From positions 1-64,000 of the forward strand of contig JAPOQA010000054.1 of NCBI GenBank assembly GCA_026710945.1: DNA of 64,000 nucleotides, written 5' to 3'. The translations under genes and the position numbers were made by a program. The stretch's first letter is position 1. Every line of letters starts with the position of its first letter. Below are positions 1 through 64,000 of this stretch, in pieces. A model generated the notes under the pieces. It had not been told where the DNA came from and made no database searches. It saw nothing but the letters and a program-made list of their open reading frames with translations. This stretch comes from Chloroflexota bacterium (GTDB lineage: Bacteria > Chloroflexota > UBA11872 > VXOZ01).

Positions 1-70
1 CCAATACCTCCCACGCCCGGTCGGAAATATCGTGGCGGCGGTGCGCCGGCGCTGCGGCTGTTGCTGACAT
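1..70 (-). CDS. N-terminus of IS5/IS4-type transposase, cut by window edge
   Basis: Reading the minus strand from an ATG gives about 23 residues that run off the left edge. The segment HDISDRAWEVL matches the start of IS5-group transposases (DUF4096-like helix-turn-helix, usually R-H-D-[IL]-[ST]-D-x-x-W-x-x-[IL]). A purine-rich GGGAG lies a few bases upstream of the ATG. The catalytic DDE domain would lie outside the window, so intactness cannot be judged. The element would end somewhere between here and the RND gene; I could not find its terminal inverted repeat with only one end visible. The family call rests on a short stretch. Confidence 0.55.
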   Translation of the reverse strand, partial: MSATAAAPAHRRHDISDRAWEVL

Positions 71-360
71 AGCTCCCATCCTGCTACATTGGTTACTACC
101 TCAGCTTACCACCACTACCTTACTTTGACGACACACCCTAGACATTCAGGTCCAGCCACTGAGCGCAAAGATCCCGCGGACTAAAGCACGAAAGATGAAT
201 TCGAACGATTTAGGGCGCAAAATTCAGCAAAATGCGACGTCCACCGCGCGTGCCCTTCTTGAGTCTCATACACGTGTGCGACATTGACATTCTTAGCAAG
301 AACTTAGGGTTGCGAATTCACTTTAGCTACACGAGAGAAAAAAATTCGAGTATATTTTAA

Positions 361-378
361 TTGTGAGCAATTTCACAA
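361..378 (+). promoter_or_regulatory. candidate operator dyad upstream of RND gene
   Basis: The sequence TTGTGA-N6-TCACAA is a perfect two-fold symmetric site with 6-base arms. It sits just downstream of an AT-rich TATATT stretch (351-356) and 23 bases before the RND start codon, where an operator of a transporter gene would be expected. It resembles sites of LacI/CRP-type regulators in general form only. The rest of 71-400 shows no gene and no convincing -35 paired with the TATATT. Confidence 0.35.
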
Positions 379-400
379 AACAATCCACCGGGAGGTTGCC

Positions 401-3400
401 TTGATCGGTTTTGTCACAGGTCTCGCGCTGCGCCGCCGTTCAGTTACGGTGCTCGCCGTCATTTTGGTGCTCGTTTCGGGCATATTTACGTACACCAGAC
501 TGCCGGTTGAGCTCTTTCCGGAAGTCGACTTCCCAATTGTCACGGTTACGACGTTCTACCCTTCTTCCAATCCAGTCTCGGTCGCAGAAAACGTTACGAT
601 CCCGATAGAAGATGCGATTGCGGGGATGGATGGCTTGGACACTGTCCAGTCCATTTCTACAGAGAACCTGTCCGTCATCATTGCCTCTTTCAAGTTCGGC
701 ACCGACATGGAAGAGGCGGAAAACATCGTCAACTCCAAAGTAAGTGGGATCTCCTTTCCTGATGGCGTGAATGACCCCAATGTTGGGCGCATAGACCCGG
801 ACTCGATTCCTTCTATGCGCATTAGCGTCACTGGCGAGAGGGAAATAGTTGAGTTGCAGGAAATTCTCGAGACCAGTGTCCTCCCCAAGATCTCCGGTAT
901 CGACGGCATTGCGAGCGTTGAGGTCACCGGAGACGTGCAGCAACAGGTTCTCATCACGGTAGATCCGGATCGTCTTTTGGAGGAGCGTATTTCGCTGTTC
1001 CAGGTCTCGCAGGCGCTGCGTGAGAACAACATCACGTTTCCCGGTGGGGCGATAACGAGCAACGGCCAGGTTCTGCCGGTGAAGACAACCAACCGATTCG
1101 GGACGTTGGACGAGCTCCGGCAGTTGGTGATTCCACGTACGCTCGTCGGGCCACCATCACAGACTGGCGCCCCGCCGCAGCCGTTGCGGTTAGCTGACGT
1201 CGCTGACGTGCAGCTCGGCGCGAGCGCTGCGCGCAGTATCTCGCGAACGAATGGCAAGCCCAGCATTGATATTTCCGTTTTCAAAGAGCCGGACGCCAAC
1301 ACGGTAGACGTCACAACTGCCGTGGAAGAGGCTCTGACAGCATTGGACATTCTGCCGCCGGATGTGGAAGTGATCATCGTTTACAACGACGGCCCCCAAA
1401 TCCAAGCGCAGATTGATACATTGGAGCGGGAAGCGGTACTGGGTCTGACCCTTGCAACGATCGTCGTCTTTGCCTTCTTCCTTACCCTGCGCCCAAATGC
1501 CTTTCGGGGCGTCTTTCGGACCCTACGCCCGACTTTGGTGATAGTTCTTTCGATCCCTCTCAGCATCTTTGCCGGCGTTCTGCTCATGGACTGGCAGGGC
1601 TTGACGCTGAATTTTATGACGTTGGGGGGATTAGCCATATCCGTAGGACGTGTGGTGGATGACAGCATCGTGGTGCTGGAGAATGTTTACCGGAATATCG
1701 AGGGCGGTAGGGAGCGCTGGCGCGCCGCCTTAGACGCAACGGTGGAAGTTGGCCCCGCCATTACGGCCTCCACGCTGGCGACAATTGTCGTATTTGCACC
1801 GCTGGCCTTTATTCAGGGTCTCGTAGGGGCGTTCTTCTTCCCCTTTGCGTTGGCGGTCAGCTTTGCCTTGATCGCATCGCTCTTGGTGGCCTTGACCGCC
1901 GTGCCCGTGCTGGGAGCGTACTTGCTGCGGCCTGGCGACTTGCCCGAGGGCACCGGCGAAGAAGATGAGATTCCGGAGACGAATAACTGGATGCAGCGCA
2001 TTTATGTGCCCATGCTGCGCTGGTCGCTGAATCACAAGACGCTTACTCTGCTTGCGGCAATCGTCATTGCCGGGGGCAGCCTGGGGCTGCTGCGCTTCAT
2101 TCCCATAAACCTCTTTTCATCAGGTGGGACACAATTCGTCACCATCAACATGGAGTTGCCTCCAGGCACACGTGCTGAGGAAACCCTGGCCGAGGTCATC
2201 GCTCTAGAGGAGCAAATTAGCGAGTTTTCGGATATCTATAGCACGACTGCCGGCGCCGCTGCCGGCGCCTCCGCGCAAAGTTTCACGACTGGATTCAATC
2301 AAGCTTCCACATTCGTCCAACTAAAGGAGGATGTACCGGAAGACATCGTTGACATTCTGAGGCAAAGGCTGCCCACCACGGCAGACCGCAGGATTACTAT
2401 CGTCGATGTCGGTGGTGGACCTCCTGCCGCCGGCTTGGAAATCAGTATCACAGGGAATGACTATGACGAGATTGCGTCTATCGCGCTGCTGCTCGCGAGC
2501 GAGTTGGCAACCATCGACGGCCTTGAGGATGTCACGAGCGACGTGAGCGAGGCCCGGGAGGAGGTGGTCGTCAACGTTGACCCTGAACGGGCGGCGACGC
2601 TCGGCTTGAGCACCCAGACGGTCGCCTTCCAAATCAACCAGATTCTTGTAGGTCAGACTGTCACCCAGATTGACGTGGGCGACGGCCCGATTGACGTAAT
2701 CCTGAGTGGGCCGGCGGGTACCATTAACAGCGTCCAGACGATTAGTTCACTCATGATTGCCGGCCCAGGGGGGATTGCTCCCCTGAGTGACATTGCAACG
2801 GTTCAGGTGGTAGAGGGTCCAGTTGCAATCAATCGCACTGACCGTTTGCGTTCGGCGGGCATCAGTGGTGACATAACCGCAGATGACACCCAAGCTGTTG
2901 GGCTCCTGATCCAGGAGAAGATCGATGCCCTCGATCTGCCTCCCGGCGTGACTGTTACGAATGCCGGAGTCTTTGCGCAAATCGCGGAAGGCTTTGAGGA
3001 TATCTTCCTTGCCATGGCGATCGGTATCATCTTGGTGTATTTGGTCATGGTTGCCAGCCTCGGTTCGCTGCGAAATCCGTTCGTGATTGTCACCAGCTTG
3101 CCGCTCGCCTTGATTGGCGCTTTGGCAGCGCTGGCAATCACCGGACGCTCACTCGGCCTACCGGGGATGATGGGCATTCTGCTGCTGATCGGTATTGTCG
3201 TTACCAACGCAGTGGTGCTCGTGTCGTTTGTCGAACAACTGCGGGAGCGTGGTCTTAGCGTCTACGAAGCCCTCATGCAGGGCGGGCGTATTCGGTTGCG
3301 GCCTATCTTGATGACGGCCATCACCACGAGTTTTGCTTTGGTTCCCTTGGCCGCCTTTTCAGAAGACTCGGGCGGTATATTGGGCGCTGAACTCGCAACC

Positions 3401-3577
3401 GTGGTGATCGGCGGCTTGGTGAGCTCGACGTTCCTGACCCTGCTCGTGGTGCCCGTGGTCTATACCCTGGCCAACCAGAGCATCCCCGGCCTGTTCCGTC
3501 GCGAGCCGCGTCGGCGGCCTGCGATCGAGCGCGTCGAAGTGCCCGATGAGTTTTCTCAGTCAGAGGGCGTATCTTGA
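401..3577 (+). CDS. RND-family efflux transporter permease
   Basis: A 1058-residue inner-membrane proton-driven exporter of the AcrB/MMPL-type RND superfamily, full length for the family. A TTG start is preceded by GGGAGG. The N-terminal transmembrane helix (about residues 14-30) is followed by a large extracytoplasmic loop, then a helix bundle from about 345. The proton-relay motif G-x-V-V-D-D-S-I-V-V-x-E-N carries the expected acidic pair D420/D421. A second periplasmic loop (about 570-880) and second helix bundle follow. No membrane-fusion (AcrA) or TolC-type gene lies beside it, unlike most Gram-negative HAE1 operons. The substrate cannot be told from sequence; drugs, lipids or hydrophobic compounds are typical. 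Transcription probably ends at the strong hairpin about 100 bases downstream. Confidence 0.93.
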   Translation: MIGFVTGLALRRRSVTVLAVILVLVSGIFTYTRLPVELFPEVDFPIVTVTTFYPSSNPVSVAENVTIPIEDAIAGMDGLDTVQSISTENLSVIIASFKFGTDMEEAENIVNSKVSGISFPDGVNDPNVGRIDPDSIPSMRISVTGEREIVELQEILETSVLPKISGIDGIASVEVTGDVQQQVLITVDPDRLLEERISLFQVSQALRENNITFPGGAITSNGQVLPVKTTNRFGTLDELRQLVIPRTLVGPPSQTGAPPQPLRLADVADVQLGASAARSISRTNGKPSIDISVFKEPDANTVDVTTAVEEALTALDILPPDVEVIIVYNDGPQIQAQIDTLEREAVLGLTLATIVVFAFFLTLRPNAFRGVFRTLRPTLVIVLSIPLSIFAGVLLMDWQGLTLNFMTLGGLAISVGRVVDDSIVVLENVYRNIEGGRERWRAALDATVEVGPAITASTLATIVVFAPLAFIQGLVGAFFFPFALAVSFALIASLLVALTAVPVLGAYLLRPGDLPEGTGEEDEIPETNNWMQRIYVPMLRWSLNHKTLTLLAAIVIAGGSLGLLRFIPINLFSSGGTQFVTINMELPPGTRAEETLAEVIALEEQISEFSDIYSTTAGAAAGASAQSFTTGFNQASTFVQLKEDVPEDIVDILRQRLPTTADRRITIVDVGGGPPAAGLEISITGNDYDEIASIALLLASELATIDGLEDVTSDVSEAREEVVVNVDPERAATLGLSTQTVAFQINQILVGQTVTQIDVGDGPIDVILSGPAGTINSVQTISSLMIAGPGGIAPLSDIATVQVVEGPVAINRTDRLRSAGISGDITADDTQAVGLLIQEKIDALDLPPGVTVTNAGVFAQIAEGFEDIFLAMAIGIILVYLVMVASLGSLRNPFVIVTSLPLALIGALAALAITGRSLGLPGMMGILLLIGIVVTNAVVLVSFVEQLRERGLSVYEALMQGGRIRLRPILMTAITTSFALVPLAAFSEDSGGILGAELATVVIGGLVSSTFLTLLVVPVVYTLANQSIPGLFRREPRRRPAIERVEVPDEFSQSEGVS

Positions 3578-3677
3578 CCGGGCGAGCATTGGCTGGGACG
3601 ACTGAAGTCTTTTCGTTGCCGTGATGAGACTGTAGCTTAGCGGTTCACGGCGCTGCCGGACGTGAAAACCGACATGT

Positions 3678-3710
3678 AAGACGCCCTTCCTCGCCGAGGA
3701 AGGGCGTCTT
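3678..3710 (+). terminator. Rho-independent terminator after RND gene
   Basis: A perfect 16-bp inverted repeat (arms 3678-3693 and 3695-3710, GC-rich core ACGCCCTTCCTCG) is followed by TCTTTT on the plus strand. It lies between the convergent RND gene and DUF2231 gene. The minus-strand side lacks a clear T tract. Confidence 0.85.
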
Positions 3711-3773
3711 TCTTTTGTGTGTAAGAGAGAGCACGAAGTGAGGTGAGACTCTCTCGCCAGGAGGATACTCGAA

Positions 3774-4238
3774 CTATTGCTCGAGCAATGGATTTATGCC
3801 CCGCACGTTGATGCCGTACTCGTAGACCAGGTCGCCACCGGTCATTCCCGAAACCGTCAAGGCTGCGATGCCAAGCAAGACGAAGACGAGGTAAAGGGGA
3901 TTCGCTCCCACGTCGCGCTTGCGCCAGCGGGAGATCCCTCGCCACATTGTCACGGCAATGAAGAGGGCAGTAGCCCCAAAGCTCCAGAATAGATGGATGT
4001 TAATGACGCTGTGCACTTCCAACTCTTCGTATGGAAAGTGTGAGATCAGTCCCGTAATCGTCGAGACCACAGCGCCAATTGTCCCCAGCCAAAGCATGAA
4101 CCATGTAGCGTGCTGCAATGAAGGACTAGTTCTAATGAAGAGGAACGCGCTCAGTCCGGCGCTGACAACGAGGAGCCCAATCGGGAAATGAACGGCAATT
4201 GCATGCAGGTCTTGGATGGTGTTGGCAAACAGTTCCAA
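3774..4238 (-). CDS. DUF2231 family membrane protein
   Basis: A 154-residue protein with four predicted membrane helices (roughly residues 15-33, 44-64, 80-97, 115-132). It has the family pattern of conserved histidines: LHAIAVHFPIG near the start, then HFPYEE and HSVINIH. The biochemical role of DUF2231 proteins is unknown; the paired His residues in or beside helices suggest a metal or haem site (inference). The start is a TTG with a good GGGAGG six bases upstream. It is convergent with the RND gene and shares a divergent promoter region with the next gene. Confidence 0.85.
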   Translation of the reverse strand: MELFANTIQDLHAIAVHFPIGLLVVSAGLSAFLFIRTSPSLQHATWFMLWLGTIGAVVSTITGLISHFPYEELEVHSVINIHLFWSFGATALFIAVTMWRGISRWRKRDVGANPLYLVFVLLGIAALTVSGMTGGDLVYEYGINVRGINPLLEQ

Positions 4239-4605
4239 AGTGTGCCTCCCTATCGCATGACGTAAATTGTCGAGGAAATTGCGTTGCGGGTTGTTTCTGT
4301 GGGCGATTGAAGAGTGTGGCAGTCAGGCCGCACTTGACCCCCCGCATTAACCGTTAGGACGCTATGAACCCTGCATTCGCCTCTACAACGCTCCGCCATG
4401 ATGCTCGCAAATTGTGAATTAACTATGAAGGTTCCGGCGGTCTGGGGTCAATCTATCCCCCAAGGATGAAGTATCCGGGTAGTCGAGAGTGGGAATAGCG
4501 GCACTCAATAGGCTGCCGCGAGCTTGCGTTCGAAATTCCTTGACAATCTCTCAGTACGATCGAATGAGAGGCGGACAGAGCAACTCTTACCACGGGAGGT
4601 AAAGT
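4239..4605. other. intergenic region between divergent genes
   Basis: This 367-base stretch must hold promoters for the DUF2231 gene (minus) and the secreted-protein gene (plus). A perfect TTGACA (4540-4545) faces the plus-strand gene, but no acceptable -10 lies 16-19 bases downstream. GGGAGGT just before 4606 is the ribosome-binding site of the next gene. No other structure was seen. Confidence 0.4.
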
Positions 4606-5349
4606 ATGAGAAAAAGACATTGGCTCATTGGTCTATGTGCGTTACTTGCACTGGCGGTGGGTGTTGGGGGCGGCACTGCATTGGCACAGGAGAGTGGCAA
4701 CGGGGAAGACCAATCGGTGCGCGGGTTGATTACCCGAGTCGCCGACATTCTTGGGCTGGATGAACAGCGCGTCCAGGACGCCTTCGATCAGGCGCGGCAG
4801 GAGATGCGCGACGAACGTTTCGAAGAGATGATCGGGCAGAGGCTCGATGCTCTGGTGGAGAGCGGCCAAATCACTGAGGACCAGGCTGGTGAACTCCGCG
4901 ATTGGTACGCGGCTCGGCCGGACTCCTTCTGGCTTGCCGGCGACTCAGTTGGCGGCAAGAGAGGTGAATGGGAACGGCGTGGCACGGCTAGTGGTCGCGG
5001 CCACTTCTCCTCGAAAGGGCAGATGGGCATGATGACCGGCGTGACCGAGGAGAGATTGACCCAGTATCTTGACACGCTTGTCGGCAGCGGCCGTATCACC
5101 CAAGAGCAGGCAGACGAGATTCGCGAGCGGTATGCCGGCCAACTTAATGGTATCCAAATGCGCGGTCGCTTCGATCGCGGTGGAAACCATGGCTGGCAGC
5201 GGGGGCACGGGTCATCCTTCCAAAATGGGCTCTTCAACTTCAGAGGATATCATCAGGAAAAGAATGAACTGATACCGGCAGTGCCCACGCTTACGCCTGA
5301 CTCAGCTACGCCCACGACTGCTCCCACAGATTCTTCGGATGACAACTAG
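4606..5349 (+). CDS. secreted helical-repeat protein (DUF2680-like)
   Basis: A 247-residue exported protein. Residues 1-28 are a classical signal peptide (positive start, hydrophobic core, cleavage after A-L-A). The mature part has two similar helical units: one with DILGLDEQRVQDAFDQA and LDALVESGQITEDQAGELRDW, a second with RLTQYLDTLVGSGRITQEQADEIRER. The repeated pattern L-V-x-S/G-G-x-I-T-x-E/D-Q-A is typical of DUF2680-type secreted proteins of monoderm bacteria; function is unknown. The tail is rich in Pro, Thr and Ser (last ~25 residues), as in cell-wall linker segments. Its start is set by GGGAGGT seven bases upstream. It precedes a two-component system by about 385 bases, so a link to envelope sensing is possible but unproven. 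Confidence 0.75.
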   Translation: MRKRHWLIGLCALLALAVGVGGGTALAQESGNGEDQSVRGLITRVADILGLDEQRVQDAFDQARQEMRDERFEEMIGQRLDALVESGQITEDQAGELRDWYAARPDSFWLAGDSVGGKRGEWERRGTASGRGHFSSKGQMGMMTGVTEERLTQYLDTLVGSGRITQEQADEIRERYAGQLNGIQMRGRFDRGGNHGWQRGHGSSFQNGLFNFRGYHQEKNELIPAVPTLTPDSATPTTAPTDSSDDN

Positions 5350-5734
5350 AGTGGCGGACTGAAGCACCGTCACCCGCCTCGCATTGTACGGTGCATTGGA
5401 ACACGTACCACCATGAGCAACTCCTGGCAGGCCTGCCGATCCGGCGCTTGCCAGGGGTTGCTCGCTGCCGTAGAACATTCATAATTCCTTCACAGTTGTT
5501 GTTATGCTTAAAAGGAGAGGGCAAGTCAAAGACCGTGCCAAGACTTTACCGCTTTCTGGCACCGAGTTGCAGGAGTGTATCCCACGGGGAATGAGCAATA
5601 CAAGAGCCGAATTTCGTGCGAGTGGAGAAGGACCAACATGGACCGGCTCGCCTTTCGCTCTTATCAGGACCGAATGGGGTGCAGGAGAAGAGGTGCGGTC
5701 CGCTAAGTCCATTTAGATACGGAGAAAGTCTCAC
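5350..5734. other. intergenic leader of two-component operon
   Basis: 385 bases without a convincing gene. It holds a candidate OmpR/PhoB-type direct repeat and -10 (listed separately), leaving a leader of more than 200 bases before the response-regulator start. A 70-codon open frame at 5504-5716 lacks family features and is not called. Confidence 0.45.
5478..5508 (+). promoter_or_regulatory. candidate OmpR/PhoB-type box and -10 for two-component operon
   Basis: TTCATA-N5-TTCACA (5478-5494) is a direct hexamer repeat with an 11-base period, the form bound by PhoB/PhoP-type OmpR-family regulators. A TATGCT hexamer follows at 5503-5508, about 8 bases downstream, close to the spacing where such boxes replace a -35 element. 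The next gene downstream encodes an OmpR-family regulator, so autoregulation is plausible. Only two clear repeats are visible. Confidence 0.35.
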
Positions 5735-6421
5735 ATGGCGAGTACAGTACTCATAGTTGAAGATGATCCGGATACCGTAAAGCTGGTCAGCCTCTATCTG
5801 CAGCGCGATGGGCACAAGGTACTGTATGCGCACGACGGCATCAAAGGCTTGCAGCTCGCCAGGAGTGCCCAGCCGGACCTGGTAGTCTTGGACCTCATGC
5901 TCCCAAAACTTAACGGAATCGAAGTGTGCCGGGCATTGCGGCAGGAGTCTATGGTGCCGATTGTCATGGTGACGGCCCGCGTCGAGGAGGAAGACCGCTT
6001 GAAGGGACTGGACCTGGGCGCCGATGACTACGTGACCAAGCCGTTTAGTCCCCGGGAACTGGCAGCGCGCATTCGGGCGGTGCTCCGCCGTAGCGTCAAA
6101 GATGAACTGGAGGGCGGCCCGGCGGAGGTTGCGCACAGCGGTGTTACCGTTGACTTGCATCGTCGGAAAGTCTACGCGGATGACCAAAAGGCAGACCTGA
6201 CGCCAACCGAGTTTGGGATCCTTGTCATGCTTATCAAGGAACCGGAGCGGACGTTTTCGCGCGAACAGATCATAGATCGCGTGCTTGGTTTTGACTTTCA
6301 GGGCTTTGACCGGACAGTAGACGCACACATCGCTAATATCAGGCGGAAGATCAGGCCACTGAGCGGCCCCGATCACATCCAGACCGTGTATGGCGTGGGC
6401 TATAGATTTAGCAATGACTAG
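5735..6421 (+). CDS. OmpR/PhoB-family response regulator
   Basis: A 228-residue two-component regulator. The receiver domain (residues 3-118) has the acidic pocket E9-D10-D11, the phospho-acceptor D53 in VVLDLMLP, and the conserved Lys in the YVTKPF motif near 103. A winged-helix DNA-binding domain follows (about 130-226), with [29 protein letters not shown] and YGVGYRF, the hallmark of the OmpR/PhoB class. GGAGA precedes the ATG. The stop overlaps the start of the cognate kinase by 8 bases, indicating translational coupling. The regulon is unknown; the tandem substrate-binding genes just downstream are candidates by position only. Confidence 0.95.
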
Positions 6422-7853
6422 GTGGTTCTTCAGCCTCCAATTTCGCCTCATCGTCGCGTTCGCCTTCGTACTCATGTTGGCGCTTGCGGCGGTTGGGCTC
6501 ATCAGCGGACTTGCAGCGGAAAGGGAAGTTGAGGACTTGCGGGCCGCTACCAATGAGGCCGACCTAGCCAGAATTCATGAAGCGTTCACAGAATTCTATG
6601 AGCTTAGAGGCAGTTGGACGGGCGTTGGAGCCATTGTTGAACGCGCGAGTTACCTGACAGGCCGTGACATCCTCATTCTCAACGAGGACGACGTAGTTCT
6701 CTATGCTCCAAAGCAAGCGAGCAATGGCAGGCGCTCCCTTGAGAATAAGAACTACACCGACGTGCCCGTAGTTGTGGATAACGTAGACGTTGGTTCCGTT
6801 CATGTCGGCCCGGTAGCTTCACGCCCCACGTTCAGACGGTCTAGAGGTCCGGGAAGGGTGGCTGCCGCAGACGAGACTTTGGCGGAAATCACGGAACCCT
6901 CTCTGCGGCAATTTGCCGATACGACGTTTCGTTCGCTCCTGTGGTCGGGACTTGGTGCGGGCTTGGGTGGAATTCTGCTGGTGTCGTTGCTGTCGCGGAG
7001 GATGCTCCGTTCGGTGCGCAGGCTGACGTCCGCGGCGCAGAAGCTGGGAAGAGGCGATCTTACACAACGGGTAACTGTCTCCGGGCGCGATGAAATTGGC
7101 GAACTGACGAGCACATTCAATGCCATGGCCGAGGGACTTGAAAACGCCGAGCGGCAGCGCCGCAATATGGTTGCCGACGTGGCGCATGAACTGCGCACAC
7201 CACTCACGAACATCCGGGGCTATGTCGAGGCGGTTCGCGATGGCATTCTAGATGCGGACGAGGCCACGATTGCGCACATACACCAGCAAACAATGTACCT
7301 CTCGAAGCTGGTGGAGGACCTGCGTGTGCTGGCAGAGACCGAATCCGCTGACTTTCAGCTAGATCTTGAGCAGGCGATTCTTGCCGAGGTGATTACGCGG
7401 TCGGTGGAGAGTTTTCGACAGCAGGTACAGAGTAGGGGCATTGAATTGACATGTGACTTTAGGCCTGACGAGGCGGCGGCAGGTCGCCTCGTCAATATCG
7501 ATCGCACGCGTATTGAGCAAGTCATGAACAATCTGCTGCAGAATGCGGTGACGCACACGCCTGAGGGCGGATGGATTGGCGTCTCTATTGAACAGCATCC
7601 TGAGAAGCTATCGGTGACGGTCGCCGATAGCGGCGAGGGCATCCCCAATGAAGACCTGCCTTACGTCTTTGATAGGCTGTATCGTGTCGATCCTTCACGT
7701 ACCCGCAGCACCGGCGGCGCTGGACTCGGACTAACCATCGCGAAGCAGTTGGTCGAGGCCCACGGCGGCACAATCCGGGCTGAGAGCACTCTGGGTGAAG
7801 GTAGCCGCTTTACATTCACCTTGCCACGCTCCCGTAACTTGCCACGCTCCTGA
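6414..7853 (+). CDS. HAMP-containing sensor histidine kinase
   Basis: A 479-residue membrane sensor kinase, start chosen at the ATG overlapping the regulator stop (ATGACTAG). Two membrane helices (about 9-32 and 175-193) enclose an extracytoplasmic sensor of about 140 residues. A HAMP linker follows (about 194-246), then the dimerisation/phosphoacceptor domain with H258 in [18 protein letters not shown]. The ATP-binding domain has an N box ([13 protein letters not shown]), a G1 box (DSGEGIP), an F box (YVFDRLYR) and a G2 box ([11 protein letters not shown]). It pairs with the upstream regulator. The sensor domain has no motif I recognise, so the signal is unknown. Confidence 0.95.
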
Positions 7854-7900
7854 AGGCGCTTTACCAATCTTACAAGACGGGTCTCCCTGAGCTTCGCGCA

Positions 7901-7927
7901 CCGTTCGTGCTGAGCCTGTCGAAGCAC
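7901..7927. repeat. dispersed palindromic repeat element
   Basis: The segment reads, on the minus strand, CTTCGACAGGCTCAGCACGA, a short dispersed repeat seen between genes in many environmental bacterial genomes (from memory; not searched). Arms GTGCT/AGCAC can fold into a small hairpin. A related piece, GAGCTTCGCGCA, lies just upstream. The surrounding 7854-8199 otherwise holds only the promoter region of the next gene. Confidence 0.55.
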
Positions 7928-8114
7928 AAACCCACTAACCTACCTGCATTCGCCTAGAGCTCTCCTGCAGAATTCCGGCGGACGGAGACCTCTCCTCGGC
8001 GGAAACTCTCTATACACCTAGGCAAGAGTGAAACTTCAACCGCGCAGGTGATCTGGATTGCCGCCCTAGCCCGTTGCAGGGAACCTAGTGTCTTGCACCA
8101 CTTCCTGAATCTTC

Positions 8115-8143
8115 TTGACTGCATCCTCATATCGGAACATACT
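8115..8143 (+). promoter_or_regulatory. candidate sigma-70-type promoter for first lipoprotein gene
   Basis: TTGACT (8115-8120) and CATACT (8138-8143) are separated by 17 bases, five and four matches to the consensus hexamers. The element lies about 57 bases upstream of the chosen start codon. Confidence 0.45.
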
Positions 8144-8199
8144 CGAAGATGGGGGTTTCTCCAATCACGGAGAAATGTGTGCAATTCAGGAGGTCCCGC

Positions 8200-9636
8200 A
8201 TGACTGCGACGAGACTTCGGAGTCTGTCATATCCGCCGACTCTTGCCAGGAAAGTCACGAGGCGAACTTGGCTCGGCTACGCTCTTCTTGGCGCTCAGGC
8301 GGTCGCCCTGGCTGCCTGCGGCGGCGATGATGATGAGGACGACGCCCAGCAGCCGCGGGCCGCACCGGAGGCCCCGCAGGCTTCCGTGCCCAAGCCGGCG
8401 CGAGAAACGACGACGCTAACGCTGGCCTCAATGTTGGTTGAATTCGGCTCTGTGGTTGGCAAAGCCGTTGATGAGTGGAACAGTGGCGAGTTTCCCGGCG
8501 CGTCTGAGGACATCCTGCTAGAGCGCCTCACGATTCAGATTTCCTCGCGGCGCGATCCAATGGAAAGTCTCGAGCATATACAAGAGCGCGTTCAAGCATT
8601 CTTGGCCGAGCGGGAATCTGCCGGCACGCCGTTGGATGTGCTCATGGTCAATCGCCTCTTCGATTTCCCCTGGGCCTTCCGCAGCGGCATCATCCAGCCG
8701 CTTGATCGCCTTTTGCAGCAAGACGGCAACGATCCCTTAGCGAAATTCTTGCCGCCGGCCTTGGAATTGGTGCGCTTTAGGGGCCAGATGATGGCATTGC
8801 CCGTTTCCTTGGGCGCCGGCGTAGCGCGGTACAACCCCAGGCACTTCGCAGATGCGGGCTTGCCTGTGCCCGACAACGGCTGGACTCGTGAGGAATTCGT
8901 TGCCGCTGCACAGCGACTCACGCAAGACACTGACAACGACGGCAAGATCGATTCCTGGGGCTTTCGTCCTATATGGAACTTCATGAATTGGCTGCCATTC
9001 GTCTTGCAGGAGACGGATAGGGACGTGGTAGACCTGAATACCGGCGAAGTGCGTCTCATGGACCCAGCGGCCCTGCGCGGCCTGCAGTTCTGGGATGACT
9101 TGGGAAGAGTGCATGGCATCATGCCCCATGGCGCCGAGGTGACAGCGGACCTCTACGAGGTTGAATTCTGGTATTGGCATCCCAGCACATTCTTCTATTA
9201 CTTTGCGTCCCCCGCCAGCATCTCTACGGGTAAGCAAGCTCCACTCCCCACCGGACCCCGCGACGTAACGCCATTGGATTTGGGCGCTTCCTTGGCTATA
9301 CCCGCTAGCGCCCGCGATGCTGTTCAGTCATATGAGGCGCTGGTCCCACTGGCAAGCTACCTCGGCGAGCGCTTCTTACTCCCGCCTGTTATTTCCGGAC
9401 AAGAGTATATTGAGAAACCACAGTCCGGCTACATCAATCTCATGCTGCCGGAACATGACCGGCAGCTTGCGTTCCACGCACTGCAAACTGCCCGCCCATC
9501 GCCACTGGCCAGTAGTACTATGATGCTCTTTCAACTGTTCGAGAAGCTAACACTGCCGCTGGCGCGCGGTGAGATGGCGGTAGAGCAAGCTGCGCAAGAG
9601 GCACAGAACTGGCTGCAAGCCTATGTGAACGAGTAG
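8200..9636 (+). CDS. ABC-type substrate-binding lipoprotein (family 1, sugar-type)
   Basis: A 478-residue extracellular solute-binding protein. The start at 8200 is chosen because AGGAGG lies at the right distance; 17 more open codons upstream lack a site. The N-terminus has a twin-arginine-type signal (TRRTWLGYALLGAQ) ending in a lipobox A-L-A-A-C, so the mature protein should be lipid-anchored outside the membrane. A low-complexity acidic and Pro/Ala linker follows. The body contains DTDNDGKIDSWG, a Ca-binding-like loop common in sugar-binding family members, and WDDLGRVHGIMPHG. No permease or ATPase gene is adjacent. It is clearly paralogous to the next gene (shared QPRAAPEAPQASVP, HGIMPHG, QAPLP-TGPRDVTPL). 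Confidence 0.85.
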   Translation: MTATRLRSLSYPPTLARKVTRRTWLGYALLGAQAVALAACGGDDDEDDAQQPRAAPEAPQASVPKPARETTTLTLASMLVEFGSVVGKAVDEWNSGEFPGASEDILLERLTIQISSRRDPMESLEHIQERVQAFLAERESAGTPLDVLMVNRLFDFPWAFRSGIIQPLDRLLQQDGNDPLAKFLPPALELVRFRGQMMALPVSLGAGVARYNPRHFADAGLPVPDNGWTREEFVAAAQRLTQDTDNDGKIDSWGFRPIWNFMNWLPFVLQETDRDVVDLNTGEVRLMDPAALRGLQFWDDLGRVHGIMPHGAEVTADLYEVEFWYWHPSTFFYYFASPASISTGKQAPLPTGPRDVTPLDLGASLAIPASARDAVQSYEALVPLASYLGERFLLPPVISGQEYIEKPQSGYINLMLPEHDRQLAFHALQTARPSPLASSTMMLFQLFEKLTLPLARGEMAVEQAAQEAQNWLQAYVNE

Positions 9637-9813
9637 ATGAGCGTGCTGCCAATTGGCGCAATTTCACTTAGGAAAGAGTACTGGGGTAGGTGGTAATTGC
9701 CTTGTTGTGAGAGCGCCACATCCAAATCGAAAGCGGTCAAACGATGCCTTTGGAGCGCCAGTGGTTCATCCGGTGGTCAGCGTCTTCAAGTCGAGCAATG
9801 AGAGGAGTCTCTT

Positions 9814-11193
9814 GTGACGAGACGTGAGTTACTCGGCAGTGCCTTGCTTGGTGCGCAGGTGCTCCTCGTGGCTGCGTGCGGTGGCGACGATGAGGACGAC
9901 GCGGAGCAGCCGCGCGCTGCGCCGGAGGCGCCGCAAGCCTCAGTGCCGCAAGTTGCCCGCGAGCCCGTAACGCTGAAGGTTGCCGCTGTGCTGGACCGGC
10001 ACGGCAATTCCGTCGGCGATGCCATCGAGCGCTGGAATGAGGGCGGGGTCCCGGGCGCTCCTGAAGATGTCCGGCTACAACGCGTCAAGATTGGCATTCC
10101 GTGGTCGCCCGAGCCGCTGACACTCATCGAACGCGCGCAGGTCACATTGAGAGCGTTCCTGAGCGAACAAGAGTCTGCCGGCATACCGCCGGACTTGCTC
10201 ATGGTCAACACATTCTTTGACTTCCCCTGGGGATATGGGAGCGGCCTAGTGCAGCCGATCGACCGGTACCTGCAGCAAGATCGCACCGAACCGATAGGGA
10301 AGTTTCTCCCCGCTGCGCTCGAGTTGGTGCGCTATCAAAGCCAGACCATGGCGCTGCCGGTTGCTCTGGAAGCCGGCGTGACGCGGTACAAACCCAAGCA
10401 ATTCACCGATGCCGGCATTTCGCTGCCCGACAAGGGCTGGACCCGCGAACAATTCATCGCCGCTGCCCAGCAGCTTACCAAGGATACCGATAGCGACGGG
10501 AATGTGGATGAGTGGGGATTCAGCGCAGCGAGACTGTATTCAGGCTGGTTGCCGTTCGTGTTGCAGGAGCTGGACGAAGACGTGATAAACCTCGATACCG
10601 GCGCAGTGCGCTTGACGGACTCCGCGGCGCTACGCGGCCTTCAGTTCTGGGATGAATTGGGGCGCGTGCACGGCATCATGCCGCATGGCTTAACCGTGAC
10701 CGCGGACCACTTTGATGCGGACTTCACCACTTTGTTGTCTGGCATGCTCTTCTGGAGTTATATACCTCCCAGCAACATGCTGCCGGGCCAACAAGCCCCG
10801 CTGCCGGCCGGGCCCCGGGACGTGACGCCGCTCGCGGTCTCGCAGGCAGTGGCAATACCTACCGTTGCGCGCGATGCCGCCCTTTCCTACGAGGTGTTGC
10901 GGCCGTTTGCCCTTCACCTTGGCGAGCACCTCCTCATGCCGCCCGTTATTGCGGGACAGCAGCACATTGAGAAACCCTCTACTGAATACTTGGAACTCAT
11001 GCTGCCGCCCGAGGACAGGGAGCTCGTGTTTAATCTGCTCGATACCGCCCGGGCATCACCGTTGGCGAGCAGCCTTATGATGACGATTCGGCTATTTGAA
11101 CGGCTGACGCTGCCGCTGGCGCGTAGTGAGATAAGCGTGGAACAAGCCGCGCAGCACGGGCAAGACTGGCTGGAATCTTACTTGAAGGAATGA
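9814..11193 (+). CDS. ABC-type substrate-binding lipoprotein, paralogue of preceding gene
   Basis: A 459-residue paralogue of the preceding lipoprotein, alike along its full length. It starts at GTG after GAGAGGAG. The signal begins M-T-R-R-E-L-L-G and ends in a lipobox V-A-A-C-G-G, giving a twin-arginine lipoprotein with a very short n-region. The same acidic linker and the Ca-loop-like DTDSDGNVDEWG are present. The two genes are separated by 177 bases and probably arose by tandem duplication followed by divergence. Neither has a neighbouring transporter, so they may serve an ABC permease encoded elsewhere, or act as binding components for sensing. Confidence 0.85.
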   Translation: MTRRELLGSALLGAQVLLVAACGGDDEDDAEQPRAAPEAPQASVPQVAREPVTLKVAAVLDRHGNSVGDAIERWNEGGVPGAPEDVRLQRVKIGIPWSPEPLTLIERAQVTLRAFLSEQESAGIPPDLLMVNTFFDFPWGYGSGLVQPIDRYLQQDRTEPIGKFLPAALELVRYQSQTMALPVALEAGVTRYKPKQFTDAGISLPDKGWTREQFIAAAQQLTKDTDSDGNVDEWGFSAARLYSGWLPFVLQELDEDVINLDTGAVRLTDSAALRGLQFWDELGRVHGIMPHGLTVTADHFDADFTTLLSGMLFWSYIPPSNMLPGQQAPLPAGPRDVTPLAVSQAVAIPTVARDAALSYEVLRPFALHLGEHLLMPPVIAGQQHIEKPSTEYLELMLPPEDRELVFNLLDTARASPLASSLMMTIRLFERLTLPLARSEISVEQAAQHGQDWLESYLKE

Positions 11194-11301
11194 TCCTGTT
11201 CTTTCCTAATTCCGAGTGGGAAACTTAGCGACTCCGGTGGAAATGGGGTAGCATAGGCACAATAGGGATGCAGTGCGATAACTGTGTGGAGGTCGCGTGA
11301 T

Positions 11302-12813
11302 ATGCGTGATTTCAATAGGCGGGAGCTTGTAGCAGCCACTGAGGACGATGTCCTCATTATGGTGGCGGACATCCGCTCGACTCTGATTGCAGGATTTGTC
11401 GGGGGTATAGGCATAATAAGCGCCTTTATTGGCTTGGCCGTGGTGCTCGCCAGCCTCTGGGAACTCCTGCGCCCCTTCTACTTTGGCATTCTCATTGCCG
11501 CCGTGGGGCTTGTGATCTTTATTGCGTTTCTTGGCATCACGGGGTACTTCATTCCAGAGCTGCTGTCGGCGAGGGTCGTTGGAATCTTCATTGCCGTGAT
11601 GCTTGTGCTGGCTTTTGCCGTGGCATCGCTGACGGCGGACACCACGGGCGCTTCCGTGCTGACTAACGCCGGCGGACTCTTGCTCAGCATGGCGCTCGGC
11701 ATCCCGGTCCTCATCGGACGTCTTTGGGTTGTTGTGATCGCGGGAGGAGTTCTGGGGACTGTGGTAGCTGCGGTCCAACGGGATGCACTGCAACACGAGA
11801 AGCGCATGCGCCTCTACTTCACGTCGATATTCACGCTAGATGTCGAACCTCATACCTTCCTGGCGATCATGGGCGGCAATGTTTTGGCGATTAGTGCAAT
11901 CACCGCTGCCTTTTCGCCGCCGCTCATTGCCGGTCTCTCAGCCTCTGTCGTGCTAACGCCGGTGTGGGTGCAGGCGGGCTTTCTCTTTCAAACGTACTGG
12001 CGTCCGCTCATGATACGCGTACTTGACCGCCGCGTAGGCCAGCAAGTCTGGTTCCGGCGGAACATCGGACTGATGGAACTGCTGCAGGGCGAAGACTCGG
12101 ACCTCACGGGAGCCACCTTCATGTCGGCGGGTGTAGATTCAGAGAGAATGGTGGCGCGGGTGAAGGGCTACTTCCGGCACCCAGACCAGATGAGGCGTGT
12201 GCAAGAGAGCGCCATGCGCATTCGGGGGTTGACGGCGGTTGAAGTGGAAGACCTCGCCGTCACAGAAGCCGAGGAGGACTTGGTACTCGAAGACATGGAG
12301 GCCGGCGGGTTGCGCTGTCCTCGCTGCCGTACTCCGGTCTACGACGGGCGCTTGTTCTGTACAGAGTGCAAGACGTTTGTTCAGAATGAAGACCTTGGCC
12401 ACCGCGCCCACTTTTTCCCACGGTTTCTTGCGGCGTCGTTGGACTTCGCCGTGCCGGTGGGTCTTATACTTCTGTTTGGACTAACCGGCTTCAATCCTGC
12501 GGATGGCTACAACTTTCTCACCATATTCTGGCAGTATCTCTTCATGCCGATCGTCTACGGCATATTCTTTGTCTCTTTCTTGGTTCGCGGCACCACGCCA
12601 GGAAAGTCGTTGTTCGGTTTGGAGGTGGTACAACTGACGCAGCATAGATACCCCGGTTTCAAGACCATGCTGCGGCGTGAGGTGGTCGGCAAATTCGTCA
12701 GCCTCCTGCCCCTGACGTGGGGGTTCTTGTCCGCCTTCTGGGACAAGAACGGCCAGACCTGGCACGACAAGATGGTCGGCACGGTCGTCGTCCGCGATCC
12801 GGACGTCTGGTAG
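11302..12813 (+). CDS. polytopic membrane protein with zinc ribbon and RDD domain
   Basis: A 503-residue membrane protein of three parts. The first ~130 residues form about four to five helices, followed by further hydrophobic segments to about 235. A cytoplasmic stretch (240-340) ends in a rubredoxin-like zinc ribbon C-P-R-C...C-T-E-C (LRCPRCRTPVYDGRLFCTEC). The C-terminal third is an RDD domain: FPRFLAASLDF (the R-D-D signature region), RGTTPGKSLFGLEVV, and the final TWHDKMVGTVVV. RDD proteins are poorly characterised, some linked to ion or transport functions. ATG at 11302 is preferred to an upstream GTG because GGAGG lies nine bases before it. The three-part combination is unusual. Confidence 0.8.
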   Translation: MRDFNRRELVAATEDDVLIMVADIRSTLIAGFVGGIGIISAFIGLAVVLASLWELLRPFYFGILIAAVGLVIFIAFLGITGYFIPELLSARVVGIFIAVMLVLAFAVASLTADTTGASVLTNAGGLLLSMALGIPVLIGRLWVVVIAGGVLGTVVAAVQRDALQHEKRMRLYFTSIFTLDVEPHTFLAIMGGNVLAISAITAAFSPPLIAGLSASVVLTPVWVQAGFLFQTYWRPLMIRVLDRRVGQQVWFRRNIGLMELLQGEDSDLTGATFMSAGVDSERMVARVKGYFRHPDQMRRVQESAMRIRGLTAVEVEDLAVTEAEEDLVLEDMEAGGLRCPRCRTPVYDGRLFCTECKTFVQNEDLGHRAHFFPRFLAASLDFAVPVGLILLFGLTGFNPADGYNFLTIFWQYLFMPIVYGIFFVSFLVRGTTPGKSLFGLEVVQLTQHRYPGFKTMLRREVVGKFVSLLPLTWGFLSAFWDKNGQTWHDKMVGTVVVRDPDVW

Positions 12814-13100
12814 GGAACAGTTTGTTAGGATTGAATGCGGCCACCCCTGCGGTGGTGGAGTTGCCAGCCAGAATCAAGAGTCTGGCAAGAGAGGCGAGAG
12901 GCGCCGGCATGCCAGTACTCCCCAGCGCAAACGCCTGCGAGGCAGATTTCCGGTACTAGCGCACGAATTGCTCCGTTCTGTAATGGGCTGCGCCCCTTTG
13001 GCAGGCTGAAGTTGCAGGAAATTGTGCTTGCGCCGCGCCGTGAGATGCGTCAAACTTAATGGAGTACTCGTGACGTGAATCAAGGTGGTTACAACACCCC
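12814..13100. other. intergenic region upstream of ispG
   Basis: 287 bases with no convincing gene. Several short open frames occur on both strands but lack ribosome sites and family features. No tRNA, repeat or strong hairpin was seen. Confidence 0.4.
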
Positions 13101-14213
13101 ATGATCCCTCGACGTGTATCCAAACAGCTTAAGATCGGCGACGTCACGATTGGCGGCGGCGCGCCGATTCGCGTGCAATCCATGACCACCGCCTTTACGC
13201 GGGACGTGGAGGCAAGTGTGGCGGAAATCCTCGGTCTGGCCGAGGCCGGGTGCGAGATTGTGCGCGTGGCCGTGCCGCACAAGGAAGATGCTGACGCGCT
13301 GCCTGAGATTCGCAGACGTTCCCCGATTCCGGTGATTGCCGACATTCACTTCGATTACCGCCTGGCGCTGCGAGCCTTGGAAGCGGGCGTGGACGGTCTG
13401 CGCCTGAATCCCGGTAATATCGGCAGCCGAGAAAAGACCCGCATGGTGGTGAAAGAAGCCAAGGACCGCCAGGTGCCGATGCGGATCGGCGTCAACGTAG
13501 GCTCTTTGGAATCGCGGCTCATCCCAGAATTGATGATGCTCGAAGGCGATGAAAAAGTCGAAAAGACGGCGGCGGCGATGGTGGAGTCTGCGCTCGACCA
13601 CGTCAAGATCCTGGAAGACATGGACTTTACCGACATCAAGATTTCGCTTAAGGCATCGGACGTACCGACCACGATCCTCGCATACCAACTCATCGCCGAC
13701 CGTGTCGAATATCCGCTCCACCTGGGCATCACGGAAGCCGGCACCCCCAAGGCCGGCATGGTCAAGAGCGCCGTTGGGCTTGGCGTCCTGCTCTATCAGG
13801 GCATCGGCGATACGTTGCGAGTTTCGTTGGCGGCGGAGTCTACCGAGGAAGTCTTTGCCGGCTATGAGATTCTCAAGTCGCTGGGACTCCGCGAGCACGG
13901 CCCCACGCTCATCGCCTGCCCCACCTGCGGTCGCTGTGAGATCGAACTCATCGAGCTGGCGGAGCGCGTCGAGAGCTTCCTGCAAAGCGTCAAGGAACCG
14001 GTCAAAGTCGCGGTGATGGGCTGCGTGGTGAATGGCCCGGGCGAGGCACGGGATGCCGACGTTGGCATCGCCGGCGGGCGCGGCAAGGGCGCCCTCTTCC
14101 GCAAGGGAAAGCCGGTGCGAAGCTGCAAGGAAGATGAACTCTTCGATTTGCTCATCGAGGAAGTCGATGAGATTGTGGCCCAGAAGCAGGCAGAGCGGGC
14201 CGTCGCGACATAG
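13101..14213 (+). CDS. ispG: 4-hydroxy-3-methylbut-2-en-1-yl diphosphate synthase
   Basis: A 370-residue enzyme of the MEP isoprenoid pathway. It converts methylerythritol cyclodiphosphate to HMBPP using a [4Fe-4S] cluster. The TIM-barrel start has PIRVQSMTT and RLNPGNIGSR; the C-terminal cluster domain has the conserved cysteines C273, C276 and C308 (CPTCGRCE, MGCVVNGPGEA) with E315 in the usual place. Length and domain order match the short bacterial form without the plant-type insert. The putative ribosome site AAGGTGG is rather far (about 13 bases) from the ATG. The small DTHKA protein gene starts 21 bases downstream, so co-transcription is likely. A long open frame on the opposite strand is a shadow of this high-GC gene. 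Confidence 0.96.
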   Translation: MIPRRVSKQLKIGDVTIGGGAPIRVQSMTTAFTRDVEASVAEILGLAEAGCEIVRVAVPHKEDADALPEIRRRSPIPVIADIHFDYRLALRALEAGVDGLRLNPGNIGSREKTRMVVKEAKDRQVPMRIGVNVGSLESRLIPELMMLEGDEKVEKTAAAMVESALDHVKILEDMDFTDIKISLKASDVPTTILAYQLIADRVEYPLHLGITEAGTPKAGMVKSAVGLGVLLYQGIGDTLRVSLAAESTEEVFAGYEILKSLGLREHGPTLIACPTCGRCEIELIELAERVESFLQSVKEPVKVAVMGCVVNGPGEARDADVGIAGGRGKGALFRKGKPVRSCKEDELFDLLIEEVDEIVAQKQAERAVAT

Positions 14214-14234
14214 CAGACCGCGTGGACGTGACCG

Positions 14235-14456
14235 GTGGCAATCATTGACACGCACAAAGCGTTTGAACGGCTGAACTCGGCCGGATTCGATAGGGAAAAG
14301 GCAGAGGCCATTCTGGACACCTTGGGCGAAACTGGAGAGTCCCTGGCCACCAAGTCTGATCTCAGAGACTTGGAACAGCGTCTGACCATTCGCCTGGAGG
14401 GGCTTGTGGCGGCGGGCATTGCAATCTCGGCAGTGCTGGACATCTTCACGCAATAG
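14235..14456 (+). CDS. small coiled-coil membrane-tail protein (DUF1640/CCDC90-like)
   Basis: A 73-residue protein with a GTG start. It begins with DTHKAFERLNSAGF, then a helical segment with LDTLGETGESLATKSDL and EQRLTIRLEGL, and ends in a short hydrophobic tail (about residues 55-72). This order (DTHK head, A-x-x-x-L-D-T-L-G, L-A-T-K-x-D-L heptads, C-terminal membrane anchor) is that of small bacterial DUF1640-like proteins, whose role is unknown. A paralogue with the same landmarks lies on the other strand near 60.2 kb. It follows ispG closely. The upstream ribosome site is weak. Confidence 0.7.
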   Translation: MAIIDTHKAFERLNSAGFDREKAEAILDTLGETGESLATKSDLRDLEQRLTIRLEGLVAAGIAISAVLDIFTQ

Positions 14457-14529
14457 CTGCAACGGAGTGCCGAGAGTTCTTGCCAGTTAAGTGACGAGAT
14501 AACTGCTGAAAATGCATGAGGTGCATGCC

Positions 14530-15507
14530 ATGGCGGAGCAAATCTATGTCGGTACAGAGCAGGGCATCTTTCGGCTCACGCGGGAAGGTGACGATTGGGT
14601 ACGGCAGACGTCCGGTCTCGGCGACAATGAAATCGAAGCGGTAGCCGCCCATCCGGACGGACAGCACGCCATCGCGGGTACTCATGGCGCCGGTCTCTTT
14701 TCAACCGCCGATGGGGGAGAAAACTGGGAACCAATCGCAGCCTGGGAGGGCAGTCCGTACATCCGCTCGGTTTCCTACCATCCCCACGACTCGCAAATCG
14801 TGCGTGTCGGCACAGAACCGGCTCGTGTTTCTTGCAGCCGCGACGGCGGCGCGACGTGGGCGGAAGAGAGTGGTTTTACGGCGCTTCCCGGGTGTGCCGA
14901 ATGGTTTCTGCCCTATTCGCCCCGCGCTGGCGCGGTGCGGAAGATCATCATGCTGGATGGCGCTGATCCGTCCGTATGGGCTGCAATCGAGGTCGGTGGC
15001 TTAGCCGACAGCCGCAATGACGGCGCGACGTGGGAAATTTCAGAGAAGATCGGACAGTGGGAGTTTCCTGCAAACGGTTTACACCCGGACGTCCACAGCA
15101 TCGACATACATCCCGCTAAACCGGAAACCATCGTGGCTGCCACCGGCGGCGGCGTGTTCCGGTCCGTTGACCGTGGACAGTCTTGGCAACACCTCATTGA
15201 TGACTACACCCGCGGCGTGTGCATAAAAGCAGACGATCCCAGTACCGTCGTGGTCGGGCCATCCCGCCGCGTCGGGCGTCTCGGACGCATGATGGTGACA
15301 CACGATGGCGGCGACACCTGGCAGGACGCCGAGCAAAACCTCACATTCCCTCTCGACCGCATGTGCGAACATATCATCTGCGACGCGCAGGACGTCTTTG
15401 CGGTTGTGCTAGATGACGCGGTCTATCACGCGGAATTCGCTGACCTCGCCTGGAATCCGGTAGGCAACGGTCTCCCGTCACCCACGTGCGCCGCAATCGT
15501 ATCCTGA
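14530..15507 (+). CDS. Asp-box (BNR) beta-propeller protein
   Basis: A 325-residue protein built of about six to seven repeats carrying Asp-box motifs (S/T-x-D-G-G-x-x-W): STADGGENW, SRDGGATW, SRNDGATWE, SVDRGQSWQ, THDGGDTW. This predicts a beta-propeller like YCF48, sortilin or exo-alpha-sialidase folds. There is no signal peptide or catalytic arginine triad visible, so a cytosolic binding role is more likely than sialidase activity. The ATG at 14530 is preferred to one six codons earlier because GAGG lies eight bases before it. A larger relative lies at 27.5-29.5 kb. It converges with the hydrolase gene over a 21-base gap. Confidence 0.8.
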   Translation: MAEQIYVGTEQGIFRLTREGDDWVRQTSGLGDNEIEAVAAHPDGQHAIAGTHGAGLFSTADGGENWEPIAAWEGSPYIRSVSYHPHDSQIVRVGTEPARVSCSRDGGATWAEESGFTALPGCAEWFLPYSPRAGAVRKIIMLDGADPSVWAAIEVGGLADSRNDGATWEISEKIGQWEFPANGLHPDVHSIDIHPAKPETIVAATGGGVFRSVDRGQSWQHLIDDYTRGVCIKADDPSTVVVGPSRRVGRLGRMMVTHDGGDTWQDAEQNLTFPLDRMCEHIICDAQDVFAVVLDDAVYHAEFADLAWNPVGNGLPSPTCAAIVS

Positions 15508-15528
15508 TCTCTCCCGCTTCATAGCATA

Positions 15529-16506
15529 CTACGGGTTTGCCGGGAGAATGCCTTCTGGCTGAGAGCTGGAGTCAACGATTCCCCCCTGGAAGAAGCCATT
15601 CACCACCTCCAGGAATTGCTGGGGACATTCCTCGTGAGGACAGTGTCCGCACTTAGGGAAGACAACCAATTGAGCGTTGGCTATGTCCCGCTGAAAGCGG
15701 TAACCCCAATGCATAGGGATCACGGCATCATACTGTCCCCAGACGATTAGGGTCGGGGCGGCTACCTCTTTGAGGCGATGGGCGAGACTGGTCTGCCCGA
15801 AGTCGCGTGCCAGCAGTGGCACCACGCCGCCCAATCCCGGCGTTAGCAACGGCAGGAAGTAGCCATCTATCATTTCGGGTGTACAGATGCCGTTAGGATC
15901 GTAGAAACAACTGCGCAAATACCACTCGATGGATTTTCGCTGGCGCAACACGAATGCTACAAATGCGCTCCCAAGGGACGTACTGGCGAACCGAACAATC
16001 AGCGGCATGACGTGGTAGTTGAGTGGGTAACCTGCCGCACTGATGAGCACCAATTGCTGAACACGCATGGGATGCCTGATTGCCAATGCGGTCCCCACCG
16101 CGCCGCCCATGGATAAGCCTATGATCTTGGCGGATTCTACATCTAACGCATCCATGAAGTGTGCCACCAGGTCGGCCATGCCGAAAGGTGAGTAGTCGCC
16201 GGAGTTAGGCTTATCGGAGAGCCCGTGACCCTTCAGATCAAGCGCATACACCGTGTGATTCTCAGCAAACTGATCAAAGACAAGACGCCAGGCAAAGAGA
16301 CTGGCGCCGATGCCGTGGATGAGAATCAATGGCGGGCCCGCGCCGGCCGTACGGTAGTGAATCCGCAAGCCCTCTACAGTTATGAACTTACCGTCGGTGC
16401 GGAGTGACTCCACAGGAATTGGTCGTGGCCTGAAACGTGTATAGGCCACGTAGGCAGTCACGGCGGTGACTCCTAAGATAAAGCCGCGTTTCAACCACTT
16501 GAGCAT
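15529..16506 (-). CDS. membrane-anchored alpha/beta hydrolase
   Basis: A 325-residue alpha/beta-hydrolase-fold enzyme. The first ~25 residues form an N-terminal hydrophobic anchor (FILGVTAVTAYVAY). The oxyanion motif LIHGIGAS, nucleophile elbow GLSMGG (Ser), acid in VWGQYDAVIP (Asp) and histidine in PKCGHCPHEE make up the catalytic triad in family order. The substrate cannot be named; relatives act on esters, epoxides, haloalkanes or C-C bonds. Its promoter must lie in the ~180 bases shared with the divergent homoserine kinase gene. It probably faces the cytoplasm or outer face as a tail-less monotopic protein; orientation is not clear. Confidence 0.88.
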   Translation of the reverse strand: MLKWLKRGFILGVTAVTAYVAYTRFRPRPIPVESLRTDGKFITVEGLRIHYRTAGAGPPLILIHGIGASLFAWRLVFDQFAENHTVYALDLKGHGLSDKPNSGDYSPFGMADLVAHFMDALDVESAKIIGLSMGGAVGTALAIRHPMRVQQLVLISAAGYPLNYHVMPLIVRFASTSLGSAFVAFVLRQRKSIEWYLRSCFYDPNGICTPEMIDGYFLPLLTPGLGGVVPLLARDFGQTSLAHRLKEVAAPTLIVWGQYDAVIPMHWGYRFQRDIANAQLVVFPKCGHCPHEECPQQFLEVVNGFFQGGIVDSSSQPEGILPANP

Positions 16507-16685
16507 TGCGCTATTCCTTGAAACTCACTGCGATGTATTGCACATCTATCGCTATCGAGAACGGCCATGAGATCGCTGAGGGCCAAACCATATCGGGCCT
16601 CTCGGCGAACGCCAGCTTAATGGTACACTAAAGCCGCCACAGGCAGGTTTTTCTCCCCACGTTCCCTTCGTCGAGAGTGCTCTCA

Positions 16686-17606
16686 ATGGCAGCTAGTTTT
16701 CCGGTGTTCGGTGTGCGGGTGCCGGCCACTACCGCAAATCTGGGACCTGGCTTCGATGCGTTTGGCATGGCACTTACGCTCTACAATGAGTTCACCGTAG
16801 GCCCGGCAGAGCATGGCCCCAAAGTCACAGTCGAGGGTGAAGGGACGGCAGAGCTTGCAGGCGATGAAGACAATCTCTTCACGCAGGCATTTGCCCGTGC
16901 CTTTGAATCAGTTGAGGAAACACCACCTCCTATCAGCCTGCACATGCGGAACAGCATTCCGCTATTTCGGGGACTAGGCAGCAGCGCCAGTGCGACGGTG
17001 GGTGGATTGGTGGCGGCCAATTACATTCTCGAAAATGCGCTCTCATCTGAGAGGCTGCTGCAACTTGCATTTAATATAGAGGGCCACCCCGACAACGTGG
17101 CCGCCGCATTGTTTGGGGGCCTCATTGTTTGTGCCGCAGACGGCGAAGAATTGCCGACCTATGCGCGAGTCCCCGTGCCGGATAACCTCCACGCGGTGGT
17201 CTGTATTCCCGATCAGCACTTGCCTACGGAACTCGCCCGCGGAGTGGTTCCCAAAGAGGTATCTCTTAGCGACGCGGTCTACAACATCGGACATGCAGCT
17301 CTCTTGCTCACAGGAATCACGCAAGCTGACGGAGCATTGATCCGTGTGGGCATGAACGACCGCCTGCATCAACCCCATCGCGCTACCATATTTCCCGCCA
17401 TGGAACCGATCATGGATGCGGCCCTCGCGGCGGGGGCGTGCGGTAGCGCCCTATCCGGCGCCGGATCGTCGATTCTGGCGCTGACCTTCTGCAATCCTGA
17501 CGAAATTGCCGCTGCCATGCTCGCCGCTGCCGAGTCCCACAAGTCACCCGCCCGCACTCGTTTATTGTCCTGCGCAGAGCAGGGGGCCGTTGCGAAGAGA
17601 CTCTGA
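16686..17606 (+). CDS. thrB: homoserine kinase
   Basis: A 306-residue GHMP-superfamily kinase that phosphorylates homoserine in threonine synthesis. It has the N-terminal VPATTANLGPGFDAFG signature of ThrB, the GHMP phosphate-binding motif RGLGSSASATVGG, GHPDNVAAALFGG, and the C-terminal GACGSALSGAGSS motif. Length matches bacterial ThrB. The ATG is preferred over a GTG three codons upstream because GAGAG is placed better. No other threonine gene is adjacent. It is convergent with the ade gene 87 bases downstream. Confidence 0.93.
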   Translation: MAASFPVFGVRVPATTANLGPGFDAFGMALTLYNEFTVGPAEHGPKVTVEGEGTAELAGDEDNLFTQAFARAFESVEETPPPISLHMRNSIPLFRGLGSSASATVGGLVAANYILENALSSERLLQLAFNIEGHPDNVAAALFGGLIVCAADGEELPTYARVPVPDNLHAVVCIPDQHLPTELARGVVPKEVSLSDAVYNIGHAALLLTGITQADGALIRVGMNDRLHQPHRATIFPAMEPIMDAALAAGACGSALSGAGSSILALTFCNPDEIAAAMLAAAESHKSPARTRLLSCAEQGAVAKRL

Positions 17607-17693
17607 ACCCAGATTGCGATCCGGAAGCCGTTCGGATTGGTGCAGAGCGCGCGGCAAGCTAAATGCCCGTCGAGAGTGACCGCGGTGACCCGA

Positions 17694-19469
17694 CTATTCT
17701 ACGAGTAGTGGTACCGGCGCAAAGGCATCCACATCCACCAGGCCGCGATTCGTAATCTTTAGTTGTGGGATGACGGGCAAGGCGAGAAACGAGAGCAAGA
17801 GAAAGACGTTCTTGCTCGTTGTGCCGGTCTGCTTGGCGGCTGCCAGAAGTAAGCGGTATTGCGGCACGACCGAGTCAATAGTCGCTGTTGACATAAGGCC
17901 GCAGATCTCTAGCGGTAGCGAGGTCAACTCATTTCCCAACGCTACCGCCATGCCTCCCCCGATTGCTACCAAGTGCTTGGCTGCTGCCGCCATGGCGGTC
18001 TCGTCTACGCCGGCCACGATGAGGTTGTGGCTATCGTGTCCCACGGTGGAAGCAACAGCCCCACGTTGCATGCCAAGGCCGCTGACGAAACCTACGGCGT
18101 GCAGGCCGGTGTTGTGATGGCGCTCGATCACGGCAATCTTCACAACATCCTGCACAAGGTCGGCCTGAATTTCCCCGTTGCCTGCCGGCAGTCGAAGGAC
18201 TTTGTGTTTCGTCGCTAGGCTGCCGTCTTCAGCGCCAATGACGCGCACGGTTGCCTCTGTTCCCTGTCCGCTAAAGGGTACGACGAAATTGGATGCTGCA
18301 ACGGGCCTTTCAACTCTTACCGATTGCAGGAGTTGCCCGTAATCGCCGGGGTGCTCCCGTCGTGCTACCTCACCGCCGGCGACGACGACCTCGCCGCGAT
18401 GGATTGCGGTCGAGCACTCAAGGGTATCCAACGAGTCGAGAATAGCGAGATTGGCAACTCTGCCGGGGATGATTGCTCCCATTTCAGAGTAGCCGTGGTG
18501 GCGAAAGAAGCGAGAGAAGTAGCGCGCCGGGTGTAAGGTCGCCATCCTGATCGCCTGGATTGCGGCTTGTTCAGTGTTCAATCCCGCATGTTGTACGAGG
18601 ATGTCGCGCGCCCGGCGCACGATCCGGTCAACATGACCGTGAGTGTGCAGCTCCTCCGCATCGAGATCGTCGCTGCAGAGCATGAAGCCATCCAGACTTT
18701 CCCCTTGCTCCGCCAGGAAGGGCAGGATTTGATCCAGGTCCTTCGTGGCGCTGCCATAGCGCATAGCGACGGTCATGCCTGCCCGGCGCTTCTCCAGGGC
18801 CTCCGGCCCTGTGCGAGACTCGTGGTCAGACATAATCCTGACCGTGCCGTCGTTCGTACCGTTTGTGACATAAAGCGCAAGGTCGTGTCCCGTTACGCCC
18901 GGCGCATGGCCGTCAACGACTTTGCCCAGGTCGAAGGCACTCTCCACTTTGGCGCGGGCGTCTCCCAGGTTATGGATGATGCCGGGAAAGTTCATCATCT
19001 CGGCAAGCCCATAGACGCGGGGATGCGGTAAGAGCTCCTCGATGTCGTCGAGGGCGAGCGCTGCTCCGGAGTCCTCGAAAGCCGTGGCCGGCACGCACGA
19101 GGGGACACCGATGAAGATGTCGAGGGGAGCGACTGCGGCATGTCGCAGGAAGAGGACGATGCCGTCGTTGCCGGCCACGTTGGCAATCTCGTGCGGGTCA
19201 ACAAAGACGGCCGTGGTGCCACGCCTCACGGCGGCCTGTGCGAATTCGAGCGGACTGAGGAGGCTGCTTTCGATGTGTAGGTGCGGGTCGATGAATCCCG
19301 GAATGACGTATTGCCTTGCAATGTCGAGCGTCTCGGCTGCCTCAACCGTGGCGGGCGTGCGCGCAATGCTGTGGATCAAACCATCTTTGATGAGAACATC
19401 GCCAGCGTAGCAGCGCTTTGCTACGACGTCGACGATGGTGCCGCCCCGCAATACCAGATCGACGCTCAT
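17694..19469 (-). CDS. ade: adenine deaminase
   Basis: A 591-residue amidohydrolase-superfamily enzyme converting adenine to hypoxanthine plus ammonia. Metal-binding landmarks are PGFIDPHLHIESS, FVDPHEIANV, VDGHAPGVTGHDL and MLCSDDL, in the order of bacterial Ade. The C-terminal domain has the family's GLMSTATIDSVVPQY-type region. The start codon shares a base with the hpt stop (TGATG), so translation is coupled. Product hypoxanthine is the substrate of the upstream phosphoribosyltransferase, so the pair makes a complete adenine-to-IMP salvage route. Confidence 0.94.
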   Translation of the reverse strand: MSVDLVLRGGTIVDVVAKRCYAGDVLIKDGLIHSIARTPATVEAAETLDIARQYVIPGFIDPHLHIESSLLSPLEFAQAAVRRGTTAVFVDPHEIANVAGNDGIVLFLRHAAVAPLDIFIGVPSCVPATAFEDSGAALALDDIEELLPHPRVYGLAEMMNFPGIIHNLGDARAKVESAFDLGKVVDGHAPGVTGHDLALYVTNGTNDGTVRIMSDHESRTGPEALEKRRAGMTVAMRYGSATKDLDQILPFLAEQGESLDGFMLCSDDLDAEELHTHGHVDRIVRRARDILVQHAGLNTEQAAIQAIRMATLHPARYFSRFFRHHGYSEMGAIIPGRVANLAILDSLDTLECSTAIHRGEVVVAGGEVARREHPGDYGQLLQSVRVERPVAASNFVVPFSGQGTEATVRVIGAEDGSLATKHKVLRLPAGNGEIQADLVQDVVKIAVIERHHNTGLHAVGFVSGLGMQRGAVASTVGHDSHNLIVAGVDETAMAAAAKHLVAIGGGMAVALGNELTSLPLEICGLMSTATIDSVVPQYRLLLAAAKQTGTTSKNVFLLLSFLALPVIPQLKITNRGLVDVDAFAPVPLLVE

Positions 19470-20140
19470 CACTCGTCGCTTGTCGCATAGAGCTGCTCGC
19501 GCACGGTGACGATGTACGGCAGCATGCGGAAGTCCTCGCTCGCGTCGGTGCCGTAGCCTGCAACCCAGCGGTCAGGGACTTCAAAGCCGACGTAATCGAG
19601 GGTCAGGGCGGAGCGATTGCGCTCCACCACTGTCGAAGGCAGTTTGATGCGCTTGGAAAGGAGAACGCACGTGCGTACTGAGCGGACACCTGCCTCGAGG
19701 ACGCGTTGCTTGAGGGCGGTCAGCGTAAAGCCTTGGTCAATCAGGTCTTCAACCAGCAGCACGTCTTTGCCCGCCAGGTCTGCGGGCAGCCTTGCTACGC
19801 TCACCTCACGCGCCTCTTCGTTCTCTTGCTTGATGGTATGACCGTAGGCGCTGGTGCGAATGAACTCATAGCGGAATTCCAAGCCGCCGAGCCGTGAGAT
19901 GGCGCGGCCGAGATCCGCGGCAAAGACGAACGCGCCCTTGAGGACCACGAGCAAGACAAGCTCGTTGCAATTGGCGCAACCATCGTGGATCTGTTGCGCC
20001 AGGCCCGCAACGCGGTCTTGCAGGACCCATTCGGGTATAAGAATGCAGTCTACCCTATCTGCCATGCCCTCCGGCAAGAGGTCGTCATGCTTAGTGGCCA
20101 GACCTCCCTCCGGCACCGTGATGGTTCGATCGAAGCGCAT
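19469..20140 (-). CDS. hpt: hypoxanthine/guanine phosphoribosyltransferase
   Basis: A 223-residue type I phosphoribosyltransferase that makes IMP or GMP from hypoxanthine or guanine and PRPP. The PRPP-binding loop VLLVEDLIDQGFTLTAL, the LVLLVVLKGAFVFAADL region and the C-terminal DYVGFEVPDRWVAGYGTD are typical of HPRT. The start is set at an internal ATG (MRFDRTITV); a longer open frame would overlap the preceding gene and adds nothing conserved. The stop overlaps the ade start. The 3' end of the STAND NTPase gene lies 52 bases upstream on the same strand. Confidence 0.93.
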   Translation of the reverse strand: MRFDRTITVPEGGLATKHDDLLPEGMADRVDCILIPEWVLQDRVAGLAQQIHDGCANCNELVLLVVLKGAFVFAADLGRAISRLGGLEFRYEFIRTSAYGHTIKQENEEAREVSVARLPADLAGKDVLLVEDLIDQGFTLTALKQRVLEAGVRSVRTCVLLSKRIKLPSTVVERNRSALTLDYVGFEVPDRWVAGYGTDASEDFRMLPYIVTVREQLYATSDE

Positions 20141-20192
20141 TAAAATAGTCGTCCGATATGCATTTGGGCCCTTATTCACTTGTCCGCTTGTG

Positions 20193-23100
20193 TTATTCTC
20201 CCGGCGCATCGAAGCGGTGCCTTAGACTACCTGTAGGCTTTCCGTCCGTGTACAGGAATGCGCCAGTGACACTGTGCCATCCGTGAGGAACGCTATCCAA
20301 TCCCTTTCCAAGAATATCCTTCTCTCCCTGAACAATCCAAACGAGAGCCAGGTTATTCTGAGACAGATACGTTCTTACGTAGTCTTCTCTCAACAGAAGA
20401 CCAGAAGGCCCATCTTCGTGCACGGTGGGATCAAAGGCTACGCGGCGGCCATTCGAATCGCAAAAGTTAGTACCAGTGCCCGACCATCTTAGCCCTAACT
20501 TTGCGACGAAGTCATGGTGGGGCAGTCGAAGTGAAAAACTCTCCTCAATTGAGCAGTCAAAGGTTCCTGCCTCAGCAGTGTATTGGAAACTTGCAGGTCG
20601 AACTGAGGTCGGACTGCCGTCCCCAGGTTCCTCCCAATCAGAGTAACCATAGAATGGCTTGAAGATGTGTCGAAACGCTTGTGACCATCCATACTCTCCC
20701 AAGTAGAAGTCTTGAACCCCACTTGGCTCATGCAACCATGTTCCCCAAGTGTCTGCACAACTAGCCCACTGCATGAAGTCTTCTGCGCACTCCGCCCGTA
20801 AGTAAAAGGCTGTGATTCTAAGCCACAGTTCTCGTCTGTCAACCATATCGGGTTCGAGGTCGGCTGGATGAGACTGGCGCCAAAGCAAGAAAGCCTTCGC
20901 ATTAATCCACCGAGTTTCATCCTCCGGTCGGACCACACTAAGTAGCTCCTCTACGGCAGGAAAGTCTCCATCCCTTTTGGCCCATGCTTCGTAGCCTAGA
21001 TCTTCACCCCAGTCTACGCAGTCGTAGCTTGCCCACCATGAAGGATTGTGGCTGCCCCAAGATGGATCACCAGGAGTTCGCTTGATAGTATAGGAGGGAT
21101 CAATGTCTCGAAGACGTTCTTGCCAAGGACCCTCGTACGCTCTGTCAGAGTCATCTTCACCGTACATGCCCCTGTACTGATAGTGATCGGCTATGTATGC
21201 GAGGACTTCATGGTAGGCGATCCACTGATACTTCTTTCCGATGCGCTCCGGCTTTGCTGCATCACGTTGATAGTTTTGGACGAATTGGCTGTCGAAATGT
21301 CCGAAGCGCTCAATCGTCCATCCCAGGTCGAAAACACGCCACAGAACATAGCGCTGTATTTGACTCAGGTCGAAGCTAGGCCGGTCCTCTGATGATTTTC
21401 GAAAGATGGACTCCAATTCGGTCCGATGGTCTTTCGTCAATGCTGAAAACAACCTGTCTTTCGATTCCTCATCTGCTCTCTCTGCAGCTTGGTCAAGTTC
21501 CCGTCGGTCCGCTTCAGTTAATGAGCCAATACCTACCCACCTGGACTTCCCATTTATTCTTACGAATTGGGTGCTGCTGCCCCTCTCGCCTTCAACCGCA
21601 AGAGTTATGGTAATTGGCCCTTCATTGTGTCTGTCTTCATACTCTTCCCATGCTTTGAGTTCTTGTCCGCTTAGCTTGGACTTCCAATTCCTAATTCGTT
21701 CTGTGTGCGAGAGCCATGGTGCTTCCTCAAGACGCATTGACAGCCAATTGGCTCTTCCGAAGTTTGTTCCGATTACGTATCGTGCGAAGTCGTCATGCAT
21801 TACTGAAAACTCAATCTGATGCCGTGCCAACTCTAACTCTCGACTGTCATCGGAATCCCTGCTCAAGTCCGGCATAAGCGCTTCAATTGTGTTCTCGTCT
21901 GGAATATCTGGCCACTCACTCTTGTAAGGTGGACGAAAGAGTTCTTGATCTATCTGGAGAGTTGATCCAAGATGAATTGCACGTTCGATGACACCTCGGG
22001 CATAGTCGCGGAGCAGAATGTGCGCTGGAGGATTGCCGGAAGCGAATACTCTCTCATATACGATTGATGCTAGGTTTCCCACTGCTGCGGCATCATGAGA
22101 CCGCATTGCAACACCATACGCGACTGCGTATAGGCGCTCTGTAACAAAAGGATCATCAACATCGTGGAATCTTCCAACTAGACGTGCGGCCGCATCAAGG
22201 CGATCTGAGAGCAACGAGACTAGAGCCTTAGTCGCCCGATCACGGAGAAAGCGGTTGGACGTTGTGAGCATCCAAGTAAGCGTTATACCAGCCAAGTCAA
22301 CCGTACGCTCTTCTAGGGTCGCATCGGAGGAAACCCCTGATGCCCAATCGACGAGTCGATTAACGCCGCCACTAGACTGATATGCATGGTGTAGGTACGT
22401 GCTCCACCATGAGTCGCGTTCAGGCATAGACCAGCGGCGCAGAACTGTGTCAAGCATTTCGGCATTAAACGGATGATTCTCAACTGTTGCGATCGTTAGC
22501 AGCACTTCCAGAGTTTCCGCAGTATCTCCTTCGTAACTGGCGCATTCATGCAAGACCTCCCAAGTGTCGTCAGAGAATGCGCCTAACTTTCGCCAAATTA
22601 TGCTCTGTCGAAATGCACGGCCAAGGTTCGAGCATTCTAAGAGACTAGGGGCAAGCCTGAAAAGCTCTCGGCCTATTAGCTCTGGGACCTGAATGCACAG
22701 AGCCTCGATAAGACCGTCCCGCGTGTAGACACCTTCCTCTTCCAAAAACGCCAGGCCGCCCCCTATTGCGAATGCAGCCTCGGGATGATCTGCATCCAGA
22801 TAAATTTCCAGAAGATTGCTAGCAATTGTGTGGTCGGCAAAGCGCTCATACGTGATGGACGTGACCTTTTCTCTCCCGTTAGTCGCTCGCCAATCTATGT
22901 CTTCGAGCAAGATTCCCTCAATAACCAGGCCGCGATACAGTGACCTTGAGAAGTCACGACTTGGCAGCAATTGGTCAATTATCTCTTGCGCTCTTTGTCT
23001 TGGCAGGTAGCGGCTTCGATTGGTGACTAACTCCTGGGCAAGCTTCGCTAGCGCATCCTGAACAAGAGATTGGTTGGGATCGTAATCAAGCGCTTTCGCA

Positions 23101-24806
23101 AGACTACTATTCACCGTATCAAGGTAGAATCCAAAGAACTCCGTAACACCCTGCAACCCCTTGGGCAGTCTTCTTTCTCCGCGACTATGCAGTCCTTCGC
23201 AGATCATCTTCAAAAAGAGGGGATTGGAGAATTCGGGCTGCAAGATGGGGACGGATGGAAGTTCAAGCTCATAGTGGGAAGAGAATCTCGCAACGGCTTC
23301 GTACTCATCGTCAGTGAAGCCTGTGTGCTCAACAACTACTGCATTGTTGCGCACTTCCTCGGGTATGATTTCCCAATAGGTCGAACGAACCGATAGCACA
23401 ACGGCGATCCATGCCGACCTTTCAAGACTCTTTAAGAATGCAGATAAATGATTCGGCCAGACTTTGTGGCCGAGCCCTTCATTCAGCGCATCGACAATGA
23501 GCAGCGCACGGCAGTTTCTTGCTTCCGCCACAGCTTCAAGTGCGCCGACAAATCGTTCTACAGTTAGATCGTGCAACTCAAGTTGCTGGAAAACTTGAGT
23601 CCAAGGCTCCTCCGAAGTTGTAAAGCGGTGGCCCATCAGGAATATCGTGGGAGCACCTGAATCGGTGCGTAAACGGGCAGAGTCGCACAATAGGTGTGTT
23701 TTGCCGGTACCCGCCATTCCCTCGAGAATCATGAGATTGCTGTCAGCAAACTCTGCCGCTTGACAGAGTTCGAAGTTGGCATTATCAAGTCGAAATCCAA
23801 GTTTGACCACGCTGTCGCGTAGGCGATCAATCGGACTAGGCAAGTAGGGAGATTGGGTTTCACCTTCGACTCTCGAAGAATCGTCTTGAATCACCTTATG
23901 CAGTGATTCTATAGTTTCCTCCGCCAAGTTTCTGGCTGCTTTGACCATTCCTATTGCGGAAGCAAGAGGGGATTTGTCGGTAGGTGCGAAGTATAAGTCC
24001 GAAAACGCGCTAAGCGCGTCTTCTCCTGCCTGCAAGAGTTGCTCTAGTCTTACAGAGTCGGAGACTTCGGCAAGGTCTACAATCTGAGATGAACTTTCGT
24101 CAGGAGTGGAGGTGTAGCGGACAAAACTGAGTGCTCGCCGAATGTCCCTAGCGAGCAACTTTATCTGATTGAGGGCTGATTCGGTCCTACCAAGTAGCTC
24201 GAATTTGTGCGCTATGGGCACATCAACATGCAACTCCGGAGTAAATCGGGCGCTGGCGGCTGCAATCGCCTGTTCCAGGCGGTCTCCAAACCAACTGTCA
24301 TCGAAGTATCGGGTATCGAACCAAAAGTACACTCGACCGAAGTGCTCCGGCAGAGAGAGCCGATCGAGAAGTTCCGAGGAACCCCACCAAACGAACTCGA
24401 CATTCATGCACCATTTTTGTGCCCAGCACTTCCATTTCGCAACGCGTGTCTCCCACCGCTGCATGGTAGACTGTTGCCCTTCGATGCGGGCGTCCGGTCG
24501 ATCAATTGGGATGCAGACGTAATAGCGAACAAGGTCTGTGTGCTTGTCAAGCGCACTTTTTACAGACTTATCGAGTTGTTGCCATTGAGTGCTTGTGGGT
24601 GAAGCAGTGAAGTACTTAGCTTGCCAGCCCCACTCGCTATCGTCCTGCAATTGGCAAAAGCACTCGACGCCGGCATCGGGAGTGCCCTTTCGCACAAATC
24701 TGGCGTCCGGGGGAGTTTCGGCGCGTGCCAACTGTGCGCACAGCTCTTCAAAAGCATTAGACTGCGAACCTTTGAATGTGCGGATCGAATTCCAATCGAG
24801 ATTCAT
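20193..24806 (-). CDS. nuclease-STAND NTPase, putative Avs-like anti-phage sensor
   Basis: A 1537-residue three-part protein. Residues 1-170 resemble a PD-(D/E)xK (Mrr-like) nuclease: GTPDAGVEC with acidic D44/E48, then WQAKY giving the Q62-x-K64 signature. A linker (170-340) leads to a STAND/NACHT-type ATPase with Walker A GMAGTGKT (363-370), Walker B RALLIVDALNEG (433-444), a sensor-like VVLSVRSTYW and FSNPLFLKMICEG. YERFADHTIASNLLE, near residue 670, is a motif I associate with Avs-type STAND proteins. The last ~850 residues are helical and Trp/Asp-rich with no motif I know, the place where Avs proteins carry target sensors. Its target is unknown. No partner protein or toxin is adjacent. 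GC is lower than in neighbours. Defence function is inference; general nucleic-acid metabolism cannot be excluded. Confidence 0.75.
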   Translation of the reverse strand: MNLDWNSIRTFKGSQSNAFEELCAQLARAETPPDARFVRKGTPDAGVECFCQLQDDSEWGWQAKYFTASPTSTQWQQLDKSVKSALDKHTDLVRYYVCIPIDRPDARIEGQQSTMQRWETRVAKWKCWAQKWCMNVEFVWWGSSELLDRLSLPEHFGRVYFWFDTRYFDDSWFGDRLEQAIAAASARFTPELHVDVPIAHKFELLGRTESALNQIKLLARDIRRALSFVRYTSTPDESSSQIVDLAEVSDSVRLEQLLQAGEDALSAFSDLYFAPTDKSPLASAIGMVKAARNLAEETIESLHKVIQDDSSRVEGETQSPYLPSPIDRLRDSVVKLGFRLDNANFELCQAAEFADSNLMILEGMAGTGKTHLLCDSARLRTDSGAPTIFLMGHRFTTSEEPWTQVFQQLELHDLTVERFVGALEAVAEARNCRALLIVDALNEGLGHKVWPNHLSAFLKSLERSAWIAVVLSVRSTYWEIIPEEVRNNAVVVEHTGFTDDEYEAVARFSSHYELELPSVPILQPEFSNPLFLKMICEGLHSRGERRLPKGLQGVTEFFGFYLDTVNSSLAKALDYDPNQSLVQDALAKLAQELVTNRSRYLPRQRAQEIIDQLLPSRDFSRSLYRGLVIEGILLEDIDWRATNGREKVTSITYERFADHTIASNLLEIYLDADHPEAAFAIGGGLAFLEEEGVYTRDGLIEALCIQVPELIGRELFRLAPSLLECSNLGRAFRQSIIWRKLGAFSDDTWEVLHECASYEGDTAETLEVLLTIATVENHPFNAEMLDTVLRRWSMPERDSWWSTYLHHAYQSSGGVNRLVDWASGVSSDATLEERTVDLAGITLTWMLTTSNRFLRDRATKALVSLLSDRLDAAARLVGRFHDVDDPFVTERLYAVAYGVAMRSHDAAAVGNLASIVYERVFASGNPPAHILLRDYARGVIERAIHLGSTLQIDQELFRPPYKSEWPDIPDENTIEALMPDLSRDSDDSRELELARHQIEFSVMHDDFARYVIGTNFGRANWLSMRLEEAPWLSHTERIRNWKSKLSGQELKAWEEYEDRHNEGPITITLAVEGERGSSTQFVRINGKSRWVGIGSLTEADRRELDQAAERADEESKDRLFSALTKDHRTELESIFRKSSEDRPSFDLSQIQRYVLWRVFDLGWTIERFGHFDSQFVQNYQRDAAKPERIGKKYQWIAYHEVLAYIADHYQYRGMYGEDDSDRAYEGPWQERLRDIDPSYTIKRTPGDPSWGSHNPSWWASYDCVDWGEDLGYEAWAKRDGDFPAVEELLSVVRPEDETRWINAKAFLLWRQSHPADLEPDMVDRRELWLRITAFYLRAECAEDFMQWASCADTWGTWLHEPSGVQDFYLGEYGWSQAFRHIFKPFYGYSDWEEPGDGSPTSVRPASFQYTAEAGTFDCSIEESFSLRLPHHDFVAKLGLRWSGTGTNFCDSNGRRVAFDPTVHEDGPSGLLLREDYVRTYLSQNNLALVWIVQGEKDILGKGLDSVPHGWHSVTGAFLYTDGKPTGSLRHRFDAPGE

Positions 24807-24845
24807 TCCGTTAGTTTCTCAGACTCCTTTTAAGTGTTACCTGGT

Positions 24846-26174
24846 TTAAAGTGCTGCCTCATGGGCCAGTTCCACGGCGGTGTCTACAAAGAGAGTTTCG
24901 GCGTCGCCGGAGTAGCCCGCCGGTGATTGCGCGCCGTGGCGATAGGCCATGACTTCGTAGCCGCCATGTGGGATTGCGTCTGCCGTGGGCACGTAGCCAA
25001 TCATGCCGTTGGCGAGTTCGACGTGCAGGGCCTCCAGACCCAATTCGGCCTTTACACGCTCTTGCACCGCCAGACCGTATTCAAGAAATACCTCGCCGGG
25101 GAAGCTGGCGAAGATGAGGTTGCCGACGCGGATAACCTGGATTTCCGCTTTGGGTTCAAGGAGCAAGTTGTCGGTTTCGTATTCTGAAACGCGGTTTCGT
25201 ACCCACTTGAGTGAGTCGCGGTTAATGCGTTCCTGTGTATCAGGCCAGGTTTCCGTTTCAAGCGCCTCCTTGTAAAAGGAGACATCAGGAACTTCTCGCA
25301 GAGGCACGGTCACCATGCGCTGCGCCACGGCGACGCCATCCAGCGGCGCGCAATCGATCGACTCCCGCACGTTCACGACTTCAGCGCCAAGGCCCCGCCA
25401 GACGCTTTCCAACTCGTCGAAGGTGGCGGAGCGGAAGCGGCTGCCGTCGCTGGTGAAGTTGGGCCGCGTGTTGCCGCAGCAGCCCAGCAAGAACGCCGCA
25501 GTGTGGCCGCCTCCGTAAGTCTTTTCGACAAAGGCCTTCGCGCCGCCGGCATAGTCGGCGCTAAACGCGTAATTCGATGCGCCCATGCTCGTTGAGTGGC
25601 AGGCATAGTGGAAAGCTGTGGCCAATGGCGTGCCATCTGCCTTGTCGAAGCGAAGCACCGCAACGGTGTGATCCACCACCCCATCCGGATTGGCGCGCAT
25701 TTCGGTTACGCCGTCCGTGGTGAGGCGGCGGTTTACGGCAAGCGGGAAAGAGCCCGCACCCAGACCGCCGACAGCAGGCTGCAGGTGTTGGTTCGCTACC
25801 TGCACGCCTCCCGCCAGCTTGCGCTCGAGCTCGCGCATATAGGAAGTGTTAAATGGGGCATCGTAGCGCCACTCCCGCGTTGTAGGCCCGGAGTGCGTGT
25901 GGGAGCAGGTTATCATCACGTGGCTGCCGGGGATGTCCGTTTGCTCCTCGACCAGGCTGCGCACTGCGGCAGTGCTTTCTTCGGTAATGCCGACGAGGTC
26001 GCAGGTGACGACGGCGGCCTTTGTCTCACCATCGGAGAAAACTAAGATCTTGGCATAGAGGTCGTCGTGTATGTCCGTCGCGCCGTGGTCGCGGGCGCTG
26101 TAGCCGCCCATCCAGGTTCCTACGGAAGGGGTAATGTTAATGCTCGCTGTTCCCAACTGAACCGGGTTTGCCAT
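24846..26174 (-). CDS. neutral/alkaline non-lysosomal ceramidase-like hydrolase
   Basis: A 442-residue protein of the neutral ceramidase N-terminal domain family (PF04734-type). Seen motifs are GTASINITP at the start, CDLVGIT, the zinc-type MITCSHTHSGP, a Ser-containing NYAFSADYAGG near the middle, and FASFPGEVFLEYGL. True ceramidases also have a C-terminal Ig-like domain and a signal peptide; both are absent here, so the substrate is probably another amide or ester and the protein cytosolic. It lies 60 bases downstream of the AlkZ-like gene and 39 bases upstream of the STAND gene on the same strand. Confidence 0.82.
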   Translation of the reverse strand: MANPVQLGTASINITPSVGTWMGGYSARDHGATDIHDDLYAKILVFSDGETKAAVVTCDLVGITEESTAAVRSLVEEQTDIPGSHVMITCSHTHSGPTTREWRYDAPFNTSYMRELERKLAGGVQVANQHLQPAVGGLGAGSFPLAVNRRLTTDGVTEMRANPDGVVDHTVAVLRFDKADGTPLATAFHYACHSTSMGASNYAFSADYAGGAKAFVEKTYGGGHTAAFLLGCCGNTRPNFTSDGSRFRSATFDELESVWRGLGAEVVNVRESIDCAPLDGVAVAQRMVTVPLREVPDVSFYKEALETETWPDTQERINRDSLKWVRNRVSEYETDNLLLEPKAEIQVIRVGNLIFASFPGEVFLEYGLAVQERVKAELGLEALHVELANGMIGYVPTADAIPHGGYEVMAYRHGAQSPAGYSGDAETLFVDTAVELAHEAAL

Positions 26175-26234
26175 GATACACTCCTCGGGTCTGTGGTTTT
26201 TCTCATTCGACTTGCTGCAGATCCAATCTTGTTC

Positions 26235-27386
26235 CTAGTTTGCAGGAATCGCTTCCGCAGTGCTAGTGTACGCAAGCTCCAGGCGAGAGTCGAAGAAACT
26301 GGCCACGTCAACGGCGCGTTTCTCTATCGCGGCGTACTGGAATCTGGAGAGCTTGCCGAAGAGCTCGATAGTAACCTGCAGCACCCCGCCCCGGCGCGCC
26401 TGCGACCACACTCCGGCGACACGCCCGTTGACTAGCACTACCGGGGATATCCAACCCGCAGCGCGATACACGCGCTTGTAATGACTTTCCGCCACGAGAT
26501 GCGTCTTGCTGCGGTGGGCGAGCAGGTAGACGTCGAAGTGAGGCAGGAGATGCACCGCTTCTGCAACGGACTTCGTCTCCTGAAGAGTTGGGAGGTCGCT
26601 CTTAAGGATGGAAGCGGTTCTTTCTGCAACGGTCACATCCTGCATCTCGCTCTGCAGTCTGCGCCAAATCCGGCTGGCATCTTTCACCGACATGCCCGCC
26701 CAGAAGGAAAAGTCTTGCACGGTAGCCGGCCCGTAGGCCTGAAGATAGCGCTTCAAGAGCAGGACTTCAGCCTCCTCTCCAGGCACGTCTTCCCAATTGT
26801 CTAACCACATGTCTCGCCGTACAAATGTTGCTTCCTGACCTTGATTGGGGCCAAGGCACAGGTCGCCCTGCAGGCAAACATATTTTCCCAAACCTCCCCA
26901 ACCGTGCTCGACCAGTTCCATCACCTGCGGAGCATGCTTGCGTAACCCGGCGTTCAGCTTCTGTGAGAGTTGGCGCCGAGTAAGAGGGATCTCGCCAAGT
27001 GCCGCGAGGATGGCCTCTGTCATTGCCTGAATGGCTGCAGCGTCTACGCCGTACCGCGCCATCCAGCGTTGTTCTTGCGTGAGACGATAGGGCTTGAGTG
27101 CTGCTACGTAGACGGGAAGTTCGTGTGCAGGCAGCACGTGCAGCGTGCCGCGCATGCACCACACCTTTACCAGGTCTCGGTCCTGCCAGAGCGCGCGCTC
27201 GATCGCAGCCACGGACAGACCGAGACTCCTGACCTGTAACGCCAACTGTGCCGCAGACATTACCTGCGCTTGGATGCCACACGTATCGCTTACGACATCT
27301 CGAATCTTTCCCGGCTGAACAGGACTCTCAAGATGGTGACGTTTGAGCCGGAATGCATGTACTTGCGCGTGAGTGAAGCCATTCAT
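26235..27386 (-). CDS. winged-helix HTH_42 protein, AlkZ/YcaQ DNA glycosylase-like
   Basis: A 383-residue protein of the HTH_42 (AlkZ/AlkX, YcaQ) family, whose characterised members are DNA glycosylases that unhook interstrand crosslinks or excise bulky alkyl adducts. The Q-x-Q catalytic motif is visible in CGIQAQVMSAAQLALQVR. RGTLHVLPAHELP and, later, LLPHFDVYLLAHR and GRVAGVWSQARRGG match the usual winged-helix regions. The start is set at MNGFTHAQ because upstream residues are not conserved. It could act in repair of natural-product damage; no biosynthetic cluster is near. It starts the collinear minus-strand run that includes the STAND and purine-salvage genes. Confidence 0.8.
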   Translation of the reverse strand: MNGFTHAQVHAFRLKRHHLESPVQPGKIRDVVSDTCGIQAQVMSAAQLALQVRSLGLSVAAIERALWQDRDLVKVWCMRGTLHVLPAHELPVYVAALKPYRLTQEQRWMARYGVDAAAIQAMTEAILAALGEIPLTRRQLSQKLNAGLRKHAPQVMELVEHGWGGLGKYVCLQGDLCLGPNQGQEATFVRRDMWLDNWEDVPGEEAEVLLLKRYLQAYGPATVQDFSFWAGMSVKDASRIWRRLQSEMQDVTVAERTASILKSDLPTLQETKSVAEAVHLLPHFDVYLLAHRSKTHLVAESHYKRVYRAAGWISPVVLVNGRVAGVWSQARRGGVLQVTIELFGKLSRFQYAAIEKRAVDVASFFDSRLELAYTSTAEAIPAN

Positions 27387-27441
27387 TTCCAGGCCCCCCT
27401 GTAAGGCGTCAGCAGATGCGATTCTGCGGCGCTTAAACACT

Positions 27442-27473
27442 GAGCTACGTGCCGGCAAAGCGGCACGTAGCTC
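27442..27473. terminator. perfect 13-bp intergenic hairpin, probable terminator
   Basis: Arms GAGCTACGTGCCG (27442-27454) and its exact complement (27461-27473) enclose a 6-base loop. A TTTAGTTT tail follows on the plus strand; the minus-strand tail is weaker (GTGTTTAAG). It lies between the minus-strand propeller gene and the AlkZ-like gene, so it most likely ends the propeller transcript. Confidence 0.65.
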
Positions 27474-27526
27474 TTTAGTTTGCCGGGATCAAGGTTTAAA
27501 GCAGGGCTGTAGTCGGCAGCAACCAG

Positions 27527-29512
27527 CTACGCATCGACGTATCGCCACACGGTGCCGCCCAGCGACACGGCCCATACCGCGTGATCTTCAGCATAGTTTG
27601 GTGAGACCAGCAGAGAGACAATCGCCTTGTTGTCCAGCCCTTCGTTGATGTTTTGCCATGTCAGCCCTTCGTCTGAGGACTTATACACGCCCCGGCTGGT
27701 ACCGGCGTAGATGGTGGTATCGCTTTCGTATTCGGGCGAGATAGCCAGGCAGACCACGGCCGCTGTCGCTTCGCCAATGGCATCACCTACCCAGAGATTC
27801 TTGCCGCGCCACATCGGGCGGAAGAAACGAGTCGCCGTGGCAATGAAGAAGTTGCTATAGTCCTCTTCCGAGCCGGAATAGTTTGGCGGCATGGCGAAAC
27901 TGATCCACTGTGCTCCCGTGGCATGGACGAGGATTCGTTTCCAAATCTCTCCGCCGTCAGCAGAGCGCCATACAGTAATGGTACTGGCGTAATCGCCTTG
28001 AGAAGCACGGAAAGTGCCGAGCAAGAGCGTGTTGTCATCGGCGAAATTCGGGGAAAGCGCTATACCGATTACGTCTTCCTCGCCGAAAGTCTCTTCGGAC
28101 CGTTCCCAGGACTGACCCGCGTCACGGCTAAAGTACAGTGCGCCGCCCGGCCCCCCGGCCGCGACCAAGCGATCTTCCGCGTACGTGTGAGAAACTGCCA
28201 AGACGCGGAGGTCCAACGTTTCTTCATCGATGCCCTCGTTACTGGCCTGCCAGCTCCTGCCGCCGTCTGCGGTAATTGCAACGCCCTGATGAGTTGCCGC
28301 AAATACGGTGGAGTCGTTTGCATACTCAGGCGAGATTAAGAGTGATGCGACTTGCATCTCTTCGAGGCCTGCACCGGCTGCTTCCCACGTCAACCCTTCA
28401 TCGGCAGAACGCAGGACTCCGTCTTCGAGACTAGTCGCAAAGAGCGTACCGTCCTGATGGCAATTTGGAGAAAGTGCCGTGCCAAGCAGCGAGCGTGCGG
28501 CAAGGCCTTCTACGGCCGGTTCCCAATCAGCAGCGTCGCCATTGGCGCGCAGAGCGCCCTCCCGGTGCACACCTGCCAGGACAATGTCGTCCTCGCCGGT
28601 TCCGGTTGTCAGCAAGCAGAGTACCGACGAATCTTGATCGATAACGCTCTCCCAGGTACTGCCGCCGTCGGACGAACGGTAAACCGATCCTTCTGCCGTA
28701 CCCGCGTATGCCAGGCTGTCACTGGCAAACCCCGGCGAGAGGCAGAGCGCGTTGATCGAGACACTGTCCAGTCCGCTGTTCGCTTCCTGCCAGTTTGTAC
28801 CGCCGTCGGTAGACTTGAAGACACCCATATCTTCCGTGCCGACAAGCACCGTTCGGTCCTCTGCGAAATCTGGCGAAACGGCAATTGCCTGGATGGCCAT
28901 GCTATCCAGCCCTCTGTCTACCAGCCGCCATGCACGGCCTTCGTCAAGCGTTCGATAGAGGCCGTCGCCACCAGCTATGAATGCGGTCTGATCCTCTTCA
29001 AAGTCCGGCGAGATGGCAATGGCTTGAATACTGAGTTCCATAATGCCGAAGTTGGCCGAATTCCACGTACGTCCGCGGTTGGTTGACTTGAAGACGCCAT
29101 CTTCCTGGGTGCCGGCGAGCATCACTCCATCATCGGAAAAGCTCGGCGACACCGCCAGGCACGTGACTGAGGCCGCTCCTTGCCAAAAGTCAAGCTGCTG
29201 CCAGGTCTTGCCGCCGTTGTCAGAGCGATAGACGCCACCTTCCAAAGCACCGGCAAACGCTACCTCATGATTCGCAACGTTAGGCGCAAATGCGAGCGCC
29301 TGAATATAGGGGCTCGTAATGCCTTCATTGGAAATCTTCCAGGTCTTGCCCTTATCTTCGGAGCAAAACACTCCCGCCATGGTTCCGGCGAGCACTAGGT
29401 TGTTCTCGCTAAAGCTCGGCGAAACGGCCAGTGACGCAACTGTACCACCGAGACGTTGGCCTGCCACCTCCCATGCTTGCTTTTCCATCACTGTTGATCC
29501 GGAATTACTCAT
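27527..29512 (-). CDS. large Asp-box (BNR/sortilin-like) propeller protein
   Basis: A 661-residue protein made of about thirteen repeats of ~45 residues. Each has a S-P-x-F/Y-x-x-D strand, a V/T-x-x-A-G-T strand and an Asp-box such as SDNGGKTWQQ, STNRGRTWNS, STDGGTNWQ, SSDGGSTWES, SADEGLTW, SRDAGQSW. This predicts one or two sortilin/Vps10-like beta-propellers. There is no signal peptide, membrane helix or lipobox, so it should be cytosolic unless exported by an unknown route. Enzymatic residues are not evident; a binding or scaffolding role is possible. It resembles the 325-residue protein at 14.5 kb in repeat type. Confidence 0.8.
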   Translation of the reverse strand: MSNSGSTVMEKQAWEVAGQRLGGTVASLAVSPSFSENNLVLAGTMAGVFCSEDKGKTWKISNEGITSPYIQALAFAPNVANHEVAFAGALEGGVYRSDNGGKTWQQLDFWQGAASVTCLAVSPSFSDDGVMLAGTQEDGVFKSTNRGRTWNSANFGIMELSIQAIAISPDFEEDQTAFIAGGDGLYRTLDEGRAWRLVDRGLDSMAIQAIAVSPDFAEDRTVLVGTEDMGVFKSTDGGTNWQEANSGLDSVSINALCLSPGFASDSLAYAGTAEGSVYRSSDGGSTWESVIDQDSSVLCLLTTGTGEDDIVLAGVHREGALRANGDAADWEPAVEGLAARSLLGTALSPNCHQDGTLFATSLEDGVLRSADEGLTWEAAGAGLEEMQVASLLISPEYANDSTVFAATHQGVAITADGGRSWQASNEGIDEETLDLRVLAVSHTYAEDRLVAAGGPGGALYFSRDAGQSWERSEETFGEEDVIGIALSPNFADDNTLLLGTFRASQGDYASTITVWRSADGGEIWKRILVHATGAQWISFAMPPNYSGSEEDYSNFFIATATRFFRPMWRGKNLWVGDAIGEATAAVVCLAISPEYESDTTIYAGTSRGVYKSSDEGLTWQNINEGLDNKAIVSLLVSPNYAEDHAVWAVSLGGTVWRYVDA

Positions 29513-29922
29513 CGATTCTCCTTCCTGAACCAGTCAATCTTATAGTTGATTGCGTAATGAGTTCTTAGTCCACTTGATCTCGATTTGGACACCCCAATAC
29601 CAATACACTACGTATTGAATGGGAGTATACAGAGTGCAATGTGCAATGCGCAAATGGCAGGACACATTTAACCCGCACCCGCCGTACGTGGGCGCGAAAG
29701 ATATTCTTTCGTATGCTACTGTAATGCTACCAGACCGACAAGACAATTACGAATTTGGCTGCCAGGCTACCTCACGCATTGCTAAACTGCCAGCAGTTGT
29801 GGCATGTTTGTGCCGGTACTCCTTTAGTACCGAATATTTACGGCTTTGCTTGCATTTGGCGCCGGGTCTATAGTCCCCGTATAGGCAAGGGCTGCAAGCT
29901 GTGCTTCGCGGTGGAGGTGGAG
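29513..29922. other. AT-richer intergenic region upstream of propeller gene
   Basis: 410 bases with no supported gene. The part near 29540-29660 is AT-rich and should hold the promoter of the minus-strand propeller gene; CAATGTGCAATGCG shows a short direct repeat of GCAATG. An open frame entering from the right belongs to the broken comM copy. Confidence 0.4.
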
Positions 29923-30039
29923 ATGCCGGCCAGGATTATGGCTGCCACGCATGTAGGGCTGGATAGCGCCCAAGTTGAGGTAGGAGTTGATTGTGCTGAC
30001 GGCCTGCCGATTACGGTGGTTGGTGGCGTGCCCGCTGGC
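29923..30039 (+). pseudogene. broken 5' copy of comM/yifB
   Basis: Translation from the ATG gives MPARIMAATHVGLDSAQVEV followed by GVDCADGLPITVVGGVP, closely matching residues 1-38 of the intact ComM encoded 2.2 kb downstream (MLAKVMAATLVGLDSAQVEV). Similarity stops near 30039; the frame stays open to about 30258 but with no ComM-like sequence. The fragment has a good GGAGG ribosome site. It is best read as a remnant of a partial duplication that now sits on the other side of the glycosidase-like gene. Confidence 0.75.
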
Positions 30040-30330
30040 TGGGTATGGGGCTTGATAGTGCAGCCTGGAGACGCACGCGCAGAAAGTGCGAAGAGTAAGG
30101 GGCCGGCCCTACCTGCGTCCAATCAGCCGTGCGAACATGGCGAGCACGGCATGCACGGGTCCGAATTGCGTGTGTCCCGTTCATTGCCGGGCTTCAGCAG
30201 CCTGCCCGGGGCACTATCCGCAGGTGCTATCGGGCGGATGAGCTGCCCGCCGGTATGATCTATCGTCCATGATGCAAAGTGTAAATCAACCTGGTCGGAC
30301 CGTTTTCGAGCAGACTACGGGAGCGCAAAC

Positions 30331-31893
30331 GTGAAGGTATCCAACGTCAACACTACCGACATCAAGTCGGCGATCAAACTCGGTTGCCGGACGATGTCGA
30401 GCGTGTTCAACGCTGACGACAACGACATCCCGTTCTTCGGTTCAGAGGTCCTTCCCAACCCCCGGCTCAGCTTCAGCAACGTCCACTCTGAGTCGCATGT
30501 GCCGGGCAGGCACCTGAACGCACTGCTGAATGCCGAAGACGCGGCTGGCGTCTCGATCTCGGAAGAGGCGGTCGAAAAACACGCCGCAGCGGCCCTCTTC
30601 TCTTACTCCGGCCCCGTGCCTTTGCCCATGAACCGCGACCGCGTGGACGGACCAATCGAGAACTTCAACGATCACAACGTGCGTGAGGGAATGCATGCTC
30701 TTTACGCACTGGTCAAGTTTCGAAACTCCGACACGGCGAGGGAAGTGGCCGAATCCAGCATTGAGTTCATACTCGATGCGTGGGACCCGGTGGACGGCTG
30801 GGACCGCGAGAGGATTTCAGCGGCCCACGGCATTCGCTGGACCCGGCAGAATACATTCATTACGGGAGTCGCCCGCGCCATCGGCCCGCTGGTCAAGTAC
30901 TTCCGGGCCACCGGCTCGGGCAAAGCGCTCGAACTGGCGTCTCTCCTGGCCGAGAAGGCCACGTCTGAGTTCTTCTTGCCGGACGGGTCGTATGACCGTG
31001 AGAAGTTTGGCGTGCACACGCACTCGACGACCTGCGTCATGTCCTCGCTGGCGCAGCTTGCGGACCTGACCGGTGACGCCGCACTCCTGGAGCGAGTACG
31101 GGCCTTTGCCGACAACGGGCTGTGGGCGATCCGCGACGAACTGGGCTGGGTGATCGAGAGCAGCGCCGACGACAGCCCGGCCGACAAGGGCGAGGGCAAC
31201 AACACCGGCGACATCGTCGAAACAGACCTGATACTCGGCCGGCATGGATATCCCGGGCGCTTCCAAGACGCCGAAAGGATACTACGCGGGCACCTGTTGC
31301 CGTCCCAACTTCGCGACGTGGATTTCATCCCCGAACCTGCCAATCCGGCAGGCGAAGATGGTCTGAGAAGTGTGAAAGAACGCCACTTGGGAGCGTTTGG
31401 GTTTCCAGCGCCGTACGGCCACCGCCCGCTTGGTCTCGAACGGATCAGCTTCAATATGGACATAGTCGGCGGAGTAGTCGGGACCCTCTGCGAAGTGCTC
31501 AGGGAAGGCGTCGTGACAGGGTCCGATGGCGTCCGCGTGAACCTGCTGTTGGACCAGGACACGCCGGACGCGCGGGTGCAGGCGGGCGAATCGTCAGGCC
31601 GAGTGAGCGTGACAACCAGCCACGCGGCGCCACTTTGGATCAGATTGCCGCGGTGGGCCGACAGGTCTGCGTTGCAAGTCAGTGGTACCGCCGACTACCG
31701 GGTATTGGGAGATCACCTGTTCATTGCCCAGCCTGATCCGGGCAAACCAATTTTATTGGAATACCCGGCGGCACGGACTGAGATTACGCTCACTCACCGC
31801 ACGCGCAACATCCGGACGGCTCTTGAAGGAGACGCGGTGGCGGCGATGGACAATTTCGGCGCTGATCTGACGTTTTTCGATCCGCTTGACTGA
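30331..31893 (+). CDS. six-hairpin glycosidase-like protein (GH127/DUF1680-like)
   Basis: A 520-residue protein, GTG start with GGGAG seven bases before it. It has helical-hairpin repeats expected of an (alpha/alpha)6 toroid (residues ~110-300), with GIRWTRQNTFITGVARAIG, HTHSTTCVMSSLAQLADLTG and ETDLILGRHGYPGRF, then a beta-rich C-terminal part (400-500) with APLWIRLPRWAD, resembling the beta-L-arabinofuranosidase (GH127/DUF1680) layout. I do not see the zinc-binding Glu-Cys-Cys-Cys site of true GH127 enzymes, so activity is uncertain. No signal peptide. It is placed between a broken comM start and the intact comM. Confidence 0.6.
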   Translation: MKVSNVNTTDIKSAIKLGCRTMSSVFNADDNDIPFFGSEVLPNPRLSFSNVHSESHVPGRHLNALLNAEDAAGVSISEEAVEKHAAAALFSYSGPVPLPMNRDRVDGPIENFNDHNVREGMHALYALVKFRNSDTAREVAESSIEFILDAWDPVDGWDRERISAAHGIRWTRQNTFITGVARAIGPLVKYFRATGSGKALELASLLAEKATSEFFLPDGSYDREKFGVHTHSTTCVMSSLAQLADLTGDAALLERVRAFADNGLWAIRDELGWVIESSADDSPADKGEGNNTGDIVETDLILGRHGYPGRFQDAERILRGHLLPSQLRDVDFIPEPANPAGEDGLRSVKERHLGAFGFPAPYGHRPLGLERISFNMDIVGGVVGTLCEVLREGVVTGSDGVRVNLLLDQDTPDARVQAGESSGRVSVTTSHAAPLWIRLPRWADRSALQVSGTADYRVLGDHLFIAQPDPGKPILLEYPAARTEITLTHRTRNIRTALEGDAVAAMDNFGADLTFFDPLD

Positions 31894-32178
31894 CTGTGAC
31901 ACGTTGGTTTCGGCTGCAGGCCGAAAGCGCGTAACATTCCTTCGGCGAAATAAGTGTTCGATCAGTGCCGGAGACGGCGGCTTCCGCCGTTTGGGGGCGA
32001 AATTGCTTCACGTTGGACAGGCGCTACCCGCGAAGGGACTATGCACCATTGACATCGGCGATGTGCGGCAGAGAGCGACGACGTAGCCATTTGCTGCATT
32101 CCTAATTTACGTGTACAAGTCTCCGTACCTTTTGTGATGCATGTGTAAGGCCGATATAGCTGGACTCTAGGATTCAGT
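31894..32178. other. intergenic region with two hairpins before comM
   Basis: Two small stem-loops are visible: TTTCGGC-TGCAG-GCCGAAA (31908-31926) just after the glycosidase-like gene and ACGGCGG-CTT-CCGCCGT (31974-31990). Neither has a strong T tract; the first may be a weak terminator. The remainder should carry the comM promoter. Confidence 0.4.
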
Positions 32179-33699
32179 ATGCTCGCCAAGGTTATGGCTG
32201 CCACGCTGGTCGGGCTGGATAGCGCCCAAGTCGAGGTAGAAGTTGATCTTGCCGACGGGCTGCCCTCGTTTGTCATCGTCGGCTTACCGGATACGGCGGT
32301 GCAAGAAGCCCGTGAGCGTGTGCGCGCGGCAATTCGAAACGCAGGCTTCGTGTTTCCTCAGAAGCGGGTTACCGTCAATCTTGCGCCTGCCGACGTGGCA
32401 AAGGAAGGCACAGGGCTCGACGTAGCCATAGCCATCGGCATTCTCGTCGCCAGCGGTCAGTTAGCGGCGGAAGGTCTGGAAGAGTCGCTCTTTCTCGGCG
32501 AGTTGGCGCTTGAAGGGGCGCTACGGCCTACGAACGGAATTCTGCCGCTCGTGTCCAATGCACTCCGTTGGGGTATACGCTCCGCCTACGTACCCGTGTC
32601 AAACGGCGCGGAGGCGGCGATCATATCTGGTTTGGCAGTCTACCCCGCAATGCACTTGCGGCAACTGGTCTTGCACCTCAGTGACATGGAATCCCTCGCC
32701 AGAGCCCGCCCGCCGAATGCCGCCGAAAACGATACCATAGCCTACGATGTTGATCTGGCCGACGTAAAAGGCCAGGAGCACGCCAAGCGGGCGCTAGAAG
32801 TGGCATGCAGCGGCGGTCACAACGTGTTGTTCTCGGGTCCGCCGGGCACTGGCAAGTCCCTCTTGGCCCAGGCCGTGTCATCAATATTGCCGCCGCTCTC
32901 GCTGGATGAAGCGATAGAGGTGAGCAAGATCTATAGTGTCTGTGGGCTCTTGCAGGCGGACGAGCCTCTGGTATTGAAGCGTCCGTTTCGTTCTCCCCAC
33001 CACACCGTCTCTCACGCGGGGCTCGTTGGCGGCGGCCGCTTTCCGCGCCCGGGTGAGATCAGCCAGGCGCATCGCGGCGTCTTGTTTCTCGACGAAATAC
33101 CTGAATTTCCGACAAATCTCCTTGATATGCTCCGGCAGCCGCTTGAGTCCGGCGCCGTTACGATTTCGCGCGCTTCGGGCTCGCTGACGTTTCCGGCGCA
33201 GTTCTTGCTCATTGGCGCGATGAATCCTTGCCCGTGCGGTTGGTATGGTGATCCGGTGCGCAACTGCACGTGCAATCCTGCCATCGTCACGCGCTACCAA
33301 AGAAAATTATCCGGTCCACTGCTGGACCGCATTGACATACATGTTGAAGTTCCGCGCGTCGAATACGAAAAACTGACAGAAGACCGCCAAGGCGAGCCCT
33401 CAGCAAGTGTGCGGGAGCGTGTGGTGCGCGCCCGGCAAGTTCAGCAGGAGCGCTTTGCTGCGCTTCCCTTCAAGACTAATGGAGAAATTGGCCCCCGACA
33501 TGTGCGGGAGTTCTGTACACTGCAGTCGGATGCTCAGAATCTGATGCGGACGGCGATGGACCGCATGCAATTGACGGCGCGCAGCTTCCATCGCGTGCTG
33601 AAGCTCGCCCGCACGATTGCGGACATGGATGAGGCCGATGTCATAGCTGTCCAACACCTCGCTGAAGCCCTGCAGTATCGTCCCAAGCTCAACAATTAA
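32179..33699 (+). CDS. comM: ComM/YifB family Mg-chelatase-like AAA+ ATPase
   Basis: A 506-residue AAA+ protein. It has the N-terminal ComM domain (AQVEVEVDLADGLPSFVIVG, residues 17-36), the Walker A GPPGTGKS (220-227), Walker B LFLDEIPEF, the PFRSPHHTVSHAGLVGG signature, a zinc-type CPCGWYGD...CTC motif, and the C-terminal Mg-chelatase domain ending in MQLTARSFHRVLKLARTIAD. Characterised ComM is a hexameric helicase that promotes branch migration of heterologous DNA during natural transformation. Here no competence genes are adjacent. Length is normal. Confidence 0.94.
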   Translation: MLAKVMAATLVGLDSAQVEVEVDLADGLPSFVIVGLPDTAVQEARERVRAAIRNAGFVFPQKRVTVNLAPADVAKEGTGLDVAIAIGILVASGQLAAEGLEESLFLGELALEGALRPTNGILPLVSNALRWGIRSAYVPVSNGAEAAIISGLAVYPAMHLRQLVLHLSDMESLARARPPNAAENDTIAYDVDLADVKGQEHAKRALEVACSGGHNVLFSGPPGTGKSLLAQAVSSILPPLSLDEAIEVSKIYSVCGLLQADEPLVLKRPFRSPHHTVSHAGLVGGGRFPRPGEISQAHRGVLFLDEIPEFPTNLLDMLRQPLESGAVTISRASGSLTFPAQFLLIGAMNPCPCGWYGDPVRNCTCNPAIVTRYQRKLSGPLLDRIDIHVEVPRVEYEKLTEDRQGEPSASVRERVVRARQVQQERFAALPFKTNGEIGPRHVREFCTLQSDAQNLMRTAMDRMQLTARSFHRVLKLARTIADMDEADVIAVQHLAEALQYRPKLNN

Positions 33700-33990
33700 C
33701 CATGTCGCAGGCAGGACTATGCAGCCGGCTGCTGCAAAGTGTTGAATCTCTGTTATGTGCGTGACAGAATACGTGTGTTCCAAGCAAAACATCGTTCAAC
33801 GCAGAGGCTCGCGAACAGTCCGGGAATCCGCGTGCACTTTGCAGAATCCTCGTGCCGGACTGTCACTCTCTGGTGTATCGAGACTGCTATGATGCGGTGC
33901 GCTATAGTATTAAGAACGCCCCGCGGAAGCCCCTGGCTAGGTGCTGCACGCTAATCGGGAGACAATTTTCGACATGCTGAGGACTCAGCA
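33700..33990. other. intergenic region upstream of nhaA
   Basis: 291 bases without a gene. A 12-base palindrome GCAGCCGGCTGC lies at 33721-33732 just after comM. A TATAGT at 33903-33908 is a possible -10 for nhaA, but no good -35 pairs with it. GAGGA before the GTG start is the ribosome site. Confidence 0.35.
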
Positions 33991-35373
33991 GTGAAAAACG
34001 ATATTACAGACACGGATCAACGCGGTAACCGCGCATCCTCCCCAGGGCAAGGACGGTTTCGAGTCCTGGGTCTCTTCCAGGAATTTGCCCATGCGCAGGC
34101 ATCCAGTGGGATAGTCCTGCTGGCCTGCGTAATCGTGGCAATTGTGTGGGCCAATTCTCCTTTTGGCTCATCGTACTATGACCTCTGGCACCTTCACTTT
34201 GCTGTGAGAATTGGCGACTTCGTATTCGACAAGCCGCTCGAATACTGGATCAACGATGGCTTGATGGTAATTTTCTTCTTTGTGGTCGGCCTAGAAATCA
34301 AGCGTGAGGTAATTGCCGGAGAACTCGCTTCACCAAGGCGTGCCATGCTCCCCATCATGGCGGCGATCGGCGGCATGCTCGTTCCCGCTGCCATCTTTCT
34401 GTGGTTTAACTGGGGCGAGCCGGGACAACGCGGTTGGGGCATCCCGATGGCGACTGACATTGCCTTTACGCTGGGCGTGATGGCGGTCCTTGGCAGCCGA
34501 GTGCCCACGCCTGTTAAGGTCTTTCTTACGGCTCTGGCGATAGTTGATGACATTGGGGCGGTGCTTGTCATTGCCATCTTCTATACCAGCGGCATTTCGC
34601 TCTTGGCGTTGGGAATCGCCGCGGTTTTTGTGGTATTGCTTATCGCTGCCAATCGCTTGGGGATTCGCAGCACGCTCGTGTATATCCTCTTGGGCGCCTG
34701 CGGTCTGTGGCCGGCCTTCATCTTATCGGGAGTGCACCCTACGGTGGCGGGGGTAATTGCGGCGTTTACGATTCCGGTCCGTCGGCGTATAGATAGCGCC
34801 GAATTCACCAACCTGAGCCGCGTCTACATTGATGAATTCGCCCAGGCATCGTCTGAAGGTGAGAGTGTGTTGGCGAATGAAGAGCAAGTATCCCTGATGC
34901 GTTCTATAGAGCGGACGGCCTTGGGGGCGCAGTCGCCACTACAGCGTTTCGAAAACACGCTCCATCCCTGGACGGTCTTTGGCATCATGCCGTTGTTTGC
35001 ACTGGCCAATGCCGGCGTTGCAATTGACGCCGACCTTACCGGTTTTGTAGAGGAACCGCTGGCACGCGGTGTGGCCCTGGGGCTGCTCGTCGGCAAGCCG
35101 CTCGGAATTGTGCTCTTTTCCGTAGTCGCGGTGCGTCTCGGTCTCGCCGCCCTACCCAGTCGCGTAAACTGGTTCCACGTACTTGGCGCCGGGTGCTTAG
35201 CAGGTATCGGCTTCACAATGTCGCTCTTTATTGCAAACTTGGCCCTTGGCGGAACGGAATTGCTGGAGTCGGCCAAGATGAGCATCCTAGTTGGGTCATT
35301 GTTGGCCACTATTCTCGGCTGGCTGGTCTTTCAGTTCGCCCCCATTCATGGCCGCGGCCGCAGTGGCGAATAG
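33991..35373 (+). CDS. nhaA: Na+/H+ antiporter NhaA
   Basis: A 460-residue integral membrane antiporter with about 12 helices. Family landmarks are FFFVVGLEIKREV, PMATDIAFTLGVMAVLG, and the ion-binding Asp pair in LAIVDDIGAVLVIAIFY. It exchanges Na+ or Li+ for protons and supports pH and salt homeostasis, which fits a saline or pH-variable habitat. It is longer than the E. coli protein (388), mainly by a hydrophilic N-terminal segment (~25 residues) and an insertion near 280-310. GTG start with GAGGA eight bases upstream. Confidence 0.95.
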   Translation: MKNDITDTDQRGNRASSPGQGRFRVLGLFQEFAHAQASSGIVLLACVIVAIVWANSPFGSSYYDLWHLHFAVRIGDFVFDKPLEYWINDGLMVIFFFVVGLEIKREVIAGELASPRRAMLPIMAAIGGMLVPAAIFLWFNWGEPGQRGWGIPMATDIAFTLGVMAVLGSRVPTPVKVFLTALAIVDDIGAVLVIAIFYTSGISLLALGIAAVFVVLLIAANRLGIRSTLVYILLGACGLWPAFILSGVHPTVAGVIAAFTIPVRRRIDSAEFTNLSRVYIDEFAQASSEGESVLANEEQVSLMRSIERTALGAQSPLQRFENTLHPWTVFGIMPLFALANAGVAIDADLTGFVEEPLARGVALGLLVGKPLGIVLFSVVAVRLGLAALPSRVNWFHVLGAGCLAGIGFTMSLFIANLALGGTELLESAKMSILVGSLLATILGWLVFQFAPIHGRGRSGE

Positions 35374-35420
35374 GCCCCACAAAGCCCAGATGCAACGTCG
35401 GTAAGAGACAGAGTGTTTCA

Positions 35421-35436
35421 CCACTCGAACGAGTGG
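35421..35436. other. palindrome in nhaA-ffh intergenic region
   Basis: CCACTCG-AA-CGAGTGG is a 7-bp perfect stem with a 2-base centre, lying in the gap between convergent nhaA and ffh. It lacks a T tract on either side. It may be a weak terminator or protein site. The rest of 35374-35644 shows nothing recognisable. Confidence 0.35.
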
Positions 35437-35644
35437 GCTCAAGGGTGTGACGTGGCTAGCGAGGAACTAGCGTCCGCAAACCCCGGGAGCAAGCCGTGGC
35501 ACGCAACGAGTTTCATCCAGGGTTAAGCGGACTCTGCAATTGCGGCACCTGCCGCGGGTGTCAGCAGTGTGGCACAGGCGCCGGCCCGTGAGTTGCGGTG
35601 AGTTTTGGCTCTTCCCCAAGCTAAGCAATCAACAAGGTGCCGGT

Positions 35645-36976
35645 TTAGCCAAAGAAGCGCATGAGATTGCGGGGAATCTTGCCGGAAGCCAGCGACTTCA
35701 TCATAGATTGCATTTGACGGAAATTGCCGAGGAGCTGGTTGACTTCTGCAGGCGTCGTTCCGCTGCCGGCCGCAATCCGCCGCCGCCGCGAACCGTCGAT
35801 GATGGCTGGATTGTGGCGCTCAGCCAACGTCATCGAGTAAATGATCGCCTCTACGCGTGCAAATTGCCGTTCGTCCAAGGCCGCAGCCATCGCGGGATTG
35901 CGCATAAATTGATTCATACCGGGCACCATCTCAAGGACTTGGCCCAATGAGCCCATCTTCTTGATCTGCTGCAACTGATCGACAAAGTCATCCAGGGTAA
36001 AGCTGGCGGTGCGAATCTTCTTCTCCAGCTCGGCGGCTTGCTCTGCATCGATGGTCTCTTCCGCTCGTTCGATGAGGCTGAGCACGTCGCCCATGCCGAG
36101 AATGCGCGAGGCCAAGCGGTCCGGATAGAAGGGGTCGAGCGGCTCGATCTTCTCACCGCTTCCCAGGAACCTGATTGGTATCCCGGTCACGCTGCGTACT
36201 GAGAGCGCCGCGCCACCGCGGGCGTCTCCGTCGGTCTTGGTGAGGATCAGGCCCGTGAGCGTCACCTGCTCGTGGAAGGCCTGCGCAACATTGACGGCTT
36301 CTTGGCCGGTCATGGCATCGGCAACCAGCAACACTTCTTGCGGCTCAACAGCTTCTGCGATTTCGTGAATCTCAGCCATCATCTCCGCGTCAATCTGAAG
36401 ACGCCCCGCCGTATCGACGATCACCGTCCCCAGGCGCTCATTGCGCGCTCTCTCAATGGCTGTCTCGGCAATTTTCACCGGTGGCTGGGAAGTACCCATG
36501 GAATGCACAGGCACGTCTACCTGTCGGCCAATGGTCTCGAGCTGTTCAATTGCGGCGGGACGGTAGATGTCTGCCGCAACCAGCAGGCATTGCTGTCCCT
36601 GCTTGCGCAGCGCGAGGGCAAGCTTGCCCGCGGCAGTGGTCTTGCCTGAGCCTTGTAAGCCTACGAGCATGATAACATGCGGGGGAGAGCCCAAAAGGGT
36701 GAGCGGAGCGGGTTCGCCGAGTAGGGTGATGAGTTCCTCGTGTACGATCTTGATAACCTGCTGGCCCGGTGTCAGACTCTCCATCACCTCGGCGCCTACC
36801 GCCCGCTCGCGCAGCGACTTGAGAAAGCCGCGCACGACCCTGAAATTCACGTCTGCTTCCAGGAGCGCCAAACGGACTTCCCGCAGGGCCGCGTCCACGT
36901 CGGCCTCGCTTAGCTTGCCGCGTCCCCGCAGCTTTTGGAATACGCCCTGTAGGCGATCGGAAAGCGTTTCAAACAT
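35645..36976 (-). CDS. ffh: signal recognition particle protein Ffh
   Basis: A 443-residue SRP54 GTPase that binds 4.5S RNA and signal sequences and delivers ribosomes to FtsY. It has the N domain (1-85), the G1 motif GLQGSGKTTAAGKLA, DTAGRLQIDAEMM, LTKTDGDARGGAALS, and the C-terminal M domain (from about 300) with SLGQVLEMVPGMNQF and SMTLAERHNP. Length is normal. It is the last gene of the ftsY-nucleotidyltransferase-ffh run, 15 bases after the middle gene. Confidence 0.96.
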   Translation of the reverse strand: MFETLSDRLQGVFQKLRGRGKLSEADVDAALREVRLALLEADVNFRVVRGFLKSLRERAVGAEVMESLTPGQQVIKIVHEELITLLGEPAPLTLLGSPPHVIMLVGLQGSGKTTAAGKLALALRKQGQQCLLVAADIYRPAAIEQLETIGRQVDVPVHSMGTSQPPVKIAETAIERARNERLGTVIVDTAGRLQIDAEMMAEIHEIAEAVEPQEVLLVADAMTGQEAVNVAQAFHEQVTLTGLILTKTDGDARGGAALSVRSVTGIPIRFLGSGEKIEPLDPFYPDRLASRILGMGDVLSLIERAEETIDAEQAAELEKKIRTASFTLDDFVDQLQQIKKMGSLGQVLEMVPGMNQFMRNPAMAAALDERQFARVEAIIYSMTLAERHNPAIIDGSRRRRIAAGSGTTPAEVNQLLGNFRQMQSMMKSLASGKIPRNLMRFFG

Positions 36977-36991
36977 GACTTATGCGTTCCA

Positions 36992-37747
36992 TTACATATT
37001 CAACTTATTCGCACCATGCGTGGCCACGAGGGTTTGAGACTCTAGGTACGTTTCAAAAGACTCTCCGCAATCCGCCCAAAAGCCCTCAAGGATATCGTAC
37101 TCCAGGTTGCCTTCCTGGAGATAGTGGGTGTTGACGTCGGTTATCTCTAGTTCGCCGCGCCCCGACGGCCGGAGGCTGGAGACGACGTCGAACACATGCT
37201 CGTCATAGAAATATATCCCAGTCTGCACGAGGTTCGATTTTGGATCTGCAGGCTTTTCCGTAATGCTCTTGATGTGGCCGACTTCGTCGCAGGCGCCATC
37301 CTCGATCTCCACCACGCCGTAGCTTGAGGGATTCTCCACTCGGGTCAGCATGACACGCGCGCCCCGATCTTGCGCCTCAAAGTTGCGGCGGGCCGCGAGC
37401 AGGGTTCCTTCGATGATGTTATCCCCCAACATGAGCAGCAGAGAATCACCTTCCGCGAAGTCGCGGGTCAGTCCCAGTGCGTGGGCGATGCCAGCGGGGC
37501 GGTCTTGGTACGTATAGTGAAGGCGCTTGAGGCCGAAATCACTGCCGTTGCCAAGCAAGCGCAGGAAGTCGCCGGCGTTGCTGCCGCCGGTGACGAGCAT
37601 GATGTCCGTTATGCCGGCGTTGACGAGCGCCTGAATGGGATAGAACACCATCGGCTTGTCATAAACTGGCAATAGATGCTTGTTCGTGACGCGTGTCAGC
37701 GGGTCGAGGCGACTGCCGCTTCCTCCGACCAGGATTACGCCTTTCAC
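36992..37747 (-). CDS. sugar-1-phosphate nucleotidyltransferase (RmlA-like)
   Basis: A 251-residue nucleotidyltransferase of the glucose-1-phosphate thymidylyltransferase type. The nucleotide loop GGSGSRLDPLT, NKHLLPVYDKPM, the metal motif MLGDNI and ITEKPADPKSN are in place. The start is a GTG directly before K-G-V-I-L, preceded by AAGGAACGGA; further upstream codons are not conserved. It lacks the C-terminal ~40 residues of long RmlA, like short archaeal and Gram-positive forms. It should make a dTDP- or UDP-sugar. No other sugar-nucleotide genes are near; instead it sits between ftsY and ffh. Confidence 0.88.
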   Translation of the reverse strand: MKGVILVGGSGSRLDPLTRVTNKHLLPVYDKPMVFYPIQALVNAGITDIMLVTGGSNAGDFLRLLGNGSDFGLKRLHYTYQDRPAGIAHALGLTRDFAEGDSLLLMLGDNIIEGTLLAARRNFEAQDRGARVMLTRVENPSSYGVVEIEDGACDEVGHIKSITEKPADPKSNLVQTGIYFYDEHVFDVVSSLRPSGRGELEITDVNTHYLQEGNLEYDILEGFWADCGESFETYLESQTLVATHGANKLNM

Positions 37748-37815
37748 GTTGGTTCCGTTCCTTTCCAGCAACTCCGCCAGCAATGGACTGCTCGTCTATC
37801 AACGCGTAGATGAGT

Positions 37816-38757
37816 CTATGTGGGCACAGACTCGCTCAGCAAGGCACGCACGAAGCGCTGGCTGTCAAAAGCATCCATGTCATTCAATTGCTCACCCGTG
37901 CCGACCAATTTGATAGGTAGCTGCAACTCGCGAGCGATGCCGAATACGCTCCCGCCCCGCGCCGTACTGTCTAGCTTGGTAAGGACAACTCCGGTGACTT
38001 GGACGGACTCACAAAAGATCTTCGCCTGATTGAGCACGTTTTGACCCGTTATCGCGTCGATGACGAGCAAGGTCTCAACTGCGGCAGCGCCAACGCGGTT
38101 TGTGGCGATGCGCTGTACCTTGCGCAGTTCGTCCATGAGGTTGGCCTTTGTGTGGAGACGGCCTGCAGTATCCACGATGAGATGGGAAACATTGCGCGAA
38201 GTGGCAGAGTCGATGGCGTCGAATACGACGGCGCCTGGGTCTGATCCCGGTTGCTGCGCAATGACAGGCACATCTATACGCTCTGCCCACACACGGAGTT
38301 GATCGATGGCAGCAGCGCGAAACGTGTCCGCCGCCGCCAGCATGCACGTGTGGCCCTGCTCTTTCAGCCAATTGGCAAGTTTCGCCGTCATCGTGGTCTT
38401 GCCAGAGCCATTCACGCCGACCATCAATATCACGGTGAGCGGTTGGCCGGAAATGACTTGTGCAGAATCGGGGCCAAGGTGTGCGACGAGAAGCTCCTCG
38501 ATGAGGCCGTGGGCCTCCGCTGCCGAGTCCAATTGAGTCTGCGCAATCGTCTCGCGCGCGCTCTCGACGAGCTCCCCTGCCAGGTAGGGTCCGACATCAG
38601 CCATGATGAGCGTATCTTCCAGTTCTTCCCAGAAGTCTTCATCAAGCCGTACGCCGGGTCGAAAGAGATCCCGCAGCGCCGAAAAGGCGCCACCGCGACT
38701 CTTTGCAACACTTTCTTCGAGCGATGTCCCACCAAAAAGCTGCTTGAATTGCTTCAC
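37816..38757 (-). CDS. ftsY: SRP receptor FtsY
   Basis: A 313-residue SRP receptor GTPase. It has a short N domain without the acidic A-region of E. coli FtsY, then MVGVNGSGKTTMTAKLANWL (G1), AAADTFRAAAIDQL, LIVDTAGRLHTKANL, VLTKLDSTARGGSVFG and the C-terminal GTGEQLNDMDAFD motif. These distinguish it from Ffh. It forms the complementary GTPase pair with the ffh product encoded two genes downstream. Start is a GTG. It is the first gene of the run. Confidence 0.96.
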   Translation of the reverse strand: MKQFKQLFGGTSLEESVAKSRGGAFSALRDLFRPGVRLDEDFWEELEDTLIMADVGPYLAGELVESARETIAQTQLDSAAEAHGLIEELLVAHLGPDSAQVISGQPLTVILMVGVNGSGKTTMTAKLANWLKEQGHTCMLAAADTFRAAAIDQLRVWAERIDVPVIAQQPGSDPGAVVFDAIDSATSRNVSHLIVDTAGRLHTKANLMDELRKVQRIATNRVGAAAVETLLVIDAITGQNVLNQAKIFCESVQVTGVVLTKLDSTARGGSVFGIARELQLPIKLVGTGEQLNDMDAFDSQRFVRALLSESVPT

Positions 38758-38883
38758 AGAGTTGCTTTCTCTCTAGATTTTGCAATCGAATGCTGAGGGG
38801 TTCTCTACGGTCTGCGCAGATTCCAACATGCCCGAGGAACGCTCGGTACGCTCAGCGGGATCGATGAGGCTTGTACGAAGACT

Positions 38884-39717
38884 TCACTGCGTGAGATAGA
38901 CCCCGACCTCCGCCAGTGAGATGTAATCGGTACTTCCATAGTTACTGAGGATCACGAGCTTTATATACCAAGTGGGCCGGGTCTCGTAGGTAAATCGCTG
39001 CAGGAGAGGGCTATCAGCCAGGGTGAAGGTGCCAACCTCTTCCCAAGGCCCCTCTGCTGATTCAGTGCTTACAAATACGCGGAATTCCCGCACCCACGTT
39101 TCGGGCGGGCTCTGTTCGCTGGTTTGAAGCGTTAACGTATTGGAGAATGCCTGACCGCCGGCAAGGACTTGCCGCTCGATGGCAAAGACGAGTTCCTGGG
39201 GCAGGCTTGCGGTCTCAGAGCGCCAGTCCGGCACTCTCGAATCTGCCCACCCATCGACGAGCCGCTTTGCGACGTGATCGTCAGTTTCCCGTTCGCTGGT
39301 GGCGGCTACAACCTCTCCTCCAACGATCGTCTCAACGAGGTTGAGCCCCTCTGTCGTCTGCAGCGTACCGCGGAAGGCGCGTGCCACTCGCGCGGCTTCT
39401 TCCGGTTCCAGCGTAACGGAGGCAAGCTGTCTGCCGAAGAAAGCGCCGACTACCACAATCAAGAGGAGGAACGAGAGCGTAACCACGACAGAGGCGCGGC
39501 TGGGCGCAAAGTCCATGAGCTTCTGGCGCAGGGGACGTTGGCGGCGCGCCTGGATGGCATCGACCTCAGTAGCGCAATGATTGCAAAGGTCTCGCTTGCC
39601 CCGTGCTGTCAAGCACTCATTGCAAAACACGGTGCCACAGCGATCGCACCGATCGGTGGTCTTGCGATGCGGGTGGTTGTAGCACGTGTACTGCTCACGC
39701 AGGAGAATCCTTGCCAT
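38884..39717 (-). CDS. B-box zinc finger membrane protein with discoidin-like C-terminus
   Basis: A 277-residue protein. The N-terminus has a B-box/zinc-finger pattern: C12, H15, C24-x2-C27, C32-x2-C35, C45-x2-C48 (CDRCGTVFCNECL). A single membrane helix follows (about 73-93). The outer part ends in a beta-rich segment (about 190-277) with REFRVFVSTESAEGPWEEVG, TYETRPTWYIKLVILSNYGS and ISLAEVGVYL, similar in pattern to F5/8-type C (discoidin) domains that bind sugars. The function is unknown. A cytosolic zinc finger joined through one helix to an extracellular binding domain suggests a sensor or anchor. The start is at M-A-R-I-L, with GGACAG upstream. Confidence 0.72.
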   Translation of the reverse strand: MARILLREQYTCYNHPHRKTTDRCDRCGTVFCNECLTARGKRDLCNHCATEVDAIQARRQRPLRQKLMDFAPSRASVVVTLSFLLLIVVVGAFFGRQLASVTLEPEEAARVARAFRGTLQTTEGLNLVETIVGGEVVAATSERETDDHVAKRLVDGWADSRVPDWRSETASLPQELVFAIERQVLAGGQAFSNTLTLQTSEQSPPETWVREFRVFVSTESAEGPWEEVGTFTLADSPLLQRFTYETRPTWYIKLVILSNYGSTDYISLAEVGVYLTQ

Positions 39718-39803
39718 AGCAACTGTCCAGGAACGCAATGCCGAGGGTGCCCGTGTCTGCGCCGTATGCCAGGTGCGCTATCCGATAGGTGCAACGGACA
39801 ACA

Positions 39804-40019
39804 CTAGCGAACGGGGCGCGGCTCCCGCTCAGCATCGGTGACTCGTTCGTTTACGTAGACATCCCCATTGCGAATTTTCAAATTGAAGAAACAGTCCGGA
39901 TTTGTGCATACCCAGGCTTTGAACATCACAGATGCCCCTTGTCCGCCGAAGTCGGAAAACGGCACCAGTACGCCCGTATGACATTTCTGGCACTGGGGAA
40001 AGTTGACCATTGTTTCCAT
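39804..40019 (-). CDS. small zinc-ribbon protein
   Basis: A 71-residue protein with C10-x2-C13 (CQKCH) and C38-x4-C43 (CTNPDC), a likely four-cysteine zinc ribbon. A glycine-rich central part and a basic tail follow. AGGAAGAGAG precedes the ATG. It lies 86 bases upstream of the B-box gene on the same strand and may be co-transcribed. No function can be assigned; small ribbons of this type often bind nucleic acid or protein partners. Confidence 0.7.
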   Translation of the reverse strand: METMVNFPQCQKCHTGVLVPFSDFGGQGASVMFKAWVCTNPDCFFNLKIRNGDVYVNERVTDAEREPRPVR

Positions 40020-40290
40020 CGGTTCTCTCTTCCTGCATCTTCAGCCGCCTAGCCGGTACATCCTTGCGAGGTAGAAGTCGGCTGAGATCCTCATTCATTA
40101 TACCATTGGGCATTCAGGCACTACTACGGCAGGCAGCGCCGCCAGCGCGAGGGCGCATGCTGCCATGCTTGGGTCATGGCTGTCCGATGAGAATACGTCT
40201 CAGCAGCGGCACGCCACGAGGTCGTGAAATTCTCCGGCGGCGGCAACCGCGCACGCCTTAAATGAACAAGGAGTCTGCAGGGCCTGCGGG

Positions 40291-41058
40291 TTAGATGTGT
40301 ACCGTGCGGCCACCGTCTACGACAAAGCCGGCGCCGGTAATGTATGAGGCGTCGTCCGAGGCCAGGAACGTCACGGTATTGGCAATGTCGCGCCCCTCAC
40401 CCACACGCCGCAACGGGGTCTTCTGCATGGATTGGGCGGTACCCTCTTCAAATGTGAGGCCGTCTTCCGCCAGGTTCTCCCGCATCATGTCAGTGTCTAT
40501 CGCGCCGGGCAGTACACAATTGACTCGAATCTTTTCATCGCCAAACTCAGTTGCCATCGCTTTTGTAAGCGCCACTACCGCGCCCTTGGTGGCGGTGTAC
40601 GCCGTGGTGCGTGCCGTGGTGGCGATGGCCCGCACGGAAGCGATGTTCACGATGGCGCCGCCCCCATGCCCGATCATCACGGGTACACAGTACTTGCTGC
40701 ACAGAAAAATCGCCGTCAGGTTGACGGCAAGCACCTGATTCCACTGTGCCAACGTCGTTTCGAGGAGCGGCGTGTAGAGCCCAATGCCGGCATTGTTGAC
40801 GAGGATGTCGATCCGGCCAAAGTGATCGCGCGCCGTCCGGGCCAAGCGTTCTGTATCCGCTTCACTGGAAACGTCAACCTGCACGCCAATGGCCGCGCCG
40901 CCCGCAGCACTAATGTCACTTGCGACCGCCCCTGCGGTACCACCATCGAGGTCGGCCACGACGACCGAGGCTCCTGCCTCCGAGAGCCGCTCCGCCGTGG
41001 CCCGGCCGATACCCCGGCCTCCGCCGGTTACTATTGCCACCCGGTCGGTTAGTTGCAT
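40291..41058 (-). CDS. short-chain dehydrogenase/reductase
   Basis: A 255-residue classical SDR. The dinucleotide motif TGGGRGIG, NNAG, catalytic Ser region IASVRA, Y-x-x-x-K in YTATKGAVV, and C-terminal ITGAGFVVDGGRTVHI are all present. Residues after beta-2 (VADLDG) favour NAD over NADP. The substrate is unknown; FabG-like 3-oxoacyl or sugar/alcohol oxidation are possible. The ATG follows GGAGAGAGGA. The SNF2 gene ends 70 bases upstream on the same strand. The 271 bases downstream (40020-40290) contain no gene I can support. Confidence 0.9.
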   Translation of the reverse strand: MQLTDRVAIVTGGGRGIGRATAERLSEAGASVVVADLDGGTAGAVASDISAAGGAAIGVQVDVSSEADTERLARTARDHFGRIDILVNNAGIGLYTPLLETTLAQWNQVLAVNLTAIFLCSKYCVPVMIGHGGGAIVNIASVRAIATTARTTAYTATKGAVVALTKAMATEFGDEKIRVNCVLPGAIDTDMMRENLAEDGLTFEEGTAQSMQKTPLRRVGEGRDIANTVTFLASDDASYITGAGFVVDGGRTVHI

Positions 41059-41128
41059 CAATATCCTCTCTCCAAGAATCGGACAGTGCCACTTCTAGCG
41101 TTTTCAGTCGAATCATTGATCAATGCCA

Positions 41129-44100
41129 TTAGTCCTGTATAACCCTTGCGAGACCTGCAGCAATCATCGTGTATTCTACACGTACCGCTCTTTTGGATTC
41201 TTCCTCTTCGATACGCTCATTGCGACGCCTCTTGGAGTTTCGCATTTGCGATTGCCGCATTCTCTTGATGCGCTCCTCAGTGACATCATTGAGTTGGCGC
41301 CGGAGATTTCTAATGAGTGAACTGAAATGTCGATCCAGGCTGGTAATGCGCTCATCGATCAGGGCGTCGTTGTCTTGCCTTTCAGACACTTCTTTGTCGT
41401 GCCTAACTCTCGCTGCGTAGTTGTCAGCCGCATCCTGGAGTTGGGAGAACCTGCCCTCGTCAATTGCGACTTCTGGCTGTCCTTTGCCTTGCTCAGTTGT
41501 CAATTCCTTCAAGAACACGCCGGATTGAAAAGGTCGTGGGTCAGGGTCATCTGTGGGGACAAGTATAGGGATCAGAGTGCATTGAGGAGTAGCCGAGTGT
41601 ATATCAAACCGGTAAATAAAAAAAGCGTAGTCGCCATTGGGCGTCTCAGAAGTTCGTTCAATCCAGTTTGTGATCATGGGGATACCGCGACTACCAGACT
41701 TCCCAAAATAAGCCAGCGCAGCCTGCGCCAACGGATGGTGTAAGGTCACGAACTCAATGTTTCTTCTTTTGGCCGTCTCAGCATCGAATGTCAGAGTCAC
41801 GAGACGAGGTTCAGACTGCAGTCGACTCAGGAATTGCTCACTCAAGGGCTTGTTTCTTTGGCTTGCCCGCGCACTGTTCACAAAGTAGTCGGCCAGTTCA
41901 TTTCTAGGGTAAAGGTTGAACGAGTCACCGTCTTCCCTCTGAACGAGATGCACGGTTGGTAGCGCGTCTGCGAGGAATGTCTCCACCAAAGCACGTACTT
42001 CCTGAACAGACACGAAACGACCGGAAGATCGTATCTCCTCCATGTCGCGTTGAAGCAAGAAGTCCTGCCCAAGGAATAGGCCTTGCTCTCTTTCAAATGC
42101 CTCTTGCTCTTGCCGGTGTCGCTCCAGGACGCGTACCGCTTCTTCAACTTTCCGCGTCTCTTCTTCTGCGGTTAGCCGTGCCAAGAAGACGTCGCGTGAC
42201 AACTTTCTTACTTCCTCGCCCAGAATAGGCTCTAAGTCGCCAATTGAGGATTCGAATAGCCCTATTCGATTGTATAAGCGCTCAAATATTCGTGTCTCGA
42301 TCGTATCCTCAATTACCAGATTGTAAATCCTGATGCGCTTGTGTTGTTGTCCGAATCGATCTAGCCGGCCGATTCGCTGCTCGACTCGCATGGGATTCCA
42401 CGGTAAGTCATAGTTGAACATTGCGCCGCAAAACTCGAAGTCCAGACCCTCGGCACCGACTTCTGTAGAAACCATAATTCTTATGTCGCCGCTATCCCGG
42501 AACTCGTCAATTCGGCGTTGCCGTTCTTCTAAAGAGATTTGGCCGTGGATAGTCTCTACGACGAATCCTTCTCGGTTTAATCTGTCGAATAAGTACTGTG
42601 CCGTGCCACGGAAGAACGAAAACACCAGCACCTTACATTTCGGATCATCTTCGAACAAAAGACTGAGTGCCTCTTTAAATCTCTCGTACTTGGTGTCCTC
42701 GTTTGCTAAGTTATTGCAAAGTCTAAGTAGTTTGATTACTTGCCGGCGATCAGCATCAGAGAGTTTGCGCGTAGAAACATCTTCTTCACTGATGTCTGGA
42801 TCTGTCATTTCTAAGTTCAGTTCAATAATGGAAGTCGTAAGTGACCGCTCAAAGTGTCCCTTTAGCACCTGAATGCAACTTGCTGCTTGTCGTTCGCGCA
42901 TGATCACTGTAAAAGTCGAGACTTCGCCGGTGTCTTTTCGCTGGGAATGCTGCCACCGAACGAAGTCATCAACGGCATCGTAAAACTGCCTTTCTTCAGA
43001 GTTGAGCTTGACTTTAATGGTAAAGGGGCTGCGTTTGGCAGTATCGTCAAGTACGTCTCTTTTCCTAGTACGATTGAACACCCTTGCCAGTGAGTGGAGT
43101 TCTAGCAAGTCACTTTCAACGCTTACTATCTCTTCGTTACTTGGAGCGCGCTTTCGCCCAAGGGTTTTGATAACTCTGCGGTACCTGGGGTTTCTAGGAT
43201 AGTTCTTCCCAAACAGGGTGGATTCTACTGCTCTTAGCTCACGCAACGCCTTTGAGAATCTGCCTTGAGAGACTAGACGAGACGTCTGGTTGATGTACAT
43301 GTTCGGACGAAGTCTCTCTTCGAAGTCCTCGAATCGTTCAAATTCACCGGCGTCAATGAGTCGCATTAGATTGAACAAGTTCTCATTGCTTGTTTGCAGT
43401 GGAGTTGCTGATAGTAGTACGAGAGCGTGCGATCGCCCGGCTACTGTGTTGGCAAGTGCAAAGGACTTTCTCGCCGGGTTCCTCAGGTGGTGAGCTTCGT
43501 CAATGACTACCAAATCAAAATCCACAGCCTGTTCATTGAGTTTTTCCCGAAACTCATCTCTGCGGAGCATCTCAAGCGAGCAAATCCCGCGCAGCCTAAC
43601 TGCATCTCCCAATTCATGCTGGTCATGCAAGAATCGTCTGAAGGATTGGGCATCCAGTATGTCGAATTCCTCATCAAATCGAGATAGAAGCTCCCGACGC
43701 CACTTTTCTCGAAGCCCGGCCGGGCAAATCACTAAGACTCGCTTCAAATCACGACGCGCAGACATCTCTCTGTAAATGAGCGCGGCTTCGATCGTCTTAC
43801 CTAATCCGACCTCGTCCGCTATCAAAATGCGTTGATTCGGCGACTTGAGAAATCGCAATACTGGTTTGAACTGGTAGGGGTAATACTCAATGCGCGATGC
43901 GTCCAATGAATACAAGGTGTCAGACAGCGGGGAGCTAGCCTTGAGCAGTATGAACTCACGCAAAAAGACCTTGTGCGGCAGAAACTCCAAGACCGGTCGA
44001 TCTGGGACCAGATCTAGTTCGCGCTCGCTCAATGTTGGTTCATCAATCGCACTGAAGAATACTCTATAGTCAAACCCTTCAGGAATACGAATTGGTTCTC

Positions 44101-44326
44101 TGACAATGAGCCCTTCACGCGCAGGTTCTCCCTTTACCCGCACCTTGTCTCCAGGTTTGAAGAGCGGATTCTTTCCCTCTGATTGAGGTTGGGGCTTTGG
44201 AGCGGGCAATTGATGTAGTTTCTGATTGCCTTTTGTTCTTGCCGTGCTCTGCTTAGCCCACACGGGTCGGCAAGTGACACACGCTTCTATCCGTATGCCG
44301 TGCTTACAAAGCTCATCTGTATCCAA
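41129..44326 (-). CDS. SNF2/RapA-like superfamily 2 helicase, stand-alone
   Basis: A 1065-residue DNA translocase-type ATPase. A small cysteine motif C7...C16-x2-C19 opens the protein. The Walker A is DEVGLGKT (171-178), DEAH lies at 276-279, motif III SAT at 306-308. The second RecA domain has VLVFSFFRGTAQYL, STEVGAEGLDFE and the SNF2-type QRIGRLDRFGQ. The C-terminal ~350 residues include a basic coiled coil (RRQLNDVTEERIKRMRQS). This order resembles RapA/HepA and the SNF2 subunits of defence systems (DISARM DrmD, BREX/Zorya helicases), but no partner gene is adjacent. The start is a TTG with a weak ribosome site, so the N-terminus is uncertain. GC is visibly lower than in neighbouring genes. 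Confidence 0.85.
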   Translation of the reverse strand: MDTDELCKHGIRIEACVTCRPVWAKQSTARTKGNQKLHQLPAPKPQPQSEGKNPLFKPGDKVRVKGEPAREGLIVREPIRIPEGFDYRVFFSAIDEPTLSERELDLVPDRPVLEFLPHKVFLREFILLKASSPLSDTLYSLDASRIEYYPYQFKPVLRFLKSPNQRILIADEVGLGKTIEAALIYREMSARRDLKRVLVICPAGLREKWRRELLSRFDEEFDILDAQSFRRFLHDQHELGDAVRLRGICSLEMLRRDEFREKLNEQAVDFDLVVIDEAHHLRNPARKSFALANTVAGRSHALVLLSATPLQTSNENLFNLMRLIDAGEFERFEDFEERLRPNMYINQTSRLVSQGRFSKALRELRAVESTLFGKNYPRNPRYRRVIKTLGRKRAPSNEEIVSVESDLLELHSLARVFNRTRKRDVLDDTAKRSPFTIKVKLNSEERQFYDAVDDFVRWQHSQRKDTGEVSTFTVIMRERQAASCIQVLKGHFERSLTTSIIELNLEMTDPDISEEDVSTRKLSDADRRQVIKLLRLCNNLANEDTKYERFKEALSLLFEDDPKCKVLVFSFFRGTAQYLFDRLNREGFVVETIHGQISLEERQRRIDEFRDSGDIRIMVSTEVGAEGLDFEFCGAMFNYDLPWNPMRVEQRIGRLDRFGQQHKRIRIYNLVIEDTIETRIFERLYNRIGLFESSIGDLEPILGEEVRKLSRDVFLARLTAEEETRKVEEAVRVLERHRQEQEAFEREQGLFLGQDFLLQRDMEEIRSSGRFVSVQEVRALVETFLADALPTVHLVQREDGDSFNLYPRNELADYFVNSARASQRNKPLSEQFLSRLQSEPRLVTLTFDAETAKRRNIEFVTLHHPLAQAALAYFGKSGSRGIPMITNWIERTSETPNGDYAFFIYRFDIHSATPQCTLIPILVPTDDPDPRPFQSGVFLKELTTEQGKGQPEVAIDEGRFSQLQDAADNYAARVRHDKEVSERQDNDALIDERITSLDRHFSSLIRNLRRQLNDVTEERIKRMRQSQMRNSKRRRNERIEEEESKRAVRVEYTMIAAGLARVIQD

Positions 44327-44372
44327 GTATCACCAGTCCTCAGTCCTCTCCTGCGTGTGTTCAGGCCTGTTC

Positions 44373-45215
44373 CTAGCGAAACGTTAGGCTAGCCCACTCC
44401 GCTGCACTCTTCACTGCGCTATCCGGATTGCTGCGACTCCGCGCAATATGGCCTTCTTCTTTACGCAGGGTAGGCTGCCGCGCATCTTGATAGCGCCAGT
44501 CGAAACTCCAACGGATTTCTTTGCTAAGGTTCGGCTGGCCCCGGTGGAAGAGGAGGTTCTGAAAGAGCACAACGTCCCCGGGATCGAGTTCGACATCCAC
44601 AGCCGATTCCACGTAGGGGTCCAGGGATTCACGCGCGATTTCCAAGTAGTATTCGCGGCTTTCGTGGGGCACGGCGCCAAGCTTATGGGTGCCCGGCACA
44701 AACTGCATACAGCCGTTTGCCGCGCGGGCGGGAACCAGCGGCGTCCAGACATTCACCATCCGCTGCAACTCCACGCTCCCTACATCCTCTGCGACTTGCT
44801 CCGTGTAGCCGCCGTCCTGGTGCCAGAGGACTTCAGTCCCTTTCCAATCGGGGAATTTGGGGCGGGCGGTGTAGTTTGGATAGAGGCGAACTTCCGGCCC
44901 AATGAAGACTTCAACGACATCGAGCAGGGCCGGGTTGAAGAAGAGGTCGAAAAGCCCGGATAAGTGCAACTCCCTGCGAAACGACTTCGGGGCGTCGTCC
45001 AGGTGTTCTTCGTAGAGGCGGAAGAAGCGTGTTTCAAATGGCTCTGCGCGCATTGGACTGGCGATTTTGCCGGCTGCCACAAGCTGCTGGGCTCGCTGTT
45101 CCACTAACTCTTCCATTGCAGAGCGCGCTTGAGCTACGACATTGGAATCGAGAAAGCCCTTGAGCTTCACATAGCCCTGGTCGTCGAACTGTTGGCGCAG
45201 GTCGTTTCGATTCAT
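44373..45215 (-). CDS. phytanoyl-CoA dioxygenase family protein
   Basis: A 280-residue Fe(II)/2-oxoglutarate-dependent oxygenase of the PhyH type. The iron ligands are visible as H132-x-D134 (WHQDGGYTEQ) and H224 in LLFHRGQPNLSKEIRWS, with R235 placed to bind 2-oxoglutarate. NVWTPLVPARAANGCMQFVPGTHK is the usual PhyH core. The substrate is unknown; ectoine, halogenated or lipid-like molecules are possible in this family. GGGGAAG precedes the ATG. It is upstream of and collinear with the SNF2 gene with a 46-base gap. Confidence 0.9.
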   Translation of the reverse strand: MNRNDLRQQFDDQGYVKLKGFLDSNVVAQARSAMEELVEQRAQQLVAAGKIASPMRAEPFETRFFRLYEEHLDDAPKSFRRELHLSGLFDLFFNPALLDVVEVFIGPEVRLYPNYTARPKFPDWKGTEVLWHQDGGYTEQVAEDVGSVELQRMVNVWTPLVPARAANGCMQFVPGTHKLGAVPHESREYYLEIARESLDPYVESAVDVELDPGDVVLFQNLLFHRGQPNLSKEIRWSFDWRYQDARQPTLRKEEGHIARSRSNPDSAVKSAAEWASLTFR

Positions 45216-45544
45216 TGGATCTTCCCCGCTACTCAGTTACAAAGGTCGGCGTTTCCACGCCGGTAATTGAGGTTCTTGCAGTCATCTTGTCAGGTGCATA
45301 GTAGCATAGTGACCGCAAGTCCCGGCTTCTTGGCGTTTAATCGGGAAGCCCGCTCCCCAAGCTATAAGAGCAACTTGCGCATCTGACTAGCGCTGTTGCT
45401 AGAAGGCGCATCGTACTTCGGCTATACTTGACACGATGCACAACTCCCGGACTTTGAATCGCTTATCGAGTTAACTGGGCACGTAGAGTTCGTGGCTTGT
45501 GTAAGGTGTTCGTTTCGTTTGCATTGGAGAGGTAAGTGGAGAAC
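45216..45544. other. intergenic region between divergent genes
   Basis: 329 bases that must carry divergent promoters for the dioxygenase (minus) and the oxidoreductase (plus). A hairpin CGGCGT-TTCC-ACGCCG lies at 45247-45262. TATACT at 45423-45428 is a possible -10 for the plus-strand gene but has no well-spaced -35. Confidence 0.35.
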
Positions 45545-46447
45545 ATGCGTAAGATCGGCATAGTGGATTTCGATACGTCCCACGTGGTGCAGTTCACGAA
45601 GCGGCTCAACCACATAGACATCGATGAGGATCAATGGGTGGACGGCGGAACCGTCGTCATGGGATTCCCGGGAGAGTCGCGGGTTTCGCCTGAGCGAGTC
45701 CCTGGATACACGGAAGAGCTCAGAGAAATGGGCGTGCAGATTGTCGATAGTCCGTCGGAGTTGATAGGCGCCGTTGATGCGGTGTTTATCGAATCCAATG
45801 AGGGCGGCGTCCATCTTGGACACGCCAAGCCCTTCCTGGAGGCCGGTCTGCCGCTCTTCATCGACAAGCCCTATGCCGCTACCACGGCGCAGGCCCGCGC
45901 CATCGCCGACTTGGCGGCACAGCACGGCGTGCCCATCTTTTCCGCCTCCTCACTGCGCTATACGGAAACAGTGATGGAAGTCCAAGCATCGCTGGCGGGG
46001 GAGGGCGGCGCGGTGGGGGCATTTGTGCATAGTCCGGGCTCCGAACACTACGCAAACCCAGGACTGCTCAATTACGGCATTCACGGCGTTGAGGTGCTCT
46101 ATTCCCTGATGGGGCCCGGTTGCCAAGAGGTGTGGGCCGCTCGCACCGACGGCGCGGATCATGTGACGGGGCGTTGGGATGGCGGCCGCTTGGGTACTGT
46201 CCGCGCGATCCGGAGTGGGAGCGCCGGCTATGGGTTGACGGTATATTCTGAGAAGCAGACCGTTACCACCAGTATCGACGCCAGCAACAACTACCGGAAT
46301 CTCTTGCGGGAGATCATGAAAATGCTCGAAAGCGGCACTCCGCCGCTGGCAATCGAAGAGACCATTGAAATAATTTCGTTCATCGAAGCTGCGTATCGGT
46401 CCAGTCAGAATGGCGGCGCGGCAACAAGGCTGGAAACAGCATCATAG
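45545..46447 (+). CDS. Gfo/Idh/MocA family oxidoreductase
   Basis: A 300-residue NAD(P)-dependent oxidoreductase-like protein. It begins with a Rossmann strand (RKIGIVDFDTSH) and continues with AVFIESNEGGVHLGHAKPFLEAG and the DKP variant (FIDKPYA) of the family's EKP motif. The substrate-binding half is shorter than in typical 340-380-residue members. It probably acts on a sugar or cyclitol, but the substrate is unknown. ATG at 45545 is preferred over GTG three codons upstream because GGAG is well placed. The gene ends before a strong hairpin. Confidence 0.85.
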   Translation: MRKIGIVDFDTSHVVQFTKRLNHIDIDEDQWVDGGTVVMGFPGESRVSPERVPGYTEELREMGVQIVDSPSELIGAVDAVFIESNEGGVHLGHAKPFLEAGLPLFIDKPYAATTAQARAIADLAAQHGVPIFSASSLRYTETVMEVQASLAGEGGAVGAFVHSPGSEHYANPGLLNYGIHGVEVLYSLMGPGCQEVWAARTDGADHVTGRWDGGRLGTVRAIRSGSAGYGLTVYSEKQTVTTSIDASNNYRNLLREIMKMLESGTPPLAIEETIEIISFIEAAYRSSQNGGAATRLETAS

Positions 46448-46556
46448 ACTGCTGGGGCTGAGATCGTCCTTGTTCCTTCTGCCGCTTCCGGCTGGATTAC
46501 TAAGGGGACTGCCGCATGGCCTAGCGTCACCGAGAAGCTATGGCGCGATTTGCTGA

Positions 46557-46590
46557 AAGGAGATTGAGTGTAACGGCACTCAATCTCCTT
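46557..46590 (+). terminator. Rho-independent-type terminator
   Basis: A perfect 14-bp stem (arms AAGGAGATTGAGTG at 46557-46570 and its complement at 46577-46590) with a 6-base loop is followed by CTTGTCTT. It lies about 110 bases after the oxidoreductase gene. Confidence 0.8.
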
Positions 46591-46930
46591 CTTGTCTTCC
46601 CTGGGAGACATTCGCACATCCCTTGTTAGTGGCGCTGAGTCGTTTCGCCACCGAGAGGGAGTGCCGGAGCTTGTCCCTTACGCGATACGGGACGACGGTG
46701 TGGCCTCGTCCATTTCACCAAATGCCGCGTGGTCTCTCGAGTTACATTACCGTTTGAAGAGGGTGAATAGTCTACTCAGCTTCTCAGTCAAGCAAAAGGT
46801 CTTGACGCCCCTAAGCACAAATGTCAATATGTGCCTACATGGCAAGTATTCACATGGCACTGATTTAAAGGTGCTACCATGGAATGAGGCAAATGCATAT
46901 GAAGATTTAAGACTATTCGAGGAGCCAGAG
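46591..46930. other. intergenic region upstream of ArsA-type gene
   Basis: 340 bases between the terminator and the chosen ArsA start. The ArsA reading frame happens to stay open through it, but the translation has no family similarity and begins inside the terminator tail. AT content rises near 46830-46920, where a promoter is likely. Confidence 0.45.
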
Positions 46931-48118
46931 GTGGCAGAGCGCGTCTTACTCTATACCGGCAAAGGAGGGGTAGGCAAAACCACGTGTGCTGCCGCCACCG
47001 CGTTGCGGTGCGCAGAGCTCGGCTACCGCACGGTTGTCCTCAGCACGGATTCCGCGCACAGCCTGGGTGATTCTCTGGACATCGAGCTGGGGCCGGAACC
47101 CAAGAAGATTGCACCAAATCTATGGGCGCAGGAGACTGATGTCTACTACAACTTGCGCAAACATTGGGGCACCGTACAGGCTTGGCTGAGCGCACTCTTG
47201 GCATGGCGCGGCATAGATGAGACGCTCGCCGAGGAAATGGCAATTCTGCCCGGCATGGAGGAGTTGTCGAGCCTGCTCTGGGTGAATATGCACCATGAGT
47301 CAAATGAGTTCGACGCCGTGGTAGTTGACTGCGCGCCTACCGCCGAGACACTGCGACTGCTGGCTTTTCCGGAGGATGCCCGCTGGTGGCTGGAGCGCAT
47401 TCTGCCCCTTAAACGGCGTGTGGCACGGGTAGTGAATCCAGTCCTTGAATCGGTTTTGGGGGTCCCCACGCCAGGCAGTGAGGTCTTCAATCAGGCTGAA
47501 GACCTGGTGCGGCAGTTGGGAAGGCTGCGCGACCTCTTGGCCGATCGGCAACGTGCTTCGGTGCGCTTGGTATTGAATCCGGAGCGTATGGTAATCCGCG
47601 AGGCGCAGCGGACGCTTACCTACCTGACTCTCTACGGTTACGGCACTGACCTCGTCATCTGCAACCGAGTGCTGCCGGATAGCGTGCAGGATTCCTACTT
47701 CACGGCGTGGCATGAGGCCCAGAAGAAGCATTTGCAGTTCATCCATGAGGCTTTCTCACCGCTGCCGACACGGCGGGTGCCCCTCTTTGCTCAAGAGGCC
47801 GTGGGACTTGAGATGTTGAAGCAGACGGCATCCGTGCTCTTTGCGGAAGACGACCCGCTAAAGCTCTACTATGACGGACAAAGCCATACCGTACAGCGGG
47901 AAGACGGGGGCTATATCTTGGACATTGATTTACCCTTTGGACAGAAAGGGAACATCGACGTGGTGAAGAGGGGAGATGAACTCACAGTGCGCATAGGCGT
48001 GTATCGCCGCAACATTGTGCTTCCCACAGTCCTTGCCCGGCTCTCTCCAGGCACGGCACGGCTAGAGGACCGAACCTTGCGTATTCCCTTTGCTGACCAT
48101 GTGGAAACCGCAGTTTAG
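46931..48118 (+). CDS. ArsA-family ATPase with HSP20-like tail
   Basis: A 395-residue P-loop ATPase of the ArsA/GET3 type. The deviant Walker A is TGKGGVGKTT, followed by the ArsA switch motif STDSAHSLGDSLD and VVVDCAPTAETLRLL. The C-terminal ~90 residues (GGYILDIDLPFGQKGNIDV to LRIPFA) match the ArsA HSP20-like domain. GET3-type proteins target tail-anchored proteins; arsenite function needs ArsB and metal-binding cysteines, which are not seen. The GTG start is chosen because GAGGAG lies six bases upstream and the family always begins just before the P-loop. Substrate is unknown. Confidence 0.87.
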   Translation: MAERVLLYTGKGGVGKTTCAAATALRCAELGYRTVVLSTDSAHSLGDSLDIELGPEPKKIAPNLWAQETDVYYNLRKHWGTVQAWLSALLAWRGIDETLAEEMAILPGMEELSSLLWVNMHHESNEFDAVVVDCAPTAETLRLLAFPEDARWWLERILPLKRRVARVVNPVLESVLGVPTPGSEVFNQAEDLVRQLGRLRDLLADRQRASVRLVLNPERMVIREAQRTLTYLTLYGYGTDLVICNRVLPDSVQDSYFTAWHEAQKKHLQFIHEAFSPLPTRRVPLFAQEAVGLEMLKQTASVLFAEDDPLKLYYDGQSHTVQREDGGYILDIDLPFGQKGNIDVVKRGDELTVRIGVYRRNIVLPTVLARLSPGTARLEDRTLRIPFADHVETAV

Positions 48119-48334
48119 CACCCTGTCAAGCTCGCTCCGGCAGCTCTCGACTTGGAGTGACGAAGGGTCAGTGTGACGAAAAGTCGGCGAGAAGGCACAT
48201 GAGAAAGGCGGCGATCATTTCATCGTCGAGGTGGACTTGCAGATCGTTCCCTTCAGAGTAAATTGTATTGAAAGGTCTTAACGAGCGCGTGGCAGCATGT
48301 GCTCACTTGCAGCCAAAGATTAAGGAGACAGCAC

Positions 48335-49126
48335 ATGGATCTTGAGTTAAATGGTAAAACAGCTATCGTGTCCGCGGGAAGCAAGGGTCTTGGCAAGGCA
48401 ATCGCCCTGGGCTTGGCCAAGGAAGGGGCGCGGGTTGCAATCTGTTCACGCAGTCCGGACAACCTTTCGCAGGCAGCCCAGGAAATTCAAGCCGTAGCCG
48501 AATTTGAGGTGCTGGCCGTTCCCGTAGACGTAATGAAACCCGATGCAATTGAGAATTTCGTTAACACTATCGTGCAGCGGCAGGGCAAGATCGACATTCT
48601 GGTGAATAATGCCGGCGGTCCGCCGGTGGGTACATTTGCAGACTTCGAAGACGAGGACTGGGAAAACGCATTCAATCTTACATTCATGAGCGTCGTACGC
48701 TTTGTACGCGCAGTGCTGCCTCATATGCGAAAAACCGATGGTGGGAGGATCATCAATGTCACCTCAACCTCGGTAAAACAACCCCTGGAAAACCTCTTGC
48801 TTTCAAATTCAATTCGTCCTGCCGTCATCGGCTTAGCCAAGTCTCTAGCGAATGAATTGGCGGCTGACGGCATACTTGTAAACAACATCTGCCCCGGCAG
48901 CATCTATACAGACCGGATCAAGGACAATGTGGCCGCCCAGGTGAAGGCGACCGGCCAGTCCGAAGAAAGCATCATGCAAGAGTATGAGGCCAAGATTCCC
49001 CTGAGTCGTCTGGGAACACCGGTGGAGCTGGCGGATCTGGCGGTTTTTCTGGCGTCCCCGCGGGCAAGCTACATAACCGGGGCTACCCTTCAGGTAGACG
49101 GCGGGCTCGTTCGCTCCATCATGTAG
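48335..49126 (+). CDS. short-chain dehydrogenase/reductase
   Basis: A 263-residue SDR with SAGSKGLGKAIALGLAKEG at the nucleotide site, NNAGGPPVG, and ITGATLQVDGG near the end. The catalytic Y-x-x-x-K is not intact: the corresponding segment reads LLLSNSIRPAVIGLAKS, with Ser in place of Tyr. Divergent 'SDR family oxidoreductase' groups with GGPP and SNSIR share this change, so it is a subfamily feature rather than a mutation (inference). The ATG has AAGGAGA upstream. It is convergent with pyrD, 21 bases apart. The gap 48119-48334 shows no gene. Confidence 0.88.
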   Translation: MDLELNGKTAIVSAGSKGLGKAIALGLAKEGARVAICSRSPDNLSQAAQEIQAVAEFEVLAVPVDVMKPDAIENFVNTIVQRQGKIDILVNNAGGPPVGTFADFEDEDWENAFNLTFMSVVRFVRAVLPHMRKTDGGRIINVTSTSVKQPLENLLLSNSIRPAVIGLAKSLANELAADGILVNNICPGSIYTDRIKDNVAAQVKATGQSEESIMQEYEAKIPLSRLGTPVELADLAVFLASPRASYITGATLQVDGGLVRSIM

Positions 49127-49147
49127 CGACCGGCCGCACAGGGCATC

Positions 49148-50098
49148 TTAGGTAGCCGGAATCCCGGCGCGCTGGGGTAGCGCCACTCCAATGATGTCCT
49201 GAATGCTCGCCAACCCTTCTCTCGCGCCGTAGTCTCTCAGTCCTGCAATGATATCCAAGGGCGCACGATGGTTGTAGAAGTTCGCCGTGCCGACTTGAAC
49301 GGCTGTCGCTCCCGCCATGAGGAACATGAGGGCATCATCGGTGGTACCGATACCGCCAATTCCAATAATTGGTATGTCTACCAGAGGCGCGACGGCGTAG
49401 ACGAGGCGGAGTGCAATGCTGCGCACCGCCGGGCCGGATAGACCACCGGTTGTCGTAGCCAGCGCGGGACGCTTCTGCTCTACGTCGATGGCAAGTCCGG
49501 TTACGGTATTCATGATTGCCAAAGCATGCGCTCCGGCATCGGCTACGGCGGCGGCAACCGGCCGTATGTCCGTAATATTCGGCGTCAGTTTGACGATCAA
49601 GGGTAGGGAAGAGCGCTCGCTGACGGCTTGCGTAAGCGCGCCGGCCATGGTCGGTTCGGTGCCGAAGTCGAGACCGTGGGCAACGTTCGGGCACGATATA
49701 TTGAGTTCGAGTGCGGCGATTCCCGGCACGCCGTCCAACATTTCGGCAATGGTAACGTACTCTTCCAATGAGGCTCCCGCCACATTGGCAATTACCGGCA
49801 CATCCCATTTCTCCCAGAGCGGCGCCTTTTCGCGGATCAATGCCTCTACGCCGATATTCTGCAAGCCGATGGCATTCAGCATGCCGCCCGGCACCTCTAC
49901 GATGCGGGGCATAGAATTGCCGCTACGCGGCTTCAGCGTGACAGCTTTGGCAGAAATGGCGCCGAGGCGGTTCACGTCGTAGATGGGCGCGTACTCCGTG
50001 CCGTAGCCAAACGTGCCGGAGGCCGTAATCACGGGATTCTTGAGTATGAGTCCTGTCGGGTGGCGGGGCGCAATGTTCACTTCCAATTGCGGCATCAT
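49148..50098 (-). CDS. pyrD: dihydroorotate dehydrogenase, class 1
   Basis: A 316-residue flavoprotein oxidising dihydroorotate to orotate in pyrimidine synthesis. It has ITASGTFGYGTEYAPIYD, LNAIGLQNIGVE, the catalytic Cys in LELNISCPNVAHGLDFG, VKLTPNITDIRPVA and IGIGGIGTTDDALMFLMAGA. The Cys base and the TASGTFG start point to class 1B, which normally works with the PyrK electron-transfer subunit; no pyrK is in the window. The ATG at 50098 has AGG upstream and begins the conserved part; about 100 further open codons are not conserved. Confidence 0.92.
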   Translation of the reverse strand: MMPQLEVNIAPRHPTGLILKNPVITASGTFGYGTEYAPIYDVNRLGAISAKAVTLKPRSGNSMPRIVEVPGGMLNAIGLQNIGVEALIREKAPLWEKWDVPVIANVAGASLEEYVTIAEMLDGVPGIAALELNISCPNVAHGLDFGTEPTMAGALTQAVSERSSLPLIVKLTPNITDIRPVAAAVADAGAHALAIMNTVTGLAIDVEQKRPALATTTGGLSGPAVRSIALRLVYAVAPLVDIPIIGIGGIGTTDDALMFLMAGATAVQVGTANFYNHRAPLDIIAGLRDYGAREGLASIQDIIGVALPQRAGIPAT

Positions 50099-50238
50099 AA
50101 CCTGCCTGACAGTGCGAACTCTCGAGGGTGGAAGTAGCCCGCGGAAAGTGGGTCTCGCTGTATCTACTCCCGCTGTCCCTGGCGCGAAATACGGGCTGGT
50201 GCACGGCGCACTCACTGTACCATATGACAAGCATGGGG

Positions 50239-50244
50239 TATACT
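50239..50244 (+). promoter_or_regulatory. candidate -10 element for rpmE
   Basis: TATACT, inside TATACTGGTA, lies about 130 bases upstream of rpmE. The same decamer occurs just upstream of the tRNA-Arg gene. The -35 region is weak in both cases. Confidence 0.35.
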
Positions 50245-50370
50245 GGTAGCACATATGATCCTCGCCGCTGCCTGCCCTTGACCAGGGGATAGGAAGCACG
50301 CAATTCAAGCGCATGGCGAGAGAATTCGCTTCATATATTGAGAGAACAAGCTGTTGAAGAGGAAGAGAAA

Positions 50371-50589
50371 ATGAAAGCTGACATTCATCCAACCTATCAC
50401 GAGCAAGCATCAATCGTATGCAGTTGCGGCAACACGTTCACAACCGGATCAACTGCGGAGTCGCTGCGCGTCGACCTCTGTTCGAAGTGTCACCCCTTTT
50501 ACACCGGCCAGCAGAAACTGGTAGATACGGAGGGTCAAGTTGACCGCTTCATGCAGAGGATGAGACGTTCGAAGCGGCTACAGAAGTAG
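50371..50589 (+). CDS. rpmE: 50S ribosomal protein L31
   Basis: A 72-residue L31 of the zinc-binding C+ type: C-S-C-G near residue 17 and C-S-K-C-H near 37-40 form the four-cysteine site. The start KADIHPTY and [18 protein letters not shown] are typical of the protein. The ATG is preceded by AGAGGAAGAG. It opens the conserved cluster rpmE-DUF1385-prfA-prmC. The C+ form suggests zinc-replete growth unless a C- paralogue exists elsewhere. Confidence 0.96.
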
Positions 50590-50766
50590 CGTTGGCCGTT
50601 TCCCTGCACGCACGATCTAAAGTCTCGCTCTTGTGCTGACGTTGCAGAGTGTTGTCAAGAGTCTTGGCCCTGTAGAAGGTGAGATGTGTGTACTCAAGAC
50701 GGGAGTAACTGCCAAGTGAGGTTGGTTGTAGCGTTGGATGGATAGGCGCCACCCGGTTTGGGAAGT

Positions 50767-51690
50767 ATGGCACGGTCCCTTTACGGCGGACAAGCGGTTT
50801 TGGAAGGTGTGATGATGCGCGGTCATCGCCACGTGGCGGTGGCCGTTCGGCATCCTGAGGGGCACATCGTGACGTGCGCCGAGGCCCTTCCCCAGCGACT
50901 TTACGGAGGAAGGACAAGCAAGATTCCGTTTGTGCGAGGCATGGCCCTACTGTGGGACGCTTTGGCGTTGGGCACCCGGGCGCTTTCGTTTTCTGCTCAG
51001 GTGGCAGAGGCCGACGAGCGTGATGAGGACGAACCGGAGCACTTACCTTCCGCCGCCTCAGTGCGCGTGCCTATGCTCAATTCCTTGGCGTTAGGAATTG
51101 GTCTCTTCTTCGTCATGCCGATGATTGTCGCCGGCTTTATGCACGGTCTGATTGGAAGTGCCGTAGGAACCAATCTCATCGAGGGACTGATACGGCTTCT
51201 CACGTTCATTGGCTATCTATGGCTCATTGGAAATTCACCGAAGATCGCGCGGGTATTTGCATACCACGGTGCCGAACACAAAGCTGTCCACGCGCAGGAA
51301 CAGGGCATTGAGTTGAAGCCTGAATCCGTGCAGACCTGCTCCACTGCCCATCCACGCTGCGGCACGGCCCTGCTACTGGTAGTGGTAGCATTGAGTGTGA
51401 TCTTGTTTGCGTCCTTGGGGCATCCGCCATTGTGGCTGCGAGTGCTCTCTCGTATACTGCTGGTCCCGCTACTCATCGGTGTCTCTTACGAGTGGCTGCG
51501 CTTTTCGGCAACTCACTTTCAGCAGCTTCTTGTGCGCGCGCTCGTGTGGCCCGGTCTGCTCATGCAGTCTCTGACAACACGTGAGCCGGATGGCGATCAA
51601 GTTGCAGTTGCCATTGCCGCCTTGCAGGCTGTGATGGCGGCAGATGAGCGGGCGCGAAACGAATCTTTGCATGCAGCGAGTAGTGCGTGA
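50767..51690 (+). CDS. DUF1385 family membrane protein
   Basis: A 307-residue protein of the DUF1385 family, almost always found beside prfA in Firmicutes and Chloroflexota. It begins YGGQAVLEGVMMRG (family signature), has about four to five membrane helices (from residue ~95), and a conserved polar motif FAYHGAEHKAVHAQE followed by TAHPRCGTALLL, which looks metal-binding. The biochemical function is unknown. The exact start is uncertain: an ATG at 50767 and a TTG three codons upstream are both possible. prfA starts 17 bases after the stop. Confidence 0.88.
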   Translation: MARSLYGGQAVLEGVMMRGHRHVAVAVRHPEGHIVTCAEALPQRLYGGRTSKIPFVRGMALLWDALALGTRALSFSAQVAEADERDEDEPEHLPSAASVRVPMLNSLALGIGLFFVMPMIVAGFMHGLIGSAVGTNLIEGLIRLLTFIGYLWLIGNSPKIARVFAYHGAEHKAVHAQEQGIELKPESVQTCSTAHPRCGTALLLVVVALSVILFASLGHPPLWLRVLSRILLVPLLIGVSYEWLRFSATHFQQLLVRALVWPGLLMQSLTTREPDGDQVAVAIAALQAVMAADERARNESLHAASSA

Positions 51691-51706
51691 GGTATTGTAA
51701 CGAACG

Positions 51707-52777
51707 ATGTTAGAAAAACTAGCCGAAATCGAAGCGCGCTATCAGGAACTCAATCTGCTCATGGCCGAGCATAGCAGCAACATTCCTCAAATCACTGCAT
51801 TCGCCAAGGAACAGGCCTCTTTGGAAAAGGTAGTTGTCCTCTATAACAACCTCCGGCGGGTGGATAGAGAAATCAGCGGTGCTGAAGAATTGTTGGCTGA
51901 AGAGGATGACGACGAGCTCCTGGAGATGGCGCGGCTCGAAATACAGCAACTTGAGACGGAAAAAGAGTCGCTCATGGAGCGGACCCGGGCTGCCTTGGTG
52001 CCGAAAGATCCAAACGACGACCGCAATGTCATCATGGAGATTCGTGCCGGCACGGGAGGCGATGAAGCAGGGCTCTTTGCTGCCGACCTCTTTCGCCTGT
52101 ATAACCTCTTTGCGGAAAAGCAGGGCTGGAAGACGGAGTTCTTGTCATCCAGTCCGACGGGCATTGGCGGTTTCAAAGAGATCATCTTTCTCGTGAAAGG
52201 GCAAGGCGCTTTTAGCCGGCTCAAATTTGAAGGCGGTGTGCACCGTGTGCAGCGCGTTCCAGTTACTGAGACGAGCGGTCGCATCCATACCTCCACTGCC
52301 ACGGTCGCCGTATTGCCCGAAGCGCAGGATATCGACGTCAGCATCAGCCCGGACGATCTCTCAATCGACGTCTATCGCGCGAGCGGTCACGGCGGCCAGA
52401 GCGTGAACACTACCGACTCAGCCGTGCGCATTACCCATCTCCCCACTGGACTGGTGGTGACATGCCAGGATGAACGATCGCAGCAGCAGAACCGGATGCG
52501 TGCGTTGGCAGTCTTGCGGGCGCGCCTACTTGAATTGGAGCAGCGTAAGCAGCGGGAGGAAGAGTCTGCCATGCGTCGGAGCTTGGTTGGTACGGGAGAG
52601 CGGAGCGAGAAGATACGCACCTACAACTTTCCGCAGAACCGGCTGACCGATCATCGCATCAACCTTACCGTCTATAACCTGGACCAGTTGATGGACGGCA
52701 ACGTAGAAGGCATCGTGGACGCTCTCACAACCACGAACGAGTCAGAGCGTTTGGCTGCCGCCGGCTCGAAGGGCTAA
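51707..52777 (+). CDS. prfA: peptide chain release factor 1
   Basis: A 356-residue class I release factor recognising UAA and UAG. The tripeptide PVT at 185-187 is the RF1-type codon-recognition motif and the GGQ catalytic motif lies at 229-231 (SGHGGQSVNTTDSAVRITH). The Gln of GGQ is the target of PrmC, encoded directly downstream. Length is normal and no programmed frameshift is present (that occurs in RF2). Confidence 0.97.
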   Translation: MLEKLAEIEARYQELNLLMAEHSSNIPQITAFAKEQASLEKVVVLYNNLRRVDREISGAEELLAEEDDDELLEMARLEIQQLETEKESLMERTRAALVPKDPNDDRNVIMEIRAGTGGDEAGLFAADLFRLYNLFAEKQGWKTEFLSSSPTGIGGFKEIIFLVKGQGAFSRLKFEGGVHRVQRVPVTETSGRIHTSTATVAVLPEAQDIDVSISPDDLSIDVYRASGHGGQSVNTTDSAVRITHLPTGLVVTCQDERSQQQNRMRALAVLRARLLELEQRKQREEESAMRRSLVGTGERSEKIRTYNFPQNRLTDHRINLTVYNLDQLMDGNVEGIVDALTTTNESERLAAAGSKG

Positions 52778-52794
52778 GCCATTGGAACGCCGCC

Positions 52795-53820
52795 GTGCTC
52801 ACATCTTCAGCAACAAGATCTCCCGCATCGGGAAATGAAGCAGCCGCTGCTTCTCCGCAGGCACGCTCCCCAGGTGTGTACGCTGTCGCGACGGCGAGCA
52901 GTGGTCCCCAATCATCTTGCCTGCAGGACGTACTCCACTGGGCCTCACAGCAGCTCAAGGGGAGTGGCATTGACTCCCACGCCCGAGATGCGCGCGTACT
53001 CCTTAGGCATGTGTTGGACTGCACTGAAGTAGCCTTGGCCGGGGGAAACGTCCTATCGCTTTCGCCCGCGCAGGTGGCATCGTTTCGCGGCCATGTACAG
53101 CGCCGTCAGCAAGGTGAACCCGTTGCCTATATCGTTGGCAGGAAAGAGTTTATGGGACTGGACTTCGCCGTAGACCGGCGCGTCCTCATCCCTCGACCGG
53201 AAACGGAACTGCTGGTTGAGAAGGCGCTTGATCTGTTCGACTGCGATAGCAGCAACAGTTACCGTTTGCTCGGCCCGCCGATTTGCCACGGTATATCTCA
53301 CCCGCTCATCGCCGACATTGGCACGGGCAGCGGCGCGATTGCCGTGAGTATCGCCAAGGCGCTGCCGCGAGCCACTGTTTACGCCACAGATATTTCTGCC
53401 GAAGCGCTGGCATCGGCGCGGCGGAATGGAGTTGCTCACGGGGTTTCGGACAGGCTCGTCTTGCTGCAGGGAAGTTACCTACAGGCATTGCCTGAATCTG
53501 TCCACGTCATAGTCTGCAACCCGCCCTACATCCCACGAGAAGAGGTAGCGGGCCTAGACCGCGACGTGCGGGACTACGAGCCTACCATTGCACTTGCCTG
53601 CGGCGAGGACGGCCTTGATGCCTATCGGGCCTTATTTCCTGAACTCTCAACCTATCTCCTGCCCGGTGGTCACGCGCTCTTTGAAATAGGATTCGATATG
53701 GCAGAATGCTTGACCGCGCTGGCAGCACAACACCTACCGGACGCTCGCGCAGACGTTTACCAGGATCTGGCGGGGTTTGACAGGATACTCTGTATCTCCC
53801 AAATTTCACCGAATGCCTGA
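52795..53820 (+). CDS. prmC: release factor glutamine methyltransferase PrmC
   Basis: A 341-residue SAM-dependent methyltransferase that methylates the Gln of the GGQ motif in release factors. The SAM motif is ADIGTGSGAIAV (173-184) and the amide-binding motif is N-P-P-Y (242-245). The N-terminal domain carries LQDVLHWASQQLKGSGI. The first ~40 residues are low-complexity and may not be translated; an internal GTG at 52876 is another possible start. A 20-residue insertion near 150-168 (DSSNSYRLLGPPICHGISH) is not usual. It follows prfA by 17 bases. Confidence 0.94.
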   Translation: MLTSSATRSPASGNEAAAASPQARSPGVYAVATASSGPQSSCLQDVLHWASQQLKGSGIDSHARDARVLLRHVLDCTEVALAGGNVLSLSPAQVASFRGHVQRRQQGEPVAYIVGRKEFMGLDFAVDRRVLIPRPETELLVEKALDLFDCDSSNSYRLLGPPICHGISHPLIADIGTGSGAIAVSIAKALPRATVYATDISAEALASARRNGVAHGVSDRLVLLQGSYLQALPESVHVIVCNPPYIPREEVAGLDRDVRDYEPTIALACGEDGLDAYRALFPELSTYLLPGGHALFEIGFDMAECLTALAAQHLPDARADVYQDLAGFDRILCISQISPNA

Positions 53821-53889
53821 CGTGGCGGCAAGCGATGGCCGCTGACCGTGGCATAGACTCGGGACGCGCCCTATTGAGGAGTTTCACTC

Positions 53890-55176
53890 ATGCGGATCAC
53901 AGACGTACGCGCTATCTGTACCGCGCCGGCAGGCCTTGCGCTAGTCGTCGTCAAAGTCGAAACGAGCACGCCCGGTCTCCACGGCTTGGGCTGTGCCACG
54001 TTCAGGCAACGCCCACTGACCGTTGTAACTGCTGTCAACGACTACTTGCGCCCCTTCCTTGTCGGCAAGGACCCGTCCGCCATCGAGGACATCTGGCAGT
54101 CGGCCTACGTGAGTTCCTACTGGCGCAGCGGACCGGTGCTGAATAACGCCCTGGCGGGAGTGGATGCGGCGCTGTGGGACATAAAGGGCAAGTGCGCAAA
54201 CGTGCCCCTGTACCAGCTCTTTGGCGGCAAATGCCGGGACTATGTCCCGCTCTATACCGCCGCCGGCGGCGACGATGTGCACGCGGTGGAAGAGTCCGTG
54301 CGCGGGTTTATGGAACAGGGGTACCGCTATGTTAAATGTTCAACGTCGGAGCCGGGATTGGCGAGATACAGCGCTGGCAGCAACGCCACCGGTTGGCAGC
54401 GCTCGGCCCAAGGCGAACCGGGCAGCCAAGATGGGCATGCCGTCACACCCGATGACGAAGTGCTCGGAGTGGATCATGGAGCTCTAGAGGGTGCTTGGGA
54501 GCCAACGCCGTACGTGCGGAAGGTGCCCCGTCTCTTTGAGCACCTGCGCGACCAATTAGGCGATAGTGTGGAACTGCTCCACGACGTGCACGAGCGCATT
54601 CCGCCGGTGCAGGCGCTTGGCCTGGCGAAGGCGCTAGAACCCTTCAATCTATTCTTCTTGGAGGACCCGCTGGCGCCGGAGAATAACGGCTACTTTCGCA
54701 TCATGCGCCAGCAGACCACGACCCCAATTGCCATGGGCGAACTCTTTGTCAATCAGGCCGAGTATGTGCCCCTGATTCAAGAACGGCTTATCGACTTCAT
54801 CAGGGTCCACATCTCCGACATTGGCGGCATTTCGGTGGCCCGCAAGCTGGCGGCTTTTTGCGAATTCTACGGCGTGCGCACGGCATGGCACGGCCCGGCA
54901 GATGTTTCTCCTGTGGGACATGCAGCCAACATGCATCTAGATTTTGCCTGCCACAACTTTGGCATTCAGGAGCAGCACGTGTTCAACCAGGCCGCACAGG
55001 ACGTGTTTCCCGGTACGCCTGAGATTCGCAATGGGGCAATGTGGTCGAACGAACGACCTGGCCTCGGCGTTGAGCTCGACGAAGAGTTGGCGGCGCGTTT
55101 CCCCTTGCCGGAAATGCCGTATGGCGGTGGTTGGGCGCCCCTGCGCCGCGACGATGGCACTGTCGTTAGCCCCTAA
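53890..55176 (+). CDS. ManD/RspA-like enolase superfamily enzyme
   Basis: A 428-residue member of the mannonate dehydratase/RspA subgroup. Three Mg ligands fall at D232, E258 and E284, each 26 residues apart, as in ManD (HDVHERI, FLEDPLAP, MGELFVN). H234 would be the general acid/base in the HDVH motif. The C-terminal YGVRTAWHGPADVSPVGHAAN is typical of the subgroup. The Arg/Tyr dyad of active ManD enzymes was not identified in the region VKCSTSEPGLARY, so the activity may be low or on another acid sugar. GAGGAG precedes the ATG. It is 69 bases after prmC. Confidence 0.88.
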   Translation: MRITDVRAICTAPAGLALVVVKVETSTPGLHGLGCATFRQRPLTVVTAVNDYLRPFLVGKDPSAIEDIWQSAYVSSYWRSGPVLNNALAGVDAALWDIKGKCANVPLYQLFGGKCRDYVPLYTAAGGDDVHAVEESVRGFMEQGYRYVKCSTSEPGLARYSAGSNATGWQRSAQGEPGSQDGHAVTPDDEVLGVDHGALEGAWEPTPYVRKVPRLFEHLRDQLGDSVELLHDVHERIPPVQALGLAKALEPFNLFFLEDPLAPENNGYFRIMRQQTTTPIAMGELFVNQAEYVPLIQERLIDFIRVHISDIGGISVARKLAAFCEFYGVRTAWHGPADVSPVGHAANMHLDFACHNFGIQEQHVFNQAAQDVFPGTPEIRNGAMWSNERPGLGVELDEELAARFPLPEMPYGGGWAPLRRDDGTVVSP

Positions 55177-55408
55177 CAGTGAAAGTGGGACGCCCTGCTC
55201 CAGCAACCAAGCCGTTGGGTTGTTATTTCGAGCGCAGCGTTGAACGACGTTTGCGGAATCTAGAGTCCCTGCGGGAATCCAACAGCGAGAGACATGGCTG
55301 AAGCCTAGTCTTGCTGTTCAGTATTGGTAGTCTGCTGCTGGCCTTTCCTGTCTTATTTGACTCCGAGACTCCTCCCGTACCCCTGTTATACTGGTAAGAG
55401 TACGCCAT

Positions 55409-55484
55409 GCGCCTGTAGCTCAGTGGACAGAGCATCGGTCTTCGGAACCGAGGGTCGGGGGTTCGAATCCCTCCAGGCGTGCCA
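55409..55484 (+). tRNA. tRNA-Arg (anticodon TCG)
   Basis: 76 bases that fold as a complete cloverleaf: acceptor GCGCCTG/CAGGCGT, D arm GCTC/GAGC, anticodon stem TCGGT/ACCGA with loop CTTCGGA (anticodon TCG, codon CGA), T arm GGGGG/CCCTC with TTCGAAT loop. The discriminator is G and CCA is encoded. A TATACT lies about 17 bases upstream. No integration or attachment duplicate was seen downstream. Confidence 0.96.
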
Positions 55485-55597
55485 ATCCTATCGTCGAATT
55501 TCGCCGGTCTGAAGAGATCGGCTCCTCAGCGTCATGCGGACTGTCTGCTGCGGTCTAGGGCTCTCTGTCTGTGTGAAGTCGGAACAAAGGAGTAGGG

Positions 55598-56527
55598 GTG
55601 AGCGGCTCGAGCAACCGAATTGTCATTCGCGCGACCGACATTACCAAACGGTTTGGCGAGACCGTCGCAGTGGACGGAGTTTCTTTCGAGGTTAGCCGCG
55701 GCGAGACCTACGGCCTGCTCGGCCCGAACGGCGCGGGCAAGACTACTACCATGCGCATGGTAAGCGGATTGTCTCCTTTGACTGCAGGGGAACTGACCGT
55801 TGCAGGTATCGACGTGTCCCGGCAGGCGAGAGAAGTCCGCAACATCCTCGGTGTCGTTACCCAGGAGGACGGCCTCGATACTGATCTTGATGCCAAGAGT
55901 AACCTCATTACGTATGGCTTCATCGCTGGGCTTTCACACAGGGAAGCTGAAAAGCGAGCGGACGCCGTGCTGATGTTCTTCGATTTGACCGACAAGGCGA
56001 ATGGGGAAATCGACTATCTTTCGGGTGGCATGAAGCGGCGTCTCGCAATTGCCAGGGCCTTCATGACGAACCCGCAAGTAATCGTGCTCGACGAGCCCAC
56101 AACCGGCCTTGACCCGCAAGGCCGCAATCGCGTCTGGCAAGAGTTGGATACGATGAAGCAGGCAGGCGTGACTATTCTCATGTCCACGCATTACATGGAT
56201 GAAGCCACAGCCTTGTGCGACCGGCTTGCCATCATGCACCACGGCAAAATCCTGGCTGAGGGCGCGCCGGACGAAGTTGTAAACAGGCACGCGGGGCCGG
56301 AGGTGGCGCAGGTACGGGTGTCTAACGGTGTACGGCAAGACGTTGTGGGCTGGATCGAAGGCGCCGGATTCGACTATCGAGAAGCCGGCGCGATAATCAC
56401 CGTCACATCCCGTAACGGCGAGCGTCCTGATCTCTCCGGCCTGGAAGGTGTACGCGTCTCCTACCGGTCTTCAAATCTCGAGGACGTTTTCTTGGCCATG
56501 GCGGGCAGGAAGCTGACGGACGAGTGA
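55598..56527 (+). CDS. ABC transporter ATP-binding protein (NodI/DrrA type)
   Basis: A 309-residue ABC-2 exporter ATPase. Walker A is GPNGAGKTTT, the signature is LSGGMKRRLAIARAF, Walker B is VIVLDEPTTGLDPQGR, and the H-loop follows in STHYMDEATAL. The C-terminal ~80 residues are a regulatory domain typical of NodI/DrrA-like drug or polysaccharide exporters. GTG start after AAGGAG. The stop overlaps the permease start by four bases (GTGA), so the two subunits are translationally coupled. The substrate is unknown. Confidence 0.95.
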   Translation: MSGSSNRIVIRATDITKRFGETVAVDGVSFEVSRGETYGLLGPNGAGKTTTMRMVSGLSPLTAGELTVAGIDVSRQAREVRNILGVVTQEDGLDTDLDAKSNLITYGFIAGLSHREAEKRADAVLMFFDLTDKANGEIDYLSGGMKRRLAIARAFMTNPQVIVLDEPTTGLDPQGRNRVWQELDTMKQAGVTILMSTHYMDEATALCDRLAIMHHGKILAEGAPDEVVNRHAGPEVAQVRVSNGVRQDVVGWIEGAGFDYREAGAIITVTSRNGERPDLSGLEGVRVSYRSSNLEDVFLAMAGRKLTDE

Positions 56528-57315
56528 ACATCGCCGCTCCCAACACCTACCTCGCCGGTTTCAGGCTGCGCAGCATTACCGGTATTTGGTACCGGCACGC
56601 CCTGGTGCTCAGGCGCAACTTGCTTACATCCCTATCCTGGTATTTCGTAGAGCCATTCGTCATCCTCATGGCCATTGGCATCGGTGTTGGCACGCTGGTG
56701 GATAGTGTCGATGGTGTACCGTACGCAAAGTTCGTTACTCCCGGAGTCATCGTTGGCTCTGCCATGTTCCATGCCATTTTCGAGTGCGCTTGGGGTGGGT
56801 TCATGCGCATTCAGAAGGGTGTGTATGAAACAACGCTGACCGCGCCGGTGAGCACGCGTGAGATTGCTATGGGCGACTTAGCTTGGTCCATGACCAGGGC
56901 GGTCCTCACGGCTGTGTGCATCGGGACGGTGGCGGCGCTGTTTGGGTGGATTGACAACGTGTCCGGCGTGGGCGTCCTGCTGGCAGCGGCGCTGGTTGGC
57001 ATGCAGTTTGGGGCGCTGGGCCTCATATTCGCCGCGCTCTCTCCGAACGTGCACATTCTGTCGCTGACCTTCACGGTAGTAGCAAGTCCCCTTTACTTCT
57101 TCAGCGGCGCGTTCTTCCCCATCGCCGTCATGCCGGATTGGGTAGAGCCGATAGCGTGGGCTGCGCCCCTCACCTCCTCTGTGCACTTGGCCCGGGGATT
57201 CGCGACCGGAGAATTGGGGATTTCGCACCTGTTTGCCCTACTCTATGTATTCGCTCTGACTGCCGTGCTATTCCCCATCGCTACCACGCTATTGCACCGG
57301 CGACTGGTCAAGTGA
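56524..57315 (+). CDS. ABC-2 type transporter permease (NodJ type)
   Basis: A 263-residue membrane subunit with six predicted helices. It is the NodJ-like ABC-2 fold: YAKFVTPGVIVGSAMFHAIFE, then a helix-connecting loop with IQKGVYETTLTAPVSTREIAM, and the last helix pair ending in TTLLHRRLVK. It forms the exporter with the ATPase encoded upstream by a four-base overlap. Likely cargo in this family includes lipo-oligosaccharides, polysaccharides and antibiotics; none can be assigned here. Confidence 0.93.
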   Translation: MNIAAPNTYLAGFRLRSITGIWYRHALVLRRNLLTSLSWYFVEPFVILMAIGIGVGTLVDSVDGVPYAKFVTPGVIVGSAMFHAIFECAWGGFMRIQKGVYETTLTAPVSTREIAMGDLAWSMTRAVLTAVCIGTVAALFGWIDNVSGVGVLLAAALVGMQFGALGLIFAALSPNVHILSLTFTVVASPLYFFSGAFFPIAVMPDWVEPIAWAAPLTSSVHLARGFATGELGISHLFALLYVFALTAVLFPIATTLLHRRLVK

Positions 57316-57656
57316 GCACCTCCCTCTAGCAATGGGGAAGAGTGGCCCGTTGGGAAGGGGAATGCGGGTGAAGGCACGAACCGTCGCATAATTTTTCCAA
57401 GGGATTTGCTTTGCGTCGGTTGCCTGATTTTCACGGAGCGCCAACAACCCGGAGAAGCTGTAAACGAAACTACACTGGCGCCGCAGCCAAAGTGCTACTG
57501 TTGAAACAATAGAGTTTTGGTATGGTGTCAGGATGCGGAGTGTGCGAAAGAGGATACGAGGCGACTGAAAGTGGCCTCGTACCGACTAGGTCCAAGTAAG
57601 TCTTGTTTCAAGAAATCACAGGCGACTTCTTGAGACTCTTCCAAGGAGGAAGAAGT
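57316..57656. other. intergenic region upstream of substrate-binding gene
   Basis: 341 bases with no supported gene. TTGAAA at 57501-57506 and TATGGT at 57521-57526 are only 14 bases apart, too close for a standard promoter. The downstream gene's AAGGAGGA ribosome site ends the region. Confidence 0.35.
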
Positions 57657-59591
57657 ATGCGTTTCTTTCGGATTCCTGCAACCAGGGCGGTGCAATGCAG
57701 GCACGGCATTCCAGCGAGGCAGGCAGGCGGAATTGTGCAAGCAAGGCTACGACCGCGAGGTTTCGTGATCGCCTTGTTGGCGCTCGTCGCGGTGCTGATC
57801 GTATCTTCGTGCGGCGTCTACACCACAGTTGAGCCTACCGAGCAGCCCGATCAAGTCGAGACAATTGACGATCACGATTATGAGACCATCGTCGCCGAAC
57901 TCAAGGAGAGTGCCAAGGCATTTGAGTATGCCATCGGCACGCACGGCGGGCAGATCACGTACTCCACCATCGGCGAACCGCTGACCTTCAACCTGGCCCT
58001 TGCCAATGATTCTTCCTCATCGGGCTATTTGAGCTACCTCTTCGAGGGTCTCACCGAAACCTCCTGGCTGACCGATCAGGTTGAACCGTTGCTGGCGGAT
58101 TCGTGGGAGCATTCTGCAGACGGTCTGACCTGGACTTTTCACCTGCGCAAAGACGTGAGCTGGCACGACGGGAAGCCCTTCACGGCTCACGATGTGGACT
58201 TCACCTTCAACCGCATCATCTACAACGATGACATTCCCACCACGACGCGCGCCGCTTTCACCTTCCGTTACATAGATGCAGAGAGCGGCGCATGGACGGA
58301 AGGCCGCATGACCGTGCGCGCGCTGGATGAATACACCATCGAGTGCGTACTGCCGGTCTCGTTTGCGCCGTTTCTGCGTTCTATGGGCACGGCGATCTAT
58401 CCCAAGCACATCCTGGAACCCCACGTGAACGACGGCACGTTCGCTTCCCTGTGGGACATAGAGACGGACCCGCGGGAAGTCATCGGCACCGGCCCCTTCA
58501 CCATCGAGCGCTATGACGACAATGAGCGCCTGATCCTGCGGCGCAATCCCAACTACTGGCTCAACGACGCCGCGGGCAACAGCCTGCCGTACTTGGATAC
58601 TATCGTCTATCACATCGTGGATGGCTTGGAGACCGAGCTTGCCATGTTCAAGGCCGGTGAGACGGACGTGCACGGCGTCTTGGGCGAAGAGTACGCGGAC
58701 CTGAAGCCCTTGGAAGCGGAGGGCAACTTCACCATTCACCGCCGGGGCCCGGCGTTCGGCACCACGTTCCTCGGCTTCAACCTGAACCCCGGCGCGAATG
58801 CGGAGACCGGCGCGCCCTTCGTGGCGCCGGAGAAGCTGGCCTGGTTCCAGAATACGCAGTTCCGCCAAGCCGTCGCTCACAGCATCGATAAGGACGCTAT
58901 CGTCAGGGACATCCTGCACGGGCTCGGCTACCCGCAGTGGGCCTCCATCAGCCCGGCGGCCGGCGATTTTCATAATCCGGATGTGCGCCGCTATCCCTAC
59001 GACATCGCCCAGGCCAACGCCATCTTGGATAGCCTCGGCTGGGTGGATACCAACGGCGACGGCATTCGCGAGGATGAAGACGGCAACACCATTGAGTTTA
59101 CGCTGGTGACCAACGGCGACAACTCCGTGCGCGGGGCCGTCACGCAGCACATCGCGGACGGGATGAAGGAGATCGGCGTCAAGGCGGACTATGAGTCAAT
59201 CGAGTTTGGCGATCTGGTGGCCCGGTTGACCGCTTCGTATGCGTGGGAGGCCATGGTCGTCGGCTTCTCCGGCGGCTCGGACCCCTACAGCGGCATCAGC
59301 TTCTGGCATAGCAGCGAGGCCTTCCACCTCTGGTACCCTAACCAGCCGGAACCCGCCACGGAATGGGAAGCCGAGATCGATGATCTCTATATCCGGGCCG
59401 CCCAGGAACTCGACCACGAAATGCGCGTGGAACTCTACCACTACGCCCAAGAAGTCATCGCCGAAAACCTCCCCATCATCTACACCACCCAGTCCGAACG
59501 CCTCACCGCCACCCGCAACGTGTTCGGCAATACGACACCGACGCTGTATGGGCTGTGGGATATTCGGTATCTGTACCGGTTGGATCAATAG
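57657..59591 (+). CDS. ABC transporter substrate-binding protein, family 5 (peptide/nickel type)
   Basis: A 644-residue extracellular lipoprotein. The ATG is set by AAGGAGGA; an N-terminal extension (about 30 residues) precedes the hydrophobic stretch FVIALLALVAVLIV and lipobox V-S-S-C. The family 5 pattern is clear: LADSWEHSADGLTWTFHLRKD, WHDGKPFTAHDVDFTFNRI, GTGPFTIERYDDNERLILRR, and VRRYPYDIAQANAILDSLGW near the Ca-type loop DTNGDGIREDEDGN. It binds peptides or related molecules for an ABC importer, whose other subunits are not in the window. Confidence 0.93.
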   Translation: MRFFRIPATRAVQCRHGIPARQAGGIVQARLRPRGFVIALLALVAVLIVSSCGVYTTVEPTEQPDQVETIDDHDYETIVAELKESAKAFEYAIGTHGGQITYSTIGEPLTFNLALANDSSSSGYLSYLFEGLTETSWLTDQVEPLLADSWEHSADGLTWTFHLRKDVSWHDGKPFTAHDVDFTFNRIIYNDDIPTTTRAAFTFRYIDAESGAWTEGRMTVRALDEYTIECVLPVSFAPFLRSMGTAIYPKHILEPHVNDGTFASLWDIETDPREVIGTGPFTIERYDDNERLILRRNPNYWLNDAAGNSLPYLDTIVYHIVDGLETELAMFKAGETDVHGVLGEEYADLKPLEAEGNFTIHRRGPAFGTTFLGFNLNPGANAETGAPFVAPEKLAWFQNTQFRQAVAHSIDKDAIVRDILHGLGYPQWASISPAAGDFHNPDVRRYPYDIAQANAILDSLGWVDTNGDGIREDEDGNTIEFTLVTNGDNSVRGAVTQHIADGMKEIGVKADYESIEFGDLVARLTASYAWEAMVVGFSGGSDPYSGISFWHSSEAFHLWYPNQPEPATEWEAEIDDLYIRAAQELDHEMRVELYHYAQEVIAENLPIIYTTQSERLTATRNVFGNTTPTLYGLWDIRYLYRLDQ

Positions 59592-59644
59592 CAGGCATCG
59601 CCTAATAGAGTTGCTTGAACCGGTCACTGGCCCTGCAGACTGAA

Positions 59645-59670
59645 AGGCCCCCCAAGAATTTGGGGGGCTT
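59645..59670 (+). terminator. terminator-like hairpin after substrate-binding gene
   Basis: Stem AGGCCCCCCAA/TTGGGGGGCTT (59645-59655 with 59660-59670, one G-T pair) and a 4-base loop. The T tract is only two bases before AGTCTACTCT, so it may act as a hairpin barrier or partial terminator. Confidence 0.6.
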
Positions 59671-59732
59671 AGTCTACTCTTGGACAATGACTCGCACGAA
59701 TACCAAATTGGATCAGATGATTGTCACCAGCT

Positions 59733-59894
59733 CTAATCCAAGCTGCTGAAGCGGTTGGAGAGGATTTCGTCGATGATGGCGACGGAGAAGAGCAGGGCGA
59801 AGGGGATGGCGAGCATGAGGAAGATCACGACGAGCGAGATGAAGAAGAGCACGGTGTCTGCCGTGCTGAGCGTTGACATCCACTGGATCAACAT
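59733..59894 (-). CDS. small single-pass membrane protein
   Basis: A 53-residue protein with one strongly hydrophobic helix (VLFFISLVVIFLMLAIPFALL) and an acidic C-terminus (IIDEILSN). The start is set at MLIQWMST because GAGGAAG lies eight bases upstream; a longer frame exists but is unlikely. Function unknown. It may be a small regulatory peptide of a membrane complex; nothing in the sequence names a partner. Confidence 0.55.
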   Translation of the reverse strand: MLIQWMSTLSTADTVLFFISLVVIFLMLAIPFALLFSVAIIDEILSNRFSSLD

Positions 59895-60099
59895 GAGTAG
59901 CTTCCTCTGGCGACGCGGGCTAGAGTAGCGGTGACTCAAGTTCAATCATCGGCATTGTCCAGAACGACACCGCTAAGTGGAGTGCAAATCTGCATCAAAT
60001 GACATTGTCCCGCATTGTTGGCTAGAGTGTAGCAGAGCAGCGGACAAGGGACAATCGCTAGCAGGTGACAGGCATCTCGACGAATTTGCTGGAGTGAGT

Positions 60100-60348
60100 C
60101 TACCGAGGCAGCAGTTCCAAGGCGGCTAAGACGCCAATGACTACGATGGCTACGCCATAGAGATTCAATCTCATACGCAATTCTAGTTCGCGAAGGTCGG
60201 TCTTTACCGTGCCTATGTCTGTTTTGGTGGCAAGCGCCTCGTTGGAATCACCGAGGGTATCCAGTAATGTCTTTGCCTGAGAATCCGTGAATCCTCCCGC
60301 AGTAAGCGCCTCATAGGCCTTGTGTGTATCGAAAACTGCCAACGCCAT
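60100..60348 (-). CDS. small coiled-coil membrane-tail protein (DUF1640/CCDC90-like)
   Basis: An 82-residue protein, paralogue of the 73-residue protein after ispG. Shared landmarks are DTHKAYEALTAGGF, LLDTLGDSNEALATKTDI, and LRELELRMRLN, then a C-terminal membrane helix (VAIVVIGVLAALELL). It is longer by one coiled-coil unit. AAGGAGC precedes the ATG. Function unknown. The 150 bases upstream and downstream contain no other gene; 59946-60099 shows no structure I recognise. Confidence 0.75.
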   Translation of the reverse strand: MALAVFDTHKAYEALTAGGFTDSQAKTLLDTLGDSNEALATKTDIGTVKTDLRELELRMRLNLYGVAIVVIGVLAALELLPR

Positions 60349-60490
60349 GCTCCTTCATTCGGGAGGACTTCAATAGCCTAAACCAAGTGTACCAAATGGC
60401 AGACTTGGAGACAATTGCCGGGGGAGAAAGCTTCCATAGAGTTTTGATACTTGTACGATTGCGCGATGGAACACTCCCACTCTTGCATTG

Positions 60491-62089
60491 TCACGCCTCT
60501 TCCGGCCAGTCGAGCATTTGCACGGTGACGTCGCTGCCGGGCTCGACATAAGTGGTGTGCTCGGAGATGATGGCGAGGCCGTTGGCTTTGGCGAGGGACG
60601 TGAGAAGCTGCGACCCCTGCTCGCCGGTGAGCCGCGCGGTGTAGCCGTGGTCGTCGCGCTCGACGATGACGCGCACGAACTGGCGGCGGCCGTGGTTCTC
60701 CATGCCGTCCAGGAAACGGGCCGTGACGGTGGTCTTGTGTAGGTGTGTGTGGCCCTGCATGACGAGAAGCGCCGGGCGGACGAATTCCTCGAAGGTGACA
60801 TAAGCCGAGACTGGATTGCCGGGCAGGCCGACCACGGGGACGCGGCGGCTGGGAGCATCGGAAGTAAGATGGATTCCCGCTTTCGCGGGAATGACGGAAT
60901 CTGAGGCATTCGCGGGAGTGATGGGACCCGAAACCTCCGCGGGAATGGACCCCTCACCCTGACCCTCTCCCCCAGGAGAGGGAAGTATTCCCGATTGCGC
61001 GGGAGTGTCGGACGTACCTGCATACTCTTCGGTTGCGCTCGTGGGCTTGGCGGATGCGACCGGGTCTTCTGGTGAGCAGGGCGAAGACTGGATTCCGGCT
61101 TGCGCCGGAATGACGGATGTGTCCGTTTCTTTGTCGGGTTGCGCGCTGGCCTCAGCGGCACGTGCTGGTCCCTCAATGTGTCCGAAAGCCAGCGGCTTGC
61201 CGGGGCGCATGCGGATGCGCCAGAAATCTATTTCGCCTTCCGCGCCCAGCACGTTGCGCACGAGGTCATAGTCGCCCATGGAGACCCCGCCGATTGTCAC
61301 GATCAGGTCACAATCGAGGCAGGAGAGCAGCGCCGCGCGGGTCTCTTCAACTGTGTCACCGACCACGGGCAGTCGTCGAGGAATGCCGCCATAGCGAGTG
61401 ACAAGCGCTTCCAGGGCGTGGGCCGCGCTATTGCGAACTTGCCCCGGCTGCAAAGGCTGGTCAATCTCGATCACCTCGTCGCCGGTGGGGATCACGGCCA
61501 CCACGGGCCGCCGGTATACTGCGACCTGTGACTTTCCCAAAGAGGCCATCACACCAATTTCGGCAGGACGCAGGCGTTGTCCTTGCAAGAGCACGGTCTC
61601 GCCGGCTTTGATGTCTTCCGCGCGAAAACGCACGTTGTCCTGGTACTCCGGAGCCAGCAGGATGCCGACGGTGGCAGGATCGCCGCTTGCGCCGGGGGGC
61701 GTGCCGAATTTCGCCCAGTCGGTGCGATCGGTATCCTCAAAAGGCACCACAGCGTCGCTCCCCGGCGGTACCGGCGCGCCGGTCATGATGCGCACGGCCT
61801 CGCCAGCCCCCAGCGGGTTAGAAGGAACTGAACCGGCGGCCAGGTCGCCAACCACGCGCAAATGGACCGGCTGCGCCTCGCTCGCCGCCTGCGTGTCGGC
61901 AAAGCGCACGGCGTAGCCGTCCATGGCCGAGTTATCGAACGCGGGCACGTCTTCGGCGCTCACCACGTCCTCCGCCAGCACGCGGCCGAGGGTGTCCATC
62001 AGGGGCACTGTCTCCGATGCAAGTGCGGAGAACTGGGAGACGATGCGCGCGAACGCTTCTTCTACGCTGAGCATGCGGTCTTTGGGCAT
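60491..62089 (-). CDS. moeA: molybdopterin molybdenumtransferase MoeA with inserted repeat segment
   Basis: A 532-residue enzyme that inserts molybdate into adenylylated molybdopterin. Normal MoeA is about 400 residues. Family motifs are FDNSAMDGYA, MTGAPVPPGSDAVVPFE, the MoaB/MogA-like IPTGDEV, TIGGVSMGDYD and GLPGNPVSAYVTF. Residues ~307-414 are an extra segment not found in MoeA, rich in VIPAQAGIQ, PAKAGIH and SPGGEGQGEG, the translations of palindromic repeats. It lies in a surface loop between two catalytic motifs (MRPGKPLAFGHI and VVGLPGNP). The frame is unbroken, so the protein may still fold. No other molybdenum-cofactor gene is near. Confidence 0.9.
   Translation of the reverse strand: MPKDRMLSVEEAFARIVSQFSALASETVPLMDTLGRVLAEDVVSAEDVPAFDNSAMDGYAVRFADTQAASEAQPVHLRVVGDLAAGSVPSNPLGAGEAVRIMTGAPVPPGSDAVVPFEDTDRTDWAKFGTPPGASGDPATVGILLAPEYQDNVRFRAEDIKAGETVLLQGQRLRPAEIGVMASLGKSQVAVYRRPVVAVIPTGDEVIEIDQPLQPGQVRNSAAHALEALVTRYGGIPRRLPVVGDTVEETRAALLSCLDCDLIVTIGGVSMGDYDLVRNVLGAEGEIDFWRIRMRPGKPLAFGHIEGPARAAEASAQPDKETDTSVIPAQAGIQSSPCSPEDPVASAKPTSATEEYAGTSDTPAQSGILPSPGGEGQGEGSIPAEVSGPITPANASDSVIPAKAGIHLTSDAPSRRVPVVGLPGNPVSAYVTFEEFVRPALLVMQGHTHLHKTTVTARFLDGMENHGRRQFVRVIVERDDHGYTARLTGEQGSQLLTSLAKANGLAIISEHTTYVEPGSDVTVQMLDWPEEA
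60848..61171. repeat. in-frame palindromic repeat block inside moeA
   Basis: The 324 bases hold at least three copies of a palindrome with the form ATTCCCGC-N4-GCGGGAAT (60873-60892; variant at 60987-61006; ATTCCGGC-TTGC-GCCGGAAT at 61092-61111) plus a CCCTCTCC-CCCA-GGAGAGGG stem (60963-60982). These are repeat types widely scattered in intergenic regions of environmental genomes. Here the whole block is an exact multiple of three and stays open in the moeA frame. Confidence 0.85.
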
Positions 62090-62225
62090 GATGATTGCTT
62101 ACCTAGTCTCGCTTAGGCTGAGTGTGTAGGAGTATCTCAGAGTGCCTCTTCTCTGCATGACGCTTGGTACTTAGCGCTCTCGGCCAAAGTGCGATCACGT
62201 GAGTGAATCCTTAGGGTCGCCAATA

Positions 62226-62422
62226 CCAAGCGGCGGGGGACAAGCCTCCGCGCTACGGCTATGCACCCAGACCGAAAAGGTCTAGCTCCAATGCTACGAA
62301 GCAGCCTCCAAGCAGGCGGGGGACAAGCCCCCGCGCTACGACTATGCATTCGGACCGAAAGGGTCTAGCTCCAGTGCTACGAATTAGCCTCCAAGCAGGC
62401 GGAGGACAAGCCCCCGCGCTAC
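62226..62422. repeat. 82/83-bp tandem repeat with paired hairpins
   Basis: About 2.4 copies of a unit starting near CCAAG at 62226, 62308 and 62391 (periods 82 and 83). Each full unit has two hairpins: GCGGGGG-ACAAG-CCCCCGC (7-bp stem; the first and third copies vary) and AGACC-GAAAA-GGTCT (in copy two the pair is GGACC/GGTCT). It lies between the moeA and aldehyde dehydrogenase genes, both on the minus strand. No spacer variation or cas gene supports CRISPR. Confidence 0.85.
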
Positions 62423-62505
62423 TGAAGACAGGCTCGTCAGGATGGCCTCATTCGAGGTCAACCAGGCTCTTGCGTTGGCTGTCACTGAGTGCGCAGGGAT
62501 ACAGC

Positions 62506-63954
62506 CTATCCTTGCAGGTTGAAGACTACCAGCTTCAGGTCGGTCATTTCCTCGATGACGAACTTGGGACCTTCGCGACCCATGCCGCTTTCTTTCACGC
62601 CGCCGAACGGCATCTGGTCGGCGCGGTAGCGTGAGGTATCGTTGATCATGAGGGCGCCGATGTGCACCTGCTTGGCGGCTTTCCAGGCGGTCTCCAGGTC
62701 GTTGGTGAAGATGCCGCCCTGCAGTCCGTAGCGCGATTCGTTCGCCAGGGCAATCGCCTCGTCGATGTCGTCGAATACTGTCACGGTGACCGCGGGACCG
62801 AAAAGCTCTTCCTTGAAAATGCGCATATCAGAGCGCACGCCACTCAGCACGGCAGGCGTCACGAATTGCCCATCGCGCTCGCCGCCGCAGAGCACGTTCG
62901 CGCCGTCCGCAGCCGCTTCCTTGAGCCATGCTTCCACGCGCTCGGCGGCGCTCAGTGTGACCATGGGGCCAACATCGGTACTGTCTTCGTAGGATGGCCC
63001 GACGTGCATCTTCTCAACGTGCGGCACCAGTGCTGCGATGAACTCCGCTTCGACGTCGCGATGTACCAGGATGCGCTGGGCGGATGTGCACACCTGACCG
63101 GCGTTCATGTAGCCGCCTTGGGCCACACCTTCCGCGGCCGCTTGCACGTCAGCGGTCTTATCCACGATCACGGGTGAGTTGGCGCCCAACTCCAGCGTGG
63201 CGCGGCGGAGACCGATGCTATTGCGCAGATGTCTGCCGACCTCCGGTGAGCCGGTGAACGAATACATGGCGAAGCGCTCGTCCTGAATCAGCCACTCGCC
63301 GACTGTTGCGCCGCCACCGACCACCAGGTTGAGGTGACCCGCCGGCAGCCCGGCATCCAGGAACGCCTGGCAAATTTTCGCCGCCGTGACCGGTGTGGCG
63401 CTGGCGGGCTTGAGTACCACGGTATTGCCGGCAGCAATGGCCGGCGCGATCTTGTGCGCAACGAGAATGGCGGGAAAGTTGAAGGGCGAGATGCAGCAGA
63501 TTACGCCGATGGGCTGGCGCAACGTGAACGCCAAGCGCTTCTCCGAGCCCACGGCAGCTTCCACTGGAATCTGCTCGCCGTGGATACGCTTAGCCTCTTC
63601 GGCTGCAACGAGAATTGTGCTGGCTGCGCGCGCTACCTCCATCCTCGCCTCTTTGATCGGCTTACCGCCTTCCATGCTCATGTGGTAGGCGATATCTTCG
63701 ACGCGCTCCGTAAGAAGCTGAGATGCCTTGTAAAGAATTTCATAACGCTGGTAGGCTGAAAGCTCTTGTTTGTCGAAGGCGCGTTGCGCCGCTTCGATTG
63801 CCGCGTCTAAATCCGCTTGCGTCGCCTCCGGCAGTGTGGCAAATACCTGACCGTCATTAGGGCTGCGTACCTCTAACAGCTTGCCGTCGCGCCGTTCGAT
63901 CCACTCTCCGTCAATGAGCAGTCCGAAGTGCTTCGGTTCCGTTGAAACCGCCAT
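62506..63954 (-). CDS. NAD(P)-dependent aldehyde dehydrogenase
   Basis: A 482-residue aldehyde dehydrogenase. The catalytic Cys289 lies in GQVCTSAQR and general base Glu255 in ELGANSP; N159 (SPFNFP) and K182 (LKPA) bind the cofactor and oxyanion. The C-terminal MPFGGVKESGMGREGPKFVI is typical of the GapN/lactaldehyde and related soluble groups. Its substrate is not certain: glyceraldehyde-3-phosphate, lactaldehyde or semialdehydes are possible. AAGGAGATT precedes the ATG. The gene is complete within the window; the remaining 46 bases to the right edge are its upstream region. Confidence 0.94.
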   Translation of the reverse strand: MAVSTEPKHFGLLIDGEWIERRDGKLLEVRSPNDGQVFATLPEATQADLDAAIEAAQRAFDKQELSAYQRYEILYKASQLLTERVEDIAYHMSMEGGKPIKEARMEVARAASTILVAAEEAKRIHGEQIPVEAAVGSEKRLAFTLRQPIGVICCISPFNFPAILVAHKIAPAIAAGNTVVLKPASATPVTAAKICQAFLDAGLPAGHLNLVVGGGATVGEWLIQDERFAMYSFTGSPEVGRHLRNSIGLRRATLELGANSPVIVDKTADVQAAAEGVAQGGYMNAGQVCTSAQRILVHRDVEAEFIAALVPHVEKMHVGPSYEDSTDVGPMVTLSAAERVEAWLKEAAADGANVLCGGERDGQFVTPAVLSGVRSDMRIFKEELFGPAVTVTVFDDIDEAIALANESRYGLQGGIFTNDLETAWKAAKQVHIGALMINDTSRYRADQMPFGGVKESGMGREGPKFVIEEMTDLKLVVFNLQG

Positions 63955-64000
63955 TATTTCAATCTCCTTGTCTCAGTTGTTTCATGTGCAATTTATATCA

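What the first reader, a model, noticed from the sequence alone, without database searches (positions are those of the whole stretch)
60848..61171. Palindromic repeats translated in frame inside MoeA
About 108 codons between two catalytic motifs of moeA consist of repeat elements that are normally intergenic (inverted ATTCCCGC-type units and a CCCTCTCC/GGAGAGGG stem). The block is a multiple of three and has no stop codon. It breaks a conserved enzyme at a loop, which shows either a tolerated protein insertion or a recently inactivated gene. Translation of repeats into protein segments (as in Rickettsia palindromic elements) is rarely noted in this kind of bacterium.
Basis: partly seen in the sequence, partly recalled or inferred. 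Interest (0 to 1): 0.65.

Follow-up and report, generated by a model that had tools for sequence, protein, structure and literature searches.

The report
Palindromic DNA repeats inside intact MoeA
In a Chloroflexota genus with sponge-associated members, short palindromic DNA repeats have entered a loop of the enzyme MoeA and are read as about 110 extra, probably floppy amino acids without breaking it; all related species checked carry such a loop at the same place with different repeat content, so this is a long-lived, reshuffling insertion of a kind known in other bacteria, not a dead gene.

Summary
The moeA ORF (60491-62089, minus strand, 532 aa) carries a 109-codon, stop-free, in-frame insert (60842-61168) that outgroup MoeAs lack exactly (query residue 307 joins 417). 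It holds two perfect CGTC-1-type REPs, one variant REP and one CCCTCTCC/GGAGAGGG stem, but only about 38% of it is recognisable repeat.

MoeA is not inactivated. dN/dS is about 0.1 upstream and 0.07 downstream of the insert, active-site residues are kept, and the model folds normally with only residues 313-411 disordered. It is the only MoeA found in a genome with two molybdenum hydroxylases.

The insert is not recent. All four complete relatives in the genus carry one at the same hairpin tip, 64-161 aa long (counted between fixed motifs), always in frame, with different content, at pairwise dS 0.46-0.73.

It is not unique. Of 100 exact REPs surveyed in the genome, 11 lie in frame in eight coding genes. 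The three of these checked in relatives (a hydratase/dehydrogenase, a methylase, a Fe-S membrane protein) also have genus-wide, length-variable inserts.

In-frame REPs are documented (Di Nocera 2013; Rickettsia RPEs). This is a new, large, evolving example in Chloroflexota, a phylum outside that paper's CGTC list.

The parts
60491..62089 (-). moeA, molybdopterin molybdotransferase, 532 aa, intact
   Evidence: ORF; Pfam MoeA_N, MoCF_biosynth, MoeA_C all over cut-off; fold = gephyrin E/Cnx1E/MoeA
60842..61168 (-). in-frame insert, residues 308-416 (109 codons), absent from outgroup MoeAs; predicted disordered at 313-411
   Evidence: outgroup matches contiguous at 307|417; loop length 12 residues in 40 of the diverse MoeAs whose motifs matched; pLDDT<50 at 313-411; coordinates
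61089..61117 (-). CGTC-1-type REP, near the N-terminal end of the insert (encodes SVIPAQAGIQ); stem ATTCCGGC, loop GCAA
60984..61012 (-). variant CGTC-type REP (2 mismatches; encodes SDTPAQSGIL)
60950..60982 (-). second repeat family, CCCTCTCC....GGAGAGGG stem with flank (encodes PSPGGEGQGEG); 118 genomic sites
60906..60932 (-). degenerate half-REP (74% to the neighbouring copy)
60870..60898 (-). CGTC-1-type REP at the C-terminal end of the insert (encodes DSVIPAKAGIH); present at the same place, stem perfect, in all five genus members

Best explanation
The block is an in-frame nest of CGTC-type REP elements in the hairpin loop between the RPGKP and GLPGNP motifs of a working MoeA. Shown: the insert is genus-specific, in frame, genus-wide, variable in length and content, predicted disordered, and flanked by enzyme sequence under strong purifying selection. 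Inferred: a REP, or a few, entered this loop once in the ancestor of the genus. It survived because the REP unit has no stop in five of its six reading frames and because the loop can hold an unstructured peptide. The nest then grew and shrank by further REP arrival, duplication of REP fragments in codon multiples and loss, with selection discarding every change that shifted the frame. No role for the peptide is needed: different genes read the same REP in different frames, so the DNA element rather than the peptide is the common unit.
For: Outgroup MoeAs lack the block exactly, including MoeAs of other REP-rich genera of the class (G007, G025). Four of four complete relatives have inserts of 64, 124, 138 and 161 aa at the same place, against 112 aa here counted between the same motifs; all are in frame and stop-free. 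dN/dS is 0.099 before and 0.073 after the insert, so the sequence downstream is still translated in frame and selected. Of 13 active-site positions, 11 are identical to E. coli MoeA and 2 are K-to-R. AlphaFold2: core mostly above pLDDT 90, residues 313-411 below 50; Foldseek best hits are gephyrin E, Cnx1E and MoeA. Turnover: a 27-bp (9-codon) tandem array of a half-REP in G002 and a 9-bp-periodic array in G004. Open frames: five of six for the REP-A unit. Recurrence: 11 of 100 exact REP sites lie in frame in 8 coding genes, read in different frames; three of these genes were checked in relatives and show variable inserts across the genus. It is the only MoeA found, and the genome has two molybdenum-hydroxylase genes.
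Against: No expression or protein data, so translation of the insert is inferred from selection on the downstream part. The C-terminal REP is nucleotide-identical over 8 amino-acid-invariant codons in five genomes, although only 38% of comparable flank codons are. That is more conserved than pure neutrality predicts; it could mean homogenisation by other REP copies, hairpin-templated correction, or DNA/RNA-level selection. No dedicated transposase was found next to CGTC REPs, so how the first copy arrived is not shown.
Confidence: 0.87

Rival explanations
1. moeA has been inactivated by the insertion and is a young pseudogene.
For: The insert separates two conserved motifs of the active-site domain, and REPs are normally intergenic.
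Against: Low dN/dS on both sides, intact active-site residues, no stops, presence in all five genomes at dS about 0.65, only MoeA in a genome with Mo hydroxylases.
Confidence: 0.02
2. The insert is kept by selection because the REP hairpin acts in the mRNA or DNA (pausing, stability, protein binding), or because the disordered linker has a function.
For: The C-terminal REP is nucleotide-invariant at 8 amino-acid-invariant codons in five species. In-gene REPs keep complementary arms through double changes (ACTCCCGC/GCGGGAGT, ATTCCCGT/ACGGGAAT). Inserts persist in four different genes across the genus.
Against: Content and length vary widely; the folding energy of the block is not unusual against shuffles (z = -0.93); the same REP is read in different frames in different genes; ACT-type palindromes also occur elsewhere as a genomic subfamily (12 sites against 98 canonical), so inheritance or homogenisation explains paired arms without selection.
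Confidence: 0.1
3. Assembly or binning artefact joining moeA with repeat sequence.
For: Repeats are common sites of mis-assembly, and the window is from a 70-contig assembly.
Against: Independent assemblies of four other species, one with a 1.29 Mb contig, have an insert at the same codon position, with clean flanks and correct frame.
Confidence: 0.01

Closest known systems
Intragenic CGTC and GTAG REPs (Di Nocera, De Gregorio and Rocco 2013, PMC3733652)
   Same: Same element class by its description (CGTC tag, 8-bp stem starting AT, 4-nt loop, CCA tail = CGTC-1); in-frame insertion into coding genes; clusters translated as 43-82 aa in Thauera and R. conorii; UvrA among the recurrent targets; different REPs at about the same site of recB in two Xanthomonas species.
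   Different: Larger inserts (109 aa here, up to about 160 in a relative), present at one loop in all five genomes of the genus that span it, with content turning over and REP fragments expanded into codon-multiple tandem repeats; phylum Chloroflexota, which is not in the paper's list of five CGTC phyla.
Rickettsia palindromic elements (RPE-4 and RPE-6 are CGTC-4 and CGTC-1 according to PMC3733652; RPE-1 is a longer insert)
   Same: Palindromic repeats translated in frame inside conserved enzymes, apparently tolerated.
   Different: Shorter inserts in that paper (mostly 20-30 aa, 43-82 aa for clusters); here two unrelated repeat families plus simple repeats are mixed in one loop.
Neisseria dRS3 (CGTC-1 according to PMC3733652)
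   Same: Same ATTCCC....GGGAAT palindrome class.
   Different: [quoted passage not shown] here single copies and a subset inside enzymes.

Membership tests
CGTC-1 REP elements (PMC3733652) | Unpaired CGTC (or TGTC/CCTC) tag at one end | tested here: met
   83 of 100 sites CGTC, 4 TGTC; both moeA copies carry CGTC
CGTC-1 REP elements (PMC3733652) | 8-bp stem with A and T in the first two positions and a 4-nt loop | tested here: met
   Stem ATTCCSGC and loop of 4 nt are imposed by the search pattern; 141 sites at up to 1 mismatch against 0 in the reversed control; loops GAAA and GCAA dominate
CGTC-1 REP elements (PMC3733652) | Short unpaired tail fitting CCA | tested here: met
   93 of 100 sites, both moeA copies
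CGTC-1 REP elements (PMC3733652) | No adjacent dedicated transposase | tested here: inconclusive
   No exact copy of either repeat within the fetched stretches around the four Y1_Tnp genes; L197 is flanked by GTAG-type repeats and L199 by another palindrome family; neighbours of all REP sites were not examined
Intragenic REP insertion | REP lies inside a conserved coding gene, in frame, with an uninserted homologue | tested here: met
   Outgroup MoeAs contiguous at the site; selection on both halves
Intragenic REP insertion | Insert is translated in vivo | not testable with these tools
   Inferred from dN/dS of 0.073 downstream of the insert
MoeA / gephyrin E / Cnx1E family | MoeA_N, MoCF_biosynth and MoeA_C domains with active-site residues | tested here: met

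The most novel reading that the evidence does not exclude
In this genus REPs act as a standing generator of new disordered protein segments: a fixed set of enzyme loops are long-lived landing sites where repeats arrive, expand in codon multiples and are homogenised, and in some genes the result has become functional or is held by selection on the REP hairpin itself.
Probability: 0.12. Interest if true: 0.75.

Novelty: new member of a known kind. Interest (0 to 1): 0.48.

Why it matters
It gives a natural series (five species, one loop, five different repeat-built inserts, plus three more genes with genus-wide inserts) for watching mobile palindromes turn into protein sequence and for asking whether such segments are neutral ballast or become useful. 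It also shows that an insert between two MoeA motifs need not mean a dead gene, and it adds Chloroflexota to the phyla with CGTC REPs and REP-decorated enzymes.

Tried and rejected
Pseudogene: rejected by selection on the downstream half. Assembly chimera: rejected by independent assemblies. Unusual RNA structure of the block: folding energy not different from shuffles, z = -0.93. Rfam: only a tRNA at 55409-55481, nothing at the repeats. Searching the insert as a protein found only moeA orthologues. A first codon-usage screen on half the sites found four genes and was superseded. Spanning ORFs with low coding score (such as L125, L165, L275) were treated as spurious. Papers: one directly relevant (PMC3733652); RepRanger (PMC12306157) has no 'intragenic' or 'in-frame' passage in its main text and says REPs seldom overlap coding regions; other searches gave nothing decisive.

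Full report
What was checked. The moeA ORF at 60491-62089 (minus strand) is 532 aa and matches MoeA_N, MoCF_biosynth and MoeA_C over their cut-offs. Between the motifs RPGKP and GLPGNP it carries the reported block. Two perfect ATTCCSGC(N4)GCSGGAAT palindromes lie at 60873-60892 and 61092-61111, a variant at 60987-61006, and one CCCTCTCC(N4)GGAGAGGG stem at 60963-60982. These are the only copies with 2 or fewer mismatches in the 64 kb. The genome has 141 and 118 sites of the two families at up to 1 mismatch, with none in the reversed-pattern control.

What the block is made of. By similarity to other genomic copies, 38% of the 336 nt between fixed motifs is recognisable repeat, falling in four stretches. 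The rest is Ala/Pro/Ser/Gly-rich low-complexity sequence. So 'consist of repeat elements' is too strong; 'seeded by repeat elements' is closer.

Clean absence in outgroups. In most of the class- and phylum-level MoeAs listed, matches run to query residue 305-307 and resume at 417, contiguously or within a few bases in the DNA. In 40 diverse MoeAs the distance between GKP and GLPGNP is exactly 12 residues; four others have 13-18 and one Chloroflexota has 24, while two very large values came from the pattern starting too early in the protein. The loop therefore accepts insertions occasionally, but nothing like 109 aa. Other genera of the class rich in the same repeat (for example G007 and G025, 128 and 251 exact sites) have no MoeA insert.

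Genus-wide and turning over. All four complete relatives (G001-G004) have an insert at the same place, 124, 161, 64 and 138 aa respectively against 112 aa here on the same measure, all in frame and stop-free. The fifth relative's contig ends before the site. The C-terminal REP with its following sequence aligns in all five, pointing to one ancestral event (inference). In between, content differs: duplicated REP-B units in G001, a 27-bp tandem array of a half-REP in G002, and a (GSP)n-like 9-bp-periodic array in G002 and G004.

The enzyme is alive. Pairwise dS over the flanks is 0.46-0.73. Mean dN/dS is 0.099 upstream and 0.073 downstream of the insert. Of 13 E. coli MoeA active-site positions, 11 are identical and two Lys are Arg. 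It is the only MoeA found in the genome, and two molybdenum-hydroxylase genes need its product (the need is established knowledge of the Moco pathway). The AlphaFold2 model has a confident core and pLDDT below 50 only for residues 313-411, between strands 301-307 and 415-421. The best structural matches are gephyrin E, Cnx1E and MoeA.

Not unique to moeA. The gene context of 100 exact REP-A sites was examined. Eleven lie in spanning ORFs with good coding score on both sides, in eight genes. Pfam identifies seven of them: moeA, a 3-hydroxyacyl-CoA dehydrogenase/enoyl-CoA hydratase fusion, an Eco57I-type methylase, UvrA (three exact copies), an APH-type phosphotransferase, a family 2 glycosyltransferase and a type ISP enzyme. 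The eighth has no Pfam hit; I call it a Fe-S membrane protein from its Cys-rich motifs (inference). Since ORFs of 900 nt or more alone cover about 77% of the window, 11% inside genes means most in-gene arrivals have been lost. The hydratase fusion, methylase and Fe-S protein were followed in the genus: each has variable-length, repeat-bearing inserts at a fixed place, although exact palindromes have decayed in some methylase copies. Absence in outgroups was tested only for moeA.

Frames. The REP-A unit is open in five of six frames. moeA reads it as VIPA(K/Q)AGI, while the hydratase, Fe-S protein, methylase and UvrA read it as DSR.RGND or HSRESGNP types. The shared thing is the DNA element, not a peptide.

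Possible constraint on the repeat itself. The C-terminal REP of moeA is nucleotide-identical at all eight amino-acid-invariant codons in five species; the only variable codon is AAA/CAA in the loop. In the flanks 38% of such codons are invariant, and 4 of 330 eight-codon windows are fully invariant. Several in-gene variants change both arms together, but the ACT-type variant also exists as a genomic subfamily. Homogenisation by other copies, hairpin-templated correction or selection could each explain this; the data do not separate them.

Place among known things. The repeat fits the CGTC-1 description of Di Nocera et al. (tag in 83 of 100 and CCA tail in 93 of 100 sites, 8-bp stem, 4-nt loop; PMC3733652). 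That paper reports intragenic REPs, clusters encoding 43-82 aa, UvrA among the repeated targets, and CGTC repeats in five phyla without Chloroflexi. The present case is the same kind of thing, larger, followed across a genus, and in another phylum.

Source organism. Records of the relatives are Chloroflexota MAGs. That several come from marine sponges is my reading of isolate names such as RHO and SB0662, not a tool result.

Noticed in passing
62233-62422: Three GTAG-type palindromes (GTAGCGCGGGGGCTTGTCCCCCGC) at 83-bp spacing just upstream of the moeA start, none expected by chance.
   Followed up: partly
L197 (G000:C59:100002-100304), L199 (G000:C21:12492-12734): Y1_Tnp transposase genes flanked on both sides by inverted palindromic repeats (GTAG-type in L197), as expected for REP-associated tyrosine transposases.
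   Followed up: partly
L253 (G000:C49:4063-10465), ORF 1-2655 minus: UvrA with six in-frame CGTC-type REP units (three exact) in a stretch of roughly 140 aa after the UvrA interaction domain; UvrA is also a recurrent REP target in PMC3733652. Orthologues not checked.
   Followed up: partly
L013 2464-2618: In G002 moeA a half-REP has become a 27-bp (9-codon) tandem array of 5.7 copies.
   Followed up: partly
L201-L205, L253: In-gene REP variants ACTCCCGC(N4)GCGGGAGT and ATTCCCGT(N4)ACGGGAAT keep both arms complementary through double changes.
   Followed up: partly
L214-L216 (Fe-S protein orthologues): Inserts in relatives also carry the CCCTCTCC-family repeat in another frame (HPHPGPLPQGRG), so two unrelated repeat families co-occupy the same loops in at least two genes.
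   Followed up: no
L226 (G004:C78:42656-44974): The G004 methylase orthologue match contains one in-frame TGA stop, unlike the other genus members.
   Followed up: no
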